A DNA stretch of 64,000 nucleotides from Microcella alkaliphila (GTDB taxonomy: Bacteria; Actinomycetota; Actinomycetes; Actinomycetales; Microbacteriaceae): positions 372,001 to 436,000 of the forward strand of contig NZ_SGXT01000013.1 of NCBI RefSeq assembly GCF_004216855.1, read 5' to 3'. The translations under genes and the position numbers were made by a program. Each line of letters begins with the position of its first letter. The first letter of the stretch is position 1. The notes under the pieces were generated by a model that saw only the letters and a program-made list of their open reading frames with translations, was not told where the DNA came from and ran no database searches. Positions 1 through 64,000 of this stretch are shown here, piece by piece.

Positions 1-551
1 AAGCCCCACACCCGACTGAGCAACTGCTCGCGCGAGAGCACCTGTTCGGGGTGCCGAAGGAATTGCTCGGCGAGGCCGAATTCTCGCGCGGAGAGATCCA
101 TGCTCACCTCGCCGACCGTGATGCGGCGGGTGCGCAGATCGAGGCTGAGGTCGCCGTGCTGCAGGACCTGCTCCACTGTGACCTGCTGGCCCGATTCGCG
201 CAGGCGCAGGCGAACCCGAGCGACCAACTCGTCGAACTTGAAGGGTTTCGGCAGGTAGTCGTTGGCTCCGCCGTCGAGTCCCGCAACGGTGTCTTCGACA
301 CTCGACCGCGCCGTCAGCATGATGATGGGCACGCTCGATCCGCTGGCCCGCACCCGCGTCAACACCTCGAACCCGTCGATTCCTGGTAGCCCCACGTCGA
401 GCAACACCAGATCAAACGACCCCGTCATCAGGTAGTCGACCGCGTCCAGACCCGATGTGACGACGGTCGGCGTGTAGCCGGCGGCCGCGAGTCCCTTTTC
501 GACGAAGGTCGATATACGCTCTTCATCTTCCACGATCAGGATGCTCGTCAT
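1..551 (-). CDS. OmpR-family response regulator (partial, C-terminus beyond window)
   Basis: DNA-binding response regulator phosphorylated by the adjacent kinase. The receiver domain is complete: acidic pocket VEDEE near residues 7-11, phospho-acceptor Asp52 in LLDVGLP, and the conserved Lys in PKPF. A winged-helix output domain follows and ends at LSREQLLSRVWG, where the window stops, so roughly the last 40 residues are missing. The ATG overlaps the kinase stop codon by four bases (ATGA), so the two are translationally coupled and transcribed kinase first. The target genes are not visible. Confidence 0.93.
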   Translation of the reverse strand, partial: MTSILIVEDEERISTFVEKGLAAAGYTPTVVTSGLDAVDYLMTGSFDLVLLDVGLPGIDGFEVLTRVRASGSSVPIIMLTARSSVEDTVAGLDGGANDYLPKPFKFDELVARVRLRLRESGQQVTVEQVLQHGDLSLDLRTRRITVGEVSMDLSAREFGLAEQFLRHPEQVLSREQLLSRVWG

Positions 552-2083
552 GGGTGTCCCTTCTCGGTCGTCACATCGGGATGCTCGCCGTCCTCGTCGA
601 GGGAGCCCGCGGCGGGCGGCGGGGCAGCGGGGGACGACGGAAGAGGAACGACGATGCCGAAGCGTGAGCCACTCGTGGAGGTGTCGAGGTTGACGTAGCC
701 GCCGTGACCGCGGGCTATCGCCGCCACGATCGGCAGCCCCAGCCCCGAACCCGCGATTCCCCGGCCGGTGTCGGCCCTGCCGAACCGCTCGAAGATGCGC
801 TTCTGGGCGTCTTCCGGAATGCCCGGCCCCTCATCGGCGACCCACATCTCAACGGCGTTGTCGTACAGGCTCGAGCCGATGCGAATGGCGGTGCCTTCCG
901 GCGAGTATTTCGCGGCGTTGTCCGCCAGCTGGAGCCACGCCTGGGTGATCCGAGACGGTGCGAGCGGCGCAACGGCTTTGGCGACGCCGTCGAGTCGCCA
1001 CTCGTGGCCGGCAATCGCGCGGGCCTTGGCGAATACCTGTTGGGTCAGGTCGGAGACGTCTGTCGGTTCGGTGAGCATGGTTGCCATCGAGGCCTGGGCG
1101 AGTACGTCGATGTCGCTGACGAGCTCGCTCATACGGTCGAGCTCGTCGATCGCGAGCGCGCGCGCCGCGTCGACCTCGTCCGGGGAGCGCGAGTCGAGGA
1201 GTTCCAGATGGCCGCGCACGATCGTGATCGGTGTCTTCAGTTCGTGGCGCACATCGTCTAGTAGCTGTCGCTGGGCGGTGGCGGACTCGTCGAGTCGTTC
1301 GAACATCCCGTTGATCGTCTCGGTGAGGCGAGAGACGTCGTCGCGGCCTGTCACGGGGATGCGCTCGCTGAGGTCTGTGCCCGTGATGCGTGACGCCGCT
1401 GCCGTCACGTCACGGATGGGCCGGAGCAGGCGTCCGGCGACGAACCACCCCGCGACGCCGATAGCGATCAGCGTGATGCCGGCAATGATTGCGTACGTCG
1501 TGAAGGCGCTGTCGATGTCATCGAGCTCACCCTGGATTTGATAGCCGGTGACGTACACCCCGATGGCCTCGTCGTCGGCGATGGTGACGGGTGCGGCGAT
1601 GTAGCGAATGGCGCCGTCCTCGGTGAACGCCGTGCCAATGCTGACGACGCCACCCCGCGCCTCCGACCAGACCCGCTCCATGAAGGCGTCATCGTCGAAC
1701 ATCTGGAAGTCGACGTCGACAGGAGGGATGTACACGGGGTCCCCGTCGATGATCGCCACACTGCTTTCGCTGCGACCCGGAATGATCCCCTGCATGATGC
1801 GGACCATCGCGTCCTCGACGCTTGTCGGGGCCGACACCGGATCGGGCGACACCGGTGCGTCGGAATCGTCGCTCTCGGCCGCTTCGCGCGGAAGCCCCGT
1901 TGCGATGGCCCGCGCTGACTCGACCGAGGTGAAGAGTTCTTCGTCGATCACGTCGAGCACGCGTTCACGCTGCAATAGGTAGGCACTCGCGCCCGCCACG
2001 CTCATTCCGAGTGCGGTGATCACGAGGATCACCCCGAGAATGCGTGAGCGCACCGACCAGCGTGGTGGTGTCAGCACGGCCAT
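548..2083 (-). CDS. Membrane sensor histidine kinase
   Basis: 511-residue sensor kinase. N-terminal membrane segment at about 13-36, an acidic extracytoplasmic domain to about 190, a second membrane segment at about 195-220, then HAMP and a HisKA domain with phospho-accepting His280 in VRHELKTP. The ATPase domain has the N box (ADNAAKYSPEG), G1 (DEGPGIP) and G2 (GSGLGLPIV). Architecture resembles MprB/TcrY-type kinases; the ligand is unknown. A GATAAT box lies six bases before the ATG at 2083, suggesting a leaderless message. Overlapping inverted repeats at 2120-2138 sit just upstream of the -35 position, a plausible autoregulatory site. Confidence 0.93.
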   Translation of the reverse strand: MAVLTPPRWSVRSRILGVILVITALGMSVAGASAYLLQRERVLDVIDEELFTSVESARAIATGLPREAAESDDSDAPVSPDPVSAPTSVEDAMVRIMQGIIPGRSESSVAIIDGDPVYIPPVDVDFQMFDDDAFMERVWSEARGGVVSIGTAFTEDGAIRYIAAPVTIADDEAIGVYVTGYQIQGELDDIDSAFTTYAIIAGITLIAIGVAGWFVAGRLLRPIRDVTAAASRITGTDLSERIPVTGRDDVSRLTETINGMFERLDESATAQRQLLDDVRHELKTPITIVRGHLELLDSRSPDEVDAARALAIDELDRMSELVSDIDVLAQASMATMLTEPTDVSDLTQQVFAKARAIAGHEWRLDGVAKAVAPLAPSRITQAWLQLADNAAKYSPEGTAIRIGSSLYDNAVEMWVADEGPGIPEDAQKRIFERFGRADTGRGIAGSGLGLPIVAAIARGHGGYVNLDTSTSGSRFGIVVPLPSSPAAPPPAAGSLDEDGEHPDVTTEKGHP

Positions 2084-2119
2084 CCCGCCATTATCGATGC
2101 CGTACTGTGCGAATCGGCC

Positions 2120-2138
2120 TCAGATGAGAGGACTCTCA
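2120..2138. promoter_or_regulatory. Overlapping inverted repeats upstream of the sensor-kinase promoter
   Basis: CTCAGATGAG (2120-2129) overlaps TGAGAGGACTCTCA (2125-2138); both are palindromic around a GA centre. They lie about 25 bp upstream of the candidate -10 (GATAAT, minus strand, 2095-2090) of the kinase-regulator pair and overlap the stop codon of the App1-like gene. Operator for the response regulator is an inference; a small terminator for the upstream gene is the alternative. Confidence 0.4.
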
Positions 2139-3188
2139 CCGCGCCGGCAGGACACCGATCTGCGTGAGAGCGTCGGCAAGCTCGGCACCGTTGGGGGCCT
2201 GCACCCAGGGTGCGCCGCGATGCGGCACGTCGGCGTTGCGACGGCCGCCCGCGAAGACCGCCTCCGGTGTGGACAACTGTCGAATCGCGACCGCCTCGAC
2301 ATTGTGTGGGTGGGAGTCGACGAACGCTTGGTAGAGCTCTTCGTCGTGCTGGCCGTCGTCTCCGACCAGGATCCAGCGGATGTCGGGAAACCCATCGGCG
2401 AGCCGCTCAAGGCTCGTGCGCTTGTGATCGCGACCGCTGCGGAACAGCCTGTCGGCGGTGGGCCCCCAGTCGGTCAAGAGCAGCGTGCCGGTGGGGTAGA
2501 GGTGTCGCCCCATGAACCGCTCCAAAGTGGGTGCGACGTTCCACGCTCCGGTCGAGAGGTAGACGACAGGCAGGCCGGCGTGTGCGGCGACGATGCGTTC
2601 GTAGAGCACCGCCATGCCCGGCACGGGCCGTCGCGCCCGCTCGTCGAGCACGAAGGTGTTCCAGGCGGCGAGGAAGGGTCGGGGGAGGGAGGTGACCATC
2701 ACGGTGTCGTCGATATCCGACAGGAGCCCGATGCGTGCATCCGGGTCGATGATGTCGATCGGGGCGTCGACCGGTTCTCCATCCTCGACCTGCAGGGTGA
2801 TCGTGTGCTCGCCCGGGGTGAATCCGACCTCGAGGGGCAGATCGACGTCGACGACACCTCCTCGGTCGGCGCGCACCGATACCTGGACGCCGCCCACGGT
2901 GACCGTGACGACAGCGTGCGCGACGGGGATGCTGACGAAACTGCGCCACCCTCGGATGCGCGCTCGCGCTGATCGCGAATCGCGCTCCGGTTTCGTCAGC
3001 AGTACGCGACACAACACGCGAACCCATCGCTCGGTGCCATACCCGCGATAGGGAATGATCACGGGAGAGAGCCCGCGCCGGCGCGCTCGGCGTTCTCGCC
3101 AGCTGTGAAAGGAGTCTTCGAGCCGCGCGGCCCGGCGCGCCCAGGGGCGGTCGGGTAGTGGAGTGTCGGGTGTTTCCGCGGCCGTCAC
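2136..3188 (-). CDS. App1 family phosphatase (DUF2183, phosphatidate-phosphatase-like)
   Basis: About 350 residues. The C-terminal half matches the App1/DUF2183 catalytic domain, a HAD-type phosphatase with the DxDxT nucleophile motif in LLSDIDDTVM (Asp158 and Asp160 counted from the chosen start), a conserved YLSTGAWN segment and a downstream VGDDGQHDEELY motif providing the last acidic residues. The preceding 100 residues form a beta-rich domain common in bacterial members. GTG at 3188 is chosen; the frame stays open further upstream but that part reads like intergenic sequence. Family members dephosphorylate phosphatidate or related substrates; the bacterial substrate is not known. Divergent from a TetR gene. 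Confidence 0.85.
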   Translation of the reverse strand: MTAAETPDTPLPDRPWARRAARLEDSFHSWRERRARRRGLSPVIIPYRGYGTERWVRVLCRVLLTKPERDSRSARARIRGWRSFVSIPVAHAVVTVTVGGVQVSVRADRGGVVDVDLPLEVGFTPGEHTITLQVEDGEPVDAPIDIIDPDARIGLLSDIDDTVMVTSLPRPFLAAWNTFVLDERARRPVPGMAVLYERIVAAHAGLPVVYLSTGAWNVAPTLERFMGRHLYPTGTLLLTDWGPTADRLFRSGRDHKRTSLERLADGFPDIRWILVGDDGQHDEELYQAFVDSHPHNVEAVAIRQLSTPEAVFAGGRRNADVPHRGAPWVQAPNGAELADALTQIGVLPAR

Positions 3189-3242
3189 TGGGCCAGTCTT
3201 GCAGAGGTGCCGCCGAGACGAGAAAGCCCTGGCCTTTTGGTA

Positions 3243-3256
3243 TACCCGGACGGGTA
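3243..3256. promoter_or_regulatory. Inverted repeat TACCCG-GA-CGGGTA, candidate TetR operator
   Basis: Perfect 6-bp arms around a 2-bp centre in the 174-bp divergent gap between the App1-like gene and the TetR gene. Position and symmetry suit an autoregulatory operator controlling both directions. Assignment to the neighbouring TetR protein is inferred from context only. Confidence 0.5.
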
Positions 3257-3362
3257 AGCTCATGAGAGGAAACAAAAGGTTTCCGACACGCACCAGAATT
3301 TTCTCGTATTCGCCTCACTAAAGGGGCTACCATGAGGCACGGTCGTCGAAAGGACTGCTCAC

Positions 3363-4004
3363 GTGTCGAACCTCGAACTCTCCTCGAGCCTCTTGGCTGG
3401 ATCGGCGTTGATTCGCAACGAACCCGTCCAGGCTCGCAGTACTGCCCGCCTCGCCGCTCTGCTCGATGCCGCCGCGGCGGTCATCGACGAGATCGGCTAC
3501 GAGCGTCTCACGACCGCGATGGTCGCTGACCGCGCCGGGGCCTCTATCGGCACCGTGTATCGCTACTTCCCCGATCGCATCGCCGTCTTGCAGGCGCTCG
3601 CCACCCGCAACTCCGAGCGGCTCGCATCGCGCCTGGCGGAGGAGCTTGCTCCCGAGCGTCACGCGACGCCGGCTGCGGCCATGCACGGCGTGTTGACCGC
3701 GGTGGCCGACATGTTCCGCCACGAGCCCGGCTACCCGTCGATCCGTGTCGGCGACGTGCTCGACCTTCGGCCGCCGGTATCGGCGGAAACCGCCAACGGG
3801 GCAGTGGCCACCATGATCACCGATGCCTTCATCGCTCGTTTCGGCGTTCGCGACTCGGCAGAGTTGCGCGGCGCGGTTGCCACGGCGTACGAGCTGATCG
3901 ACGCCTTCGTGGCCCGAGCCTTCGCGCGCAACCGCGATGGCGACAAGGCGCTCCTTGCCGAGGCCAGCCGCGTGCTCGACGCGGTCATCGACGGCAAGCT
4001 GTAG
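3363..4004 (+). CDS. TetR/AcrR family transcriptional regulator
   Basis: 213-residue one-domain repressor. The N-terminal helix-turn-helix spans about residues 24-70 (ARLAALLDAAAAVI ... TVYRYFPDR), with the TetR signature GTVYRYFP. The C-terminal helical ligand-binding region is not assignable to a ligand. The start is GTG with AAAGGA upstream (about 3348-3353). A symmetric element at 3243-3256 lies in its promoter region and the App1-like phosphatase gene diverges from it, so that gene is the most likely target besides itself. A strong hairpin follows the stop codon. Confidence 0.9.
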   Translation: MSNLELSSSLLAGSALIRNEPVQARSTARLAALLDAAAAVIDEIGYERLTTAMVADRAGASIGTVYRYFPDRIAVLQALATRNSERLASRLAEELAPERHATPAAAMHGVLTAVADMFRHEPGYPSIRVGDVLDLRPPVSAETANGAVATMITDAFIARFGVRDSAELRGAVATAYELIDAFVARAFARNRDGDKALLAEASRVLDAVIDGKL

Positions 4005-4012
4005 CGCACATC

Positions 4013-4063
4013 CGACGACCGACGGGTCCTGGGCGTTGACCGCCCGGGGCCCGTCGTCGTTTC
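4013..4063 (+). terminator. Rho-independent terminator after the TetR gene
   Basis: GC-rich stem: CGACGA and CGGG-CC-GGGCG on the left pair with CGCCC-GG-CCCG and TCGTCG on the right around a TTGAC loop, followed by TTT. It starts nine bases after the stop codon. Confidence 0.75.
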
Positions 4064-4214
4064 CCGGCCTGGCACGGTGTCGACAATCGTCTGGCAAGGG
4101 CCTTCGAATTGGGGGAAATCACCGAGTGCCGCCGCCGCCTACCTGCTTGACTGGGAGCGTGCTGGGCGTGCGCTCGGTGCGCGCACGACCGCCCCGCCCG
4201 AGGAGACACAACGC

Positions 4215-5039
4215 ATGATCGAGTTCCGATCCATCGAAAAGTTGTTCCCTGACGGAACCCGCGCGGTCGACGACTTCAGTCTGGTGATCCCGTCTCACAA
4301 GACCACCGTGTTTGTCGGGTCATCCGGCTGCGGCAAAACAACCCTGTTGCGGATGATCAACCGCATGGTCGACGCGACCGGAGGGGAACTGCTCATCGAC
4401 GATGAGAACGTGGCGAGTATTGAGCCCGTGCGACTGCGGCGCCGTATCGGCTATGTGATGCAGAATTCCGGCCTCCTCCCGCACCGCACGGTCATCGACA
4501 ACATCACCACCGTCCCGCGGCTGACGGGGGTTCCGACGAAGGATGCTCGCGCACGGGCTCTGGAACTGATGGACACGGTCGGTCTCGATCGGGCGATGGC
4601 CGAGCGGTACCCGGCCCAGCTGTCGGGTGGCCAGCAGCAGCGCGTCGGTGTCGCGCGCGGCCTTGCGATCGATCCCAACATTCTGCTCATGGACGAGCCC
4701 TTTGGGGCGGTCGACCCCATCGTGCGCGCTGAGCTCCAGCAAGAACTGCTCCGTCTGCAGAGGGAGCTCGGCAAGACGGTGGTGTTCGTTACCCACGACA
4801 TCGACGAAGCGTTCTTGCTCGGCGACCAGGTCGTCATCCTCGAAAAGGGCGCGCGAATCGCCCAGAAGGGCACGCCCGAAGAGATTCTCGCCAACCCGGC
4901 GAGCGACTTTGTTGCCTCGTTCATCGGAGCCGATCGCGGCAAGCGCGCCCTCAGCATCCGGGATGTCGACGGCGAGCGCGTCGTCGTCGACGGTGACGGA
5001 AATCTCGCGGGGCGCCTCACGGAGCCGGGCGCGGCGTGA
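4215..5039 (+). CDS. Quaternary-amine ABC transporter, ATP-binding subunit (OpuCA-like)
   Basis: ATPase that powers uptake of glycine betaine, choline or carnitine-type osmolytes. Walker A GSSGCGKTT at 35-43, Q-loop (VMQNSGLLPH), signature LSGGQ at 136-140, Walker B ILLMDEP at 156-162 and switch His in VTHDIDEA. The ERYPAQLSGGQQQRVGVARGLA segment is typical of the OpuCA/ProV branch. At 274 residues it lacks the paired CBS domains that give ionic-strength sensing in OpuA and many OpuCA proteins. ATG chosen because GAGGAG precedes it by nine bases. First gene of a four-gene operon; overlaps the next by GTGA. Confidence 0.92.
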   Translation: MIEFRSIEKLFPDGTRAVDDFSLVIPSHKTTVFVGSSGCGKTTLLRMINRMVDATGGELLIDDENVASIEPVRLRRRIGYVMQNSGLLPHRTVIDNITTVPRLTGVPTKDARARALELMDTVGLDRAMAERYPAQLSGGQQQRVGVARGLAIDPNILLMDEPFGAVDPIVRAELQQELLRLQRELGKTVVFVTHDIDEAFLLGDQVVILEKGARIAQKGTPEEILANPASDFVASFIGADRGKRALSIRDVDGERVVVDGDGNLAGRLTEPGAA

Positions 5040-5740
5040 CCTGGCTGCTCGACAACCTCGAGCTCATCGGTCGACTGACCGGTGAGCATCTGCGGCTCAG
5101 CGCGATCCCCATCGTGCTGGGCTTCGTGCTGTCTATCCCGCTCGGGTGGGTCGCCTACCGCTATCGCCTGACCCGCGGACTCATCCTGACCCTCGTCGGT
5201 CTGCTCTACACGATCCCATCGCTCGCGCTCTTCGTGCTGTTGCCCGCCATCATCGGTACGCCCTTCCTCAGCGAAGCGAACGTCGTGATCGCGCTCACCA
5301 TCTACGCCGTCGCGATCATGTCTCGATCGGTCGCGGATGCCCTGGGCAGCGTCGACCCGGACGTCAAGCAAGCGGCAACCGCCATCGGCTATTCATCATT
5401 CCGGCGCTTCTGGGCGGTGGACTTTCCTCTTGCCGGGCCGGTGGTGCTCGCGGGGCTTCGCGTGGTGGCGGTGAGCACCGTGAGCCTGCTCACCATCGGC
5501 GCCGCAATCGGCATCGACACATTGGGCTACCTGTTCACGAACGGCTACCAGCGCGGAATCATCGTGTCGGTACTCACCGGGGTGGTGGTGACCGTCGTTA
5601 TCGCACTCGTCCTCGACCGGGTGCTCGTGGTCATCGGCAGGGCTCTCATGCCCTGGACTCGAGCGTCGAGAAGCTCAGAACGGTCTGGAGTGACACGCGC
5701 ATTCATGACCGCCCGGAGGGTACGGGAGGCGGTCCCGTGA
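5036..5740 (+). CDS. Quaternary-amine ABC transporter permease (OpuCB-like)
   Basis: 234-residue inner-membrane permease with five or six hydrophobic segments and the BPD_transp_1 loop AATAIGYSSFRRFWAVDFPLAGPV, in which the EAA-type helix contacts the ATPase. LLYTIPSLALFVLLP and SRSVADALGSVDPDVKQAA are characteristic of the OpuCB/ProW branch. The GTG start overlaps the ATPase stop (GTGA) and the stop overlaps the next GTG in the same way, so translation is coupled. Confidence 0.9.
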   Translation: MTWLLDNLELIGRLTGEHLRLSAIPIVLGFVLSIPLGWVAYRYRLTRGLILTLVGLLYTIPSLALFVLLPAIIGTPFLSEANVVIALTIYAVAIMSRSVADALGSVDPDVKQAATAIGYSSFRRFWAVDFPLAGPVVLAGLRVVAVSTVSLLTIGAAIGIDTLGYLFTNGYQRGIIVSVLTGVVVTVVIALVLDRVLVVIGRALMPWTRASRSSERSGVTRAFMTARRVREAVP

Positions 5741-6495
5741 ACCTCTTCGCCGACGCCTTCGCATGGATTCTGAACCCCGGCAACTGGGAGGGGCGCAATT
5801 CGATTCCCCAGTTCATCGGTGAGCACCTCTGGTACACCGTTCTCGCCATGATTCTTGCCAGTGCGATAGCGATTCCTCTGGGCTGGTACATCGGGCACAC
5901 GGGGCGCGGTCGCGACATCGCCGTCGCCGCCACCGGTGCCGCGCGGGCACTGCCCTCATTCGGGTTGCTCTTCCTGTTCGTGATGATCGGCGGCGTCGCC
6001 AACCGAGACAGTTCCGTCATGATCGTGCTCGCGTTGCTTGCGATCCCGCCCATCTTGGCCGGGGCGTATGCGGGGTTCGAGGCGATTGACCGCCGCGTGA
6101 TCGACGCTGCTCGCTCGATGGGGATGACGGAGCGTCAGATCGTCGCACGCGTCGAAATTCCGCTCGGCCTTCCCCTCTTGTGGGGCGGGCTGCGCAACGC
6201 GGTGCTGCAGGTCGTGGCGACCGTCGTGCTCGTGGGCTTTGTGCGGAACGCGACCCTCGGCTATCCGATCGTGCAGGGCATCCAGATCAACCGATTCGAT
6301 CAAATGCTGGGTGCGTCGGTCCTCATCATCGTCCTCGCGCTGCTGCTTGACGCAATCTTTGCACTGCTGGAGCGGTACGCAACTCCCGCCGGCGTCCGCG
6401 CCGGCCGAAACCGAGACCACCGCACGTCGTCGACCCGGCGACGCGCGGCGGGCGGGGCAACCCCCGCCTCCACCGAGAAAGAAATGAGTGTGTGA
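5737..6495 (+). CDS. Quaternary-amine ABC transporter permease (OpuCD-like)
   Basis: Second permease, 252 residues, starting with GTG inside a GTGA overlap. Five to six membrane segments; the coupling loop reads DAARSMGMTERQIVARVEIPLGLPLLWGGLRNA. TGAARALPSFGLLFLF matches the substrate-path helix seen in OpuCD/YehY proteins. The last 35 residues after AIFALLERYA are Arg/Ser/Thr-rich and probably disordered in the cytoplasm. The frame is open far upstream, but that stretch is inside the first permease gene and is not used. Confidence 0.9.
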   Translation: MNLFADAFAWILNPGNWEGRNSIPQFIGEHLWYTVLAMILASAIAIPLGWYIGHTGRGRDIAVAATGAARALPSFGLLFLFVMIGGVANRDSSVMIVLALLAIPPILAGAYAGFEAIDRRVIDAARSMGMTERQIVARVEIPLGLPLLWGGLRNAVLQVVATVVLVGFVRNATLGYPIVQGIQINRFDQMLGASVLIIVLALLLDAIFALLERYATPAGVRAGRNRDHRTSSTRRRAAGGATPASTEKEMSV

Positions 6496-7421
6496 TGTTC
6501 ACAGCAAGGAACAAGGGCCGGTTCGCGCTCGTCGCGGCCGCGGCTGGGGTGTCATTGGCCCTCGCAGGGTGTGCAACGGGCGACCCGCTCGACGACACGA
6601 CAGACCCGACCACCGAGCCCGCCGAGCCGGGCACGAGCGAGTCGATCACCATCGGTTCGCAGGGCTACTATTCGAATGAGATCATCGCCGAGATCTATGC
6701 ACAGGCCCTCGAGGCCGCCGGTTTCGAGGTGAACCGCCAGTTCAACATCGGCCAGCGCGACGCCTACATTCCGGCGCTCGAGTCGGGCCAGATTGACCTC
6801 TTCCCCGAGTACACCGGGAACCTCCTGCAGTACTACGTGCCCGATACAGAGGCAACGCAAGCCGACGAGGTGTACGCAGAGCTGCAGGTGTCGCTCCCTG
6901 ACGGGCTACAGGTGCTTGACCAGTCGAGCGCCACCGACCAGGACAGCTACAACGTGACCGCCGAGTTCGCGGCCGAGAACAACCTCGTGACGATCGCCGA
7001 CCTGGCGGGTGTCGAAGGCCTGATCCTCGGCGGCAACCCCGAGCTTGAAGAGCGTCCGTACGGCCCCACGGGTCTAGCCGATGTCTACGGCGTCGAGGTG
7101 TCGTTCGATGCAACCGGCGACGCGACCGTCGACGCACTGCTGCAGGGCGTCGTGAACGTCGCCAACGTGTTTAGCGCCGACCCCCGCATTGGTGAGAACA
7201 ACCTCGTGACCCTGGAAGACCCTGAGGGGCTCTTCCTCGCCTCAAACGTCGTGCCGCTCGCGAGCGCCGACCTTCCGCAGGACGCGATTGACGTGATCAA
7301 CGCCGTGAGCGCGGCGCTGACGCCGGAGGGACTCGTCGCGATGAATGTCCAGTCGACCACCGACGAGCTGTCGCCTGCTGTTATCGCGACTCAGTGGCTG
7401 ACCGAGAACGGTCTGATCTAG
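6492..7421 (+). CDS. Glycine betaine/choline-type ABC transporter substrate-binding lipoprotein (OpuCC-like)
   Basis: 309-residue type II binding protein anchored by a lipid: signal peptide ending in LALAGC, with Cys27 the lipidated residue, then an acidic Thr/Pro linker. The mature part starts ITIGSQGYYSNEIIAEIYAQALEAAGF and contains the family segment LESGQIDLFPEYTGNLLQYY, which marks the OsmX/OpuCC group. Start GTG 6492 gives the operon's usual GTGA overlap; ATG 6495 is an equal alternative. Some members of this family import other trimethylated compounds such as ergothioneine, so the substrate is not certain. Confidence 0.9.
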   Translation: MMFTARNKGRFALVAAAAGVSLALAGCATGDPLDDTTDPTTEPAEPGTSESITIGSQGYYSNEIIAEIYAQALEAAGFEVNRQFNIGQRDAYIPALESGQIDLFPEYTGNLLQYYVPDTEATQADEVYAELQVSLPDGLQVLDQSSATDQDSYNVTAEFAAENNLVTIADLAGVEGLILGGNPELEERPYGPTGLADVYGVEVSFDATGDATVDALLQGVVNVANVFSADPRIGENNLVTLEDPEGLFLASNVVPLASADLPQDAIDVINAVSAALTPEGLVAMNVQSTTDELSPAVIATQWLTENGLI

Positions 7422-7446
7422 CCGGAGACGGGCATCCCGGATGATC

Positions 7447-7478
7447 GGGGCGGGGCGCTAGTCGCCTCGCCCCATTTT
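7447..7478 (+). terminator. Terminator after the OpuC-type operon
   Basis: Eleven-base-pair stem (left 7447-7457, right 7463-7473, one G-T wobble), 5-base loop and a TTTT run at 7475-7478. The loop contains the stop codon of the convergent DedA gene, so the hairpin may serve both strands. Confidence 0.75.
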
Positions 7479-8174
7479 CGCGTTGTCGCCATCGGCCCCC
7501 CGCGCCTCGCTCGCTTCCATCGCACGGAGCTCGCGGCGACGGGCCGTGATGCGACTGACGTACCGGTCAAGGATTCTCTTGACCGCATAGACCAAAAGCC
7601 AGAATCCGAGAATTGCGCCGACGAAGTAGTACGCCGCGCCGTCGAGGGTGCCGGCCGCAGCACGGTACCCCTCGGCTGCGGCTGACCCGACCGACACATA
7701 CGCGAACGCCCAGATGATGCACGCGGGGGTGAGCCACAGCATGAATGTGCGGTAGCGCAGGTGGCTCATGCCGACCACGAGGGGCGTCAGCGAGTGCAGA
7801 ACGGGCAGGAACCGTGAAACAAAGACTGCGATGCCGCCGCGGTGATCGAGAAAGTCTTCGGCGCGCTCCCAATTCTTCTCGCCAATGCGTCGCCCCAGAC
7901 GTGAGCGACGGAGCCAGGGACCGAAGTGGCGCCCGATGAGGAAGCCGAGCGACGCGCCGGTCAAGCTGCCCGTGATGATTACGGCGACGAGAGAGAAGTA
8001 CTCGACCGGCGCTTCGACACCAGCGCTCGCCACGAGGACGACCGTGTCGCCCGGTACGATCAGGCCCAACAGGACCGTCGTCTCGAGCATGATCAGAATG
8101 CCGGCGAGTGTGGTTCTCAGCACGGGGTCGACGGAAGCGACCCAGTCGAGAAAGCCGTCGAGCACCTCGTTCAC
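7458..8174 (-). CDS. DedA family membrane protein
   Basis: 238-residue integral membrane protein of the DedA/SNARE-associated (PF09335) family, linked in other bacteria to lipid scrambling and envelope homeostasis. Visible family motifs are ETTVLLGLIVPGDTVVLVAS, FLIGRHFGPWL, the amphipathic stretch with FVSRFLPVLHSLTPLVVGMSHL (conserved Arg and Pro), and FWLLVYAVKRIL as the last membrane helix. The C-terminal tail is charged and cytoplasmic. GTG 8174 is chosen; upstream open frame lacks family similarity. Divergent from aspA. Confidence 0.9.
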   Translation of the reverse strand: MNEVLDGFLDWVASVDPVLRTTLAGILIMLETTVLLGLIVPGDTVVLVASAGVEAPVEYFSLVAVIITGSLTGASLGFLIGRHFGPWLRRSRLGRRIGEKNWERAEDFLDHRGGIAVFVSRFLPVLHSLTPLVVGMSHLRYRTFMLWLTPACIIWAFAYVSVGSAAAEGYRAAAGTLDGAAYYFVGAILGFWLLVYAVKRILDRYVSRITARRRELRAMEASEARGADGDNAKMGRGD

Positions 8175-8286
8175 AGTGCCGAGCCTAGCGACGTGTTCTC
8201 CGTCTCTGCTGGGTTTCGTCAGAGCGCTAGAGTGGGCGTGCCACCGCCACAGATGTCGGACCCCAACAGGAAGGCACGCACACGTC

Positions 8287-9822
8287 ATGGTGCGCACAAC
8301 TGGCCCCGCCCCGAGCTTCACCACGAGCGACGACGGGGTTCCGATCTACCGCCCTGGGATTAATGAAGATCCCGACGCCCCGCGCCGCATGCGCACCGAG
8401 AGTGACTCTCTCGGGGAGATGCCGGTTCCGGCTGACGCGTATTGGGGCATCCACACCGCCCGCGCTCTCGAGAACTTCCCGATCACGCGGCGCGCACTCT
8501 CGAACCACCCAAATCTCGTCATCGCTCTCGCGATGGTCAAGCAGGCGGCAGCACGCGCGAACCGCGACATCGGAACGCTGAGCGCCGACAAAGCGGACGT
8601 CATCGATCGCGCCTGCCAAGAGATCATCGACGGTTCCCTGCACGAGCAATTCGTGCTCGGGGTGCTGCAGGGCGGCGCGGGCACAAGCACGAACATGTGC
8701 GCGAACGAGATCATCGCGAACCGCGCCCTTGAGCTTCTCGGCTATGACAAGGGGCAGTACGAACACCTGAGCCCGCTCGACGATGTGAACCGCAGCCAGT
8801 CGACGAACGACGTGTACCCGACCGCGATCAAGCTCGCCATGGTCTTCAGCCTCGCTCGACTGCTCGACGAACACCGGCTGCTGATCGAGTCGTTCCGGGC
8901 GAAGGGGCGCGAGTTCTCCGAGATTCTGAAGGTCGGGCGCACGCAGCTGCAAGACGCTGTGCCCATGACGCTTGGGCAGGAGTTTCGCGGCTTCGCGACG
9001 ACCCTGCAAGAAGACGTCGACCGCTTGAGTGAGGTCATCCCGTGGCTCAACGAGATCAACCTCGGCGCGACCGCGATCGGTACGGGAATCACGGCGGACC
9101 CGCGGTATGCCGAGCTCGTGCGCCGGTATCTCAGCGAGATCGCCGGCTACGAGATGGAGACGGCACCCGACCTCATTGAGGCGACGAGCGATACGGGCAT
9201 TTTCATGACGCTGTCCGGCACTCTCAAGCGGGCTGCCGTCAAGCTGTCGAAGATCTGCAACGATCTGCGTCTGCTCTCGTCCGGCCCGCAGGCGGGTCTC
9301 GGTGAGATCAATCTTCCGCCCCGTCAGGCGGGCTCGTCGATCATGCCCGGCAAGGTCAACCCGGTCATTCCCGAGGTCGTCAATCAGGTGGCGTTCTCGA
9401 TCATCGGAGCCGACGCGACGGTGACGGCCGCCGCTGAGGCGGGTCAGCTGCAGCTCAACGCATTCGAGCCCGTCATCACCTCCAGCATCATGCAGTCGCT
9501 GGCGTGGATGACAAACGCCTGCCGAACGCTGCGCCTGAACTGTGTCGACGGCATCACCGCCAACACCGAACGCCTTGAGCGCATGGTCGAGTCCAGCGTT
9601 GGAGTGGTCACCGCGCTCACCCCGTACATCGGCTACAAGACGGCGGCCGCCCTTGCCTACGAGGCGCTGGCGGGCGGGGGCTCGGTGCGTGAGCTCGTCA
9701 TCGAGCGCGGTCTGATGGAGGCCGAACTGGTGCAGAAGGTGCTCTCGCCGGGTCGACTGTCCGGAGTCGTGCCGGCGACCGGCGTGATCACGCTGCCGCC
9801 CATGGTGCCGCCGGAAGACTGA
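8287..9822 (+). CDS. aspA: Aspartate ammonia-lyase
   Basis: Fumarase/aspartase superfamily enzyme converting L-aspartate to fumarate and ammonia. The signature loop GSSIMPGKVNP is at residues 349-359 and is followed by VIPEVVNQVAF, which separates aspartase from class II fumarase. GRTQLQDAVPMTLGQE, GGAGTSTNMCANEIIANRA and VNRSQSTNDVYPTA are the other active-site blocks. From ATG 8287 (AGGAAGG about 12 bases upstream) the protein has about 40 extra N-terminal residues compared with typical AspA, which begins near MRTESDSLGEM; ATG 8389 is the alternative start. Confidence 0.93.
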   Translation: MVRTTGPAPSFTTSDDGVPIYRPGINEDPDAPRRMRTESDSLGEMPVPADAYWGIHTARALENFPITRRALSNHPNLVIALAMVKQAAARANRDIGTLSADKADVIDRACQEIIDGSLHEQFVLGVLQGGAGTSTNMCANEIIANRALELLGYDKGQYEHLSPLDDVNRSQSTNDVYPTAIKLAMVFSLARLLDEHRLLIESFRAKGREFSEILKVGRTQLQDAVPMTLGQEFRGFATTLQEDVDRLSEVIPWLNEINLGATAIGTGITADPRYAELVRRYLSEIAGYEMETAPDLIEATSDTGIFMTLSGTLKRAAVKLSKICNDLRLLSSGPQAGLGEINLPPRQAGSSIMPGKVNPVIPEVVNQVAFSIIGADATVTAAAEAGQLQLNAFEPVITSSIMQSLAWMTNACRTLRLNCVDGITANTERLERMVESSVGVVTALTPYIGYKTAAALAYEALAGGGSVRELVIERGLMEAELVQKVLSPGRLSGVVPATGVITLPPMVPPED

Positions 9823-9829
9823 CGGTTTC

Positions 9830-9864
9830 GACGAGCGTCCGGCCTACCCGGCCGGGCGCTCGTC
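9830..9864. terminator. Stem-loop between convergent aspA and the small acidic gene
   Basis: GACGAGCG pairs with CGCTCGTC and the stem continues inward with one G-T wobble to a short loop. There is no strong T run on either strand, so termination efficiency is uncertain. It contains the stop codon of the minus-strand small gene. Confidence 0.55.
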
Positions 9865-10005
9865 ATCGAGGGCGATGTCGGGGTCGGGTTCCGGTTCGAC
9901 GCGCTCCTCGGGGTCCAGAGTGGGCGGCGGCAGCTCGGTCTCGGCCGCGTCATCGACGTCAACAACGCGCTCGTCTTCCAGGTTCGGCTCGTACTCGCGG
10001 TCCAT
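9844..10005 (-). CDS. Small acidic hypothetical protein
   Basis: 53 residues, very rich in Glu, Asp and Pro, with no cysteine, membrane segment or recognised domain. The ATG at 10005 is preceded by GGAGGGAACCGATC, a good ribosome-binding site, and this is the main reason to call the gene. Probably intrinsically disordered. Function unknown; found in the tail-to-tail gap downstream of aspA. Confidence 0.55.
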   Translation of the reverse strand: MDREYEPNLEDERVVDVDDAAETELPPPTLDPEERVEPEPDPDIALDDERPAG

Positions 10006-10111
10006 GATCGGTTCCCTCCGTTGGTCGCGCGGTCGGTCGCGCATCCATTCTCGTCGGATGCGCGCGGTTCGGCCAGGCCCGTGAGCGTACGTTTTCGTCG
10101 GCGCCGCCCGC

Positions 10112-10117
10112 TAGCCT
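10112..10117 (+). promoter_or_regulatory. Candidate -10 (TAGCCT) for a leaderless prsW-like transcript
   Basis: TAGCCT lies seven bases before the GTG start and no Shine-Dalgarno sequence is present, the layout expected if transcription begins at the start codon. Confidence 0.45.
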
Positions 10118-10124
10118 CAGCATC

Positions 10125-11372
10125 GTGACGGATTACTCGCGGACACCCGACTACACGGCCACCGGCGTGCATCGGGTGGTGTCGCCACTGAGCGACGCGC
10201 CCACCGACATTCGAGCCGAGACGGCTACCTCGGTCGGCCCCGGGCCCAGTTCCCGTTTCGCTCCGGTCACGAGGGGTCGAGAGCCGGGCGCGGGCCGGGT
10301 TCTGCTCGCTGTGTTCGGGTTCACACTGCTCGGGCTCGTCTCGTCATTCGTGGCGGTGTACCTCGTCAGCGGACTCGGCGCGACGAGTGTGATCGTGGCG
10401 GCGCTTCTGGCGCTCGTGCCGCTGGGGATCGTGGTCTGGGGCGTGCGCTGGATTGATCGGTGGGAACCCGAGCCGCGACTCGCCCTGACATTCGCCTTTC
10501 TGTGGGGTGCGGGGGCCAGCGTTTTCATTGCGCTGGCAGTCGATGCCGAGATTCAGTCGATCGTCACCGCTGCCGGTGGCCCCGGGGCGAGCGCGGAGTT
10601 CTTGGGTGCCGCCGTGCAGGCACCGATCGTCGAAGAGGTGGCGAAGGGGCTCGGCGTCTTCATCCTTTTCCTCGCGGTGCGCCGCCGCTTTGACGGACCC
10701 GTTGACGGAATCGTGTACGCAGCCGTCGTCGCCGGCGGGTTCGCGTTTACCGAGAACATCCTTTATTTCGGGGTCGCCTTCGTCGATGGCGGCGCGCTGG
10801 GGCAAACATTCTTCGTCCGCGGACTCATGTCACCGTTCGCCCACGTGATGTTCACCGCAGCGATCGGTCTCGCACTCGGGTTCGCCGCGCGGCGGGGCGC
10901 GCGCTTCCCCGTGTTCGCATTCGTGGTCGGTCTCGTGCCCGCGATCGCTCTGCACGCTTTCTGGAACGGTGCGCTGTTCTTCGTCGGCGACTTCTTCGGC
11001 TACTACCTGCTCGTTCAGGTGCCGATGTTTGTGATCGCGGTAGCAATCGTGTCGTTGCTCCGTAGGCAGGAGGGGCGGATCATTGCCGAGCGGCTCACCG
11101 AGTATGCGGCCGTGGGCTGGTTTCACCCGCAGGAAGTCGCGATGCTCACGAGCACGAGCGGCCGTCGCACGGCCGAGCGGTGGGCCCGCGGTGTGGGCCA
11201 TGGGTCGACGATGCGAGCCTTCATCCGTGACGCGACACTTCTCGCATATGCGCGCCAGCGGATCGTCGGCGGCCGCGATCAGATCGGCGCGCAACTCGAC
11301 GAAGCAGAACTTCTCCGGCGCGTGTCGAGGGCCCGGCACGCGCTCGCCGCGCCCGGAGTGCGCACGCAGTAG
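10125..11372 (+). CDS. PrsW family intramembrane metalloprotease
   Basis: 415-residue polytopic membrane protein. After a 55-residue disordered cytoplasmic tail come about eight hydrophobic helices holding the PrsW/CPBP-type motifs EEVAK (Glu170-Glu171), FTEN (Glu210-Asn211), His240 in FAHVMFT and His277 in ALHAFWNG, which are the presumed metal-binding and catalytic residues. In Bacillus PrsW makes the site-1 cut in anti-sigma RsiW; actinobacterial substrates are not established. The C-terminal 90 residues are soluble and helical. An ECF sigma/anti-sigma pair lies 3 kb downstream, but RskA-type anti-sigmas are not known PrsW substrates. Confidence 0.88.
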   Translation: MTDYSRTPDYTATGVHRVVSPLSDAPTDIRAETATSVGPGPSSRFAPVTRGREPGAGRVLLAVFGFTLLGLVSSFVAVYLVSGLGATSVIVAALLALVPLGIVVWGVRWIDRWEPEPRLALTFAFLWGAGASVFIALAVDAEIQSIVTAAGGPGASAEFLGAAVQAPIVEEVAKGLGVFILFLAVRRRFDGPVDGIVYAAVVAGGFAFTENILYFGVAFVDGGALGQTFFVRGLMSPFAHVMFTAAIGLALGFAARRGARFPVFAFVVGLVPAIALHAFWNGALFFVGDFFGYYLLVQVPMFVIAVAIVSLLRRQEGRIIAERLTEYAAVGWFHPQEVAMLTSTSGRRTAERWARGVGHGSTMRAFIRDATLLAYARQRIVGGRDQIGAQLDEAELLRRVSRARHALAAPGVRTQ

Positions 11373-11404
11373 GGGCAGCGCCTCTCGATGGCGTTGGTTT
11401 ACAG

Positions 11405-11455
11405 ACTCGCCGCCCAGTGGCGGGGCGATGCCTCCGGCGCTCCTGGGCGGCGAGT
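11405..11455. repeat. 13-bp perfect inverted repeat after the prsW-like gene
   Basis: ACTCGCCGCCCAG (11405-11417) is exactly complementary to 11443-11455, with a 25-base loop that can itself form a short GC stem. It starts 33 bases after the stop codon and is followed by TTGAACTTCTTCC. It is most simply a transcription terminator with a branched loop, though the T run is poor. The rest of the 257-base gap to the next gene shows no gene. Confidence 0.55.
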
Positions 11456-11629
11456 TGAACTTCTTCCATAGTGCGCCGAGTTTGTGGCCCCGTCAAGGGG
11501 CATTCGCACGCATGGTTGACCCCATGACGGGGGCACGCGCGCACAGCGGCCGCGTCGCTAGCGTGGGAATTGTCCGTGGTCAGGCGACGACGCTACGGTC
11601 GGTGAACGCTTCGAGAGGGGGAGTGGCGC

Positions 11630-12265
11630 ATGAAAAACTGCACGACGTGTCGTGCTGTCCTCCGTCACGGCGTTCGCTTCTGCACGCAGTGCGGTGCGCC
11701 CTTCTCAGCGCCGCCCAGTGCGCCCCCGCCGTCGGCAGCGGTCCCACCCACCGTTGCGTCACCGCCGGCGTCGTCCGCGCGGGGTCTCGCGCGAGACGCG
11801 GCGCCGGACACGGTCGTTGTGCAACAGCTCGAGCGTGAGGACGTCGCCGAGCCGGTACCCCCCGTCGTCGTGGTCGACGAGCGTGCACCCCGTCAGCGCA
11901 CCTCCCACCGGCTCCCTCCCGAACGCAGTGCTGCAGCAACCTCGGCCTTCGTCACGGGCCTTGCGCCCTTTGCAACGTCGGTGATCGGCAATCTGGTGGC
12001 CTCGCAGGCCGGCGCGCAGCTCGCGGCTGGCGCCGGATCGCTCGCGATGGTGCTCGGGATGCTCACGCTCGTTTTCGTCGTCAACGCCGCGTTACTCACG
12101 GTCTGCGGAATCACCGGTAGCCGGGGCATCCGCGAGACAGCAAACGGTTATACGAGGGGGCGGGGCCTGGCCGTTGCTGGTATCACGCTGGGTTCGATCA
12201 ACCTGGTGCTCTGGCTTGCGGGGCTCGTTGTCAGCATCACCGCAATCGCCCCCTTTTTCGCGTGA
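11630..12265 (+). CDS. Zinc-ribbon and DUF4190 membrane protein
   Basis: 211 residues. The N-terminus is a zinc ribbon with Cys4, Cys7, Cys18 and Cys21 (CxxC-x10-CxxC), then a Pro/Ala-rich linker to about residue 100, then two transmembrane helices of the DUF4190 type. The segment GSRGIRETANGYTRGRGLAVAGITLG matches the family pattern between the two helices. GAGAGGGGG precedes the ATG. Such proteins are common in actinobacteria with unknown function; a membrane-linked sensing or scaffolding role is only a guess. Confidence 0.8.
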   Translation: MKNCTTCRAVLRHGVRFCTQCGAPFSAPPSAPPPSAAVPPTVASPPASSARGLARDAAPDTVVVQQLEREDVAEPVPPVVVVDERAPRQRTSHRLPPERSAAATSAFVTGLAPFATSVIGNLVASQAGAQLAAGAGSLAMVLGMLTLVFVVNAALLTVCGITGSRGIRETANGYTRGRGLAVAGITLGSINLVLWLAGLVVSITAIAPFFA

Positions 12266-12304
12266 CCGGGTAGCAGTCAGCTTTATACCGGCTACCTGCC
12301 AGCT

Positions 12305-12329
12305 AAACCCGCATCCAAGGGCCGGGTTT
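12305..12329. terminator. Stem-loop after the zinc-ribbon gene
   Basis: AAACCCG (12305-12311) pairs with CGGGTTT (12323-12329) around an 11-base loop. A second pair, GGTAGC (12269-12274) with GCTACC (12291-12296), lies just upstream. They may end the upstream transcript, although no T run follows. Confidence 0.4.
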
Positions 12330-12364
12330 GCGCGGAAGTGACTAGTGAAGGCAATTCCGCCTGA

Positions 12365-12396
12365 CCCCCGAAGTCTGGGGAATCGTCCCCACGGGG
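12365..12396 (+). promoter_or_regulatory. Alternating CCCC/GGGG blocks before the DUF4397 ribosome-binding site
   Basis: Four tracts alternate: C5 at 12365-12369, G4 at 12377-12380, C4 at 12387-12390 and G4 at 12393-12396. Neighbouring blocks can pair in mutually exclusive ways, ending about ten bases before the AGGAGGAG site. The arrangement could modulate translation; no known riboswitch class was recognised. Confidence 0.3.
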
Positions 12397-12415
12397 AACC
12401 ACAGTAGGAGGAGCT

Positions 12416-13234
12416 ATGCGTAATCGTATTCTCGCGGGCGTGGGCGTTGCCGCTCTCGCCACGGTCGGCCTCGCGGCACCCGCCGTCGCCGACAACCACG
12501 ACACATCAGACATCTACGTCGTCCACGGTATCCCTGGCCTGACGGTCGATGTTTATGTTGACGGTGAGCGTCTGCTTCAGAACTTCGAGCCCCGCGACGT
12601 GGCGGGTCCGGTTGAGTTGCCCGCCGGCGACTACCAGATCCAGGTCGTCGCTGCAGGCGAGACCGACCTGAGCGCAGCGGCGATCGACGAGGTCGAGACG
12701 GTGCCTGCCGCCGGCCTGAGCATTTCGATTGTGGCCCACTTGGACGCGGACGGAACGCCCGTTCTGACTCCGTTCGTGAACGACACGTCAGAGATCGCGG
12801 AAGGCGAGGGCCGCTTGAGCGTCCGTCACACGGCTGCTGCTCCTGCCGTTGACGTTTTCCTGGATGACGCCTTGACTGACTTCCGGGGTGTGGAGAACGG
12901 TGGCGACGGCGATGTCGACGTGCCTGTGGGAACTTACTCGGCGTTCGTTGCCGCTGCGGGCTCGGACGAGCCTGCGATTGGTCCGGCGGACGTGGAGATT
13001 CGCAACGGCGTGAACACGATCGTGTACGCGGTGGGCGACCTCTCCGCTGACCCGTCGACGGCCACTTTCTACATTCAGACCATTGGTGAGCCGGCGGGCT
13101 CGCCTGCCGGTGGCGCTGGATTGGTCGCCGAGGGCGCCAACTCTGGGCTTATTGGTGGCGCAGCGGCCCTTCTCATCGCTCTTCTGGCTGGCGCGGGTAT
13201 CATCGCCCGTCGCGCAGTCGTTGCGAGCAAGTAA
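12416..13234 (+). CDS. Secreted/cell-surface DUF4397 domain protein
   Basis: 272 residues. Signal peptide at 1-25 ending AVADN, then two DUF4397 beta-rich repeats, the first opening DIYVVHGIPGLTVDVYVDGE and the second RLSVRHTAAAPAVDVFLDD. A Gly-rich spacer leads to a C-terminal membrane helix (about 245-262) and a short basic tail, ARRAVVASK. This is the layout of a sorted surface protein, but there is no LPxTG; LVAEG at 236-240 is the only pentapeptide with similar spacing. Very strong ribosome-binding site (AGGAGGAG). The sortase-like gene starts 22 bases downstream, so it is the likely partner. Confidence 0.85.
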   Translation: MRNRILAGVGVAALATVGLAAPAVADNHDTSDIYVVHGIPGLTVDVYVDGERLLQNFEPRDVAGPVELPAGDYQIQVVAAGETDLSAAAIDEVETVPAAGLSISIVAHLDADGTPVLTPFVNDTSEIAEGEGRLSVRHTAAAPAVDVFLDDALTDFRGVENGGDGDVDVPVGTYSAFVAAAGSDEPAIGPADVEIRNGVNTIVYAVGDLSADPSTATFYIQTIGEPAGSPAGGAGLVAEGANSGLIGGAAALLIALLAGAGIIARRAVVASK

Positions 13235-13256
13235 GAAAACATCAGCAGGTAATCCC

Positions 13257-13916
13257 TTGAGCAAGAGACTGGTGGCCACCGCTTTGGCGGCCACCAGTCT
13301 CTTGCTGCTTGGCGCGTGTGCGTCAGCCGATGCCAACGAGACGGCCGCGGCCGTGATCGAGGACGCCGAGTCGCACGTCGAGCAGGCAGAGGTGGGTGCC
13401 GATCGTCAGAGTCTGGGCATTTCGCCGATCGATATTCCCATCGCTCGAGACGTCGACAGTGTGCTCGCTCTGGCACCGACGCGGGTGGTCTTCCCCTCCC
13501 AGGGGATCGACATGGAGGTCATCGACGTGGGGGTTGACTCGGACAACCTGCTGATCATCCCCGAGAGCATCTACACCGCGGGCTGGTATCGCGAGGGTTC
13601 CGCGCCCGCGAGCGACCGTGGTGCTACCGTCATTTCCGCTCACGTCGACATGCCGATTCAAGGCGTCGGGCCTTTTGCTGCTCTCAGAGATGCGGAGATC
13701 GGGGCCGAAGTTACCGTGCGTGACGCGGCCGGAGAATCGCACGTGTACCGCGTTATCAGCGTTGAGAGGATCCCAAAAGCTGAAGTGCCGGTTGACAGGG
13801 TGTTCACGAGGTCGGGGCAGCCCCACCTCGTGCTGATCACCTGCGGGGGAAGTTTCGACGTCAACGCCCAGTCATACTCAGACAACTACATAGTCACTGC
13901 GGAAAAGGTGTCGTGA
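13257..13916 (+). CDS. Class F-like sortase lipoprotein lacking the usual catalytic Arg
   Basis: 219 residues from TTG 13257. The signal peptide has a lipobox LLGAC with Cys21, so the enzyme is probably lipid-anchored. The sortase domain carries His129 in ISAHVDMP and Cys196 in LVLITCGGSFD, as in class F sortases beside DUF4397 proteins. The conserved Arg expected about a dozen residues after the Cys is absent: no Arg occurs between Cys196 and the C-terminus, where the sequence runs SYSDNYIVTAEKVS. The first codons form an 18-bp perfect inverted repeat. Activity is therefore uncertain. The stop overlaps a GTG of the downstream sigma-factor frame. Confidence 0.82.
   Translation: MSKRLVATALAATSLLLLGACASADANETAAAVIEDAESHVEQAEVGADRQSLGISPIDIPIARDVDSVLALAPTRVVFPSQGIDMEVIDVGVDSDNLLIIPESIYTAGWYREGSAPASDRGATVISAHVDMPIQGVGPFAALRDAEIGAEVTVRDAAGESHVYRVISVERIPKAEVPVDRVFTRSGQPHLVLITCGGSFDVNAQSYSDNYIVTAEKVS
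13260..13306 (+). repeat. 18-bp perfect inverted repeat in the sortase signal-peptide codons
   Basis: AGCAAGAGACTGGTGGCC (13260-13277) is exactly repeated in inverse orientation at 13289-13306 around an 11-base loop. It begins 25 bases after the DUF4397 stop and one codon inside the sortase frame. It could act as an intercistronic attenuator or RNA-stability hairpin; there is no T run after it. Confidence 0.75.
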
Positions 13917-13996
13917 CGGGTTCACCCGCTAGCATGACCGCGACCGGCGGGGCATACCGTCCCGTGCATCCGGCACCGAAGGAGACCCGCCCGCTC

Positions 13997-14557
13997 GTGA
14001 CGACCGCAATCGACGACGCAACCGATATCGGCCGGCGCCTCAGCGCAGGCGATGAGCGAGCGCTCGCCGATGCGTACCGCGCGTGGTCATCCCTGGTCTA
14101 CTCGCTGGCGCTGCGGTCGCTCGGCGACGCATCCGATGCGGAAGACGTCACCCAGAAGGTGTTCGTCAGTGCATGGCAGGGGCGCGAGAAGTACGACCCC
14201 GAGCGGGCCGCAGTGCCCGCGTGGCTCGTTGGCATCACCCGCAACACGATCGCCGACACCCATGCTGCCCGGGCGCGAGAGCGGGCGATCGCCGATCAGG
14301 TGAGTGCCGTCTCCCTCGATGATCCGTACCCGGCCGCGGAGGCGGGCCTCGCCGAGCGACTGCTGATCGCCGACGAGTTGGCGAAACTTGAGCCCGAACC
14401 TCAGGCCGTCGTGAGGCTTGCCTTCTTCGACGACCTGACCCACACGCAGATCGCCGAGCGGCTCAACATGCCGATCGGCACCGTCAAATCCCATATCAAG
14501 AGAAGCCTGACCCGGCTACGCAGCCGATTGGAGGTGAGTCATGGAGCAGCACTGTGA
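13997..14557 (+). CDS. ECF-type RNA polymerase sigma factor
   Basis: 186 residues from GTG 13997, preceded by GAAGGAG. Region 2 includes YSLALRSLGDASDAEDVTQKVFVSAW (core binding and -10 recognition) and region 4 includes LTHTQIAERLNMPIGTVKSHIKRSLTRLR (-35 recognition helix-turn-helix). Most similar in layout to SigK/SigL-type group factors paired with RskA. A longer frame from GTG 13913, overlapping the sortase stop as GTGA, adds 28 residues with no sigma similarity and may hold an internal promoter. The anti-sigma gene overlaps its end by 17 bases. Confidence 0.87.
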   Translation: MTTAIDDATDIGRRLSAGDERALADAYRAWSSLVYSLALRSLGDASDAEDVTQKVFVSAWQGREKYDPERAAVPAWLVGITRNTIADTHAARARERAIADQVSAVSLDDPYPAAEAGLAERLLIADELAKLEPEPQAVVRLAFFDDLTHTQIAERLNMPIGTVKSHIKRSLTRLRSRLEVSHGAAL

Positions 14558-15338
14558 CACCGGCGCGCTCGCCCTCGGAGCACTCGGCGAAGCGCTCGAG
14601 GCCGACGCCGATGCCCACCTGCGGGCATGCGGACGCTGCCAGCATGAGCTCGCCCGCATGGCTGCCACCGTCTCTGTTGCGCGGTCGACGCTCGGCGAGT
14701 CCGAACTGCACCGGCCCCCTGCGCACGTCTGGCAGAACGTCCACCGCCAGGTCGGGTTTGGCGACGCGCTGCGCAGCGACCCCCTGGGAACGCCAGCGGC
14801 TGACGCGAAGCCGCCGATCGAGGCGCCTTCCGTGGCCAGCGACGCCACGGTGGCGCCCGCGCCGGTCGCCTCGCTCCGTGACGCCCGCGAACGCCGCGGG
14901 CTCCGTCACATCGTGGTGCCGCTCACTGCCGCGGCTGCTGCGGCGGCGCTGATCGCCGGTGTCACCCTCGGCTGGCAGGCGCTGACGCCGCGTGACACCG
15001 GAACGATCGTGGCCTCAGCCAGCTTGGATGCCCTCCCCGCCTGGCAGGGCGCGGCCGGGTCCGCGGAGATCATCGAGCATACGAACGGTGAGCGAGTGGT
15101 TCGCATAGCCCTCGACGCCCCACCCGTGAGCGGGGCGGTGCAGGAAGTCTGGCTTCTCACGCCCGAGGTCGACGGTCTCATCAGCCTCGGCCTGCTCGGT
15201 GACGCGCGCGGCGAGTTCGTCATTCCCGCCGAGGTCGATCTCGACCGCTACTCGGTGGTCGACATCAGCGCTGAGCCGCTCGACGGCGACCCGTCGCACT
15301 CGGGCGACTCGATCGTGCGCGGCACGCTCGAGTCCTGA
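14541..15338 (+). CDS. RskA-type anti-sigma factor
   Basis: 265 residues. The cytoplasmic N-terminus has a zinc-associated anti-sigma motif, His26-x3-Cys30-x2-Cys33 (HLRACGRC), which would hold the sigma factor inactive. A Pro/Ala-rich linker leads to one membrane helix at about 128-150 and an extracytoplasmic RskA domain (VQEVWLLTPEVDGLISLGLL ... DISAEPLDGDPSHSGDSIVRG). In Mycobacterium SigK-RskA controls surface antigens, released by regulated intramembrane proteolysis. Here the DUF4397 and sortase-like genes are the obvious candidate regulon. Confidence 0.9.
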   Translation: MEQHCDTGALALGALGEALEADADAHLRACGRCQHELARMAATVSVARSTLGESELHRPPAHVWQNVHRQVGFGDALRSDPLGTPAADAKPPIEAPSVASDATVAPAPVASLRDARERRGLRHIVVPLTAAAAAAALIAGVTLGWQALTPRDTGTIVASASLDALPAWQGAAGSAEIIEHTNGERVVRIALDAPPVSGAVQEVWLLTPEVDGLISLGLLGDARGEFVIPAEVDLDRYSVVDISAEPLDGDPSHSGDSIVRGTLES

Positions 15339-15356
15339 CGCGCGGTCGCGCGGTTC

Positions 15357-15362
15357 TAGGCT
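15357..15362 (+). promoter_or_regulatory. Candidate -10 (TAGGCT) for the PglD-like gene
   Basis: TAGGCT ends six bases before the ATG and no Shine-Dalgarno is seen, suggesting a leaderless transcript. Confidence 0.45.
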
Positions 15363-15368
15363 GGCCGC

Positions 15369-16028
15369 ATGCCGGAAACCGTTGCCATCGTAGGTGTGGC
15401 GAGCCCGTACGCGTGGGAGATCGTCGAGAGTGCCCGCCGACTCGGCCTGGGCGTCACGACGATCGATAACGTCGGCAGCGCCGACGTAACCCTCCCCGGC
15501 CTGCACTACGACCCCGTCCCGTCAGACCTCGACCTTGGATCGATCGTGGGTGTCGCCTCCACTCAGCACCGTTTCCGGGCGCTCCATGCGGCTTACTCGC
15601 TCGGATTCTCGAACCCGGTGTGGATCGCCGACCCGACGGCCACGATGCCGTCCACGGCGGTGGTGGGCCACATGGCCTTCGTCAATGCCGGAGCGGTTGT
15701 CGGCGCGAACACCCGCATCGACTGCGCCGCCAACGTCAATCGGCTCGCTGCGATCGGTGAATCCGCCGCGATCGGGATGGGTGCATCCATCGGGCCGGGC
15801 GCCGTGGTCGGGGCCCGCTCGTTGATCGCGCCCCGCGCCGCGATCGGCGCCGGGGCCATCGTCATGGACGGACTGCGAGTGGGAGAGGGCGCCTACGTTG
15901 CCCCGGGCTCAGTGGTGACCGAGGCTGTGCCCGATTTTGCCGTCGTCGCCGGAAACCCCGGCCAGAGGATGGCGCCGCAAGAGCCGTGGGCGGTGGGCGC
16001 GGCCTGTCCGTACTGCATCAACGCCTGA
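15369..16028 (+). CDS. PglD/NeuD-like hexapeptide acetyltransferase
   Basis: 219 residues. A Rossmann-like N-terminal domain (VAIVGVASPYAWEIVESARRLG) is followed by left-handed beta-helix hexapeptide repeats from about residue 90 (NAGAVVGANTRIDCAANVN ... GPGAVVGARSLIAPRAAIGAGAIV) and the usual capping segment GSVVTEAVPDFAVVAGNPGQRM. The architecture matches sialic-acid/bacillosamine pathway acetyltransferases such as PglD, which use acetyl-CoA on amino sugars. No other glycan genes are adjacent, so the substrate is unknown. The C-terminus ends in an odd CPYCINA with a CxxC pair. Confidence 0.8.
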   Translation: MPETVAIVGVASPYAWEIVESARRLGLGVTTIDNVGSADVTLPGLHYDPVPSDLDLGSIVGVASTQHRFRALHAAYSLGFSNPVWIADPTATMPSTAVVGHMAFVNAGAVVGANTRIDCAANVNRLAAIGESAAIGMGASIGPGAVVGARSLIAPRAAIGAGAIVMDGLRVGEGAYVAPGSVVTEAVPDFAVVAGNPGQRMAPQEPWAVGAACPYCINA

Positions 16029-16101
16029 ACCGCGAAAATCAACGGTTCAAGCCTGAGCTGCTCCCAGCATTCGTCGGGCGTCAGCATGATGGCGGGGCCG
16101 C

Positions 16102-17286
16102 TCAGCGCTGGCAGGCGCCGCTGTCGACGGGGGCGGAGAGCTCGGGGGCCCGGGCGATCACGGGGGTGAGCTCCGCCATCGTGTGGGCGTAGCCGATGTC
16201 GTCGCGCAGTTGCGCCTTGGCGAACACCATGCCCACCACGGCGCCCTCGAGGCTGAGCACCGGCCCGCCGGAGTTGCCGGGGTTCACGGTTGCGGCCAAC
16301 GTGTAGGTGTCGCGCGGCGCGCGCGACGAGCCGTCGATCGACTCGGCGTCGATACTGCCGACGGCGAGCACCTCAGCACCGCCGGAGCGGAACCGGCCGC
16401 CGAACGGGTACCCCTGCACAGCCCCCACATCACCCTGCTCGAGGCTCGGAGCCATCGGTAGCGCCTGCGCCGGGAGGCCGTCGACGGCGATGACCGCGAT
16501 GTCTTGCTGCCCGTCGAAGTAGACGATTCGGCCCTCACGCGTGCCGATGCCTGGCAACTCGACGAGGGGGGTATCGACTCCGGCGACGACGTGCGCGTTC
16601 GTGAGCAGGCGATCGTCGGCGATGACGAACGCCGTGCCGGACTGCACCTGTCCACACGCGTAGGCCGACCCGGTGACCCGGGCAACTGACTGGGCAGCGC
16701 GCGTCAGCTCGGGGCTGCCAGCGTCGATAATGGGCGGCTCCGCGGAACCGGCGACGGTGCCGCCCAGCGCTTCGGCGATGCGGGGGATGCCCTCGTCGAC
16801 AACCGCGCCGCGGAGCGCCGCGATGGCCCGGGCGACGGAGTCGGGGGTGAAGCGGTCGATCGTGCGCAGCACCGTCGAGTTCGCCGTCGTCGACGAGACC
16901 ACGGGGATGCCGAGGGCCGTCACCGTGGACCCCGCGAGCGAAATCACCAGCACGGCGACGACGCCGCCGGCGGCAAAGCCGGCCAGACGGTCGAGCGGCC
17001 TGAGCCCTTTCGCGACGCCGCGGCGGAGCGCGTGGCCAATGACTTCGCCGATGCTCAGGCCCGCCGTAATCAACAGCAGCAGCGCGCCGAGGGTGGCGAG
17101 GGGCCGCCACGTGGGGTCCGGTATCCATCCGCTCACAAGCGGCACGAGGAACACCGCGGCGATCGCCCCGGCGACGGCTCCGATGACGGCACCCAGCGTG
17201 TAGAAGAATCCCGCACGAGCGCCCCGGATGAGACCGCCGATGATGGCGATGACGAGCAGCACGTCCAAAACGATGACAAGTGGCAC
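16102..17286 (-). CDS. MarP-like membrane serine protease (CvpA domain plus trypsin-like domain)
   Basis: 394 residues. Four N-terminal membrane helices of the CvpA/colicin V production type (about 1-120), a short linker, then a periplasmic chymotrypsin-fold domain with triad His232 (TNAHVV), Asp262 (QQDIAVI) and Ser339 (NPGNSGGP). Lengths and spacing follow mycobacterial MarP (Rv3671c), which is needed for acid and oxidative resistance and processes a peptidoglycan hydrolase. Cys211 and Cys392 could form the disulfide known to stabilise that family. GTG start with AAGGAG directly upstream. Confidence 0.9.
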
Positions 17287-17440
17287 CGGGTCTCCTTCCC
17301 GGCGCCGATTCTGTCAGGTCGTCGCTCGGCGCACGCTGCTGGTATTCTTGTGCGGTTGCCGTCAGAACGGCCGCGGACAAAGAGAGCCACAGCATCCGGT
17401 TGTGTGCGCCGCGCAACGAGCAGAGAAGGGGGTCCCGTCT

Positions 17441-17710
17441 ATGGCCCTGGACACCACCGCCAAGAAGGCGATCATCGATGAGTACGCAACCCACCCCGGC
17501 GACACCGGATCCCCTGAGGTCCAGGTCGCGATCTTGACGCACCGCATCAAGGAGCTGACCGAGCATCTCAAGCAGCACAAGCACGACCACCACTCGCGTC
17601 GTGGACTGCTTCTGCTCGTGGGCCAGCGTCGCCGTCTGCTGGGCTACCTGGCCGACATCGACATCGAGCGCTACCGCTCGCTGATCGAGCGGCTGGGGCT
17701 GCGCCGCTAG
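17441..17710 (+). CDS. rpsO: 30S ribosomal protein S15
   Basis: 89 residues, full length for S15, which binds 16S rRNA helices 20-22 and bridges to the 50S subunit. Typical blocks are [44 protein letters not shown] and [21 protein letters not shown]. The ATG is preceded by GAAGGGGG. In actinobacteria rpsO is usually next to pnp; here three small envelope-protein genes sit between them. A clear terminator follows. Confidence 0.97.
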
Positions 17711-17736
17711 TCGATCGACACCGCGAACTTCTTCTG

Positions 17737-17781
17737 CGAAGGCCGCCCCCGAATGGTCGGGTGGCGGCCTTCGTGGTTTTT
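17737..17781 (+). terminator. Terminator after rpsO
   Basis: CGAAGGCCGCC (17737-17747) pairs with GGCGGCCTTCG (17763-17773); the inner CCC/GGG extends the stem. TGGTTTTT follows. Confidence 0.9.
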
Positions 17782-17806
17782 GGGCGTTGTCTGCCACGAT
17801 GAGCGT

Positions 17807-18424
17807 GTGACTCGTGCTTCGCTCACCCGCGCCGCGCGCGGCGCGCTCGGCACCGGCGGGCTCGCCATCATCGCCTGCGACGTCGTGTTGACGATTCGCG
17901 CGACGGGGGGCCTCGATGTGGGGGACTATCTCGGGCAGTTCACCATCCTGAGCGTCGTGGCCACGAGCATCCTGATGCTGCTCGGTGCGTCGATGGCTCG
18001 CGAACTCCGGGGAGCGGTGTACCTGCGCGCGATGGCGCTCACGGGCTTGCTCGTCGCCGCCGTATTGCACGCGACCCTGCTCGGCGGCGCGGCCGGCCCG
18101 AGCGGCGAGCTGGTCAACACCCTCCTACACGTCGTCTTTCCCGTGCTCGCCCTCGTCGAGTGGGTGACGGTGCGGTCGCGCACGCGCGTGACGCTGCTCA
18201 CCCCGCTCATCGGTCTCGCGTTCCCGGTGGTCTTTCTGGCGGCAACCCTCGCCCGGGGCGCCATCGTCGGCCGGTATCCCTACGATTTCGTCGACCCGGG
18301 TGCTCAGGGCGGCTACGCGGGTCTTGTCGGCAGCCTCGCGATCGTGTTGGTCGCCTTTCTCGCGGTCGGCGCGTTCGTGGCCGTCATCGGCGCCATTCGC
18401 GATCGGATGCTCGCCCCCCGCTGA
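17807..18424 (+). CDS. Pr6Pr family membrane protein
   Basis: 205 residues with six predicted membrane helices and little else. The segment GRYPYDFVDPGAQGGY near the last helices resembles the conserved loop of the Pr6Pr (FAR-17a/AIG1-like) family. Function unknown. GTG 17807 is chosen; a CACGAT box six bases before it may be the -10 of a leaderless message. The gene follows the rpsO terminator, so it has its own promoter. Confidence 0.72.
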   Translation: MTRASLTRAARGALGTGGLAIIACDVVLTIRATGGLDVGDYLGQFTILSVVATSILMLLGASMARELRGAVYLRAMALTGLLVAAVLHATLLGGAAGPSGELVNTLLHVVFPVLALVEWVTVRSRTRVTLLTPLIGLAFPVVFLAATLARGAIVGRYPYDFVDPGAQGGYAGLVGSLAIVLVAFLAVGAFVAVIGAIRDRMLAPR

Positions 18425-18477
18425 CTGCCCCCAGCGGCTCCCAGCCCGCATGCGGCCCGCAGTGCCACGCTGTGCCC

Positions 18478-19179
18478 ATGCGTCGCCGTCTCGCTGCCGC
18501 AGCCGCTGCCGGTGTCGTGGCCGGTGTGGTGGCCGGTGTGGTGGCATGCGCGCCCGCCGGTGAGCGGCCCGTGGCGGGGCTCGACGTGTTGCTTCAGGAG
18601 CGCGATCGCGCGGTGCTTGAGCTGCACGATGAGACCCTCACCCGGGTCGCGGGCTTCTTGCGCAACACATGGGGGCCGGTGATCCTGCCCGAGGAGTCGA
18701 TCGTGCGCCTCGTCACGGCGAGCGAGTGGGGCCCGGCAGTCGCCCGCTGTATTTCGACGTTCGGCTTTCCGGGCGTCGGCACGGCCGACGGTGGCGAGCG
18801 GCTCGACTTCAGCGGCGTGCAGGTCTCGGGCCCCCGCGAGAACTTCGAAATCGACGTCGCCACGTACCGCTGCTACGCCCGGTTCCCCGTGCGCACCCGC
18901 ATCGACGAGGGTGTTCGCCAGGTCGAAGCTCCGTGGGCTTTCGCCTACACCCGCCACACGCAACTGCCGTGCCTGCTCGCCGACGGGCATCCCGTCCCGC
19001 CGCTGCCATCGCGAACCGAGTTCGGTGACGGGTGGCGGACCGTCGACGCGTTCGACGCCTACGCCGTGATCATCGATCCTGCCGACCGCCTTCGTGCGGC
19101 CGTGCGGTGCCCCGCGCCCCTCGACGTGCTCGTCGCCGCGATCGAGAGTCCAGAGGGCAGTCGGGCGGCGGCGCCGTGA
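18478..19179 (+). CDS. Putative lipoprotein, unknown function
   Basis: 233 residues. The N-terminus is a lipoprotein signal with Cys24 in GVVACAP; its hydrophobic core is built from a 12-bp tandem repeat encoding AGVV three times. The mature part has several Cys residues (in ARCISTFGF, TYRCYARF, QLPCLLAD and VRCPAP), compatible with two disulfides, and no domain I recognise. The stop overlaps the next gene by GTGA, so the two are probably co-expressed at the envelope. Confidence 0.65.
   Translation: MRRRLAAAAAAGVVAGVVAGVVACAPAGERPVAGLDVLLQERDRAVLELHDETLTRVAGFLRNTWGPVILPEESIVRLVTASEWGPAVARCISTFGFPGVGTADGGERLDFSGVQVSGPRENFEIDVATYRCYARFPVRTRIDEGVRQVEAPWAFAYTRHTQLPCLLADGHPVPPLPSRTEFGDGWRTVDAFDAYAVIIDPADRLRAAVRCPAPLDVLVAAIESPEGSRAAAP
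18508..18543 (+). repeat. 12-bp tandem repeat, three copies
   Basis: GCCGGTGTGGTG is repeated three times with one base change in the first copy. It encodes the hydrophobic core of the lipoprotein signal peptide, so copy-number slippage would lengthen or shorten the signal peptide by four residues without a frameshift. Confidence 0.8.
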
Positions 19180-19700
19180 ACGACGACGAGCCGTGCCGAG
19201 CCGTGACGGTCGTGCGCGCCGGCGTGCGCCCCTGGGCCGACCGTCTCGCGTGGTCACTGGTCGTGGTTCTCACGGGCTCGGCTCTCGTCATCGCGGGGGT
19301 GGTGGACGGAACCATCGCGATCGTGACCCGCGTCCTCGTGATCGCCGCGTTCCTCCTCATGGTCGCCGCGCTGGCGATTGTGACCGTGCGTCTGCGCACG
19401 AGTTTGCGTTCGGACGGCACCGCCGTCGTCGTGCGTGACCCGTTTGGGGTTTCCGTCGTGCCTTTTCACGAGCACCTCGCGTTCGGTCGCTGGCTCGACC
19501 CGGAAAGCCGGCGCCCCGTCATCTGGATGACCGATCACGGCGGGCCCATCGTGCGCGTGCACCCCCGCCTTGATCCTGTGCGCGTCGAACTGTTTGCCGG
19601 TCGCGTAGCTCTCGCGGTGGTCGACCGTGACGGCGCGCCGCCCGCCCCGCCGGATCCGCCGCCCGTGACGCGCGACCGGCCGGCCGGGCCGCGATACTAG
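19176..19700 (+). CDS. Small membrane protein, unknown function
   Basis: 174 residues with GTG start in a GTGA overlap with the preceding lipoprotein gene. Two membrane helices at about 25-45 and 48-70, then a soluble beta-rich domain (about 78-150) containing VRDPFGVSVVPFHEHLAFGRWLDPE, which has the feel of a PH-like/DUF3093-type fold but is not assignable. The C-terminal tail is Pro-rich. Probably acts with its neighbour at the membrane. Confidence 0.6.
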   Translation: MNDDEPCRAVTVVRAGVRPWADRLAWSLVVVLTGSALVIAGVVDGTIAIVTRVLVIAAFLLMVAALAIVTVRLRTSLRSDGTAVVVRDPFGVSVVPFHEHLAFGRWLDPESRRPVIWMTDHGGPIVRVHPRLDPVRVELFAGRVALAVVDRDGAPPAPPDPPPVTRDRPAGPRY

Positions 19701-19805
19701 GCGGCCAGGCACGCCCCTGATAGCCTGGCTATCGGCGCGATTGCGTCGACAAGTGAATACCGTGCGCAGCAGGCCGGCTCGAAGCTGGTCACCGGTGGAG
19801 TTCTC

Positions 19806-19822
19806 CCGTTCATGGTGAACGG
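19806..19822 (+). promoter_or_regulatory. Hairpin in the pnp leader
   Basis: CCGTTCA (19806-19812) pairs with TGAACGG (19816-19822) over a 3-base loop, about 155 bases upstream of pnp. The 278-base gap also holds GATAGC-CTG-GCTATC. PNPase genes in enterobacteria are autoregulated through a leader hairpin cut by RNase III; a similar role here is only a possibility. Confidence 0.35.
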
Positions 19823-19978
19823 TGGATGTCTACTGTTGGCCAGAGCAGACACCGGCGGCGTATCCCGCCGATCGTCCCTTCCTGCCTGCTTGCCTCGTGC
19901 GGTGCGCCGCGCATCCCCTCGCGTCTGTGACGCGGTCGTCGGATGCCCGGTGCGAGAAACGCAAAGGAGTAAGACCTC

Positions 19979-22246
19979 GTGGAAGGTCCCGAAATCAAAG
20001 CCGCCGAAACCGTTATTGACAACGGTTCGTTCGGCACCCGCACTGTCCGTTTTGAAACCGGTCGTCTCGCGCAGCAGGCGCAGGGCGCCGTTGCCGCCTA
20101 CCTCGACGAGGAGACGATGCTGCTGAGCGCGACGAGCGCCGGCAAGCACCCCCGTGAAGGCTTCGACTTCTTCCCGCTGACGGTTGACGTCGAAGAGCGC
20201 GCCTACGCCGCGGGCAAGATCCCCGGCTCGTTCTTCCGCCGCGAGGGTCGCCCCTCGACCGAGGCGATCCTCGTCTGCCGCCTCATCGACCGCCCGCTGC
20301 GCCCCTCCTTCGTCGAGGGCCTGCGCAACGAGGTGCAGATCGTCATCACGGTGATGTCGATCGCTCCCGACGAGTTCTACGACGCCCTCGCCATCAACGC
20401 CGCGAGCGCCTCGACGCAGATCTCTGGTCTGCCCTTCAGCGGGCCGATCGCGGGCGTGCGCATGGCGCTCATGCCGCGTCAGGACGGCACCGGCCAGTGG
20501 GTCGCGTTCCCGAAGCACTCGCAGCTCGCTGACGCCGTGTTCGACCTGACCGTCGCCGGTCGCGTTGTGACGAAGGCCGACGGCACCGAAGATGTCGCGA
20601 TCATGATGGTCGAGGCCGAGGCCACCGAGTCCAGCTGGGGTCACATCCAGGCCGGCGCGATCAAGCCGAGCGAGGCCGTCGTGGCGGAGGGTCTCGAGGC
20701 CGCGAAGCCGTTCCTCGCCCAGCTGGTTAAGGCCCAGGCAGAGCTGGCCGCGCAGAGCGCCAAGGAGGTGCGCGACTACCCCGTCTTCCTCAGCTACAGC
20801 GACGAGTTGTACGCCGCGGTCGACGCGATCGCGCACACCGAGCTCGCTGCCGTGTACCAGATCGCCGACAAGGTCGAGCGTCAGAACGCCGACGACGAGC
20901 TGAAGGCCCGCGTCAAGGGAGAAATCGAGCAGAAGGTCGCCGCGGGCGAGCTGCACGAGGTGGCGCTGTCGCAGTTCGGTGCTGCGTACAAGGGTGTTTC
21001 GAAGAAGATCATGCGCAACCGCGTGCTCACGGAGGGCGTGCGCATCGACGGTCGCGGGCTCGCCGACATTCGTGCGCTCGATGCCGAGGTCCAGGTCATC
21101 CCGCGCGTGCACGGCTCGGCCATCTTCCAGCGTGGCGAGACGCAGATCCTCGGCGTCACGACGCTCAACATGCTGAAGATGGAGCAGCAGATCGACTCGC
21201 TGAACCCTGTGACGTCGAAGCGCTACCTGCACCACTACAACTTCCCGCCCTACTCGACAGGTGAAACGGGTCGTGTGGGCAGCCCCAAGCGTCGCGAGAT
21301 CGGGCACGGCTTCTTGGCCGAGCGCGCGCTCGTGCCCGTGCTGCCGAGCCGCGAGGAGTTCCCGTACGCGATCCGTCAGGTGTCCGAGGCGCTCAGCTCG
21401 AACGGCTCGACCTCGATGGGGTCCGTCTGCGCGTCGACCCTGTCACTGCTGAACGCCGGTGTGCCGCTGAAGGCCCCGGTCGCCGGCATCGCGATGGGCC
21501 TCATCAGCGACGAGATCAACGGTGAGACGAAGTACGCCGCCCTCACCGACATCCTCGGCGCCGAAGACGCGCTCGGCGACATGGACTTCAAGGTCGCGGG
21601 CACCCGCGAGTTTGTTACCGCCATCCAGCTCGACACGAAGCTCGACGGCATCCCGTCGTCGGTTCTCGAGGGCGCGCTGACGCAGGCTCGCGAGGCTCGT
21701 CTGGCGATCCTCGACGTCATGACTCAGGCGATCGACGCTCCCGACGAGATGGCGCCGACCGCGCCGCGCGTTATCAGCGTGCAGATCCCTGTCGACAAGA
21801 TCGGCGAGCTGATCGGCCCGAAGGGCAAGACGATCAACGCGATCCAGGACGAGACCGGTGCGCAGATCTCGATCGAGGAGGACGGCACCGTGTACATCGG
21901 CGCGGTCGACGGCCCGTCGGCCGAGGCTGCACGCCTGCAGGTCAACGCGATCGCCAACCCGATCAACCCCGAGGTGGGCGAGCAGTACCTGGGCACGGTT
22001 GTGAAGATCGCCGCCTTCGGGGCGTTCGTCTCGCTCATGCCGGGCAAGGACGGCCTGCTGCACATCAGCGAGGTGCGCAAGCTCGCCAGCGGCAAGCGTG
22101 TGGAGAACGTCGAAGACGTGCTCTCGGTGGGTCAGAAGATCCTTGTCGAGATCACGAAGACGGACGACCGCGGCAAACTGTCGCTCGCGCCGGTCATCGC
22201 CGAGGAGACCGCTCCGGAGGCTCCCGCCGACGGCGAAGACGGCTAA
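19979..22246 (+). CDS. pnp: Polyribonucleotide nucleotidyltransferase (PNPase)
   Basis: 755 residues, normal length for actinobacterial PNPase (GpsI), the phosphorolytic 3'-5' exoribonuclease. Two RNase PH domains are present; the second opens [24 protein letters not shown] and carries [26 protein letters not shown] and the metal-binding segment [21 protein letters not shown] domain ([24 protein letters not shown]) and an S1 domain ([30 protein letters not shown]) follow. GTG start with AAAGGAG seven bases upstream. Many actinobacteria have an M16 peptidase gene right after pnp; it is absent here. Confidence 0.97.
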
Positions 22247-22263
22247 CGCCACGACGCCTCATG

Positions 22264-22308
22264 ACGACGGATGCCCGTCCTGCTTCTCGCAGGGCGGGCA
22301 TCCGTCGT
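22264..22308 (+). terminator. Hairpin terminator after pnp
   Basis: Twenty-base-pair stem with one G-T wobble: left arm 22264-22283, loop TTCTC, right arm 22289-22308. The 3' side lacks a T run (ATGGGGG), as in many actinobacterial terminators. Confidence 0.75.
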
Positions 22309-22319
22309 ATGGGGGCTGG

Positions 22320-22718
22320 TTACGAGACGCCGACGTCGCGGCGACGGAACGCGATGACCGCGCCCGCGAGCATCCCGACCACGGCAATGAGCTTCACCGG
22401 GATCGCCGCGGCACCCAGCCGGTTGCGGCGATCGTCACGAGCACGAAGCGGAGCAGGCCGTAGGCGGCGCCCTGGGTGTACCCGGTGCCGTCGCGCGGGG
22501 CCCGCCGCCCGGCAGTTCTCGCCGAGCAGGCGAACTTCGCCAGAGGTGGGCCGGATGATGTCGAGCAGAATGCGCGTGGTGGTTGTCTTGCCGGCACCGT
22601 TGGGGCCGATCAGACCGACGATGCGGCCAGGCTCGATGGCCGGGTCGACGCCGTCGAGGGCAGCGCGGCGACCGTAGCTCTTGCGGAACTCGATCGCGGG
22701 GCGGGCGATAGGCCGCAT
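22320..22718 (-). pseudogene. ABC transporter remnant: ATPase N-terminus joined to permease C-terminus
   Basis: The first part encodes the start of an ABC-2 type ATPase with Walker A GPNGAGKTTTTR and the segment RPTSGEVRLLGEN. It then breaks. A short piece in another frame, AAYGLLRFVLVTIAATGW, and a last piece back in the first frame, PVKLIAVVGMLAGAVIAFRRRDVG, resemble the C-terminal membrane end of an ABC-2 permease. Q-loop, signature and Walker B are missing. This looks like a large internal deletion plus frameshifts in a former ATPase-permease operon. No functional product is expected. Confidence 0.75.
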
Positions 22719-22773
22719 GCCCTTCAGCTATGGGCGCTCCTCGAGGCGGTCGACATGCCACTGGTGTCCTGCG

Positions 22774-23301
22774 TCAGTCGGTATGAGACACGCCTGTCGA
22801 GACGGCCCGGGCAATGATGTGGTCGCGCAGCACGAAGCCCAGATACGCCGGCGTCGACTCGGGGTCAACGTCGAGTGCGGGGGTATCGAGCGTCGACAGG
22901 GTGAAGATGTAGCGGTGGTCGCCGTGACCAGCCGGAGGAGCGGCGCCCAGGTACCGCGGCAGCCGGATCTCGTTCGGCAGCATGACGGCGCCGTGCGGCA
23001 GTAGCCCTGCCTCGGGGTCGCCCGCGTTGCTCGGCAGAGATGTCGTCGTTGCGGGGATGCCGTGTACGGCCCAGTGCCACCACCCGCTTCCGGTCGGCGC
23101 ATCCGGGTCGTACATCGTGAGCGCGAAGCTCTGTGTGCCCTCCGGTGCTCCCGACCACTCGATCGCCGGCGATCGGTCGTCGCCACCCGCGCCTGCGGTG
23201 CCAGACCGTGCCCACGGGGAAAGTCCTGCTCCCTCCTCGAGATCGGGGCTCGTCAGCGAGAAGTGCGGCACCTCGGGCAGCTTCCAGGAGGGGTCATTCA
23301 T
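22774..23301 (-). CDS. YbhB/YbcL family PEBP-like protein
   Basis: 175 residues matching the phosphatidylethanolamine-binding-protein / Raf kinase inhibitor-like family of bacteria. Family motifs are SPAIEWSGAPEGTQSFALTMYDPDAP, the WWHWAVHGIPA segment with ligand-pocket His residues, and HRYIFTLSTLDTPALDV. Bacterial members are soluble and of unclear function. The gene diverges from the rhodopsin gene. The ATG is preceded on its own strand by AAAGGATC. Confidence 0.87.
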   Translation of the reverse strand: MNDPSWKLPEVPHFSLTSPDLEEGAGLSPWARSGTAGAGGDDRSPAIEWSGAPEGTQSFALTMYDPDAPTGSGWWHWAVHGIPATTTSLPSNAGDPEAGLLPHGAVMLPNEIRLPRYLGAAPPAGHGDHRYIFTLSTLDTPALDVDPESTPAYLGFVLRDHIIARAVSTGVSHTD

Positions 23302-23359
23302 GAACGGGATCCTTTCGACGGCCCCCGTCTCGGGGACGCGGACGTTCTTTCAGTCAGCA

Positions 23360-23395
23360 GGAAGAAAACACACGTGCACGCTAAAGCTTTCTTCC
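23360..23395. promoter_or_regulatory. Spaced inverted repeat GGAAGAAA/TTTCTTCC upstream of the rhodopsin gene
   Basis: Perfect 8-bp arms at 23360-23367 and 23388-23395 separated by 20 bases, in the divergent gap between the PEBP gene and the rhodopsin gene. The A/T-rich arms stand out against the high-GC background. A regulator-binding site is a reasonable guess; no cognate regulator is adjacent. Confidence 0.4.
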
Positions 23396-23476
23396 AGAGA
23401 TCGGGCGCACCGTGAAAGAACTTCGCCCGGCCGGCTCCCGATCGTCCGACTGCGACGAGGATCACACAACCCCCGT

Positions 23477-23498
23477 GCTCGCCGCACTGGTGGCGAGC
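23477..23498 (+). promoter_or_regulatory. Hairpin in the rhodopsin leader
   Basis: GCTCGCC (23477-23483) pairs with GGCGAGC (23492-23498) over an 8-base loop, ending 13 bases before the AAAGGAG site. It could affect translation or mRNA stability. Confidence 0.4.
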
Positions 23499-23522
23499 GG
23501 ATTCTCGATCCAAAGGAGCATC

Positions 23523-24281
23523 GTGGAATTCCAGATTGTGCAGGCGTTCTTCATGTTGGGCTTCGTCGCTATGGCGGCAGGAGCACTGTGGTTCTTCATG
23601 GAACGCAATGACCTGAAGCCGGAACTGCGCCCCGTGGCGACCTACGCCACGGTCATCGCGTTCGTCGCGGCGGTCCTGTATTACGTCATGAAGGACGTGG
23701 TGCAGTTCCCCCTCGGTGACATCGGCGTCGAGGCGATCCGCGACACGGTCGAACTGCGCTACATCGACTGGCTGATCACGACACCGTTGCTGCTCATCGA
23801 ATTCGGCATCATCGTCGCCCTCGCCGGCGCGGCAAAGAAGGGCTTCGTGACGAAGATCGTCATCGCCGACCTCGTCATGATCGTTACCGGCTATCTCGGT
23901 GAGACGGGCGTTCCCGGTGCGCCGAGCACGATTATCCTGTTCGTCATCTCGTCGCTGGCGTGGTTCTACATCATCTGGCAGATCTTCCAGATCGACATCT
24001 CGAACGGGCCTGAGCACGCTCAGCGCGCTGTGCGCATCATGCGCCTGTTCGTGGTCATCGGCTGGGCGATCTACCCGATCGCCACCGCGATTGAGCAGTT
24101 CCTGCAGATCGGTGGGGCTGACATCGCACTTGCCGTGAGTATCGCGGCGTGCATCTACGTCGTCGCCGACGTGATCAACAAGGTGGGCTTCGGCATCGTC
24201 GCCATCCAGGCGGCAAAGGTCTCGTCGGGAATCGGCGAGGTCGCGCCCTCGGCCGTCACGACCGACCCCGTCACGACGTAA
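23523..24281 (+). CDS. Microbial (type 1) rhodopsin, predicted light-driven proton pump
   Basis: 252 residues, seven membrane helices. Retinal would attach to Lys220 in helix G (VVADVINKVGFG). Helix C reads RYIDWLITTPLLLIEF: Asp82, Thr86 and Glu93 form the DTE motif of outward proton pumps, and Leu90 at the spectral-tuning position predicts green absorption. The only His in the protein is His165, so the helix-B His that pairs with the acceptor Asp in proteorhodopsin is missing. Phe140, by eye, occupies the site where antenna-carotenoid rhodopsins have Gly. GTG start with AAAGGAG four bases upstream; 37 more upstream codons are open but unlikely to be used. No carotenoid oxygenase gene is adjacent. 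Confidence 0.92.
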   Translation: MEFQIVQAFFMLGFVAMAAGALWFFMERNDLKPELRPVATYATVIAFVAAVLYYVMKDVVQFPLGDIGVEAIRDTVELRYIDWLITTPLLLIEFGIIVALAGAAKKGFVTKIVIADLVMIVTGYLGETGVPGAPSTIILFVISSLAWFYIIWQIFQIDISNGPEHAQRAVRIMRLFVVIGWAIYPIATAIEQFLQIGGADIALAVSIAACIYVVADVINKVGFGIVAIQAAKVSSGIGEVAPSAVTTDPVTT

Positions 24282-24294
24282 CGCGGGCGGTTCT

Positions 24295-24331
24295 CCGGGG
24301 GTGGGCTTTTCCGAGCCCGCCCCCGGTTTTT
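24295..24331 (+). terminator. Terminator after the rhodopsin gene
   Basis: CCGGGGGTGGGCT (24295-24307) pairs with AGCCCGCCCCCGG (24314-24326), one G-T wobble, followed by TTTTT. It shows that the rhodopsin gene is monocistronic. Confidence 0.92.
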
Positions 24332-24445
24332 CGTGAGAGAGAACGCCCGCATAACGATTGCGTGGCGGTCACGAACCCCTCCGTCGCGCAGCGTTATTCT
24401 CTGAGCCAACCCACGCGGTGAACCCGCGCCCGAATTGAGGTCGGC

Positions 24446-25489
24446 ATGACGGCACCCTCCGGTAGCCCCCGGACGGATTCCGGCGCGCTCTCCCCCCCGG
24501 TGCAGGTGTCTGGCCCGAGCTCGCCGTCGTCTCTGCCCACGGGGCCGACCGCGGTTCTGCGTCGAATCGGCGGCAGCGCGCTCACGGTTTTCCCCATCGC
24601 CCTGAGCGGCACCGTCTTCGGGTGGACCACCGATGGGCCGACGACGACGGCAATCCTGAACCGCTTCGTCGAACGCGGCGGCACATTCATCGACACCGCC
24701 GACTCGTACGCTGGCGGGCGCAGCGAAATCATGATCGGCAATTGGATGCGCGAGCGCGGCAACCGCGACCGGCTCACGATTGCGACGAAGGTCGGCAAGA
24801 GCGCCGACAACCCTGGTCTGTCTGCACTGGCAGTCGAGCGCGCGGTCAAGGCATCGCTGCAACGCCTTCGCGTCAGCCACATCGACCTGCTGTACCTGCA
24901 CATCGACGATGAGTCGGTGCCGTTCGATGAGACGCTTCTGGCGGTCGACGAGCTGATCCGCGCCGGCGACGTGCGGTACTTCGGGGGCAGTCATCACACG
25001 GGCAACCGACTGTTCGAGGCGCGTATCGCGTCGGGCCAACTCGGGGTCGCCCCAATGGTGGCGGTGCAGAACCACTACAACCTCGTCCATCGCGACGAGT
25101 ACGAGGGTGATCTCGCGCGCGTTGTTGCTCAACTCGACCTGGGCGTCATGCCGCGGTTCGCGCTGGCCGGTGGCTTCTTGACGGGCAAGTACCGGAGCCG
25201 CGCCGACCTCGAACGGTACCGACGCGGGCCGGAGGCGGCGCCGCACCTCAACCGACACGGGCTGAAGCTGCTATCGACGATGGACCGCATCGCCGAACGC
25301 ACTGGCACGACCGTGACCACTGTGGGCCTGTCATGGCTGTTGTCTCGACCGAGCGTCGTCGCTCCGGTGGTGTCAGTGAGTCACTCCGATCAGCTGGACG
25401 CCGTGATGGCGGCCCCCTGGACGGCGTTGAGCCGCCACGAACTGACGGAACTCGACAGGGTCAGCGCGGAGCGTCGCACTCAGCGATAA
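24446..25489 (+). CDS. Aldo/keto reductase family oxidoreductase
   Basis: 347 residues. After a 35-residue Ser/Pro-rich leader comes a TIM-barrel AKR domain: FIDTADSYAGGRSE contains the catalytic Asp and Tyr, IATKVGKS the catalytic Lys, and HIDLLYLHIDDESVPFDETL the conserved His strand. The C-terminal LSWLLSRPSVVAPVVSVSHSDQLD is the usual NADPH-binding end. Substrate cannot be read from sequence. GAGGT precedes the ATG. The stop lies 29 bases inside the end of the convergent TetR gene. Confidence 0.88.
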   Translation: MTAPSGSPRTDSGALSPPVQVSGPSSPSSLPTGPTAVLRRIGGSALTVFPIALSGTVFGWTTDGPTTTAILNRFVERGGTFIDTADSYAGGRSEIMIGNWMRERGNRDRLTIATKVGKSADNPGLSALAVERAVKASLQRLRVSHIDLLYLHIDDESVPFDETLLAVDELIRAGDVRYFGGSHHTGNRLFEARIASGQLGVAPMVAVQNHYNLVHRDEYEGDLARVVAQLDLGVMPRFALAGGFLTGKYRSRADLERYRRGPEAAPHLNRHGLKLLSTMDRIAERTGTTVTTVGLSWLLSRPSVVAPVVSVSHSDQLDAVMAAPWTALSRHELTELDRVSAERRTQR

Positions 25490-26075
25490 GGCGCTCGGCG
25501 ACCCGACGCAGGCCCGCGCGGGCGGCGACGTCATCGGCCATGTACGACCAGGCGTACGCGCCGTTGATCGCGAGCGTCAGCTCATCGGCCGCAGCGCCCG
25601 GCAGCGGGTGTTCCAGTTCGGCGAAGACCTCCGACAGCCGCGCGGCGACGTGGTCGGTGTAGGCCGAGGTGACCTCGCGCACGGGGTGCTGGCGGTCGGG
25701 GTACTCGGCCGCGGCGTTCATGAACGGGCAGCCCCGATAGCTGTCGCTTTCGATCGTGGCCTCGACCATGTCGACAACGCGACCGATGGTCGCGGCGGCA
25801 CCGCGAGCATCCCCGATGGCATCCTCTAGCCGCGCCTCGCCGCGCTGACGCTGAATCTCGACGTAGTCGAGCACGAGGCGATCTTTCGACCCGAAGTGCT
25901 TGTAGAAGGTGGCCTTCGTGACCGATGACTCCGCGATCAGTAGATCGACGCCGGTCGCGCGGATGCCCTCGTCATAGAACAGGCGCAACGCGGTCTCTAA
26001 GATGCGGACCTTCGCGGGGGCCATGGGGCGCTCGCGTCGCGCCGTGGCTGCGGGGTTGGGGGCTGTCAGGGTCAC
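25461..26075 (-). CDS. TetR/AcrR family transcriptional regulator
   Basis: 204 residues. Helix-turn-helix at about 20-66 (ILETALRLFYDEGIRATGVDLLIAESSVTKATFYKHFGSKD) and a C-terminal TetR_C domain with SYRGCPFMNAAAEYPDRQHPVREV, a pattern frequent in regulators of oxidoreductases and quinone- or electrophile-responsive genes; Cys116 could be a sensing residue. GTG 26075 is supported by AAGGAG. A long perfect inverted repeat (26116-26143) upstream is the probable operator. It ends inside the convergent aldo/keto reductase gene. Confidence 0.9.
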   Translation of the reverse strand: MTLTAPNPAATARRERPMAPAKVRILETALRLFYDEGIRATGVDLLIAESSVTKATFYKHFGSKDRLVLDYVEIQRQRGEARLEDAIGDARGAAATIGRVVDMVEATIESDSYRGCPFMNAAAEYPDRQHPVREVTSAYTDHVAARLSEVFAELEHPLPGAAADELTLAINGAYAWSYMADDVAARAGLRRVAERLIAECDAPR

Positions 26076-26115
26076 CGGGGTCTCCTTGATCGGGGTGTGT
26101 GCCGTCACAGTAGCA

Positions 26116-26143
26116 TGCGGACAGACAAGCTCGTCTGTCCGCA
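26116..26143. promoter_or_regulatory. 11-bp perfect inverted repeat, candidate TetR operator
   Basis: TGCGGACAGAC (26116-26126) is exactly inverted at 26133-26143 with a 6-base spacer. It sits about 40 bp upstream of the TetR gene and in the divergent gap to the histidine-phosphatase gene. Length and symmetry are those of a TetR-family operator; the GACAGAC half-site is typical of the group. Confidence 0.7.
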
Positions 26144-26243
26144 AGCGTACCGGTCTGCCCCCAATTCGGGGCACGGAGCCCCGGCGAGTCGTATCAGGCA
26201 ATGGCCTAGGCTCGATGGGGCCGACAAAGGAGTGTGCGACGAC

Positions 26244-26846
26244 GTGTCTCGGTATGTGTATCTGGTGCGACATGGAGAACAGCAAGACGCGGAACACGGA
26301 CTTCCCGACGGCCCCCTGAGTGGCCGAGGGCAGCGGCAGGCCCGCGCGATCGCTGAGCGGCTGAGCGGCGTTCCCTTCGCGAGCGTGCACACCTCGCCCC
26401 TGCAGCGGGCGGTCGAAACGGCGAACTACATGACCGAACGGATGCCCTCGATCGAGCCCCAGCTCTCGAGCCTGCTGATGGACTGCGTGCCGTCCGGCCC
26501 CGAACCGTCGATGCCCGCGGCCTTCGAGCCCTTCTTCGGGGGAATAACCCCGGAGGAGATCGCCGCTGGCGAGGCGCAGATGGCGGACGCCACGGCCGAA
26601 TGGTTGTCGCCCTCCCGTGAGGACCGTCACGACCTGCTGATCACGCACAACTTCGTCATCGCGTGGTTTGTCCGCGAGGTCTTTGGCGCTCCGGCGTGGC
26701 GGTGGATGGGCGTCAATCAGGCGAACTGCGGGCTCACGATCATTCGCGTGCGCTCGGCCAAGCCGCCCGTGCTCGTGACCCACAACGACCTCGGGCACCT
26801 GCCCGCGGAGTTGCGCACAGGGCTCCCCGTCGAGCAGCCCTTCTAA
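26244..26846 (+). CDS. Histidine phosphatase family protein
   Basis: 200 residues with the phosphoglycerate-mutase-like fold. The catalytic RHG motif is at residues 9-11 (YLVRHGEQ, nucleophile His10); LSGRGQRQARAIAERL and VHTSPLQRAVETA give the next active-site Arg and Glu; the second His is in LLITHNFVIAWF. GTG 26244 is preceded by AAAGGAG eleven bases away. A TAGGCT box near 26206 may be its -10. Substrate unknown. The stop overlaps the convergent MpaB-like gene by four bases. Confidence 0.87.
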   Translation: MSRYVYLVRHGEQQDAEHGLPDGPLSGRGQRQARAIAERLSGVPFASVHTSPLQRAVETANYMTERMPSIEPQLSSLLMDCVPSGPEPSMPAAFEPFFGGITPEEIAAGEAQMADATAEWLSPSREDRHDLLITHNFVIAWFVREVFGAPAWRWMGVNQANCGLTIIRVRSAKPPVLVTHNDLGHLPAELRTGLPVEQPF

Positions 26847-27748
26847 CGCTCGGCGCTCGCCGCCTCGAGGCGCTCAAGCCGCGCCTTCGTGTAGGCCATG
26901 CTCGATGACTCGGTGCCGAGCAGGCGCCGCATGATGCCCAGCCCGATGCGCGTCGCCGTGATCGCCGGCCACCACGGGCGGCGGAGGCCGAGCATCCGCC
27001 GGTATTCGGGGGGAAGCGACGCGACGGCGCCAGCGAAGAAGATGCGGTAGACCGGGCCGGCACCGGGTCCCAGCGGGGGACGGCGGAGCCAGCGCACCGC
27101 ATCATCGACGCGGTCGTCACGGCGCAATACGGGTCGGTAGGACGCGATGGCCGCGTGGAGCGCGTCACGAGTGCGCGGAGGATCGGCCATGCCCATCAGG
27201 CGGCCCGCGGTCGCCCACTCATCGACGTAGGCGTCGGCGCCACCGGGGATCGGCCCGCCCCACGTCTCGTGGCAGCCGAGGAACGCGTCGGCGAAGACGC
27301 AGTGCACCCAGCCGATGAGGTCGGCGTCCTCGGCCGAGTACGACGCCGGCGCGCCGTCCGAGCCTGCGTAGTCTCCGCGCACCTTTTCGTGCAGGCGCGT
27401 GATCTGCTGGCAGACCTCCGTGGCGCGGGCGCGGTCCGCGAACGTCGTCGTCAGTACCCAGCGCACCGTGCCGGCGAGGCGTCCGAGGGGGTCCTCCTTG
27501 TAGCGGGAATGATCGTGCACGCCGGCCATGGCGCCGGGGTGCAAGGTCTGCATGAGGAGGGCGCGAATGCCGGCGACGACCGTGGGTATCCCGTTGTGCA
27601 CCTCCCACACGGCCGAGCCCGGGCCGAAAAAACCCTCGTCGTCCCCGTCGGCGAGCGCACGCACCCAGGCGGGCTGACCGTTCGGCTCGCCCGAGAAGAT
27701 CGTGAGTACTCGGGCGCGCATGCGCGTGACGGCGGCGGGTCGGGCCAT
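26843..27748 (-). CDS. Oxygenase MpaB family protein (DUF2236)
   Basis: 301 residues, whole-length match to the DUF2236/latex-clearing-protein-like family. Characteristic segments are SAVWEVHNGIPTVVAGIRALLMQTLHPGAMAGVHDHSRY, LGRLAGTVRWVLTTTFADR and LIGWVHCVFADAFL, which supply the conserved His residues thought to bind haem in the Lcp/MpaB group. Actinobacterial homologues are mostly uncharacterised oxygenases or hydroperoxidases. A 15-bp palindrome lies ten bases upstream of its ATG. Confidence 0.83.
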   Translation of the reverse strand: MARPAAVTRMRARVLTIFSGEPNGQPAWVRALADGDDEGFFGPGSAVWEVHNGIPTVVAGIRALLMQTLHPGAMAGVHDHSRYKEDPLGRLAGTVRWVLTTTFADRARATEVCQQITRLHEKVRGDYAGSDGAPASYSAEDADLIGWVHCVFADAFLGCHETWGGPIPGGADAYVDEWATAGRLMGMADPPRTRDALHAAIASYRPVLRRDDRVDDAVRWLRRPPLGPGAGPVYRIFFAGAVASLPPEYRRMLGLRRPWWPAITATRIGLGIMRRLLGTESSSMAYTKARLERLEAASAER

Positions 27749-27757
27749 GATGGAGCG

Positions 27758-27772
27758 AGCGTGTCACACGCT
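27758..27772. promoter_or_regulatory. 15-bp palindrome upstream of the MpaB-like gene
   Basis: AGCGTGTCACACGCT, perfect 7-bp arms around one central C, ten bases before the minus-strand ATG. Possible repressor site; no regulator assigned. Confidence 0.35.
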
Positions 27773-27837
27773 GCTGGGCATGACTCGAAAGCAGCCTGAG
27801 TGAGGCGGGGGCAGGCCCGTGGCACCCTGTTGCAAAA

Positions 27838-27856
27838 ATACCCCAGGGGGTATACT
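27838..27856 (+). promoter_or_regulatory. CsoR/CstR-type operator overlapping the promoter -10
   Basis: ATACCCC (27838-27844), AG, GGGGTAT (27847-27853): the ATACCCC-N2-3-GGGGTAT palindrome bound by CsoR and CstR repressors. TATACT at 27851-27856, eight bases before the ATG, would be the -10, so bound repressor would block RNA polymerase. The operon downstream encodes a CstR-like protein, making autoregulation very likely. Confidence 0.85.
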
Positions 27857-27864
27857 CTCAGGGC

Positions 27865-29520
27865 ATGAGCGAAACCCGCACCTACGTCATCATCGGTGGC
27901 GTCGCTGGTGGCATGTCCGCAGCCACCCGCTTGCGCCGCCTGGACGAGCGCGCCCGCATCATCGTCGTCGAGAGAGGGGAGCACGTCTCCTTCGCCAACT
28001 GCGGTCTGCCGTACCACGTGGGCGGGGTGATCGACGACCGCGATGCCCTCATACTGCAGACGCCCGCCGCTCTCGGAGAGCGTTTCGCGCTCGACGTGCG
28101 GGTGCGCACGGAGGCGATCGCGATCGACCCGGATGCGCGGACGGTCATGGTGCGCGACCTCGCCTCGGGAGGCGAGGAGAGCATCCCGTACGACGCTCTC
28201 GTTCTGAGCCCCGGCGCGTCGCCCGTGCGCATCCCGATTCCGGGCGTTGAGCGGGGCCTCGTCCTACGCGACCTCGCCGACATGGACGCCATCATTGCGG
28301 CGGCAAAAGGTGCCACGCGGGCCGTCGTCGCGGGTGCGGGCTTCATCGGGCTCGAACTCGCCGAGAATCTGCACCACCGCGGGCTCGACGTGACGATCGT
28401 GGAAATGCTGCCGCAGGTGTTGCGACCCTTCGACGTCGAGATGGCCGAGCTGGTTGCACAGCGCATTCGAGAGGCCGGGGTCACTCTCCGCCTTGAGACG
28501 AGTCTTGTCGCCATCGGTGACAAACACGTCGTCGTGGGGGAGGGCGAGCAGATTCCTGCCGACCTCGTCGTCCTGAGCGTCGGGGTCCGCCCCGAGAGCG
28601 GCCTCGCGCGCGACGCCGGCCTCGCGCTCGACGAGCGCGGCTACATCGTCGTCGACGACTACCAGCGCACGTCCGACCCGCACATCTGGGCGGTGGGGGA
28701 TGCGGTGGTCAAGCAGCGCGTCGACGGCCCGGCAACGCCGGTCTGGCTCGCCGGTCTCGCTAACCGGCACGGCAGGCTCGCCGCCGACGCGATCGCCGGG
28801 CGGCCGCACGCCGCGGTTCCCGCTCTCGGGACCGCAATCATCGGGCTGTTCGGCCTCACCGCCGCGGCGGTCGGGCGCACCGAGCGCGAGCTGCGCGACG
28901 AGGGCCGCGCGATCCGGGTGATCCACACCCACCCCCTGGACCACGCCGGCTACTACCCGGGTGCGACCCAACTCGCGATGAAGCTGATCGTCGATGAGCA
29001 GACCGACCGCATCCTGGGTGCGCAGGCGGTGGGCGAGTCTGGTGCCGACAAGCGCATCGACGTCATCGCCACCGCGATGGCCGGCGGTCTCACCGCCAGC
29101 GCGCTCGCCGACCTCGAACTGGCCTACGCGCCACAGTTCGCGAGCGCCAAAGATCCGGTGAACATGCTGGGCTACATCGCCGACAACCTCGCGGGCGGCG
29201 AGCAGAGCGTGCAGTGGCACGAGCTCCGTGCCCGCCAGGCCGACGGCTGGATCCTCGTCGACGTGCGAACGGACGAGGAGAACGCCGCCGGAGCGATTCC
29301 GGGTTCACGGCTGATCCCGCTCGATGAGCTTCGCGAGCACGCCGAGGGTTTGCGCGGCAAGCGCGTCATCGTGCACTGCAAGGTCGGTCAGCGCGGCCAC
29401 ACTGCGGCGCGACTGCTGGAGCAGTACGGTGTGACGGTGGCCAATCTCGACGGCGGCTACCTCACCTGGTCAGCCGGCGCCGCCGCCACCGGGCTTCCCA
29501 CGAAAGGACACGCCGCATGA
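27865..29520 (+). CDS. CoA-disulfide reductase with C-terminal rhodanese domain
   Basis: 551 residues. FAD-binding Rossmann motif at 7-20 (YVIIGGVAGGMSAATRL), redox Cys46 in FANCGLPYHVGG as in CoA-disulfide/persulfide reductases, NAD-binding motif VVAGAGFIGLELAENL, dimerisation domain to about 440, then a rhodanese domain with active Cys505 (VIVHCKVGQRGH). The CoADR-Rhd fusion reduces CoA or other low-molecular-weight persulfides and polysulfides with NAD(P)H. First gene of a three-gene operon controlled by a CsoR/CstR-type operator; overlaps the next gene by ATGA. Little or no leader RNA is expected. Confidence 0.92.
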   Translation: MSETRTYVIIGGVAGGMSAATRLRRLDERARIIVVERGEHVSFANCGLPYHVGGVIDDRDALILQTPAALGERFALDVRVRTEAIAIDPDARTVMVRDLASGGEESIPYDALVLSPGASPVRIPIPGVERGLVLRDLADMDAIIAAAKGATRAVVAGAGFIGLELAENLHHRGLDVTIVEMLPQVLRPFDVEMAELVAQRIREAGVTLRLETSLVAIGDKHVVVGEGEQIPADLVVLSVGVRPESGLARDAGLALDERGYIVVDDYQRTSDPHIWAVGDAVVKQRVDGPATPVWLAGLANRHGRLAADAIAGRPHAAVPALGTAIIGLFGLTAAAVGRTERELRDEGRAIRVIHTHPLDHAGYYPGATQLAMKLIVDEQTDRILGAQAVGESGADKRIDVIATAMAGGLTASALADLELAYAPQFASAKDPVNMLGYIADNLAGGEQSVQWHELRARQADGWILVDVRTDEENAAGAIPGSRLIPLDELREHAEGLRGKRVIVHCKVGQRGHTAARLLEQYGVTVANLDGGYLTWSAGAAATGLPTKGHAA

Positions 29521-29837
29521 GTGCCGAGATCGATGTTGACCAACTCGTCGAGGTGATGGCGACGGGAGCGCGTGTGATCGACGTGCGCGAGCCCGACGAG
29601 TACGCCGAGGCGCGCGTCCCGGGAGTGCAGCTCATTCCACTGGCGACAATTCCCGATGCGGTGGGCGAGCTGGCAACCCACGACGACACGGTCTACGTGA
29701 TTTGTCGCTCCGGGGCGCGTAGCCTTCGGGCAGCCGACTACCTGAACGCCCACGGCGTCGAGGCCGTGTCGGTTGCGGGCGGCACCATGGCGTGGATCCA
29801 ACGGGGGCTCGACTACGAAACCGGAGAAGACGCATGA
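29517..29837 (+). CDS. Single-domain rhodanese (sulfurtransferase)
   Basis: 106 residues, one rhodanese domain with active-site Cys63 in the CRSGARS loop and the lead motif VIDVREPDEYAEARVPGVQLIPL. It would carry or transfer sulfane sulfur, for example to thiosulfate or cyanide acceptors, alongside the CoADR-rhodanese. ATGA overlaps at both ends place it in a tightly coupled sulfide/persulfide detoxification operon. Confidence 0.92.
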   Translation: MSAEIDVDQLVEVMATGARVIDVREPDEYAEARVPGVQLIPLATIPDAVGELATHDDTVYVICRSGARSLRAADYLNAHGVEAVSVAGGTMAWIQRGLDYETGEDA

Positions 29838-30100
29838 CCACCATCCCCGCCGACGAGGTTGGCCGCATCGTCAACCGGCTACGCCGCGCGCAGGGTCAGC
29901 TCGGCGCCGTGCTGTCGATGATTGACGACGGTCGCGACTGCCGCGACATCGTCACGCAACTCTCCGCCGTGTCCAGCGCTGTTGACCGCGCCGGGTTCGC
30001 GATCATCGCATCGGCGATGAAGGAGTGCCTCCGCGAGGACAGCGACGATCAGGCCCTCGAGGTCGCGCAGCTCGAGAAGATGTTCCTCAGCCTGTCGTAG
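29834..30100 (+). CDS. cstR: CsoR-family repressor, CstR-like persulfide sensor
   Basis: 88 residues, all-helical DUF156/CsoR fold: RIVNRLRRAQGQLGAVLSMIDDGRDCRDIVTQLSAV. Cys36 and Cys65 match the CsoR Cu(I) ligands Cys36 and Cys65 of M. tuberculosis, but the third ligand, His61, is Ala61 here. Loss of the His with retention of both Cys is the mark of CstR-type sensors, which form di- or trisulfide links with persulfides. Last gene of the CoADR operon and predicted repressor of it through the 27838-27853 palindrome. The assignment to CstR rather than CsoR is inferred from this residue pattern and the neighbours. Confidence 0.85.
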   Translation: MTTIPADEVGRIVNRLRRAQGQLGAVLSMIDDGRDCRDIVTQLSAVSSAVDRAGFAIIASAMKECLREDSDDQALEVAQLEKMFLSLS

Positions 30101-30593
30101 GGTCGTCGAGGCGACGCCCCAGCCAGACGTTCGCGTTGGGGTTGTCGTTGTACGGCTCGACCGGACGGAACCCGAGCGCCCGATAGAGGGCGGCCGCCGA
30201 GGCGAGCGAATCGTGTGAGTCGAGCACCAACTCGTGCGCGCGGAAATCGTCGCGCGCCCGGCGCATCAGTTCACGAACGAGCTCGGCGCCGACACCCGCC
30301 CCTCGCGCGTGAGGCTGAACCCAGAGGTGTTTCAGTTCAGCGCGACGTCCGTCGGGGTCGTCAGCGAGCATCCGAATGCCGGCGCAGCCCACGTCGGCCG
30401 CCTCGCCGGCGAGGTTCTCGCCTTCCGCGATGAGAAAAACGCCCCGTTCGCCGGTCAATTCCTCCGGCCGAGCGGGCGCGACCCGGTACGACAGCCCCTG
30501 CTTCGCGAACGCCGCGGCCCGCCACGCGGCGTACTGAACGAGCAGGATGCGCGCGGCCGGGTCATCGGCGGCGCTCACGCGAAAGACGGTCAC
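30087..30593 (-). CDS. GNAT family N-acetyltransferase
   Basis: 168 residues with the acetyl-CoA-binding signature HLWVQPHARGAGVGAELVRELMRRA (motif A, R/QxxGxG/A) and the C-terminal LYRALGFRPVEPYNDNPNANVWLGR, typical of small-molecule acetyltransferases. GTG start. Substrate not predictable. Its 3' end overlaps the convergent cstR-like gene by 14 bases. Confidence 0.87.
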   Translation of the reverse strand: MTVFRVSAADDPAARILLVQYAAWRAAAFAKQGLSYRVAPARPEELTGERGVFLIAEGENLAGEAADVGCAGIRMLADDPDGRRAELKHLWVQPHARGAGVGAELVRELMRRARDDFRAHELVLDSHDSLASAAALYRALGFRPVEPYNDNPNANVWLGRRLDDPTTG

Positions 30594-30641
30594 GCCCCCC
30601 GAGCGTAGTCACGTCTCGGCATTCGTGCGGAAGCACGCGAC

Positions 30642-30647
30642 TAGGCT
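30642..30647 (+). promoter_or_regulatory. Candidate -10 (TAGGCT) of dapB
   Basis: TAGGCT ends six bases before the ATG at 30654; no Shine-Dalgarno. Suggests a leaderless dapB message. Confidence 0.45.
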
Positions 30648-30653
30648 CAAGTC

Positions 30654-31397
30654 ATGGTCACCCGGGTCGCCGTCGTCGGCGCGAGCGGACGCCTCGGCTC
30701 CGTCGCGTGCGACGTCATCGCACAGCAGTCCGATCTCGTTCTCGCCGCCCAGCTGAACTCCTGCAGCGACCTCGACGAGATGCTCGGCTCCGACGTCGTG
30801 CTCGACGTCACGACGCCTGGGGTCTCCGGCACCGTGGTCGACCACGCGGTTCGGGCTGGCCTCGACGTCGTCGTCGGCACGAGCGGCTGGAGCGAGGAGC
30901 GCCTGCGCACCCTGCGCGCCCTCCTCGCCGAGCACCCCGAGCGCGGCGTCATCGTCGTGCCGAACTTCTCGGTCGGCTCGGTACTCGCCACGCACTTCGC
31001 GACGATCGCGGCCCGCTTCTACGAGTCGATCGAGATCGTCGAGGGGCATCACGCGGCGAAGGTCGACTCGCCGTCGGGCACCGCCGTACGCACCGCTGAA
31101 CTCATCGGCCGCGCCCGCGCCGAGATCGGCCCCGTCGTCGCCCCGCACGTCGACCAGCGGGCCCGCGGGCAGCAGGTGGCCGGCGTGCCGGTGCACTCGC
31201 TGCGACTGCAGGGCGTCGTCGCGCAGCAGGAGGTGCACTTCGGCGGCGACGGTGAGGTGCTCACGCTCCGCCACCAGACGCAGTCGGCGTCGAGTTACGA
31301 GCAGGGCATCCTCGCGGCGTTGCGCGCCGCGACGGCCCACACCGGCCTGACGGTCGGGCTCGACACCCTCATCGGGCTCACCGGGCAGGGCACGTGA
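30654..31397 (+). CDS. dapB: 4-hydroxy-tetrahydrodipicolinate reductase
   Basis: 247 residues. NAD(P)H-dependent reduction in the diaminopimelate/lysine pathway. N-terminal dinucleotide-binding VAVVGASGRLGSVACDVI, then LDVTTPGVSGTVVDHAVRAGLDVVVGTSG, and the catalytic block EIVEGHHAAKVDSPSGTA holding the proton-donor His and the substrate Lys. SLRLQGVVAQQEVHFGG is the C-terminal signature. Overlaps the next gene by GTGA. dapA and dapF are also in this window at separate loci. Confidence 0.95.
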   Translation: MVTRVAVVGASGRLGSVACDVIAQQSDLVLAAQLNSCSDLDEMLGSDVVLDVTTPGVSGTVVDHAVRAGLDVVVGTSGWSEERLRTLRALLAEHPERGVIVVPNFSVGSVLATHFATIAARFYESIEIVEGHHAAKVDSPSGTAVRTAELIGRARAEIGPVVAPHVDQRARGQQVAGVPVHSLRLQGVVAQQEVHFGGDGEVLTLRHQTQSASSYEQGILAALRAATAHTGLTVGLDTLIGLTGQGT

Positions 31398-31843
31398 CCC
31401 GCACCCGCCTCGGCGTCGCCGTCATGGCGCTGCTGCTCGCGCTCTACCTCGTCGTCGTGGCGCTGTACGCCGTGCGACTCGTGGGTGACCCCCTACCCGT
31501 CGTGCAGGCGATGGGCTGGGCCCTGATCGTGCTCCCGCTCATCGGCGGCTGGGCGCTCATCGCCGAGATCCGCTTCGGATTCGCCGCCGAGCGCCTCGCG
31601 GGTCTGCTTGAGGCGGAGGGCGGGCTCCCCGACGACACCCTGCCCGCGACGGCCAGCGGCCGCCTCGACCGGGAACGCGCCGATGAGCTGTTCCTGCGCT
31701 ATCGTGCCGAGGTCGAGGCCGACGAGAAACCATGGCAGAACTGGTTCCGGCTCGCGCTCGCCTACGACGCGGCCCGAGACCGGCGCCGTGCTCGCTGGGC
31801 GACGCGCGAGGCGATTCGGCGCGAACGCGGCAGCCGGCGCTGA
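31394..31843 (+). CDS. Membrane protein co-transcribed with dapB
   Basis: 149 residues: two membrane helices (about 7-28 and 38-60), then a helical Ala/Arg-rich cytoplasmic domain including ERADELFLRYRAEVEADEKPWQNWFRLALAYDAARDRRRARWATREAI, which looks like a tetratricopeptide-type helical pair. A gene of this shape often follows dapB in actinobacteria; its role is unknown. Confidence 0.7.
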   Translation: MTRTRLGVAVMALLLALYLVVVALYAVRLVGDPLPVVQAMGWALIVLPLIGGWALIAEIRFGFAAERLAGLLEAEGGLPDDTLPATASGRLDRERADELFLRYRAEVEADEKPWQNWFRLALAYDAARDRRRARWATREAIRRERGSRR

Positions 31844-31886
31844 CGCGCGGCGCGCATCCCGAGATCGGATGCTCACGGCGCTTTCT

Positions 31887-32807
31887 CTACGCCGCCACCC
31901 GCTGCGGGTTCACGAGCGCCTGAATCGCGTCCTCCACCGTCTCGTCACGGAAGGTAAAGCCGTCGTCGAGCAGGCGCTGCGGCACGACCTTCTGGCTCGC
32001 GAGCAGCAGTTCGCGGCCCGCCTCACCCATGCCGACCGAGATGAGTTTCTCGGGCAGCGTGAACAGGTGCCAGCGGTGCATCGCGGCGGCGAGTGCGCGG
32101 GTCACCCGGTCGCTCGTGGCGGGCGTTGGGCCGGCGAGGTTCACCGGCCCCCTGAGGCTCGACGTGAGGAGGTGCCGGATCGCCGCCGCCTCGTCGTACA
32201 AGCTGATCCACGGCCAGTGTTGGCCACCGGTGGCGACGCGCGCCGCCGCGCCGAGGCCGGTGAGCACGCGCAGCGGCGTCATCGCGCCGCCCGGCCCGAT
32301 GACGAGGCCGGTGCGCGCAAGAACGACGCGCGTTTCTTCGGGGGCGAGTAATGCCGCCTCCTCCCACGCCGCGACGACGTCGGCCAAGAAGCCGTAACCG
32401 CGGGGAGCGTTCTCGTCGAGGCGCACGGCGGGCTGGTCGCCGTAGATGCCGACCGCCGAGCCGCTGACGAAGACGCGCGGGGGAGTGCTCGCCATGCCCA
32501 TCGCCTCCGCGAGGGCGCGGGTGGCGTGCACCCGTGACTCGAGGATCTGCTTCTTCCAGCCGGACGTCCAGGGGATGCGCGAAATGGAGGCGCCCGACAG
32601 GTTCACCACCGCATCCACCGATTCGAGGATGCGGAAGTCGAGCACGCGGGATTCCGGCGACCAGGCGAACTCGGTGTCTTTCTTCGGGGTTCGGCGAACG
32701 AGCGTCAGCACCTCGTGACCGTCCGCGCGCAGCTGGCTCTGCAGCTCGGTGCCGATCATGCCGGAGGCGCCCGCGATCAGCACCCGGAGGGGCGTGGATG
32801 CTGCCAT
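31887..32807 (-). CDS. TIGR01777 family SDR-type epimerase/oxidoreductase
   Basis: 306 residues. Extended short-chain dehydrogenase with NAD(P)-binding VLIAGASGMIGTELQSQL, the segment DAVVNLSGASI, and RVFVSGSAVGIYGD with the active-site Tyr. The C-terminal DUF1731 domain contains RWHLFTLPEKLISVGMGEAGRELLLASQKVVPQRLLDDGFTF, which defines the YfcH/TIGR01777 group. Substrate unknown. It begins directly after the OsmC-like stop codon with no gap, so the two are co-transcribed. Confidence 0.88.
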   Translation of the reverse strand: MAASTPLRVLIAGASGMIGTELQSQLRADGHEVLTLVRRTPKKDTEFAWSPESRVLDFRILESVDAVVNLSGASISRIPWTSGWKKQILESRVHATRALAEAMGMASTPPRVFVSGSAVGIYGDQPAVRLDENAPRGYGFLADVVAAWEEAALLAPEETRVVLARTGLVIGPGGAMTPLRVLTGLGAAARVATGGQHWPWISLYDEAAAIRHLLTSSLRGPVNLAGPTPATSDRVTRALAAAMHRWHLFTLPEKLISVGMGEAGRELLLASQKVVPQRLLDDGFTFRDETVEDAIQALVNPQRVAA

Positions 32808-33233
32808 TTAGGCGAGCGTCGCTTCGAGCGTGATCGAGACGCCCGCGAGAGCGGCGGAGACGGGGCAGCCCGTCTTGGCGTCCTCGGCGAAGGTGGCGAA
32901 CTGTTCGGGGCTGAGGCCGGGAACCTTCGCGTTGACGAGCAGGTGGCTGCCGGTGATGCCCTCACCGGGCTGGAACGTCACCGCCGCCGTCACCTGCAGG
33001 CTCTCGGGCGGGTGACCTGCGCCCGTCAACGCGTGCGACAACGCCATTGAATAGCAGGCCGAGTGTGCTGCGCCGAGCAGCTCTTCGGGATTCGTGGTGC
33101 CCGCCACACCCTCACTGCGGGCAGCCCACGTGACGGGAAACTCGGCGGAGTCGGAGGTGTCGAGCGAGGTGGTTCCGTGCCCCTCGGTCAGTGACCCGAA
33201 CCAGAGGGTCGTTGCTTCGCTCGTCACTGCCAT
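32808..33233 (-). CDS. OsmC/Ohr family peroxiredoxin
   Basis: 141 residues. OsmC-fold thiol peroxidase with the catalytic pair Cys60 (GAAHSACYSMALSHAL) and Cys123 (AKTGCPVSAALAG), acting on organic hydroperoxides. GSHLLVNAKVPGLSPEQFATFAEDAKTGCPVS is typical of the OsmC rather than the Ohr subgroup. ATG 33233 has AAGGAG upstream. Lies at the head of a two-gene unit with the TIGR01777 oxidoreductase. Confidence 0.9.
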   Translation of the reverse strand: MAVTSEATTLWFGSLTEGHGTTSLDTSDSAEFPVTWAARSEGVAGTTNPEELLGAAHSACYSMALSHALTGAGHPPESLQVTAAVTFQPGEGITGSHLLVNAKVPGLSPEQFATFAEDAKTGCPVSAALAGVSITLEATLA

Positions 33234-33309
33234 GGCTGGTCTCCTTCGTCGCCGTGCGGTCGGGAGCACCAGCCTAGAGCGCGGGGCCGCACGTCGGTAG
33301 GGAGGACTC

Positions 33310-33807
33310 TCAGGCGGTGCGGCGGCCGATCAGGCCGGCGCGCACGAGCAGCACGTACATCTGGCAGCCGAGGCAGTACGCGAACGCAGCGTTCAGGAAG
33401 GCCGCAACAAAGGCGGCAGCTGCGGCGACCGCCAGCGCACCCGGCACGCCCAGCAGGTGCAGCACGAGACCCGTGCCGGTGACGAGCAGGCCGACTCCCT
33501 GGGCAAAGGTGGGAGCCGCCGGGTCTTCGCGCTCGCTCGGCGGGCCGAGACGCGGGGCGACGAGGGCACGGAACACGGCCCCGTAGGGGTGTCGCTGGAT
33601 GCCCGCGAACGCACCCCACGCGAAGAGCGCCACCAGCACGACGAGAAGCAGAGCGGCGGGTTCGAGCAGGCGATCGACGGCCGTCGCGGAGATCGGGGTG
33701 ACAAGGGCGAGGCCGACAGTCACGAGCAACAGCGCGCTCGTGATGGCTGCGCCGAAGCGCGGGCCGCGCGGGTCGATGCCGGTCGCAGCAGGCGATGCGG
33801 CGCTCAC
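33310..33807 (-). CDS. DUF4395 domain membrane protein
   Basis: 165 residues with four hydrophobic helices matching DUF4395. FAYCLGCQMYVLLVRAGLIGRR near the end carries a CxxC pair at the membrane, and GPRFGAAITSALLLVTVGLAL opens the domain. The gene follows a thioredoxin-like gene with a 4-base overlap, a pairing common in actinobacteria that suggests membrane thiol transfer. GTG start. Confidence 0.85.
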   Translation of the reverse strand: MSAASPAATGIDPRGPRFGAAITSALLLVTVGLALVTPISATAVDRLLEPAALLLVVLVALFAWGAFAGIQRHPYGAVFRALVAPRLGPPSEREDPAAPTFAQGVGLLVTGTGLVLHLLGVPGALAVAAAAAFVAAFLNAAFAYCLGCQMYVLLVRAGLIGRRTA

Positions 33808-34232
33808 GCGGCGACCTCCTCGCGAATGGTGCGAGCATCCTGCAGCGTCTGGCGCACCGTGTCGACGGTTGCGGCGCCGATGATGCGAGAGCGTACGCGA
33901 CCAGCGCGGTCGACTACGAGGGTGGTCGGGGTGCTCATGATGCCGAGCTCGCGCACCATTTCGGGATGCTCGGTGACGTCAATCTCGCGGTGGCCGATCG
34001 TCGCGTCGTCGCTCGCCAGCTGCCCGCCCACGCGGCGCATGGCGGCACAGGCCGAGCAGACCGGGCTCGACAGCTGCAGCAGGGTGAGCTCGACCCCCTC
34101 GGCGGTCAGGGCGCGGTCAACGTGCTGGCCGTCGGCGCGTACGCGACCCTGCGCGGCGCGCACGCCGATGCCGATGAGGGCCGACACCGCGACAAGCGCG
34201 GCCAGCGTTGCGAGAGCGAACAGGGGATCCAC
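33804..34232 (-). CDS. Membrane-anchored thioredoxin-like protein
   Basis: 142 residues: one N-terminal membrane helix (about 4-25), then a thioredoxin fold with redox pair Cys59 and Cys62 in SSPVCSACAAM and the cis-Pro segment GIMSTPTTLVVDRAGRV. A PVCSAC centre differs from the usual CGPC. It would face the cytoplasm or outside depending on topology. GTG 34232 is chosen because a TATTTT box lies about eight bases upstream and no ribosome-binding site is seen, so it may be leaderless; TTG 34238 is an alternative. Paired with the DUF4395 gene. Confidence 0.83.
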   Translation of the reverse strand: MDPLFALATLAALVAVSALIGIGVRAAQGRVRADGQHVDRALTAEGVELTLLQLSSPVCSACAAMRRVGGQLASDDATIGHREIDVTEHPEMVRELGIMSTPTTLVVDRAGRVRSRIIGAATVDTVRQTLQDARTIREEVAA

Positions 34233-34333
34233 ACACAAGAAAATACGGGGCCCATCCGAAATATTCCCCGCCTGTGACGCCGCGTGACGCCGCGTGCGGG
34301 CGTGTGGCGGCCTCTGCTGTCGGCGTGGGCGGC

Positions 34334-34339
34334 TAGGGT
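34334..34339 (+). promoter_or_regulatory. Candidate -10 (TAGGGT) of thyX
   Basis: TAGGGT ends seven bases before GTG 34347, with no Shine-Dalgarno; leaderless start likely. Confidence 0.45.
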
Positions 34340-34346
34340 TTCGACC

Positions 34347-35084
34347 GTGAGCGAGCAGTCAGACGAGGTCGTGTTCCGGTCCGATGTGACGGTTGAGCTG
34401 GTGCGCTCGAGCGCCGCCGACTCCGACGTGCTGTTCGCAGCGCGCGTGTCGACGCAGGGCGAGAAGACGCTCGACGCGGCCGCTGCCGGTGACGCGGCGA
34501 CGGTGCGCGACCGCGGGCTCATCAACTACCTGATGCGCGACCGGCACGGCTCGCCGTTCGAGCACAACTCGATGACCTTCTACGTGCAGGCGCCGATCTT
34601 CGTCTTCCGCGAGTTCATGCGCCACCGCATCGCCTCCTACAACGAAGAGTCGGGCCGCTACCGCGAGCTGCGTCCGGTGTTCTACGTGCCGGGCGCCGAG
34701 CGCAACCTCGTGCAGGTCGGAAAGCCCGGCGCCTACGAGTTCCTCCCCGGAACGCCCGAGCAGCACGCCCTCGTCGACGCCGAGGTGCGCGCGTCGTGCG
34801 AGGCCGCATACGCCTCCTACCAGCGGATGCTCGACGCTGGCATCGCGCGCGAGGTCGCCAGGGCGGTCCTCCCCGTCACGATCTACTCGACGATGTACGT
34901 GACGATGAACGCGCGCTCGCTCATGAACTTCCTCAGCTTGCGCACCAAGCGCGAGGGCACGCACTTCCCGTCGTTCCCGCAGCGCGAGATCGAGATGGTC
35001 GCCGAGCAGATGGAAGAGCACTTCGCCGAGCTGATGCCCCTCACCTACGAGACGTTCAACACGAACGGCCGCGTCGCCCCGTAG
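34347..35084 (+). CDS. thyX: Flavin-dependent thymidylate synthase
   Basis: 245 residues. Makes dTMP from dUMP using FAD and methylene-tetrahydrofolate. The ThyX signature RHRxxSxNExSxR is present as RHRIASYNEESGR at 92-104. LINYLMRDRHGSPFEHNSMTFYVQAPIFVFREFM and YVTMNARSLMNFLSLR form the FAD and dUMP sites, while the family's active-site Ser/Arg region is intact. GTG start. In mycobacteria thyX also lies next to dapA; here an AbiEi/DUF559 gene has come between them. Confidence 0.95.
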   Translation: MSEQSDEVVFRSDVTVELVRSSAADSDVLFAARVSTQGEKTLDAAAAGDAATVRDRGLINYLMRDRHGSPFEHNSMTFYVQAPIFVFREFMRHRIASYNEESGRYRELRPVFYVPGAERNLVQVGKPGAYEFLPGTPEQHALVDAEVRASCEAAYASYQRMLDAGIAREVARAVLPVTIYSTMYVTMNARSLMNFLSLRTKREGTHFPSFPQREIEMVAEQMEEHFAELMPLTYETFNTNGRVAP

Positions 35085-35301
35085 GTCCGCCCCGCGTCGC
35101 CCCGCGCCGCGTCGCTTCGACCCGGTCGAGCGTCATCACCTCGGCGTGTCCGCGTGGACAGGCGGCGCGTCGCGAGCGTGCACCGGGGGCAAGCGACATC
35201 CGCGACCGCTAATCGCGCGCATCCCGCCCTCCCCACCGAAGTCCGCGGCCGCGGAATCCCACAATGCACGAGGTGAGGTCCTGAAGTCGGCGAGCCCGGC
35301 G

Positions 35302-35307
35302 CATATT
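35302..35307 (+). promoter_or_regulatory. Candidate -10 (CATATT) of the AbiEi/DUF559 gene
   Basis: CATATT ends six bases before ATG 35314 and no Shine-Dalgarno is present. The preceding 200 bases hold no gene. Confidence 0.35.
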
Positions 35308-35313
35308 CGCGTC

Positions 35314-36195
35314 ATGACGACCATCTGTGAACGACTCGCTGGCCTCGGCGGTATTGCCCGCACTCATGACATTGCAGGCACCGCGACTCAAGCGCGAGCC
35401 CTCCAGCGGGCGGCGGCCAGAGGGAAGGTCGTGCGTCTCCGTCGAGGCGTGTATGGGCTCCCTGATCTCGATCCCGACATCGCGGATGCTGCCCGGATTG
35501 GCGGTCGGGTCGCAGGGGTCTCGGCGCTCCGGTACCACGGGCTATGGGTCCCGCCTGACGCTCATCGGCAGTTCCACGTCGAGGTCTCTGATGACGTCGT
35601 CGCTCGAACGACCGGGGTTCGAGGTGGTCACATTCGCGTTCACTGGACAGCAGGCGGCACGGAGCCGAGGTTCGGGATCGCGCCGCGTGAGGCGACTCTG
35701 AATCGAGTGGCGACGAGCCTGCCCGTGCCCTTTGCTGTTGCCGTGCTCGACTCCGCGCTGAAGCGGGGCCATCTCCGGGGTCGCGAATGGGCGCTGTTCG
35801 CGGCGCAGGCGCCTCGCGCGGCCCGTGAGGTGATTTCCCGTGTTGACGGACGCTCCGAGTCGGGCACGGAAAGTGTGCTTCGTGTTCTGCTGCAGGACGC
35901 GGGTATTCCGGCTACTCCTCAGCCGCCCTTACCTCTCGGATACGGGGAGCGCGCTGACCTTCTCGTTGGCGACCGCCTGCTGATCGAGTGTGACAGTGAA
36001 GAGCACCACGCGAAGCCGGAGAGCCGAAAGGCCGATCTGCGGCGCGATGCATGGTTGACGAGTTTGGGATTCGTGGTCCTGCGATTCGACTACTCGCAGG
36101 TGTTCACGGATCCCCTGGGCGTGGTTGAGACCGTCGCGTCTGTTGTCGAGCGGGGCGATCACCTGTCGCTGCGCCCCGGTGAGCTGGCCCGTTGA
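35314..36195 (+). CDS. AbiEi-like N-terminal domain fused to DUF559 (Vsr-like) nuclease domain
   Basis: 293 residues. The N-terminal 90 residues match the winged-helix AbiEi antitoxin-type domain (ERLAGLGGIARTHDIAGTATQARALQRAAARGKVVRLRRGVYGL). The C-terminal domain from about 180 resembles DUF559/very-short-patch-repair endonucleases of the PD-(D/E)xK class: SESGTES at 181-187, Asp215 in ERADLLVGD, IECDSEEHH at 224-232, Asp241 and Arg244, then LGFVVLRFDYSQVF. No AbiEii-type nucleotidyltransferase toxin is next to it, so it is an orphan. Such proteins are common in actinobacteria and their role is not established. Confidence 0.8.
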   Translation: MTTICERLAGLGGIARTHDIAGTATQARALQRAAARGKVVRLRRGVYGLPDLDPDIADAARIGGRVAGVSALRYHGLWVPPDAHRQFHVEVSDDVVARTTGVRGGHIRVHWTAGGTEPRFGIAPREATLNRVATSLPVPFAVAVLDSALKRGHLRGREWALFAAQAPRAAREVISRVDGRSESGTESVLRVLLQDAGIPATPQPPLPLGYGERADLLVGDRLLIECDSEEHHAKPESRKADLRRDAWLTSLGFVVLRFDYSQVFTDPLGVVETVASVVERGDHLSLRPGELAR

Positions 36196-36289
36196 TCGGG
36201 GCGTCGATACGCGTTGCCAGCGCGTTGCCTCAACGACCGGGGCTAGGCGACACGTTCGATCGATGGGGCTCAGAACTGAGGAGCGTTGC

Positions 36290-36345
36290 GCCGGACAGCT
36301 GACGTCGCGGACACCTCACTGCCGGACAGCACACGTCGCGGATAC
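36290..36345. repeat. 31-bp direct repeat, two copies plus partial third, possible IS-end remnant
   Basis: GCCGGACAGC starts at 36290 and again at 36321, and ACGTCGCGGA starts at 36302 and 36333, so the period is 31 bp; GCCGG begins a third copy at about 36352. On the minus strand the units read like the TGTCCGGC/TGTCCGCGACG repeats found at the ends of some actinobacterial insertion sequences. No transposase gene is near. The rest of the 246-base gap holds nothing recognisable. Confidence 0.5.
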
Positions 36346-36429
36346 GTCATCGCCGGCGTTTGGCGCCCGAGGCATCGAGGCGTGCAGTCACCGCACGGGC
36401 CCGTAGGGCGCTCGGCCCGCTCACCGCGG

Positions 36430-36435
36430 TAGCCT
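36430..36435 (+). promoter_or_regulatory. Candidate -10 (TAGCCT) of dapA
   Basis: Ends six bases before GTG 36442; no Shine-Dalgarno. Leaderless start likely. Confidence 0.45.
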
Positions 36436-36441
36436 GGGTAC

Positions 36442-37416
36442 GTGAGTGCAGCGAACCCCTTCGGCCAGGTCTTGGTCGCCCTCGTGACGCCGATGACCGC
36501 CGACGGCGAGGTCGACTGGCCGGGCGTCGAGCAGCACATCGACTATCTGTGTACGCATGGCGCCGACGGCATTGTCGTCACCGGCACGACGGGCGAGACG
36601 TCGACGCTTACCGACGCCGAGAAGTTGCGCCTCGTGACCGTGGGCAAAGAGGTTGCGGCGGGGCGGGCATCCATCATCACGGGCGGCGGCTCGAACGAGA
36701 CGGCGCACGCGATCGAGCTGTACAAGGCGAGCGAGAAGGCCGGCGCCGATGGCGTGATGGTCGTCACGCCCTACTACAACAAGCCCACGCAGGCGGGTGT
36801 GCTGACGCACTTCCGCATGATCGCTGACGCGACTGACCTGCCGGTGATTCTGTACGACATCCCGGGCCGCGCGGGCATCGAGATTAGGTACGAGACGATT
36901 CTGCGCGCCGCGAAGCATCCGAACATCGTGGCGGTGAAGGATGCGAAGGGTGACCTGTCCGAGGTCAGCCGCGTCATGAATCAGACCGACCTCATGTACT
37001 TCGCGGGCGACGACGCGAACGTTTTGCCGACGCTCGCGATTGGCGGCACCGGCCTCATCGGCGTGACGGCGAACATCGCGCCGGCCCCGTACCGCGCGAT
37101 CGTCGACGCGGTGAACGCGAACGATCTGGCGACGGCAACGCGCCACCACCAACTGCTCGAGCCGCTCGTTCGGGCGATCATGACCCACGTTCCTGGCACG
37201 GTCGCCGCGAAGTACGTGCTGCACGGTCTCGGACGCATCGGCTCGCCGCGGGTTCGCCTGCCGCTCGTCGGTCCCGAAGACTACGAGGCCGCGATCATCG
37301 AAGACGAGATGGCGCTGGTGAAGGACGTCGAGGGCGTCGACCGCACCCGCTTCCGCCCCGATCGCAATGCAGCGGCGGGCGGCGCCCTCCCGAAGGTCGC
37401 CGGCACCACCCGATAA
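36442..37416 (+). CDS. dapA: 4-hydroxy-tetrahydrodipicolinate synthase
   Basis: 324 residues. Condenses pyruvate with aspartate semialdehyde in lysine/DAP synthesis. Schiff-base Lys166 lies in IVAVKDAKGD, the catalytic Tyr139 in VILYDIPGRAG, and the pyruvate-binding TTGETSTL at 49-56. TPYYNKPTQAGV and GGTGLIGVTANIAP are further family blocks. The 40-residue C-terminal tail after IIEDEMALV is longer than in many DapA proteins. GTG start, probably leaderless. rnj follows after 77 bases. Confidence 0.96.
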   Translation: MSAANPFGQVLVALVTPMTADGEVDWPGVEQHIDYLCTHGADGIVVTGTTGETSTLTDAEKLRLVTVGKEVAAGRASIITGGGSNETAHAIELYKASEKAGADGVMVVTPYYNKPTQAGVLTHFRMIADATDLPVILYDIPGRAGIEIRYETILRAAKHPNIVAVKDAKGDLSEVSRVMNQTDLMYFAGDDANVLPTLAIGGTGLIGVTANIAPAPYRAIVDAVNANDLATATRHHQLLEPLVRAIMTHVPGTVAAKYVLHGLGRIGSPRVRLPLVGPEDYEAAIIEDEMALVKDVEGVDRTRFRPDRNAAAGGALPKVAGTTR

Positions 37417-37493
37417 GACTCCACCCGGGGGCGCGAGGCCCCGCCAACCGGCCCGGGAACGGGCCCGAACGAGAACTCAGAGGTCCGTCCCTT

Positions 37494-39170
37494 ATGCCCC
37501 ACGCCATTGAAGACGCCCCCGCGCTCGAACCCGGAACCCTCCGCGTCACGCCGCTCGGAGGCATCGGTGAGATCGGCCGCAACATGGCCGTGTTCGAGTT
37601 CGACGGCAAGCTGCTCATCGTCGACTGCGGCGTGCTCTTCCCCGAGGAGCACCAGCCCGGTGTCGACCTGATCCTGCCTGACTTCTCGCCGATCCGCGAC
37701 CGCCTGGACGACGTCGTCGGCGTCGTGCTCACCCACGGCCACGAAGACCACATCGGCGCAGTTCCTTACCTGTTGCGCCTGCGCGCCGACATCCCGCTCA
37801 TCGGCTCGCAGCTCACGCTCGCCCTCATTGAGGCGAAGCTCAAGGAGCACCGCATCAGCCCGTACACCCTCGCGGTGAAGGAGGGGCAGCGCGAGCGCCT
37901 CGCCCCCTTTGATCTCGAATTCGTCGCGGTGAACCACTCGATTCCGGATGCTCTCGCCGTCGCCATTCGCACCCCCGCGGGTCTCGTGCTGCACACCGGC
38001 GACTTCAAGATGGACCAGCTGCCGCTCGATGGCCGCATCACCGACCTCCGCGCGTTCGCCCGTCTCGGCGAGGAGGGCGTCGACCTGTTCATGACCGACT
38101 CGACGAACGCCGACGTGCCGGGATTCACGCCCGTCGAGCGCGAGATCGGCAACGTGCTCGAGAGCGTCATCGCGAAGGCCCCGCGCCGCGTGATCGTCGC
38201 GAGCTTCTCGAGCCACGTGCACCGCGTTCAGCAGGTGCTCGATGCCGCCCACGCGAACGGTCGCCGGGTGGCGCTGCTCGGCCGTTCGATGGTGCGCAAC
38301 ATGGGTATCGCTGCGGAGCTCGGCTACCTGAAGGTGCCGGAGGGCATTCTCATCGACCACCGCAAGGCCGCCGACCTGCCTGACGACCGCATCGTCTACA
38401 TGTCGACGGGTAGCCAGGGCGAGCCGATGGCGGTGCTCGCGCGCATGGCGAATCTTGAGCACCAGGTCGAGATTGGCGAGGGCGACACGGTCATTCTCGC
38501 CTCGAGCCTGATCCCGGGCAACGAGAACGCGGTCTACCGCGTCATCAACGGTCTGACCGCGCTGGGCGCGAACGTCGTCCACAAGGGCAACGCCCGCGTC
38601 CACGTGAGTGGCCACGCCGCCGCCGGTGAGCTGCTCTACTGCTACAACATCGTGCGCCCGAAGAACGTCATGCCGGTGCACGGCGAGGCCCGCCACCTGG
38701 TGGCCAATCAGCGCCTTGCTATCGAGACGGGCATCCCGGTCGAGAACACGGTGCTCGCCGAGAACGGAACCGTCATCGACTTGAAGGACGGCGTCATTCG
38801 CGTGGTCGGCCAGCTCGATCTCGGTGAGGTCTACGTCGACGGGTCAACCGTCGGCGAGATCACGGATGCTGACCTCAAGGACCGCCGCATCCTCGCTGAG
38901 GAGGGCTTCATTTCGATCTTCGTCGCGGTCGATGCGCAGACTGGCAAGGTCGTTGTGGGACCCGAGATTCACGCGCGCGGCTTCGCCCCCGACGACAGTG
39001 TGTTCGACGACGTGATCCCGCAGCTCGTGCGCGCCCTGTCGGAGGCGGCCGAGAACGGCACGCGCGACAGTCACGCGTACAGCCAGATCGTGCGCCGCAC
39101 GGTGGGCCGCTGGGTCAACACGCAACACCGCCGCCGGCCCATGATCGTGCCGGTCGTCGTCATCGCCTAA
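37494..39170 (+). CDS. rnj: Ribonuclease J
   Basis: 558 residues. Metallo-beta-lactamase/beta-CASP RNase with endo- and 5'-exonuclease activity. Metal-binding HGHEDH is at 81-86 in VVLTHGHEDHIGAVPYLL; FKMDQLPLDG and MTDSTNADVPGFT are the next metallo-lactamase blocks; HVSGHAAAGEL and KNVMPVHGEARHL form the C-terminal metal and beta-CASP motifs. The dapA-rnj-ftsK order is conserved in actinobacteria. Small GC hairpins, including GGCCCG/CGGGCC around 37450-37465, occur in the gap after dapA. Confidence 0.96.
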   Translation: MPHAIEDAPALEPGTLRVTPLGGIGEIGRNMAVFEFDGKLLIVDCGVLFPEEHQPGVDLILPDFSPIRDRLDDVVGVVLTHGHEDHIGAVPYLLRLRADIPLIGSQLTLALIEAKLKEHRISPYTLAVKEGQRERLAPFDLEFVAVNHSIPDALAVAIRTPAGLVLHTGDFKMDQLPLDGRITDLRAFARLGEEGVDLFMTDSTNADVPGFTPVEREIGNVLESVIAKAPRRVIVASFSSHVHRVQQVLDAAHANGRRVALLGRSMVRNMGIAAELGYLKVPEGILIDHRKAADLPDDRIVYMSTGSQGEPMAVLARMANLEHQVEIGEGDTVILASSLIPGNENAVYRVINGLTALGANVVHKGNARVHVSGHAAAGELLYCYNIVRPKNVMPVHGEARHLVANQRLAIETGIPVENTVLAENGTVIDLKDGVIRVVGQLDLGEVYVDGSTVGEITDADLKDRRILAEEGFISIFVAVDAQTGKVVVGPEIHARGFAPDDSVFDDVIPQLVRALSEAAENGTRDSHAYSQIVRRTVGRWVNTQHRRRPMIVPVVVIA

Positions 39171-39205
39171 GCGTGTCAGTCCCGGGCGCGGCTGTCGCGC
39201 GCGGG

Positions 39206-39211
39206 TACCGT
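39206..39211 (+). promoter_or_regulatory. Candidate -10 (TACCGT) of ftsK
   Basis: Ends seven bases before ATG 39219; its presence favours that ATG over GTG 39210 as the start. Confidence 0.4.
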
Positions 39212-39218
39212 GTCGGGC

Positions 39219-41978
39219 ATGGCCTCCGGCTCCCGCACGACACGAACGCGCCCGCAGTCGGGCGGGTCGTCGCGCGCGTCGTCGCGTACCTCGTCGAAGC
39301 GGTCCGACACGGCGCCGACGAAGAAGCTGCCCGCATCGAAGCGGCCGGCCGCGAAGGCCCCCGCTTGTGAGCCGAACGAGCCCGGTCTGCTGACGCGCGC
39401 CTGGATGGGCCTCGCCCACGCGACGGGTGCCGCGTTCCGCCTCTTCGGCCGCGAAACCCTGGCGAAGGAGGACCGCCGCGACGGCGTGCCGTTCTTCCTC
39501 GTCGTGCTCGCCGGCCTCGGGGCTCTCGTCGAGTGGTTCCTGTTCGGCGACCCGGTCGCGGTCGCACTCGACGCCTTCACTTTCGGTGGGCTCGTGGGCC
39601 GCGTCGCCTTCGCGCTGCCGGTCATCATGCTGATGTTCGCCGCCTGGTTGTTCCGGCACCCGGCGAGCGTGCACGACAACACGCGCATCGGCATCGGGCT
39701 GGGCCTGCTCATCGCGAGTGTCAGTGGGCTCTGCCACATCGCGCTCGGCGCGCCGAGCCCGTCTGATGGCGCCCCCGTGCTCGCCCAGGCGGGCGGCCTG
39801 ATCGGCTGGGTGCTCGGTGGGGTGCTGTTGCTCGCCACCGTGTGGGTTGCGGTGCCGGTGCTCGTGGTGCTCGCCGCACTGTCGGTGCTCATCATGACGA
39901 AGACCCCGCCGAACCGTATCGGCGCCCGGCTGCGCGAGCTGTACGCCTACCTCTTCGGTGCCGAGCTCGCGGAGCGGCCTGAGAAGTCGAAGGCGCAGTC
40001 GACCGACAGCGACGATGACGCCGACGAGTTCGGCTCGCTGACTGACCTGGGCCTCGACATGGAGGACGAGTCGTCGATGCCGTGGTGGCGCAAGGGCAAG
40101 GCGCCTCGCCACGAGGAGCTGCCGTTCGACTCCGCTGTCGAGCGCGACCAGCCGACCGACGTGATCGACCCTGAGGCGCTCGCCCGAGTCTCCGACGACC
40201 TGACCGCGGTCGCCGACGCTGCCGAGCAGGCGGTTCAGCGTTTCACGGGTGAGCAGCCGTCGCCGTCTGCCGCCCCCGCCGCGACGCCCGCGGCCGGTGG
40301 CGACGCCCTCGACATCGATGACGACGCGGATGCTCGCCCCGAGCATCCGACGCCCGTTTCGTCGGGTGCGCCGACGCGTCCGTACCGCCTTCCTGCGCCG
40401 AGCGTGCTCGAGCAGGGCACGCCGCCGAAGGCGCGCAGTGCCGCGAACGACGCTGTCGTCGCCGCCATCACGGATGTGCTCGAACAGTTCCAGGTGGATG
40501 CGAAGGTGACGGGCTTCAGCCGCGGACCGAGCGTCACGCGCTACGAGATCGAGCTGGGGCCGGGCGTCAAGGTCGAACGGTTCACCGCCTTGACGAAGAA
40601 CATCTCGTACGCGGTCGCGAGCAACGAGGTGAGCATCCTTTCGCCGATCCCGGGCAAGAGCGCGATCGGGGTCGAGATTCCGAACACCGACCGCGAGATC
40701 GTGACCCTCGGCGACGTGTTGCGATCGAGCGCGTCGGCGAAGAGCCTGCATCCGATGTCCATCGGCGTTGGTAAAGACGTCGAGGGCGGCTACGTGGTAG
40801 CGAACCTCGCGAAGATGCCCCACCTCCTGGTCGCCGGTTCGACCGGCTCGGGTAAGTCGAGCTTCATCAACTCGATGATCACAAGCCTTCTGATGCGGGC
40901 GAAGCCGGCCGAGGTGCGCATGGTGCTCATCGACCCGAAGCGGGTCGAGCTTGCCGCCTATCAGGGGGTTCCGCACCTCATCACTCCCATCATCACGAAC
41001 CCAAAGAAGGCAGCCGAGGCGCTGCAGTGGGTCGTGAAGGAGATGGACATGCGGTACGACGACCTCGCGTCGTTCGGGTTCCGCCACATCGACGACTTCA
41101 ACCGTGCCGTGCTCGCGAACGAGATCGTGTTGCCCGAGGGCAGCCAGCGCAAACTTCAGCCGTACCCCTATCTGCTCGTCGTCGTCGACGAGCTCGCCGA
41201 CCTGATGATGGTGGCCCCGCGCGACGTTGAAGACTCGATCGTGCGCATCACGCAGTTGGCCCGTGCGTCGGGCATCCACCTTGTGCTCGCCACGCAGCGA
41301 CCGAGCGTCGATGTCGTCACCGGGCTCATCAAAGCCAACGTGCCGAGCCGCCTCGCGTTCGCCGTATCGAGCATGACCGACAGTCGCGTCATCCTCGATC
41401 AGCCGGGCGCCGAGAAGCTGATCGGGCAAGGTGACGGCCTGTTTTTGCCAATGGGCGCGAACAAGTCGATGCGTGTGCAGGGTGCGTGGGTGACCGAGGG
41501 TGAGATTGCCGCGGTCGTGAAGCACGTGAAAGACCAGGCGCGTCCCGAGTACCGCAATGACGTCGCCGCCGAGGCGCAGAAGCGCGAGATCGACGCCGAT
41601 ATCGGCGACGATCTCGAGGTGTTGCTCGCCGCGGCCGAGCTCGTCGTGACGACCCAGTTCGGCTCGACGTCGATGCTGCAGCGCAAGCTCCGGGTTGGTT
41701 TCGCAAAGGCCGGTCGTCTCATGGATCTGCTCGAGTCGCGCGAGATCGTCGGCCCGTCGGAGGGTTCGAAGGCTCGTGACGTGCTCGTGACGGCCGACCA
41801 GCTCCCAGAGGTGCTGGCACGCCTGCGCGGCGAGGATCCGCCCTCGTCCGGCGCCCAGCCCACCGGCCAGGCCCCGGCGCTCGTGGGCGACGATCCCGTC
41901 GACGCGATGACGCGCGGCTATCCTGAAGAGCAGGCCTCCTCCGACGAGGACGCCTGGAGCCTGACCGGGCGCGAGTGA
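39219..41978 (+). CDS. ftsK: DNA translocase FtsK/SpoIIIE
   Basis: 919 residues. Basic, Ser-rich N-terminus, four or five membrane helices between about 85 and 230, an acidic and Pro/Ala-rich linker to about 400, then the motor: Walker A GSTGSGKS at 540-547, Walker [14 protein letters not shown], and [25 protein letters not shown]. The C-terminal gamma winged helix, which reads KOPS-like polar sequences, is present ([31 protein letters not shown]). It pumps chromosome ends through the division septum. A short hairpin in the 34-base gap to pgsA abuts the pgsA ribosome-binding site. Confidence 0.95.
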
Positions 41979-41980
41979 TT

Positions 41981-42002
41981 CCCCCGGTCTCATTCCCGGG
42001 GG
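41981..42002 (+). promoter_or_regulatory. Hairpin between ftsK and pgsA, next to the pgsA ribosome-binding site
   Basis: CCCCCGG (41981-41987) pairs with CCGGGGG (41996-42002) over an 8-base loop. The right arm runs into GGAGGGG, the Shine-Dalgarno of pgsA. It may be a weak terminator or tune pgsA translation. Confidence 0.4.
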
Positions 42003-42012
42003 AGGGGACGCG

Positions 42013-42672
42013 GTGACCTCACGCGACGGTGGCCCAAGTTTCCCGATGCGCGGACGCGTGATCGCGGACGGCGACACTCCGGCCTCGAGCGGCAACATCG
42101 CCAACATCATCACGATCGTGCGCATCCTGTTGGTGCCGGTCTTCGTGGTGCTGCTTGATCTGGATGGCGGCGCGGATGGCTGGCTGCGCCTCACCGCCGC
42201 ACTGCTGTTCATCGTCGCCATCGCGACGGATGGAGTCGACGGTTTCCTCGCCCGCCGGCGCAACCTGGTCACCGACCTCGGCATTCTGCTCGACCCGATC
42301 GCCGACAAATTGCTGACCGGTGCGGCTCTCGTCATGCTGGCGGTGCTGGCCGAGTTGCCCTGGTGGGTGGTGATCGTGATCCTTGTGCGCGAGTGGGGCA
42401 TCACGCTGTTCCGCTTCGCGATGCTGCGCAGCCGCGTGATTCCCGCATCCCGGGGCGGCAAGCTGAAGACGGTGATGCAGTCGGTGGCGATCTCGTTCGC
42501 GCTGGTGCCGCTGTGGGTCGTGTTTGGCGACTGGATCCACTGGGTGAACACCGGGCTCATGACGATCGCGGTCGTGCTCACGGTGGTGACCGGCCTCGAC
42601 TACCTCTGGAAAGCCTGGCGGAGCCGCAATGACGAGCCCGAGCCTGCCGACTCCGACCCGCGGGGCGCATGA
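42013..42672 (+). CDS. pgsA: CDP-diacylglycerol--glycerol-3-phosphate 3-phosphatidyltransferase
   Basis: 219 residues. Makes phosphatidylglycerol phosphate, first step to PG and cardiolipin. The CDP-alcohol phosphatidyltransferase motif DGx2ARx8Gx3Dx3D is complete: Asp76-Gly77, Ala80-Arg81, Gly90, Asp94 and Asp98. Five to six membrane helices; LVREWGITLFRFAMLRS and RGGKLKTVMQSVAI are typical PgsA segments. GTG start after GGAGGGG. Overlaps cinA by ATGA. Confidence 0.93.
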   Translation: MTSRDGGPSFPMRGRVIADGDTPASSGNIANIITIVRILLVPVFVVLLDLDGGADGWLRLTAALLFIVAIATDGVDGFLARRRNLVTDLGILLDPIADKLLTGAALVMLAVLAELPWWVVIVILVREWGITLFRFAMLRSRVIPASRGGKLKTVMQSVAISFALVPLWVVFGDWIHWVNTGLMTIAVVLTVVTGLDYLWKAWRSRNDEPEPADSDPRGA

Positions 42673-43163
42673 CCGCGTCACCCGCCTCCCGCATCGTCTC
42701 GATGATGGCGGCGCGTGGGCAGACGCTGGCCGTCGCTGAGTCCCTGACCGGGGGGATGCTCACTGCCCGCCTCGTCGACGTCCCCGGCGCCTCCGCGGTG
42801 GTCCTCGGCGGCATCGTTGCCTACGCGACGCCGCTGAAGCATTCGCTGCTGGATGTGTCGGCGGGCCTTCTCGACGAGCACGGCCCCGTGCATCCCGATG
42901 TGGCGATCGCGATGGCACGCGGCGTGCGCGAGCGCCTCGCCGTCGACGGGTCCGTCGCCGACGTGGGCGTCGCCACGACGGGAGTCGCGGGCCCCGACCC
43001 ACAGGGGGACTCCCCGGTCGGCCTCGTCTACGTTGCGGTGGCGGATGCTCGGGGCGCGCTGGTGCGCGAGCTGCGCCTCGCGGGCGATCGCGTCGCCATC
43101 CGAGAGGGTGCGGTGCAGGCCGCACTTGACGGGCTTCTCGACCTACTCGGCGGACGGGAATAG
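42669..43163 (+). CDS. cinA: CinA C-terminal family protein (nicotinamide-nucleotide amidase)
   Basis: 164 residues, only the CinA C-terminal (PncC) domain, which deamidates NMN to NaMN. Motifs are LAVAESLTGGMLTARLVDVPGAS, VLGGIVAYATPLKHSLLDVS and VATTGVAGPDPQGDSPVGLVYVAVAD. The N-terminal MoaB-like half of long CinA proteins is absent, as usual in actinobacteria. pgsA-cinA-clgR-recA is a conserved gene order. Confidence 0.93.
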   Translation: MTASPASRIVSMMAARGQTLAVAESLTGGMLTARLVDVPGASAVVLGGIVAYATPLKHSLLDVSAGLLDEHGPVHPDVAIAMARGVRERLAVDGSVADVGVATTGVAGPDPQGDSPVGLVYVAVADARGALVRELRLAGDRVAIREGAVQAALDGLLDLLGGRE

Positions 43164-43303
43164 CGCAGGTGACGGTCGTGTTACACCAAGCGTCCTGACA
43201 CGGGTTCCCCAGTGTTTCGGGTTTACAGTGAAGTCACACGGATCGGGTAGTGTTACCGCCCCGGTAGCAGATATCCGCCGCGAGAGACGTAAAGGAGGCC
43301 GCC

Positions 43304-43612
43304 ATGGTTCTGGTCCGACAAGAGATCGGCGAAGTCCTCCGCGACGTGCGCCTGCAAAAGGGTCGCACCCTGCGTCAGGTCGCGAGCCGTGCCAGCGTGG
43401 CGCTCGGGTATCTCAGCGAGGTCGAGCGCGGCCAGAAGGAGGCGTCGAGCGAGATCCTCGCGTCCGTCGCCGAAGCGCTCGACACCCCGATCTCGACGAT
43501 CATGCGCGAAGTGGGCGATCGCCTCGCGGTCATCGAGGGTCTGACGACCGTGCCTGACACTCTCCCCGACGACCTGGTCGCCGAGTTCGACGCCGACCTG
43601 GCCGTTCGCTAG
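43304..43612 (+). CDS. clgR: ClgR-like XRE-family transcriptional regulator
   Basis: 102 residues. Cro/C1-type helix-turn-helix at about 10-65 (EIGEVLRDVRLQKGRTLRQVASRASVALGYLSEVERGQKEASSEILASVAEALDTP). GYLSEVERGQKEASSEIL is the hallmark of ClgR/PopR activators of clp protease genes; in mycobacteria ClgR also acts on recA. AAAGGAGG precedes the ATG. The 140-base gap after cinA holds the promoter but no clear operator. Symbol given from motif and synteny with Rv2745c. Confidence 0.85.
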   Translation: MVLVRQEIGEVLRDVRLQKGRTLRQVASRASVALGYLSEVERGQKEASSEILASVAEALDTPISTIMREVGDRLAVIEGLTTVPDTLPDDLVAEFDADLAVR

Positions 43613-43627
43613 CGTGCGGGTCACGCT

Positions 43628-43858
43628 CTGAAACTCTCGGAGTTCCGGCGCGCGGTGGTGGACGAATTCGGCGACGCCTACGGGCGATCGCTTGTTCGCG
43701 ACCTCGTACTCGGAGACGTCGGCGACCGCACGGCCGAGCAGGCGCTCGCCGCGGGAGTTGCGCCGCGCGAGGTGTGGTTCGCGCTGTGCTCGGCGACCGA
43801 CGTGCCCCGCGAGCGCTGGCACGGCGCGGGTCGGCCGGAACCGCGGCCCGATCGGTGA
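43628..43858 (+). CDS. DUF3046 protein, probable CTG start
   Basis: 76 residues. DUF3046 proteins sit beside recA throughout actinobacteria and start with a short stretch like M-R/K-x-SEF. Here that N-terminus, LKLSEFRRAVVDEFGDAYGRSLV, is encoded in frame from CTG 43628, and no ATG, GTG or TTG occurs in frame between that codon and the stop at 43610. The first standard start, GTG 43655, would remove nine conserved residues. The remaining sequence (DRTAEQALAAGVAPREVWFALCSATDVPRERW) is typical. Function unknown. Start codon is inferred. Confidence 0.75.
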   Translation: MKLSEFRRAVVDEFGDAYGRSLVRDLVLGDVGDRTAEQALAAGVAPREVWFALCSATDVPRERWHGAGRPEPRPDR

Positions 43859-43876
43859 CACGCCGCGCGCAATTAC

Positions 43877-43892
43877 TCGAACATGTGTTCGT
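43877..43892. promoter_or_regulatory. LexA (SOS) box upstream of recA
   Basis: TCGAACATGTGTTCGT matches the actinobacterial/Gram-positive LexA site TCGAAC-N4-GTTCGA with one mismatch. TAGACT at 43901-43906 is a candidate -10 just downstream. About 220 bases separate the box from recA, with no gene between. Confidence 0.88.
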
Positions 43893-44110
43893 TCGTGACC
43901 TAGACTCCCTCACAGCGGCAGTCGAACACCTCTGAGTGCACAGTGTGGCCTGGTCCGCCGACGATGTCGGCGGTCGTGCGTACCGTTCACCGCGAGGCGG
44001 CAGACGCCGTCACCGCCTTGTCGCATCCCGGCCGTCCTTGCTCCATCGGGCGACCGGCACGGCGATAGCCGATAGGCGAACCGCGCACGACACAGAGAGA
44101 AGAGACGACC

Positions 44111-45193
44111 ATGCCCTCACCCGCAGACCGCGAAAAGGCCCTCGAGACGGCCCTCGCGCAGATTGATCGACAGTTCGGCAAGGGCAGCGTCATGCGCCTC
44201 GGTAGCGATGAGCGCGCCCCGGTCGCCGTGATCCCCACCGGGTCGATCGCCCTCGACGTCGCGCTCGGTATCGGCGGCCTGCCAAAGGGGCGCATCATCG
44301 AGATTTACGGGCCCGAGTCGTCGGGTAAGACGACGCTCACCCTGCACGCGATCGCGAACGTTCAGCGCGCGGGCGGCATCGCCGCATTCATCGACGCCGA
44401 GCACGCGCTCGACCCCGACTACGCGCAGAAGCTGGGCGTCGACATCGACCAGCTGCTCGTGTCGCAGCCTGACACCGGCGAGCAGGCCCTGGAGATCGCC
44501 GACATGCTCGTGCGCTCAGGCTCGATCGACCTCGTCGTCATCGACTCGGTTGCGGCGCTGGTGCCCCGCGCCGAGATCGAGGGCGAGATGGGGGACAGCC
44601 ACGTCGGCCTGCAGGCCCGCCTCATGTCGCAGGCTCTGCGCAAGCTCACCGGCGGTCTGAACTCGACCGGCACCTCGATGATCTTCATCAACCAGCTGCG
44701 CGAGAAGATCGGTGTCTTCTTCGGCAGCCCTGAGACCACCGCGGGCGGTAAGGCGCTGAAGTTCTACGCGTCGGTGCGCCTCGACATTCGCCGTATCGAG
44801 ACGCTGAAAGACGGCACCGACGCAGTCGGTAACCGCACCCGCGTGAAGGTGGTCAAGAACAAGATGGCTCCGCCGTTCAAGCAGGCCGAATTCGACATTC
44901 TCTACGGCGTCGGCATCTCGCGTGAGGGTAGCCTGCTCGACTTCGGTGTCGACCACGGCATCGTCAAGAAGTCGGGCGCTTGGTACACCTACGACGGCGA
45001 CCAGCTTGGGCAGGGTAAAGAGAACTCGCGCAAGTACCTCCTGCAGAACCCCGAGATCGCCGCCGAGATCGAAAGCAAGATTCTCGCGAAGCTCGGCATT
45101 GGTGCGGGGGCAGGCGCGGCGCCGGCCACCGTCGACGCGCCCGTCGAGTCGCTTCAGCAGAAGCTCGCGCAGAAGAAGGCCGCCGGCGCGTGA
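44111..45193 (+). CDS. recA: Recombinase RecA
   Basis: 360 residues, no intein. Filament-forming ATPase for strand exchange and LexA/UmuD co-protease. Walker A GPESSGKT at 67-74, Walker [13 protein letters not shown], the L2 segment [44 protein letters not shown] and the C-terminal [18 protein letters not shown] are all standard. AGAGAAGAGACG precedes the ATG. SOS box at 43877-43892. Overlaps recX by GTGA. Confidence 0.98.
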
Positions 45194-45837
45194 GTGCCGA
45201 GCCCGACGCCGGTCAGTGGGTCGCTCCGGTGATCTCGCTGGCTGGCGCGCGGGCGAGCCGCAGTGCTCATCCCGGCGATGCCGGTCGCGCCGGGGCCAGC
45301 GACTCGGCTGCGAGCGCTGACGACGCCGATGCGTTCCCCGAACAAGCCCGCGCTGACGCCGAGCGCATCAGCATGCGCGTGCTCGGTCGCCGCGGCGTCT
45401 CTCGCCTCGAGCTCATCGACGCCCTCATCGAGCGCGACATCGCGCGCGAGCTGGCCGAAGCCGAGGCCGATCGGCTCGAACGCGTGGGGCTCATCGACGA
45501 CACCGAGCTGTCTCGCGTCTTGGTCGATCGCCTGGTGTCGCGCAAGAGACTCGGCCGGGGTGCGCTCAAGGCCGAACTGCAGCGCCGTCGCCTCGACCCC
45601 GAGGCGGTCGACACTGCACTCACCGAGCACGCAGAGGAGGTCAACACCGACGAACTCATCGCCGAGCTCGTCGCCGACCGCGCCCGTCGCCTCGGCGCCC
45701 TCGACCGGGCGACGGCAGAACGTCGGCTGCTGTCCTATTTGCAGCGCAAAGGTCACGGCGGCCCCGCCGCCCACCGAGCCGTTCGTGCAGCTCTCGACGG
45801 TGCGCCCGAGGGTCGCCGAACGCCGCAGTTCGAATAG
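45190..45837 (+). CDS. recX: Regulatory protein RecX
   Basis: 215 residues. RecX binds RecA filaments and limits their activity. After a disordered Ala/Asp-rich N-terminus of about 55 residues come the three RecX helical repeats: [54 protein letters not shown] ... [16 protein letters not shown] ... [25 protein letters not shown]. Translationally coupled to recA, as usual. Confidence 0.93.
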
Positions 45838-45864
45838 CACCCCGCGCGTAGACTTGCTCGCACC

Positions 45865-47454
45865 ATGAGCAGCACCCTCGCCACGCCCCGCACGGGCATC
45901 GCAGAATCCGAGACGCCGCGCACCTACGAGGTGCGCACCTACGGCTGTCAGATGAATGTGCACGACTCCGAACGACTCGCAGGCTCCCTCGAAGCTGCCG
46001 GCTACGTCCCGGCCACGAGCGGAGACATCGCCGACGTCGTCGTCATCAACACCTGCGCCGTCCGCGAGAACGCCGACAACAAGCTCTACGGCAACCTCGG
46101 CCACCTCGCCAGCGTCAAGCGCGAGCGACCCGGCATGCAGATCGCCGTCGGCGGTTGCCTGGCGCAGAAAGACACCTCGACGATCCTGAAGAAGGCGCCG
46201 TACGTTGACGCGGTCTTCGGCACCCACAACATGGGCTCGCTGCCCGCCCTGCTCGAGCGGGCCCGGCACAACGGGGAGGCGCAGCTCGAGATTCTCGAGG
46301 CACTCGAGGTGTTCCCCTCGACGTTGCCGACGAAGCGCGACTCGACCTACTCCGGGTGGGTGAGCATCTCGGTCGGCTGCAACAACACGTGCACGTTCTG
46401 CATCGTGCCGAGCCTGCGCGGCAAAGAGAAGGACCGCCGCCCCGGCGACATCCTCGCCGAGATTCAGGCCCTCGTCGATGACGGTGCCATCGAGGTCACG
46501 CTGCTCGGTCAGAACGTCAACACCTACGGCGTCGAGTTCGGCGACCGACAGGCGTTCGGCAAGCTACTGCGCGCGGCAGGGCGCATCGATGGGCTCGAGC
46601 GCATCCGCTTCACGAGCCCGCACCCGGCGGCCTTCACCGACGACGTCATCGACGCGATGGCCGAGACCCCCGCGGTCATGCCGCAGCTGCACATGCCGCT
46701 GCAGTCCGGCTCCGACCGCATCTTGAAGGCCATGCGCCGCTCGTACCGCAGCGAGAAGTTCTTGGGGCTCCTCGATCGGGTGCGCGCGCGCATCCCAGAT
46801 GCGGCGATCTCGACCGACATCATCGTCGGGTTCCCGGGCGAGACCGACGACGAGTTTGCCGACACCCTGCGCGTCGTCGAGGAGGCGCGCTTCGCGAGCG
46901 CGTTCACCTTCCAGTATTCGATTCGACCCGGCACGCCCGCAGCGACCATGCCTGACCAGGTGCCGAAGGCGGTCGTGCAGGAGCGATACGAGCGGCTCAT
47001 CGCGCTGCAGGAGCACATCAGCTGGGAGGAGAACCAGCGCCAGGTCGGCCGCGAGGTCGAGGTGCTGATCGCCACCGGTGAGGGCAAGAAGGACGCCGAG
47101 ACCGAGCGCATCTCGGGTCGCGCCGAAGACAGCCGGCTGGTGCATGTGCGGGTGCCCGACGGCGCCCCGCGGCCCCGCCCCGGCGACGTCGTCACGACGA
47201 CCATCACGCAGGCGGCGCCGTTCCACCTGCTCGCCGACCACGACGGCCCGCTGCGCATCCGCCGCACCCGGGCCGGTGACGCGTGGGACCGCGCCCAGGC
47301 CGAGAGTTGTGGGGTTCCCACGCCTTCGACGGGGGACGGCGGCACCGCTGCGCGTGTGTCCTTGGGCCTGCCCGGCCTCCGGGTGGGCGCCCCGGCCGGC
47401 CCCACGACTCCGATCTACGACCCCGCCGACGGAGTGCGCGGCTCGCTGTCGTGA
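45865..47454 (+). CDS. miaB: tRNA-2-methylthio-N6-dimethylallyladenosine synthase
   Basis: 529 residues. Radical-SAM methylthiotransferase acting on i6A37 of tRNAs. UPF0004 domain with Cys28 ([17 protein letters not shown]) and two more cluster Cys in [18 protein letters not shown] and [13 protein letters not shown] cluster Cys172, Cys176 and Cys179 in [12 protein letters not shown] domain near 400-450. A 75-residue Pro/Gly-rich tail after [24 protein letters not shown] is additional to the usual fold. Works with MiaA, encoded next with a GTGA overlap. Confidence 0.96.
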
Positions 47455-48386
47455 TCGCCGTCCTGGTCGGGGCGACCGGAACCGGCAAGACCGCCGCGTC
47501 GCTGGAACTGGCCGCGCGCATCCAGGATCGGGGCGTCCCCGCCGAGATCGTGAACGCCGACGCGATGCAGCTGTATCGGGGTATGGATATCGGCACGGCC
47601 AAGCTGCCGGTGGCCGAGCGCCGCGGTATCCCGCACCACCTCCTTGACGTGTTCGACGTCACCGACGAGGCGTCTGTCGCCGCCTACCAGCGGGATGCTC
47701 GCCGGGCCATCGAGGAGATCGTCGCCCGCGGCGCGGTGCCGATTCTCGTCGGCGGCTCGGGCCTGTACGTCGCCTCGGTCGTCACCGACTTCCAGTTCCC
47801 GGGAACGGATCCGGAGATTCGGGCCCGGTATGAGATGTTGCTCGCCGAGCGCGGGCTTGGCCACCTGGTCGCCGAGCTGGAGCGCCGTGACCCCGATGCG
47901 GCGGCCGCGATCGACCCGAACAATGCCCGTCGGGTGATCCGCGCGCTCGAGATCGGCGAGGTGACGGGCGAGGGCGCCCGCCCGGGGCTCGCCGCTCGCA
48001 GCACTCCGTGGCGCCCGTACACGCAGCTGGGTCTTGCCGTCGAGCGCGCCCACCTCGTCGAGCGCCTGGACGCGCGCGTCCAGGACATGTGGCGTGCCGG
48101 CCTGCTCGATGAGGTTGCCACCCTGCGTGAGCTCGGGCTGGAGCGTGGCCCCACCGCCTCCCGCGCGATCGGCTACGCGCAGGCGCTCGACCAGCTCGCG
48201 GGCCGGTGCACCAAGCAGGAGGCGATCGCCGATACGGCCGCGCTGACGCGCCGCTACGCGCGCCGCCAGGTCAGCTGGTTTCGTCGCGACACGGCAACCC
48301 AGTGGGTCGAGGCCCTCGACGACGACGCTCGGGATGCGGCGCTCACCGCGCTCGCCGATCGTTGCGTCGATAGCATGGCCGGGTGA
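47451..48386 (+). CDS. miaA: tRNA dimethylallyltransferase
   Basis: 311 residues. Adds dimethylallyl to A37 of UNN-decoding tRNAs, the step before MiaB. P-loop GATGTGKT at 7-14, [45 protein letters not shown] and [13 protein letters not shown] are conserved blocks. GTG start inside miaB's stop, and its own stop overlaps dapF's GTG. A TAGCAT box near its end may be an internal promoter for dapF. Confidence 0.96.
48371..48376 (+). promoter_or_regulatory. Candidate -10 (TAGCAT) for dapF inside the end of miaA
   Basis: Ends six bases before GTG 48383, the spacing seen for other leaderless-type starts in this window. dapF may thus be expressed both from the mia operon and on its own. Confidence 0.35.
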
Positions 48387-49261
48387 CCGACACGCTCCTC
48401 ATCACCAAGGGCCACGGAACCGGTAACGACTTCGTGCTGTTCGCCGACCCTGATGGGGAGGTTGTGCTGTCCGAGGCCCAGCGGGCCGCGATTGCGGATC
48501 GCCACTTCGGTGTGGGCGGCGACGGTGTGATCCGCGCGGTCCGGTCGGCGAGCATCCCCGAGGGGGCCGCGATCCTCGCCGATGAGCCGGAGGCGGAGTG
48601 GTTCATGGACTACGCAAACGCCGACGGCGGCATCGCCGAGATGTGCGGGAACGGCATTCGCGTGTTCGTGCACTACCTCATCGAGCGCGGCTTTCTCGAT
48701 CTGGCGCCCGGCCACTCCGTTCCGATCGGCACGCGCGCGGGCGTGCGCGACGTGCACCGCCTCGCCGACGGGTTCGCGGTCGACCTCGGCCGCTGGCGGT
48801 TGACGGGGGAGGAGCCGCTCGTGCGGGCGCGCGATCTGCCCGTTGCCCGCCCAGGGCTCGGCATCGACCTCGGGAACCCGCACGTCGTGGTCGCCGTCGC
48901 CGGCGACGACGAGCTAGCCGGCATCGATCTGTCGGTCGTGCCGCAGCTCGACCCGGTGCAGGAAGCGGGCGCCAACGTCGAGTTCGTGGTGCCGGCCGAC
49001 CCGCTCGTGCGTGACGGTATCGGCCGCATCCGCATGCGCGTTCACGAGCGCGGGAGCGGCGAAACGCTGTCGTGCGGCACCGGCGCGGCCGCCGCAGCCC
49101 TCGCGGTGCGGCACTGGGCGGGGGCTGGATCGCCGAACGAGTGGCGGGTGGAGGTGCCGGGCGGCACGCTCGGGGTTCGGATGTTCGCCGCTGAGGATGG
49201 CGAGCACGTGGCCCTGAGCGGACCTGCCGCACTGGTCTTCGACGGCGAACTCACCGTCTAG
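48383..49261 (+). CDS. dapF: Diaminopimelate epimerase
   Basis: 292 residues. Converts LL- to meso-diaminopimelate for peptidoglycan and lysine. The two catalytic Cys are Cys88 ([10 protein letters not shown]) and Cys231 ([12 protein letters not shown]). [12 protein letters not shown] and [10 protein letters not shown] are the N-terminal half-site motifs; [10 protein letters not shown] opens the second half. Completes the dapA/dapB/dapF set seen in this window. Confidence 0.96.
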
Positions 49262-49271
49262 CGGCGAAGAA

Positions 49272-49916
49272 CTACCCGCGCTGCACCCGAATGGGGCCGG
49301 TGAGCCCTGAGCGGTTTCGTACCCGCAGCACGCGGTAACCCTTGTTGGTTGCCGCGCGCGTCACCTGCAGCTCGCCGGCGTACTGGTTCTCCATCCAGCG
49401 TTGCAGCGAGTCGGAGCCCAGGTTGCGGGCGACGACCAGCCAGGCGTCGCTGCCATCGTCGAGCCGCGGCAGCCATGCATCCAACAATCCGTGCAGTTCA
49501 CCCTTGCCGATGCGAATTGGCGGGTTCGACCAAATCGTCGTGAACCGTATCTCGCCAGGCACCTCCTCGGGCGCGGCGACCATCACGTTGCCGAGCCCCA
49601 GTCGCTCGGCGTTCATCCGCGTCAGCTCGCGTGCGCGCTCGTTGACGTCGACCGCCCACACGCGGGCGCGCGGCGACTTCAACGCCAGCGTCAGCGCGAT
49701 CGGGCCCCACCCGCAGCCGAGGTCGAGCAGGTCGCCGCCGGGCGCGGGCGCGGGAACGGATCCCAACAGCACCTGGGTTCCGGTGTCGATCGTCGACGGG
49801 CTGAACACTCCGCCCGCGGTGACCACGTCGACGGGCTGCCCGTCGAGCTGCACCTGCAGGGTGCGGGGGGTGAAGTCTCCGGCCGGCTGAGCGCTGAAGT
49901 AGTGCTCCTGAGCCAT
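49272..49916 (-). CDS. RsmC/RlmG-like class I methyltransferase
   Basis: 214 residues. SAM-binding LLDLGCGWGPIALTLAL and VWAVDVNERARELTRMNAERLGLGN, with the catalytic NPPI motif in IWSNPPIRIGK. This is the DUF/MTS methyltransferase small domain of 16S or 23S rRNA guanine-N2 methyltransferases; only the catalytic half of RsmC is present, as in most Gram-positives. HYFSAQPAG at the start is characteristic. Convergent with dapF. Confidence 0.87.
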   Translation of the reverse strand: MAQEHYFSAQPAGDFTPRTLQVQLDGQPVDVVTAGGVFSPSTIDTGTQVLLGSVPAPAPGGDLLDLGCGWGPIALTLALKSPRARVWAVDVNERARELTRMNAERLGLGNVMVAAPEEVPGEIRFTTIWSNPPIRIGKGELHGLLDAWLPRLDDGSDAWLVVARNLGSDSLQRWMENQYAGELQVTRAATNKGYRVLRVRNRSGLTGPIRVQRG

Positions 49917-49943
49917 GCAGTGAATCTACCGAACGTGAGCACT

Positions 49944-51542
49944 ATGCTGAAGCGAATGATTTCCGACGGTGTGACGCCGGGCGACGAGACCGCCCCCGGC
50001 ATGAGCGAGGCTCCCGTCGACCACGGGGCCGACGCTGTTGCGCGCGTTCTCGCGAATGCCGACAGCGCCGCACGCCGCGTCAGCATCCGCGAGGGGCGGG
50101 CGACGGCCCTGCAACAGCAGAGCGACTACCTCGACGATCGGGATGGCGACCAATTCGACCGGGAAGACCGCGCGGCGCTCAGGCGGGTGCGGGGGCTCTC
50201 GACAGAGCTTGACGACGTCACCGAGGTCGAGTACCGGCAGCTGCGTCTGGAAAACGTCGTCTTGATCGGCGTGTACTCCCACGGTTCGCTCGAGGACGCC
50301 GAGAACTCGCTGCGGGAGCTTGCTGCGCTCGCCGAGACCGCCGGCGCCGTTGTGCTCGACGGCCTGCTTCAGCGTCGCCCACACCCCGACCCGAGCACGT
50401 ATCTCGGCAAGGGCAAGGCGGCAGAGCTGGCGTTGATCGTGGCTGAGCTGGGCGCCGACACGGTCGTCGCCGACACCGAGCTCGCGCCCAGCCAGCGCCG
50501 CGCCCTGGAAGACGTGGTGAAGGTGAAGGTCATCGACCGCACCGCCGTCATTCTCGACATCTTCAGCCAGCACGCGAAGAGTCGAGAGGGCAAGGCGCAG
50601 GTGGAGCTCGCGCAGCTCGAGTACTTGCTTCCGCGCTTGCGCGGGTGGGGTGACTCGATGTCACGCCAGGCCGGTGGCCAGGTGGGCGCCGGGGGCGCCG
50701 GTATGGGCTCGCGTGGTCCCGGTGAGACGAAGATCGAACTCGACCGTCGACGCATCAACACGCGCATGGCGAAGCTGCGGCGCCAGATCAAGGGCTTCGC
50801 TCCGGCCCGGGCGGCCAAGCGCGCGAATCGCGACCGGTACTCGGTGCCGAGCGTCGCGATCGCCGGCTACACGAACGCGGGCAAGTCGAGTCTGTTGAAC
50901 CGCATTACGCGGGCAGGCGTCCTCGTCGAGAACGCCCTGTTCGCGACGCTCGACGCGACGGTGCGCAAATCGTCCACGCCGGACGGCCGCCCGTTCACCC
51001 TCGTCGACACGGTCGGCTTCGTGCGCAACCTTCCGCATCAGCTGGTCGAGGCGTTCCGCTCGACCCTGGAAGAGGTGGGCGAGGCTGACGTGATCGTCCA
51101 CGTGGTCGATGGCGCGCATCCCGACCCGGCGGCGCAGTTGGCGACCGTCCGCGACGTGATCGGCAGCGTCGACGCTCGCGACATTCCCGAGATCGTGGCG
51201 TTCAACAAGTGCGACCTGATTGACGAGGATGCGCGGCTGCTGTTGCGCGGTCTCGAGCCGACGGCGGTCTTCGTTTCCGCGAAGACGGGTGAGGGCATCG
51301 ACGAGTTGCGCGCCCGCATCGGCGACGTGCTGCCCGACCCCGACGTCGAGGTTGTCGTCGTCGTGCCGTATGACCGGGGCGAGCTGGTCGCGCTGCTGCA
51401 TGAGCGCGGCCGCATCCTGTCGACCGAGTACGAGGAGGGCGGCACGCGCGTGCACGCCTTCGTGTCGCCTCAGCACGAGGCGCAACTTGCCGAGTTTGTG
51501 GTCGCGGACGCGACCGCTGCTCCGCCGCCGAACGGTTCCTAG
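49944..51542 (+). CDS. hflX: GTPase HflX
   Basis: 532 residues. Ribosome-associated GTPase that splits stalled ribosomes. N-terminal HflX domain ([54 protein letters not shown], then the Gly-rich loop [25 protein letters not shown]), coiled-coil helices, and the G domain with G1 [10 protein letters not shown]3 [13 protein letters not shown] and G4 NKCD. A disordered N-terminal extension of about 70 residues precedes the domain. ATG 49944 or 49956 are possible starts. Its stop overlaps the convergent lexA stop by four bases. Confidence 0.95.
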
Positions 51543-52216
51543 ACCGAGCGCAGCACCGCGACGACCTTGCCGAGCACCTCGGCGTGGTCGCCGAGGATCG
51601 GCTCGTACGCCGTATTGCGCGGCAACAGCCACGTGTGACCGTCGCGCTGACGGAACACCTTGACCGTGGCCTCGCCGTCGAGCATCGCCGCGACGATCTC
51701 GCCGTTCTCTGCCGTCTGCTGGCGTCGTACGACCACGAGGTCGCCATCGCAGATGGCGGCGTCGATCATCGAGTCTCCGACGACGGTCAGCATGAACAGT
51801 TCGCCGTTGCCCACGAGCGTGCGGGGGAGTGGCACGACTTCTTCCACCATCTGATCCGCCGTGATCGGGATGCCCGCCGCGATGCGACCGACCAGCGGCA
51901 CCATGGCCGCATCGGCAACCTGGGGAGCATCGGGATCGGGATGCTCGGACGCGGACGGCTCGAGGTCGATGAGAACCTCCATCGCTCGCGGACGATTGGG
52001 GTCGCGCCGCAGGTAGCCGCTCAGTTCGAGCTGCCCCAGCTGGTGCGCGACGCTCGAGAGCGACGACAGGCCGACGGCCTCGCCGATCTCACGCATGCTC
52101 GGCGGGTAGCCGCGCTGGGCGATTGACGCCTGGATCGCTCGCAGGATTGCCTGCTGCTTGTCGCTCAGCGTGGTGCGGCGACGGGTGCCGCTGCTGCTCG
52201 CGGTGCCTTCAGCCAT
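51539..52216 (-). CDS. lexA: LexA repressor
   Basis: 225 residues. Winged-helix DNA-binding domain at about 16-82 ([48 protein letters not shown]), linker, and S24 autoprotease domain: cleavage site Ala114-Gly115 in GRIAAGIP, catalytic Ser149 in GDSM and Lys186 in ATVKVF. It represses SOS genes until cut with RecA help. Three SOS-like boxes lie in its divergent gap with the LysM gene, so it is probably autoregulated. Confidence 0.97.
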
Positions 52217-52316
52217 GGGGTTCCCTCGCTCGTCGTGGGTCGCCGCGTGGGCGATGTCGGTGGTCGGTGGTCGACTGTCCGTGGTGTCGAAACTCTATCC
52301 AGCAAAACCGTCGCAA

Positions 52317-52332
52317 TCAAACATCTGTTCGA
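52317..52332. promoter_or_regulatory. SOS box, lexA-proximal
   Basis: TCAAACATCTGTTCGA, one mismatch to TCGAAC-N4-GTTCGA, about 100 bp upstream of lexA. Confidence 0.82.
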
Positions 52333-52371
52333 GCGTGTCGGTGGTTCCGGTCACAATTTCGGCAGAAACAC

Positions 52372-52403
52372 TTGAACTCGCGTTCGATCGAATGTATGTT
52401 CGG
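52372..52403. promoter_or_regulatory. Two abutting SOS-like boxes, LysM-gene side
   Basis: TTGAACTCGCGTTCGA (52372-52387, one mismatch) is followed without a gap by TCGAATGTATGTTCGG (52388-52403, two mismatches). Tandem boxes usually mean tight repression. They lie about 100 bp upstream of the LysM gene. Confidence 0.78.
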
Positions 52404-52445
52404 AACACGGGTTCGCATCGCCCCTCCCGGCCGAGGGGCGATGCA

Positions 52446-52472
52446 CCTCCGGCGGACCCCCGCCGCCGGAGG
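52446..52472 (+). promoter_or_regulatory. 10-bp perfect hairpin in the LysM-gene leader
   Basis: CCTCCGGCGG (52446-52455) pairs with CCGCCGGAGG (52463-52472) over a 7-base loop; the GAGGAG site starts about 15 bases later. Possible mRNA-level control of a toxic division inhibitor. Confidence 0.5.
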
Positions 52473-52499
52473 CCCGATCCCTTACACGAGGAGCCCACG

Positions 52500-52874
52500 A
52501 TGACCACGATCGACGCAGGTGCTTTCCCCACCATCGTTCGCAGCGCTGACGCCTCATCCGCTCCCGTCGCCACCCGTCTGCGTCTGACGCGGCGCGGGCG
52601 CGCCGTCATCACGACGCTGGTCACCGCGCCAATCGTCGCTCTCGTCGTAGCGCTCGCCCTCTCCGGCGGCGAGGCGACCGCAACCTCCGGCGACGTAGAG
52701 CTGCCCGTCGTGACCGTCGAGGCCGGTCAGACCCTGTGGCAGCTTGCCGAATCCGTGGCACCCGGCGCCAACCCCGCCGACCTGGTTGCCGACATCATCA
52801 CCCTGAACGGGCTCGACTCGGCGGCGGTCATGCCGGGTCAGACGCTACTTCTTCCCGAGCGTTACCTCGACTAA
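52500..52874 (+). CDS. LysM-domain membrane protein, probable SOS cell-division inhibitor
   Basis: 124 residues: a 30-residue basic cytoplasmic tail, one membrane helix (about 35-57) and an extracytoplasmic LysM domain (about 70-118) with VEAGQTLWQLAESVAPGANPADLVADIITLNGL ... PGQTLLLPERY. A LysM gene divergent from lexA is the hallmark of SOS-induced division suppressors: YneA in Bacillus, DivS in Corynebacterium, Rv2719c/ChiZ in Mycobacterium. Tandem LexA boxes in its promoter agree. GAGGAG precedes the ATG. Function is inferred from context and architecture. Confidence 0.85.
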   Translation: MTTIDAGAFPTIVRSADASSAPVATRLRLTRRGRAVITTLVTAPIVALVVALALSGGEATATSGDVELPVVTVEAGQTLWQLAESVAPGANPADLVADIITLNGLDSAAVMPGQTLLLPERYLD

Positions 52875-52881
52875 GCCGCCC

Positions 52882-52887
52882 TACGAT
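52882..52887 (+). promoter_or_regulatory. Candidate -10 (TACGAT) of hisC
   Basis: Ends six bases before GTG 52894, only seven bases after the LysM-gene stop; no Shine-Dalgarno. Confidence 0.4.
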
Positions 52888-52893
52888 GGGCAC

Positions 52894-53985
52894 GTGACTC
52901 GGCTCGACGACCTGCCTATCCGCGACGACCTGCGCGGGGCGACACCATACGGTGCTCCCCAGCGGCCCGTCCGCATTCAACTCAACGTCAACGAGAACAC
53001 GCATCCCGTGCCCGAGGCGGTCGTCGCCCACGTGACGGCGGCCGCCGAGCGCGCTGTTCGCGGCGTCAACCGCTACCCCGACCGCGAGTTCACGGAGCTT
53101 CGCGAGCACCTCGCCTCCTACCTGAGTGCTGCGGAGCCGGCCGATCCGGTCACGCCCGACCAGGTATGGGCGGCCAATGGCTCGAACGAGGTCATTCAGC
53201 ACATGCTGCAAGCGTTCGGCGGCCCGGGGCGCCGCATGCTCGGGTTCCCGCCCACGTACTCGATGCACTCGATCATCGCCGCAGGCACTGGAACGGAGTG
53301 GATCACGGCCGAGCGCGACGCTGACTTCCGAATCAGCCCCGAGACGGTGCGGTCTGCGATCGAGCGAGCACAACCCGACATTGTCGTGCTGTGCGCCCCC
53401 AACAACCCGACGGGCACCCCCCTCGGGCTCGAGACCATTGAGGCCGCCTACGCCGCGACGACCGGCATCTTGCTTGTTGACGAGGCGTACGCCGAATTCA
53501 TGCCCGAGGGACACCGGTCGGCGCTGTCCCTGCTGCCCGGCCGTCCTCGCCTGGCCGTGTCCCGCACGATGAGTAAGGCGTTCGCATTCGCGGGAGCACG
53601 CCTGGGCTACCTCGCCGCCGATCCCGCCCTGATCGACGCCCTCCGGCTCGTGCGGTTGCCGTACCACCTGTCGGCGATCACGCAGGCGGCGGCGGTCGCC
53701 GCTCTGCAGCAGGCGCCGACGATGCTCGCGACGGTCGACGCGATTCGCACCCAGCGAGACCGACTGCTGGCCGAGCTGCCCGCACTCGGCTACGCCCCGC
53801 ATGACAGCTGGGCGAACTTCGTGCTGTTCGGCGGCGTCGACGATCCGGCCGCGACGTTCCACTACCTGCTCGAGCGCGACATCCTTATCCGCGATGTCGG
53901 GCTCGCCGGCCACCTGCGGGTCACCGCCGGCACTGAGGCCGAGACCAGTGAGTTCCTCGAGGTGCTCGGTAGGATGCCCAGGTGA
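52894..53985 (+). CDS. hisC: Histidinol-phosphate aminotransferase
   Basis: 363 residues. PLP-dependent class I/II aminotransferase. [14 protein letters not shown] and [18 protein letters not shown] are the N-terminal HisC blocks; [16 protein letters not shown] binds the cofactor phosphate; PNNPTG is conserved; the PLP Lys is Lys228 in [19 protein letters not shown] start. First gene of hisC-hisB-hisH-hisA; hisD, often upstream in actinobacteria, is not here, and lexA with the LysM gene lies in its place. Confidence 0.95.
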
Positions 53986-54587
53986 CCAGCCCCCGCACCG
54001 CCGACCTTCGCCGCGAGACGAGCGAGTCGAGCATCCGCCTGTCCCTCGATCTCGACGGCACGGGCCGTTCCTCGATCGACACGACGGTGCCGTTCTTCAC
54101 CCACATGTTGACGGCTTTTGCGAAGCACGCCCTCGTCGACCTCGATGTGTCCGCCCACGGCGACACGGACATCGACGTGCACCACACGGTCGAAGACACG
54201 GGAATCGTGCTCGGCCAGGCCATCGCGAGCGCGCTCGGCGACAAGTCGGGCATCGCCCGCTTCGGCGACGCCCACGTGCCGCTCGATGAGGCGCTCGCGC
54301 GCGCCGTCGTCGACGTCTCGGGGCGCCCCTACCTCGTTCACTCGGGCGAGCCCGAGGGCTTTGAGCACCACCTCATCGGCGGCCACTTCACTGGCTCCAT
54401 GGTGCGCCACGTGTTTGAAGCGATCACCTTCCACGCGGGCCTGTCGGTGCACCTCACCGTGCTCGCCGGTCGCGACCCGCACCACATCGCCGAGGCGCAG
54501 TTCAAGGCCTTCGCTCGCGCGTTCCGGAAGGCCGTGGAGCCAGACGCACGCGTGTCGGGTATCCCATCGACCAAGGGTGCGCTCTGA
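53982..54587 (+). CDS. hisB: Imidazoleglycerol-phosphate dehydratase
   Basis: 201 residues, monofunctional HisB. Manganese enzyme with the two His-rich signatures: [37 protein letters not shown] and [34 protein letters not shown] start overlaps the hisC stop (GTGA). The stop codon TGA at 54585 is part of CTGA, where hisH appears to begin. Confidence 0.96.
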
Positions 54588-55231
54588 ACGCGTCCGGCGC
54601 CGCGCCCACCGTCGCGCTGCTCGACTACGGCTCGGGCAACGTGCACTCGGCGGCGAAGGCGATGGAGGCGGCCGGCGCACGCGTGCGGCTCACGGCCGAT
54701 CGCTCTGCAGTCATGGCGGCTGACGGCCTTCTCGTCCCGGGTGTGGGCGCCTTTCACGCCGTCATGACGGCCCTGAGGGCCGTGCGCGGCGACGAGCTCA
54801 TCGATCGGCGACTCGCGGGCGGGCGACCGGTTCTCGGCATCTGTGTCGGCATGCAGATCATGTTCGACCGCGGCGTCGAGCGCGGCACGACCTCGGAGGG
54901 GCTCGGCGAGTGGCCGGGCACGGTGCGTGAACTGACCGCGCCGGTTTTGCCGCACATGGGGTGGAGCCCGATCGACGCGCCCGCTGAGTCGCGACTGTTC
55001 GCGGGCCTGCACGACGAACGCTTCTACTTCGTGCACTCGTACGCGGCAACGGAATGGACGCTCGAGGTGACGAATCCGGCGATCACCGCCCCGTCGGTGA
55101 CGTGGGCTGAGCACGGCGAACGCTTCGTCGCGGCAGTCGAGAACGGCCCGTTGGCGGCCACACAATTCCACCCCGAGAAGTCGGGCGCGGCGGGTCTCGC
55201 CCTCTTGCGCAACTGGGTGCAGGCGCTCTAG
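54584..55231 (+). CDS. hisH: Imidazole glycerol phosphate synthase subunit HisH, probable CTG start
   Basis: 215 residues. Glutaminase subunit that feeds ammonia to HisF. Nucleophile Cys87 in GICVGMQ, with His196 and Glu198 in QFHPEKS completing the triad. The first strand and loop, [15 protein letters not shown], are required by the fold and lie upstream of the first GTG (54641). The only in-frame start that keeps them is CTG 54584, in a 4-base CTGA overlap with hisB, exactly where sister genes use GTGA or ATGA. hisF is not in this window. Confidence 0.92.
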
Positions 55232-55316
55232 CTGGATTTTGCCCCGGGGGCCGAGGGGTAGGCTCGTGTGCTGGCCGTGAGCCCCAATACGTTTGTACCC
55301 AGCGAGAAAGTTTCTG

Positions 55317-56066
55317 ATGAGCGAGTTCTCCCGCGTTCCCCACCTCACGTTGCTGCCGGCGGTCGACGTCGCCGACGGCAAGGCCGTTCGACTCACCCAG
55401 GGTGAGGCGGGCACGGAGGAGAGCTTCGGTGATCCGATCGACGCGGCGCACGAGTGGGCTGACCAGGGTGCCGAGTGGATCCACCTCGTCGACCTCGATG
55501 CCGCCTTCGGCCGCGGTAGCAACCGCTCGATCATCAAGAAGGTCGTCAAGTCGACGCCCAAGCGGGTCAACATCGAGCTCTCCGGCGGCATTCGCGACGA
55601 CGCGAGCCTCGAGGCCGCGCTCGCGACCGGTGCCAAGCGCATCAATCTCGGCACGGCGGCGCTCGAGAACCCGGAGTGGGCCGCCCACGTGATCGCCGAA
55701 TATGGCGAGGCGATTGCGGTCGGCCTCGACGTGCGCGGCACGACGCTCGCCGCCCGCGGCTGGACGGAAGAGGGCGGCGACCTGTGGAGCGTCCTGGAGC
55801 GCCTCGAAGAGGCGGGATGCGCGCGCTACGTGGTCACGGACGTCACGAAGGACGGAACGCTGAAGGGGCCAAATCTCGACCTCTTGCGCGCCGTGATGGA
55901 ACGAACGAATCGGCCCGTGATCGCCTCTGGTGGCGTGGCTACCCTTGACGACATCGCCGCACTGCGCGAGCTCGTGCCGCTGGGTCTCGAGGGCGCGATC
56001 GTCGGCAAGGCGCTGTATGCCGGGGCGTTCACGCTCCCTGAGGCCCTCGACGTCGCCGGACGCTGA
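55317..56066 (+). CDS. hisA: HisA / PriA phosphoribosyl isomerase
   Basis: 249 residues, (beta-alpha)8 barrel. Isomerises ProFAR; in actinobacteria lacking trpF the same enzyme (PriA) also serves tryptophan synthesis. Catalytic Asp17 in [14 protein letters not shown] and Asp175 in [23 protein letters not shown] and [11 protein letters not shown] bind phosphate. The strongly charged [18 protein letters not shown] loop is PriA-like. TAGGCT at 55259-55264 suggests its own promoter in the 85-base gap after hisH. Confidence 0.94.
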
Positions 56067-56070
56067 TCTC

Positions 56071-56835
56071 GTGGCGCTTGGTCTGGCCGACTCGGCCGGT
56101 CAGCCCTGGAAGGGTCGCTCGTTCGAACCGAACCCCAACGCCGCCGATGACGGTACAGCACCCGCGGCTTTCCTCGAGGCGCACGCCGCGTTTCGCGCGG
56201 GCGAGGCGACCATCGTCGATCTCGTGGAGACCATCCGTCGCTGCCGCTTCTTAATTCCGCTGGTGGCGGTCGCGGGGGAGACGGGGCTCGGCCCCGACGG
56301 TCAGCTGATCGACAAGTCGCAGGAGCTGTCGATCATCACGGTCGAGGGCCCCGATGGCCGCCCGGTGCTTCCGGTCTTCTCGTCGACCGCCGCGATGGCG
56401 GCGTGGCGCGCTGACGCCCGACCCGTCCCGGCCGATGCGGTGCGAGTGGCGCTGGCCGCGGCGTCCGAGAACACCGACCGCGTTGTGATCGATCCCCGGT
56501 CCGAGACGCTTGTCGTCTTGCCGAGACCGGCGGTCTGGGCCGTCGCGCAGTCACGGCCGTGGGTGCCCGCCGTCGACGACGACGAGGTCGTGGAGGCGCT
56601 GTCGAGACCGGCGAACGAGCATCCCGTCATCTGGGCGGTGTCCGTCGTGCCCGGCGACCCGCGGGCGACCGGTGCGGGGCCCGAAGTGGTCGTGCGTGTG
56701 GCGCACAATCCCGATACGCAGCCCGAGGAGGTGCGCGCCGCGTTGTCGGCGATCGGGGCGGCGTGGGCGTCCGATCCCACCGTCGCCGAGCGCGTCGACT
56801 CCATCAGCATTCAGCCGATCGCCGCGCCGCGGTAG
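56071..56835 (+). CDS. SseB family protein
   Basis: 254 residues from GTG 56071, four bases after hisA. The N-terminal SseB domain includes FLEAHAAFRAGEATIVDLVETIRRCRFLIPLVAVAGETG ... KSQELSIITVEGPDGRPVLPVFSSTAAMAAW, and the C-terminal part (AVSVVPGDPRATGAGPEVVVRVAHN) matches its SseB_C-like extension. Function in actinobacteria is unknown; it is commonly found between hisA and infC. Confidence 0.87.
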   Translation: MALGLADSAGQPWKGRSFEPNPNAADDGTAPAAFLEAHAAFRAGEATIVDLVETIRRCRFLIPLVAVAGETGLGPDGQLIDKSQELSIITVEGPDGRPVLPVFSSTAAMAAWRADARPVPADAVRVALAAASENTDRVVIDPRSETLVVLPRPAVWAVAQSRPWVPAVDDDEVVEALSRPANEHPVIWAVSVVPGDPRATGAGPEVVVRVAHNPDTQPEEVRAALSAIGAAWASDPTVAERVDSISIQPIAAPR

Positions 56836-56866
56836 TCAGCGAACGTCGATCGTCACCGGGCTGCGA

Positions 56867-57190
56867 TCAGGCGACCGGGCCGGTCCACTTCTCGCCCGGC
56901 CCCTTGCCGGGAGCGTCGGGGAAGGCCGAGGCCTCGCGGAAGGCGAGCTGTACCGAACGCAGGCCGTCCCGTAGCGGTCGGGCGTGGTGGTCACCGAGTT
57001 CGGGGGCGGCGGCGGTGACGAGGCCGGCGAGCGCATTGATCAGCGACCGAGCCTCAGCGAGGTCGATCTCGTTCTCGCCGTTCTCCGACAGGCCGCACTT
57101 CACGGCGGCGGCGCTCAAGAGGTGAACGCACGCGGCGTTGATGATCTCAACGGCCGGCACCTCGGCGATGTCGCGGGCGGCGGTGTCCAT
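56867..57190 (-). CDS. DUF1844 domain protein
   Basis: 107 residues, helical. The DUF1844 core is EIINAACVHLLSAAAVKCGL ... NEIDLAEARSLINALAGLVTAAAPELGDHHARPLRDGLRSVQLAFREA. This protein family lies next to infC in most actinobacteria; function unknown. Divergent from the infC operon, with about 250 bases of shared upstream DNA that forms the infC leader. Confidence 0.88.
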   Translation of the reverse strand: MDTAARDIAEVPAVEIINAACVHLLSAAAVKCGLSENGENEIDLAEARSLINALAGLVTAAAPELGDHHARPLRDGLRSVQLAFREASAFPDAPGKGPGEKWTGPVA

Positions 57191-57387
57191 GATGACCTCG
57201 TTCTGCTATTCTTGGGCGGGCTCCGGGGCCGTTTCCCCGGTACGAAAGTGGAGTTCGCTCCCACCCGCGCTTGACCGCACTTAGGTTACCGGGTCGCAAT
57301 GCCTCCCTCGGCCAGGTCATTCTGCCGAGAGTTAGGGGCTACCGCGGCCGTGCGCGCCGTGGAAACGTCACTCCTCGATCGGGTCCA

Positions 57388-57402
57388 CCGAGACCGTCTC
57401 GG
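57388..57402 (+). promoter_or_regulatory. Hairpin in the infC leader
   Basis: CCGAGAC (57388-57394), C, GTCTCGG (57396-57402): perfect 7-bp arms about 40 bases upstream of infC. Another stem, CCGGGG/CCCCGG, lies near 57220-57240. infC-rpmI-rplT leaders are targets of L20 autoregulation in firmicutes; a counterpart here is possible but not shown. Confidence 0.4.
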
Positions 57403-57441
57403 CTGGGTTGCCAGCAGTTCTGACACGTCAGAGGAGTCGCC

Positions 57442-58032
<591 letters not shown>

Positions 58033-58096
58033 TCACCGCCCCACATCTGACCGCCCGCGAGGGCGCGTGCAGCACCCGCAACGAAACGAGGAAAAG

Positions 58097-58294
58097 ATGC
58101 CCAAGCAGAAGACCCACTCCGGGGCGAAGAAGCGCTTCAAGACCACCGGCAGCGGCAAGGTCATGAAGCAGTCGGCCGGCATGCGTCACAACCTGGAGAA
58201 GAAGTCGAGCGAGCTGACCCGCCGACTGAACCGCGAGCAGGTTCTCGCGCCCCAGGACGCGAAGGTCATCAAGAAGCTCATCGGCGAGAAGTAA
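58097..58294 (+). CDS. rpmI: 50S ribosomal protein L35
   Basis: 65 residues, full length. [22 protein letters not shown] and RREQ-type C-terminus with KKLIGEK are standard for L35. ACGAGGAAAAG precedes the ATG. The frame is open upstream but overlaps infC and is not used. Confidence 0.97.
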
Positions 58295-58327
58295 CGCCGA
58301 GACACGACGAAGTAAGGACGAAAGAAG

Positions 58328-58714
58328 ATGGCGAGAGTCAAGCGGGCAGTCAACGCCCACAAGAAGCGTCGGGTCATTCTCGAGCGCGCCGAGGGCTACC
58401 GCGGTCAGCGGTCGCGCCTCTACCGCAAGGCCAAGGAGCAGGTCACCCACTCGCTCGTGTACGCGTACCGCGACCGTCGCGCACGCAAGGGCGAGTTCCG
58501 TCGCCTGTGGATCCAGCGCATCAACGCCGCCGCCCGCCAGAACGGCCTGACCTACAACCGCCTCATCCAGGGCCTCGGCCTCGCCGGTGTCGAGGTTGAC
58601 CGTCGCATGCTGGCCGAGCTGGCCGTCAACGAGCCGGCCACGTTCGCCACGCTCGTCGAGACCGCGAAGAAGGCCCTCCCGGCCGACACCTCGGCCCCGA
58701 AGACGGCCGCGTAA
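58328..58714 (+). CDS. rplT: 50S ribosomal protein L20
   Basis: 128 residues. [69 protein letters not shown] is the standard L20 sequence; it binds 23S rRNA early in assembly. Last gene of the infC operon, followed by a strong hairpin. Confidence 0.98.
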
Positions 58715-58735
58715 CCCGCACCGCGCATCCTGATC

Positions 58736-58774
58736 GATGGCGCGTCCACCCCGTTTCGGGGAGGGCGCGCCATC
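58736..58774 (+). terminator. Terminator of the infC-rpmI-rplT operon
   Basis: GATGGCGCG-CC-CCCCG pairs with CGGGG-GG-CGCGCCATC around a TTT loop. The 3' side (ATCGCGTTAA) has no T run. Confidence 0.8.
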
Positions 58775-58806
58775 ATCGCGTTAACCGCCTATTCGGTGGC
58801 GATCGC

Positions 58807-58812
58807 TAGCAT
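58807..58812 (+). promoter_or_regulatory. Candidate -10 (TAGCAT) of the rRNA methyltransferase gene
   Basis: Ends six bases before GTG 58819, no Shine-Dalgarno; leaderless start likely. Confidence 0.45.
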
Positions 58813-58818
58813 GAGCGC

Positions 58819-59634
58819 GTGATCGACAACCCGCGTTCGCCCCGCGTGCGCGCGGCGGCGAAACTTGCGAAGAAGAATCAGCGCGCCGAGACCGGCCTGT
58901 TTCTTGTCGAGGGGCCGCAGGCGGTCGCCGAGGCGATCCGCTTCCGCCCCGAGCTCGTCCGTGAGATTTTCGTGACGCCGCAGGCGCGCGATCGCGCGGG
59001 CGCCGTCATGCGGGATGCCCGCGCGGCCGAAGTGCGCGTCGAGATCGTGACCGACGCGGTACTCGACGCGATCGCCGACACGGTGACCCCGCAGGGCATG
59101 GTGGCGGTCTGCGAGACCTTCCCGTCGTCGCTCAAGGCGATAGTCGCATCCGCCCCGCGCCTGGTCGCGGTGCTCGAAGAGGTGCGCGACCCCGGCAATG
59201 CGGGCACGGTGATTCGCGTGGCCGACGCGGCCGGCGCCGACGCCGTCATCTTGACCGGCACGAGCGTCGACCCGTTCAACCCCAAGGCCGTCCGGGCGAC
59301 GACCGGCTCGCTGTTTCACGTGCCGGTGGTGGTCGGGGTCGATCTCGACGAGGCGCTCGACGCGCTGCGGGGGGCGGGCATTCGCGTGCTTGCCGCCGAC
59401 ATCTCGGGTGACGACCTGCTGGCGGCGCGCTCGGAGGGCGACCTGGACGGCGCGACCGCGTGGTTGTTCGGCAACGAGGCCCGCGGCCTCACGACCGAGC
59501 AGTTGACGCGCGCCGATCGCGCCGTGATCGTGCCCATCTACGGCAGCGCCGAGTCGCTGAATCTCGCCACGGCCGCGGCCGTCTGCCTCTACGAGAGCGC
59601 ATTCGCGCAGCGCGCGGCGGCGGGCGACCAGTGA
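58819..59634 (+). CDS. SpoU/TrmH family RNA methyltransferase
   Basis: 271 residues. N-terminal substrate-binding domain (AAKLAKKNQRAETGLFLVEGPQAVAEA) and SPOUT knot domain with VAVLEEVRDPGNAGTVIRVADAAGADAVIL, WLFGNEARGLTTEQLTRAD and VPIYGSAESLNLATAAAVCLYE, the three SpoU motifs that bind SAM. Likely a 2'-O-ribose methyltransferase for rRNA; homologues sit between rplT and pheS in many actinobacteria. Confidence 0.9.
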   Translation: MIDNPRSPRVRAAAKLAKKNQRAETGLFLVEGPQAVAEAIRFRPELVREIFVTPQARDRAGAVMRDARAAEVRVEIVTDAVLDAIADTVTPQGMVAVCETFPSSLKAIVASAPRLVAVLEEVRDPGNAGTVIRVADAAGADAVILTGTSVDPFNPKAVRATTGSLFHVPVVVGVDLDEALDALRGAGIRVLAADISGDDLLAARSEGDLDGATAWLFGNEARGLTTEQLTRADRAVIVPIYGSAESLNLATAAAVCLYESAFAQRAAAGDQ

Positions 59635-59650
59635 CCCCGCGGGGTGCGCG

Positions 59651-60322
59651 ATGAGCGTGCTGATCGTCGAGGACGACGATCGATTGATGGATGCGCTCCG
59701 CGCGTACCTGCGCAAGTCCGGTTACGCGACGACGGGCGCATCGGACGCCGCGCAGGCGATGGAGTCGCTCGGCGCGGACACCGAGGTGGTGCTGCTCGAT
59801 CTCGGGCTGCCCGACATGGACGGCATCGAGCTGTGCCGGCTCATTCGGCAGCGTTCGGGCGTGCCGATCATCATCGCGACGGCGCGCAGCCAAGTGCAGG
59901 AGCGCATCCGCGGGCTGCGTGCGGGCGCCGATGACTTCGTCGTGAAGCCCTACAACGTGCTCGAGCTCGTCGCCCGTATCGAGGCGGTCACGCGCCGGTG
60001 GCGCACCGCCGTCGCTGAGCCCGACCACGACCAGGTGATCACCCTCTCAGGCGTGCGCATCGATCTCGCCAGTCGTCAGCTCGCGATTGACGGCGAGAGC
60101 GTCGACCTCACGAGAACCGAGTTCGACATCGTCGCGGCCCTCGCGCGATACCCCGGCGTCGTGGTGCCGCGCGAGCGCATCATTCGCGAGGTCTGGCAGA
60201 CCGACTGGCACGCGTACAGCCGCTCACTCGAAGTGCACGTCGGCTCAATCCGTCGCAAGACGGGCCGCGTTGACGTCATCGAGACGGTCCGGGGCGTCGG
60301 CTACCGGATCGTCGGCAGCTGA
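59651..60322 (+). CDS. OmpR-family response regulator linked to a TAXI protein
   Basis: 223 residues. Receiver domain with VEDDD acidic pocket, phospho-acceptor Asp50 (LLDLGLPDMDG) and Lys99 (FVVKPYN), then a winged helix (VDLTRTEFDIVAALARYPGVVVPRERIIREVWQTDWHAYSRSLEVHVGSIRRKTG). Two bases separate it from the kinase gene. The pair plus a TAXI binding protein lie directly upstream of a glutamate-type ABC transporter, comparable to GluR-GluK of Streptomyces. Repeats at 62710-62728 are a candidate binding site. Confidence 0.92.
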   Translation: MSVLIVEDDDRLMDALRAYLRKSGYATTGASDAAQAMESLGADTEVVLLDLGLPDMDGIELCRLIRQRSGVPIIIATARSQVQERIRGLRAGADDFVVKPYNVLELVARIEAVTRRWRTAVAEPDHDQVITLSGVRIDLASRQLAIDGESVDLTRTEFDIVAALARYPGVVVPRERIIREVWQTDWHAYSRSLEVHVGSIRRKTGRVDVIETVRGVGYRIVGS

Positions 60323-60324
60323 CG

Positions 60325-61701
60325 GTGCGTCGCCGGCTCGTCGTGGTCTTCCTGGTGCCGCTCATTGCGGTGCTATTGGTGCTGGGCGGCGCGTATGCGT
60401 GGAGCGCCGCGCGCAGCATCCAACAGGAACACATCACCGAGCTGGTCGGCGACGTGGCCTACTTTGTGACGAACGCGCGCCAGGCGCTGCGTTCGGGCAG
60501 CCCCGAGCTCGTCACCCGCGAGGCCGAGCGCTACGCCGAGGTGTACGGCACGGGCGTCGTCGTGGTCGACCGCTCGGGTGCACCCTGGGCGACGGGCGGC
60601 AACGACGCGACAGTGCTCGATGAGGCAACGACGGCGCAGATTCAGCTCGCTCTCGCCGGCCGTCGCGGCGACTTGCCCCAGCCGGGGGCGCCGTGGGAGT
60701 TCACCGAGCTCGTCATCGTTGAACCCGTCTTCGATAACGGGGATGCGATCGGCGCGGTCGTCGTGGAGGCCAACGTCGACGTCGCGCGGGAGGCGATTCT
60801 TGAACAGTGGGTGCTCGTGCTGTTCGGCGCGGTGCTCGCGACGTCGGTGGGTCTCGTCATTGTGTTCCGGCTGTCCGACTGGGTTTTGCGCCCCCTCCGT
60901 CGCATGGACCGCGCGATGGAGGCGATCGAACGCGGCGAGATTGAGTCACGCATTGCGGATGACACGGGCCCTCCCGAGCTGCGCCGCATGATTCTGCTGT
61001 TCAACCGCATGGCCGACGAGATTGAGCGCACCATGTCGCGGCAGCAGGAGTTCGCGTTGAACGCCTCCCACGAGCTGCGCAACCCGCTGAGTGCCCTCCT
61101 CGTACGCGTCGAGCACTTGGCGACGGGCCTTGGCGATGAGTGGACCCGCGACATCGAGGAGACGCGCGAGGAGGGCAGGCGCATGACGCGCATCCTCGAC
61201 ACCCTGTTGAATCTCGCGCGCAGCGGCCAGCGCGACGCGGTGGCCGATCGCGTCGACATCACCGAACTGGTGCGCAGTCGGCTCGATGCCTGGCGGCAGC
61301 GGGCCACGCAGGCACGGGTATCGCTTGTCCTTCGCGGCGATGACCCGGTCTCGCTCGCGACCGACCGCGTGATCGTCGAAAGCGCTCTGGATGCCGTGAT
61401 CGACAACGCGGTGAAGTTCTCGCCCTCGGGTACGCGCGTCGTCGTCACCGTCGCCGAATCTGACGGCGGCGTCGACATCGTGGTGCGCGACAACGGGCCG
61501 GGCGTCGACACCGAGGAGTTGGCACACCTGACCGACCGCTTCTGGCGCAGCCCCCGCAACCGATCGACCCCCGGCTCGGGGCTCGGCCTCGCCATCGCGA
61601 CCGACCTGGTGCATTCGATTGGCGGCAAGCTGCGCATCGAGGCGCCCGACGGGGGAGGCCTCGCCGTGCACCTGCGACTGAGTCCGGAGCTCGCCGCATG
61701 A
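60325..61701 (+). CDS. Membrane sensor histidine kinase linked to a TAXI protein
   Basis: 458 residues. Membrane helices at about 5-28 and 163-183 enclose a 130-residue extracytoplasmic sensor domain; HAMP follows, then HisKA with His249 (NASHELRNPLSALL) and an ATPase domain with N box (VIDNAVKFSPSG), G1 (RDNGPGVD) and G2 (GSGLGLAIATDL). GTG start. Its stop overlaps the TAXI-protein ATG (ATGA), so kinase and binding protein are made together; a ligand-loaded TAXI protein touching the sensor domain is a plausible mechanism. Confidence 0.92.
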   Translation: MRRRLVVVFLVPLIAVLLVLGGAYAWSAARSIQQEHITELVGDVAYFVTNARQALRSGSPELVTREAERYAEVYGTGVVVVDRSGAPWATGGNDATVLDEATTAQIQLALAGRRGDLPQPGAPWEFTELVIVEPVFDNGDAIGAVVVEANVDVAREAILEQWVLVLFGAVLATSVGLVIVFRLSDWVLRPLRRMDRAMEAIERGEIESRIADDTGPPELRRMILLFNRMADEIERTMSRQQEFALNASHELRNPLSALLVRVEHLATGLGDEWTRDIEETREEGRRMTRILDTLLNLARSGQRDAVADRVDITELVRSRLDAWRQRATQARVSLVLRGDDPVSLATDRVIVESALDAVIDNAVKFSPSGTRVVVTVAESDGGVDIVVRDNGPGVDTEELAHLTDRFWRSPRNRSTPGSGLGLAIATDLVHSIGGKLRIEAPDGGGLAVHLRLSPELAA

Positions 61702-62654
61702 GGCAGACCCGACGTTCAATCGCGGCGCGGGCGCTCGCCATCGTCGCGGTGATCGCGACCCTGGCAGGATGCGCGCCCTCGCCCGTTCCCGATCGCTTCG
61801 CCATCGCGGGCGGCGGCGTCACCGGCGTCTACTACAGCTTCGGAGCCGAGCTCGCGGAGGAGTATTCGGCGCGATTCGGTGCTGCCGTGACGGTTGACGA
61901 GACGAACGGCTCGGTCGACAACCTGCAGCGGGTGGGCGACGGCCGCGCGCTGCTCGGTTTCGCGCAGAGCGATGCCGCTGCTGACGCGGTGGCCGGTGCG
62001 GGAGCCTTCCCTGAGCCGCTGCCGGTCGCGGCAATCGCGCGGCTGTATGACGAATACGTGCACGTCGTCGTGCGCTCCGACTCCGACGTTGCGCGACTGG
62101 CTGATCTCGAGGGGCGCGCCGTGTCCCTCGGCGCACCCGGCTCGGGCGTCAACCTGGTGGCACGACGCGTCTTGGACGCCGCGGGCGTCTCTCCGGCGAA
62201 CGTCACCGATGAAGAGCTCGGGCTCGCCGAATCGATCGCCGCGCTGCGCGCCGGCGACATCGAAGCGTTCTTCTGGGTGGGCGGGCTGCCGACGCCCGGC
62301 CTCACCGAGCTGTTTGCCGACACGCCGTCGCGGCTGCTGTCGATCGAGTCGGCGACCGTCGAGCGGGTGAACGCCGAACACGGCGGCGTGTACCGTCTCG
62401 CGGAGTTTCCGATCGGTGCGTACGGTCGCGCGGAGGCGACGGCGACGATGACGGTGCCGAACTATCTGATGGTCGCCGACAGTACGAGCGATGACGAGGT
62501 CGTCGCGCTGCTGACATCACTGTTCGATTCGCGTTCTCGGATCGCCGCCGACGTTCCGGCCGCCGCGCTCCTCGACCGACGGCAGGCAATTTTCACCGAT
62601 CCCGTGAGCCTGCACCCGGGTGCGGTGGCGTACTACCGCGACGCCCGCGACTAG
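61698..62654 (+). CDS. TAXI family solute-binding lipoprotein
   Basis: 318 residues. Lipoprotein signal with Cys25 in TLAGC. The mature part is a TAXI-type TRAP solute-binding protein: FAIAGGGVTGVYYSFGAELAEEYSARFGAAVTVDETNGSVDNLQRV and YDEYVHVVVRSDSDVARLADLEGRAVSLGAPGSGVNLVARRVLDAAGV, the region that usually binds glutamate/glutamine or dicarboxylates. No TRAP membrane subunits are encoded here, and the gene is fused by overlap to a two-component system, so a sensing role is more likely than transport. Confidence 0.88.
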   Translation: MRQTRRSIAARALAIVAVIATLAGCAPSPVPDRFAIAGGGVTGVYYSFGAELAEEYSARFGAAVTVDETNGSVDNLQRVGDGRALLGFAQSDAAADAVAGAGAFPEPLPVAAIARLYDEYVHVVVRSDSDVARLADLEGRAVSLGAPGSGVNLVARRVLDAAGVSPANVTDEELGLAESIAALRAGDIEAFFWVGGLPTPGLTELFADTPSRLLSIESATVERVNAEHGGVYRLAEFPIGAYGRAEATATMTVPNYLMVADSTSDDEVVALLTSLFDSRSRIAADVPAAALLDRRQAIFTDPVSLHPGAVAYYRDARD

Positions 62655-62709
62655 CTCGTCCCGCTGCCGTCGCGAGCTCATTTCGACCGCGTTGCGGGCG
62701 CGTTACCCA

Positions 62710-62728
62710 CGCTCAAGAAACGCTCAAG
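62710..62728 (+). promoter_or_regulatory. Direct repeat CGCTCAAG x2, candidate response-regulator site
   Basis: CGCTCAAG occurs at 62710-62717 and 62721-62728, an 11-bp period that puts both on one face of the helix, as OmpR-type regulators require. It ends about five bases before the -35 position of the candidate promoter whose -10 is TACCGT at 62756-62761. Confidence 0.6.
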
Positions 62729-62755
62729 GCCCGTGACCGGTGCCGAGCACCGACC

Positions 62756-62761
62756 TACCGT
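62756..62761 (+). promoter_or_regulatory. Candidate -10 (TACCGT) of the glutamate-type transporter operon
   Basis: TACCGT about 70 bases upstream of the ATPase start codon. No good -35 hexamer is seen at the right distance, which fits a promoter needing an activator at the CGCTCAAG repeats. Confidence 0.4.
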
Positions 62762-62832
62762 GATCCCGTGCCACCACTGTCGGTGCGCAGCATCGCTGGT
62801 GGATGCCGGTCGAATTCGAAGGGATGGCGCGG

Positions 62833-63573
62833 GTGTCTGAACCGCTGGTCGCGATCGAGAACGTGAACAAGCACTTCGGTGAGTTGCACGTACTGAAAGA
62901 CATCACCACCACTGTCGCCAAGGGCGAGGTCGTCGTCGTCATTGGGCCGAGTGGCTCGGGCAAGTCGACGCTCTGCCGGGCGATCAATCGCCTCGAGACG
63001 ATCGACAGCGGCGAGATCCGCATCGATGGCACGCCCCTTCCCGCTGAGGGCAAGGCGCTCGCCCAGTTGCGCGCCGACGTCGGCATGGTCTTCCAGTCGT
63101 TCAACCTCTTCGCGCACAAGACGGTTCTCGAGAACGTCACGCTCGCGCCCACCCGCGTGCGTCGCGCATCCAAATCGGATGCTGACAAGCGAGCCATGGA
63201 ACTGCTCGATCGCGTCGGCGTCGCCAATCAGGCGCAGAAGATGCCCGCGCAGCTGTCGGGCGGCCAGCAGCAGCGCGTCGCGATTGCTCGCGCGCTCGCC
63301 ATGGAGCCAAAGCTCATGCTGCTCGACGAACCGACGAGTGCCCTTGATCCCGAAATGATCAACGAGGTGCTCGACGTCATGGTGCAGCTCGCCAAAGACG
63401 GCATGACGATGATCGCGGTCACCCACGAGATGGGCTTCGCGCGCCGCGCCGCTGACCGCGTGCTGTTCATGGCCGACGGTCAGATCGTCGAAGAGGCGAC
63501 GCCCACCGAGTTCTTTGACGCGCCGAAGGGCGCTCGCGCGCAGGACTTCCTGTCGAAGATCCTCAGCCACTGA
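62833..63573 (+). CDS. gluA: Glutamate-type amino-acid ABC transporter, ATP-binding protein
   Basis: 246 residues from GTG 62833, preceded by AAGGGA eight bases away; ATG 62824 and 62803 are alternatives. Polar amino-acid importer ATPase: Walker A GPSGSGKST at 38-46, Q-loop VFQSFNLFAHKTVLENV, signature LSGGQQQR, Walker B LMLLDEPTSALDPEM and HEMGFARRAADRVLFMADGQIVEE, the GlnQ/GluA-type end. The binding-protein gene follows after 75 bases; permeases presumably lie beyond the window. Confidence 0.92.
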   Translation: MSEPLVAIENVNKHFGELHVLKDITTTVAKGEVVVVIGPSGSGKSTLCRAINRLETIDSGEIRIDGTPLPAEGKALAQLRADVGMVFQSFNLFAHKTVLENVTLAPTRVRRASKSDADKRAMELLDRVGVANQAQKMPAQLSGGQQQRVAIARALAMEPKLMLLDEPTSALDPEMINEVLDVMVQLAKDGMTMIAVTHEMGFARRAADRVLFMADGQIVEEATPTEFFDAPKGARAQDFLSKILSH

Positions 63574-63648
63574 CGTGGCGGCCACGACAGCACGTGGCCG
63601 TCCTGCACCACACACAGCACCACCACACGAAACCATGGAGGACTGCAC

Positions 63649-64000
63649 ATGCGACTGACACGGAAAACCACTCTGGCGAGCGCGGCAGCGATGCTGCTGC
63701 TCGGCCTGACTGCGTGCGCCCCCGCCGGTAGCGCCGGCCCCGGCGGCATCGACGACGAGGGTGACGCGCCGGCGGCCGCCACCGGCAACGGCCCCTACAA
63801 CCTCGAGATCGCCGAAAACCCCGAGTTCGAAGCCGGCACCACCATGGCGGAGCTCGCCGAGGCGGGCACGCTGCGCGTGGGCACGAAGTTCGACCAGCCG
63901 CTGTTCGGCCTGCAGGGCCCTGACGGCACCCCCGTCGGTTTCGACGTGGCGATCGCGGCGCTCATCGCCGCCGAGCTCGGCATCGCGTTCGAGGACATCG
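63649..64000 (+). CDS. gluB: Glutamate-type ABC transporter substrate-binding lipoprotein (partial)
   Basis: The window ends after about 117 residues. Lipoprotein signal with LGLTAC (Cys23), a Gly/Asp/Ala linker, then the family 3 solute-binding start MAELAEAGTLRVGTKFDQPLFGLQGPDGTPVGFDVAIAALIAAELGI. The text KFDQPLFG is typical of GluB. GGAGG precedes the ATG. The missing C-terminus and following permease genes are expected downstream. Confidence 0.88.
   Translation, partial: MRLTRKTTLASAAAMLLLGLTACAPAGSAGPGGIDDEGDAPAAATGNGPYNLEIAENPEFEAGTTMAELAEAGTLRVGTKFDQPLFGLQGPDGTPVGFDVAIAALIAAELGIAFEDI

Follow-up and report, generated by a model that had tools for sequence, protein, structure and literature searches.

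In the available text of a 2026 paper, His-Cys-Arg is ascribed to all sortases of every class, and the arginine is given as required in F. alocis SrtA on the basis of R200A (PMC13257024). Arg216 of S. pyogenes SrtA is likewise described as required in the accessible portion of another paper, in which the residue is argued mainly to bind or position the substrate (PMC9520033). The sortase gene at positions 13257-13916 (+) of the Microcella alkaliphila DNA analysed here, a stretch of 64,000 nucleotides referred to as the window, encodes a protein with no arginine after its cysteine. This raises the question of whether such an enzyme would be active, on which substrate it would act, and which residue stands where the arginine should be. 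The gene lies in a cassette with all genes on the + strand, in the order DUF4397 protein, sortase, ECF sigma factor, RskA-like anti-sigma factor. We infer, with somewhat better than even confidence, that the product is an active sortase dedicated to the upstream DUF4397 protein, which recognises an altered signal and lacks the catalytic arginine.

An engineered S. aureus SrtA carrying R197S (SrtA-beta) is active on LMVGG, according to the accessible parts of two papers (PMC9126251, PMC9520033), and by analogy may serve as a precedent for a sortase working without the arginine. SrtA-beta shares with the window protein an altered signal and the lack of arginine at the site, but it is a laboratory product with many other mutations, whereas the branch described here is natural and clade-wide. 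There seems to be a widespread actinobacterial branch of sortases without the arginine held to be necessary, usually adjoining one surface-protein gene. Such a branch, having a clear candidate partner, would allow a direct test of whether the arginine is catalytic or positions the substrate. The enzyme is also a candidate ligase for a new signal, and a function is suggested for the adjoining sigma/anti-sigma pair and some of the DUF4397 proteins. A literature search by titles, starts of abstracts and passages, mostly outside subscription papers, found no report joining DUF4397 and sortase, none of a sortase with a missing arginine and none of the cassette.

A class-F-like sortase of two types

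The gene has a TTG start and encodes 219 amino acids, with arginine at positions 4, 50, 64, 76, 112, 121, 144, 155, 165, 171, 181 and 185. As described in the first-pass annotation, the protein is sortase-like, with His129 (13641-13643), Cys196 in LITCGG (13842-13844) and no arginine in the 23 residues after it; the last arginine of the translation, at 185, lies before the cysteine. The PF04203 match (2.8e-17, 63.1 bits) is above the gathering score of 26.6. The match to NF033748 (class F sortase E; 1.5e-31) scores 109.1 bits, under the cut-off of 166, and all 30 members of the sortase alignment (A1) match this family, with E up to 0.001. The predicted structure (pLDDT 89.0, pTM 0.85) has the sortase fold, and all 50 entries listed in the VIA-align fold comparison are sortases (Z 14.2-17.4), among them sortase C1 3re9 (Z 17.4, rmsd 2.6 over 131 residues). 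The barrel (Z about 16 to S. pyogenes SrtA) and the Cys-His pair are shared with class A SrtA of S. pyogenes and S. aureus, which differs in its arginine at the start of beta8 and its LPxTG signal. Class A SrtA is anchored by a membrane helix.

A frameshift error towards the 3' end had been raised as a possible cause of the missing arginine. There is no sign of one: a 98 % identical copy from the same genus (G014) shares the frame at the end, and the C-terminal DNYIVTA is found in 18 of the 30 closest matches, the window sortase included, with near variants such as DNVIVTA in the rest. The Microcella putealis sortase is 61 % identical to the window protein.

The related domains were typed by the column four residues before the cysteine (Cys-4), the Arg-less type having no arginine there and the other type having one; in the window protein this residue is Val192 (13830-13832). 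The set comprised 180 domains (125 Arg-less and 55 with the Cys-4 arginine), or 114 and 55 when only distinct domains are counted. When 99 related genomes were searched with the window sortase, 71 matches were found in 50 genomes, and 70 of these were typed, 45 without the Cys-4 arginine and 25 with it. This arginine is absent from all 30 closest relatives (L003-L032) and present in 30 out of 30 NF033748 loci. These are the best matches, one per genome for 30 genomes, from a phylum sample of 396 genomes in which many weaker matches are untyped. In a quick unrooted tree of 100 rows, from which the Cys-4 column had been removed, two changes between the types were required; the Arg-less type as a single clade was not rejected (p-AU 0.743). 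A further 80 named loci, from Cellulomonas, Microbacterium, Demequina, Sanguibacter, Subtercola, Klenkia, Geodermatophilus and others, indicate range and not frequency, because the search patterns favoured the Arg-less type. A record labelled Planococcus sp. APC 4015 (L098) has the actinobacterial cassette and is probably mislabelled.

Class F sortases of the Cys-4-Arg type share with the window protein the fold, for the most part the CGG that includes the cysteine and a Y-x-(D/G)-N segment, and asparagine at the probable site of the SrtA arginine. They differ in the Cys-4 arginine itself, in the tails of their DUF4397 partners and in having no sigma/anti-sigma pair. The window protein is also a predicted lipoprotein, as annotated earlier, with a lipobox (LLGAC) at Cys21 (13317-13319) of its signal peptide, assigned by sequence pattern; with duplicates counted, the same heuristic assigns one to 96 of the 125 Arg-less-type domains and to 14 of the 55 with the Cys-4 arginine. 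A search for a solved class F structure found nothing close to either profile; 4d70 (1.2e-6) and 7s54 (1.4e-4) ranked highest. PDB 5uus, which stands for class F in the accessible text of two papers, is C. diphtheriae SrtF by its title; it has the usual arginine in NAERMIVHA, and matches the class F profile weakly.

A PF04203 search of the host genome found one further sortase, of the class E type (L001; C4:192329-192817), which shares the sortase fold, His and Cys with the window protein and differs in its sequence, SCNPRFSAAERIIAYA, and in having the arginine in the usual place. This arginine is present in 25 out of 25 class E sequences examined, L001 included, and a class E sortase is present in 53 of the 60 genomes searched.

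The site of the arginine

The conservation of the Arg-less type suggests a functional enzyme. In its 114 distinct domains Cys, His, Trp110 and Gly198 are all invariant (114 out of 114), followed by Asn210 (113), Tyr207 and Thr195 (112 each) and Lys174 (111; 13776-13778). In the other type Cys and His are likewise invariant (55 out of 55), Lys174 is present in 42 out of 55 and Asn210 in all 55, so that all but one (168) of the 169 distinct class-F-like domains have this asparagine.

In the first-pass annotation Y-R-D-N was taken as the usual segment, which made Ser208 (13878-13880) the site of the lost arginine, and serine there was proposed as a possible clade feature. Neither idea survived alignment. 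Arginine occurs at position 208 in just 11 of the 114 distinct Arg-less-type and 12 of the 55 other domains, and ten residues (E, A, T, S, L, R, D, Q, V, K) occur there in the Arg-less type; Ser208 was ruled out because the column is variable. The 23 residues after the cysteine are without any arginine in 18 of 114 Arg-less-type and 16 of 55 other domains. Judged from the aligned sequences, the distinguishing mark of the Arg-less branch is the absence also of the Cys-4 arginine.

The site that best matches the SrtA arginine is probably Asn210 (13884-13886). A profile of 30 class-F-like domains aligns without gaps to 7s54, pairing Y-x-x-N-(V)-I-V-x-A with W-E-K-R-I-I-V-H-A, and the limits of the modelled strands (beta7, residues 190-201; beta8, residues 206-217) agree with this register. 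When 25 class E sequences were aligned by profile, the alignments ended before beta8 or had a gap there and so did not fix the register; we therefore infer the match from the one ungapped alignment together with the strand register. In the window protein the aligned site near the start of beta8 is thus occupied by asparagine. The Cys-4-Arg type (L033-L062, L152, L153 and others) also has asparagine at the usual site, and its arginine may have moved from beta8 to beta7.

The DUF4397 partner and the probable activity of the sortase

The presumed substrate is a DUF4397 surface protein encoded at 12416-13234 (+; PF14344, 2e-24 in two stretches), which has two beta-rich domains, a linker and a C-terminal helix. 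In its model (pLDDT 81.9) strands extend to residue 223, followed by the linker and helix at low confidence. The closest structure is the PepT2 extracellular domain (Z 15.6, rmsd 3.1 over 174), with partial likeness to AlgF (Z about 10); as far as the model goes, this is a shared fold and not a shared function. The C-terminal helix is hydrophobic, with Arg-Arg near its end (13160-13228, +; model helix 222-244, equal to protein residues 249-271, pLDDT mostly below 50).

The partner had been said to lack LPxTG, and neither LPxTG nor LAxTG was found before the membrane helix of the window DUF4397 protein; the linker there has the putative sorting motif PAGGAGL (13103-13123, +). An alignment of 30 partners of Arg-less-type sortases has Gly232 and Gly235 in every one (30 out of 30), Leu236 in 29 and Pro230 in 27. 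The consensus ahead of the predicted membrane helix is mostly V-P-A-G-(S/T/E)-A-G-L, in which G-x-x-G takes the place of LPxTG. An altered signal, as first suggested, is therefore supported in that it is not LPxTG, but LVAEG as this signal was dropped, since the most conserved part is PxGxxGL, lying just ahead of LVAEG and overlapping it. G-x-x-G is absent from 5 of 109 partners in the wider Arg-less set, the count of 104 out of 109 presupposing the pattern. In the window partner a motif, a hydrophobic helix and basic residues thus follow one another as in a sorting signal, the helix being modelled at low confidence.

A DUF4397 gene is upstream of 44 of the 45 Arg-less-type matches; the one without it lies some 200 bases from the end of a contig. 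The pairing is not exclusive, because 9 of the 25 Cys-4-Arg sortases in the related genomes also have DUF4397 within 2.5 kb upstream, by PF14344 positions; the idea that it occurs solely beside the Arg-less type was dropped on this account. In the partners of the Cys-4-Arg type a TGxG block is present in all eight examined of the nine (for example, AATGGGG and VNTGGGA), and that at L169 has no clear helix past the block in the frame examined. Six DUF4397 genes have no typed sortase within 2.5 kb, and five of them were examined (L184-L188). Those at L185, L186 and L187 have neither motif nor helix at the end and no adjacent sortase of their own; L185 is near a contig end and L187 precedes a second, tailed DUF4397 gene. 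At L186, relatives of the window sigma (2.1e-60) and anti-sigma (2.2e-9) factors are present and no sortase domain was found in 2.7 kb, tail and sortase thus being absent together. L184 and L188 keep the tail, and their loci are cut by contig ends.

It is proposed that the sortase would cleave a single substrate, the DUF4397 protein encoded upstream, at PxGxxGL rather than LPxTG, and that the cleaved protein would then be attached to the cell envelope. The barrel would be that of an ordinary sortase, with Cys196 and His129 as the catalytic residues. With the arginine that holds the substrate backbone elsewhere absent, and the conserved Asn210 probably at its site, the substrate may be held via Asn210, Lys174 or backbone contacts that fit the glycine-rich signal.

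Judging by conservation, it is unlikely that this is an ordinary Cys-His-Arg sortase whose site is occupied by an arginine from elsewhere, be it Arg112, Arg144 or, before beta7, Arg185. Arginine is common in these columns of the 114 Arg-less-type domains, with Arg185 the highest (83), Arg112 in 80 and Arg144 in 69; Arg165, which like Arg185 had been named in the first-pass annotation as a candidate for the site, is present in 48. The Cys-4 arginine of the sister type implies that its position may shift within the class. However, no arginine column is invariant, neither Arg112 nor Arg185 is present in 23 domains and in four domains all five of the commonest columns are without arginine, whereas the other residues thought essential are near-invariant. 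The chances are also poor, for a different reason, that the protein is a sortase-fold Cys-His protease or hydrolase and not a transpeptidase, releasing or processing the DUF4397 protein and perhaps signalling to the anti-sigma factor. Loss of a substrate-binding arginine, linkage to the sigma/anti-sigma genes and the predicted lipoprotein anchoring would all suit such an enzyme, but the DUF4397 tail is built like a sorting signal, arginine residues included, and the DUF4397 partners of the Cys-4-Arg type have a comparable tail with a different motif.

Inactivity, which had been put forward earlier, would explain the absence of a supposedly indispensable arginine if the protein were a pseudo-sortase retained for a binding or structural function. 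This is very improbable, because Cys, His and Asn210 are conserved over the 114 sequences, as is Thr195 in nearly all of them, and the tail motif of the partner is conserved as well.

Expression of the cassette

The ECF sigma factor gene (13913-14557, +; PF04542 1.9e-18, PF08281 1.6e-13), the start codon of which is uncertain, overlaps the sortase stop codon and is followed by that for the RskA-like anti-sigma factor (14541-15338, +; PF10099 8.4e-14). Relatives of both are downstream on the same strand of 101 of the 114 distinct Arg-less-type domains, and none of the 55 others has either. Within the available stretch, three of the remaining Arg-less-type domains have sigma only (one in a short stretch) and ten have neither; L028 and L029 have sigma only, and the sequences of L026 and L116 end 441 bases downstream. 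SigK-RskA systems share the ECF sigma factor adjoining an RskA-like anti-sigma factor and differ in that the word sortase does not occur in the available text of PMC7509140.

An ECF-type promoter element, GCATCC-N17-GGAAGT, is present upstream of the DUF4397 gene (12311-12339, +). Of 106 distinct upstream stretches of the Arg-less type, 69 match the pattern GCATCC-N(13-20)-NGAAG[TA] and 37 do not; the spacer is 17 bases long in 68 of the 69. Shuffling of the stretches in two-base blocks gave 0 out of 106 in 19 rounds and 1 in one round. The aligned form is GCATCC-N17-(G/A)GAAG(T/A)-like. At up to one mismatch the window has a single match to the element where about 2.3 would be expected by chance, and the evidence for the promoter is therefore its conservation. 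Further targets in the genome were sought, and the seven matches on both strands compare with five in the reversed control, so no wider regulon is claimed. A promoter match at L190 has no clearly related gene adjoining. It is proposed that the sigma/anti-sigma pair of the cassette would drive the promoter before DUF4397.

The signal-peptide codons of the sortase contain a long RNA hairpin (13260-13306, +), with 21-nt arms that are 95 % complementary, 5 nt between them and a folding z of -5.91. Of 109 Arg-less-type loci, 86 have a stem of at least 14 pairs within 150 bases past the DUF4397 stop codon, against 18 when the best of six shuffles is taken; for the other type the same test, on a differently placed stretch, gave 13 out of 55 against 19 out of 55 when shuffled. 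None of 200 synonymous recodings, made with the codon use of four window genes, matched the window stem, and this was the case in 15 of the 18 loci tested, the window included. With a cruder choice of frame, the stem was beyond all 40 recodings in 44 of 114 sortases of the Arg-less type, in 9 of the 55 others and in 1 of 110 stretches encoding DUF4397 signal peptides, and is thus far commoner at the start of the sortase than at that of DUF4397. Because synonymous recodings mostly fall short of the observed stem, it is probably selected at the RNA or DNA level. Across species the hairpin has mostly 14-24 pairs, is inside or beside the sortase signal-peptide codons, and differs in sequence. It was rejected as a terminator, as the pattern search called none there, and as a known RNA, all matches being far under the thresholds of their families. 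The hairpin may hold the level of the enzyme under that of its substrate.

Returning to the active, dedicated sortase favoured here, a more specific proposal can be made only tentatively and is open to considerable doubt. The branch may be a natural, clade-wide sortase that uses Cys-His and a conserved Asn instead of Cys-His-Arg (papain-like in its residue set only) and has co-evolved with a glycine-rich signal. Together with the substrate and the ECF sigma/anti-sigma pair, it would then form a self-contained surface-coating regulon, with the hairpin in the signal-peptide codons as dosage control.

Upstream of the cassette, the window also encodes a zinc-ribbon/DUF4190-like protein (11630-12265), relatives of which are found only in the closest, Microcella-like loci among those displayed, and a PrsW-family membrane protease (10125-11372; PF13367, 3.1e-48).
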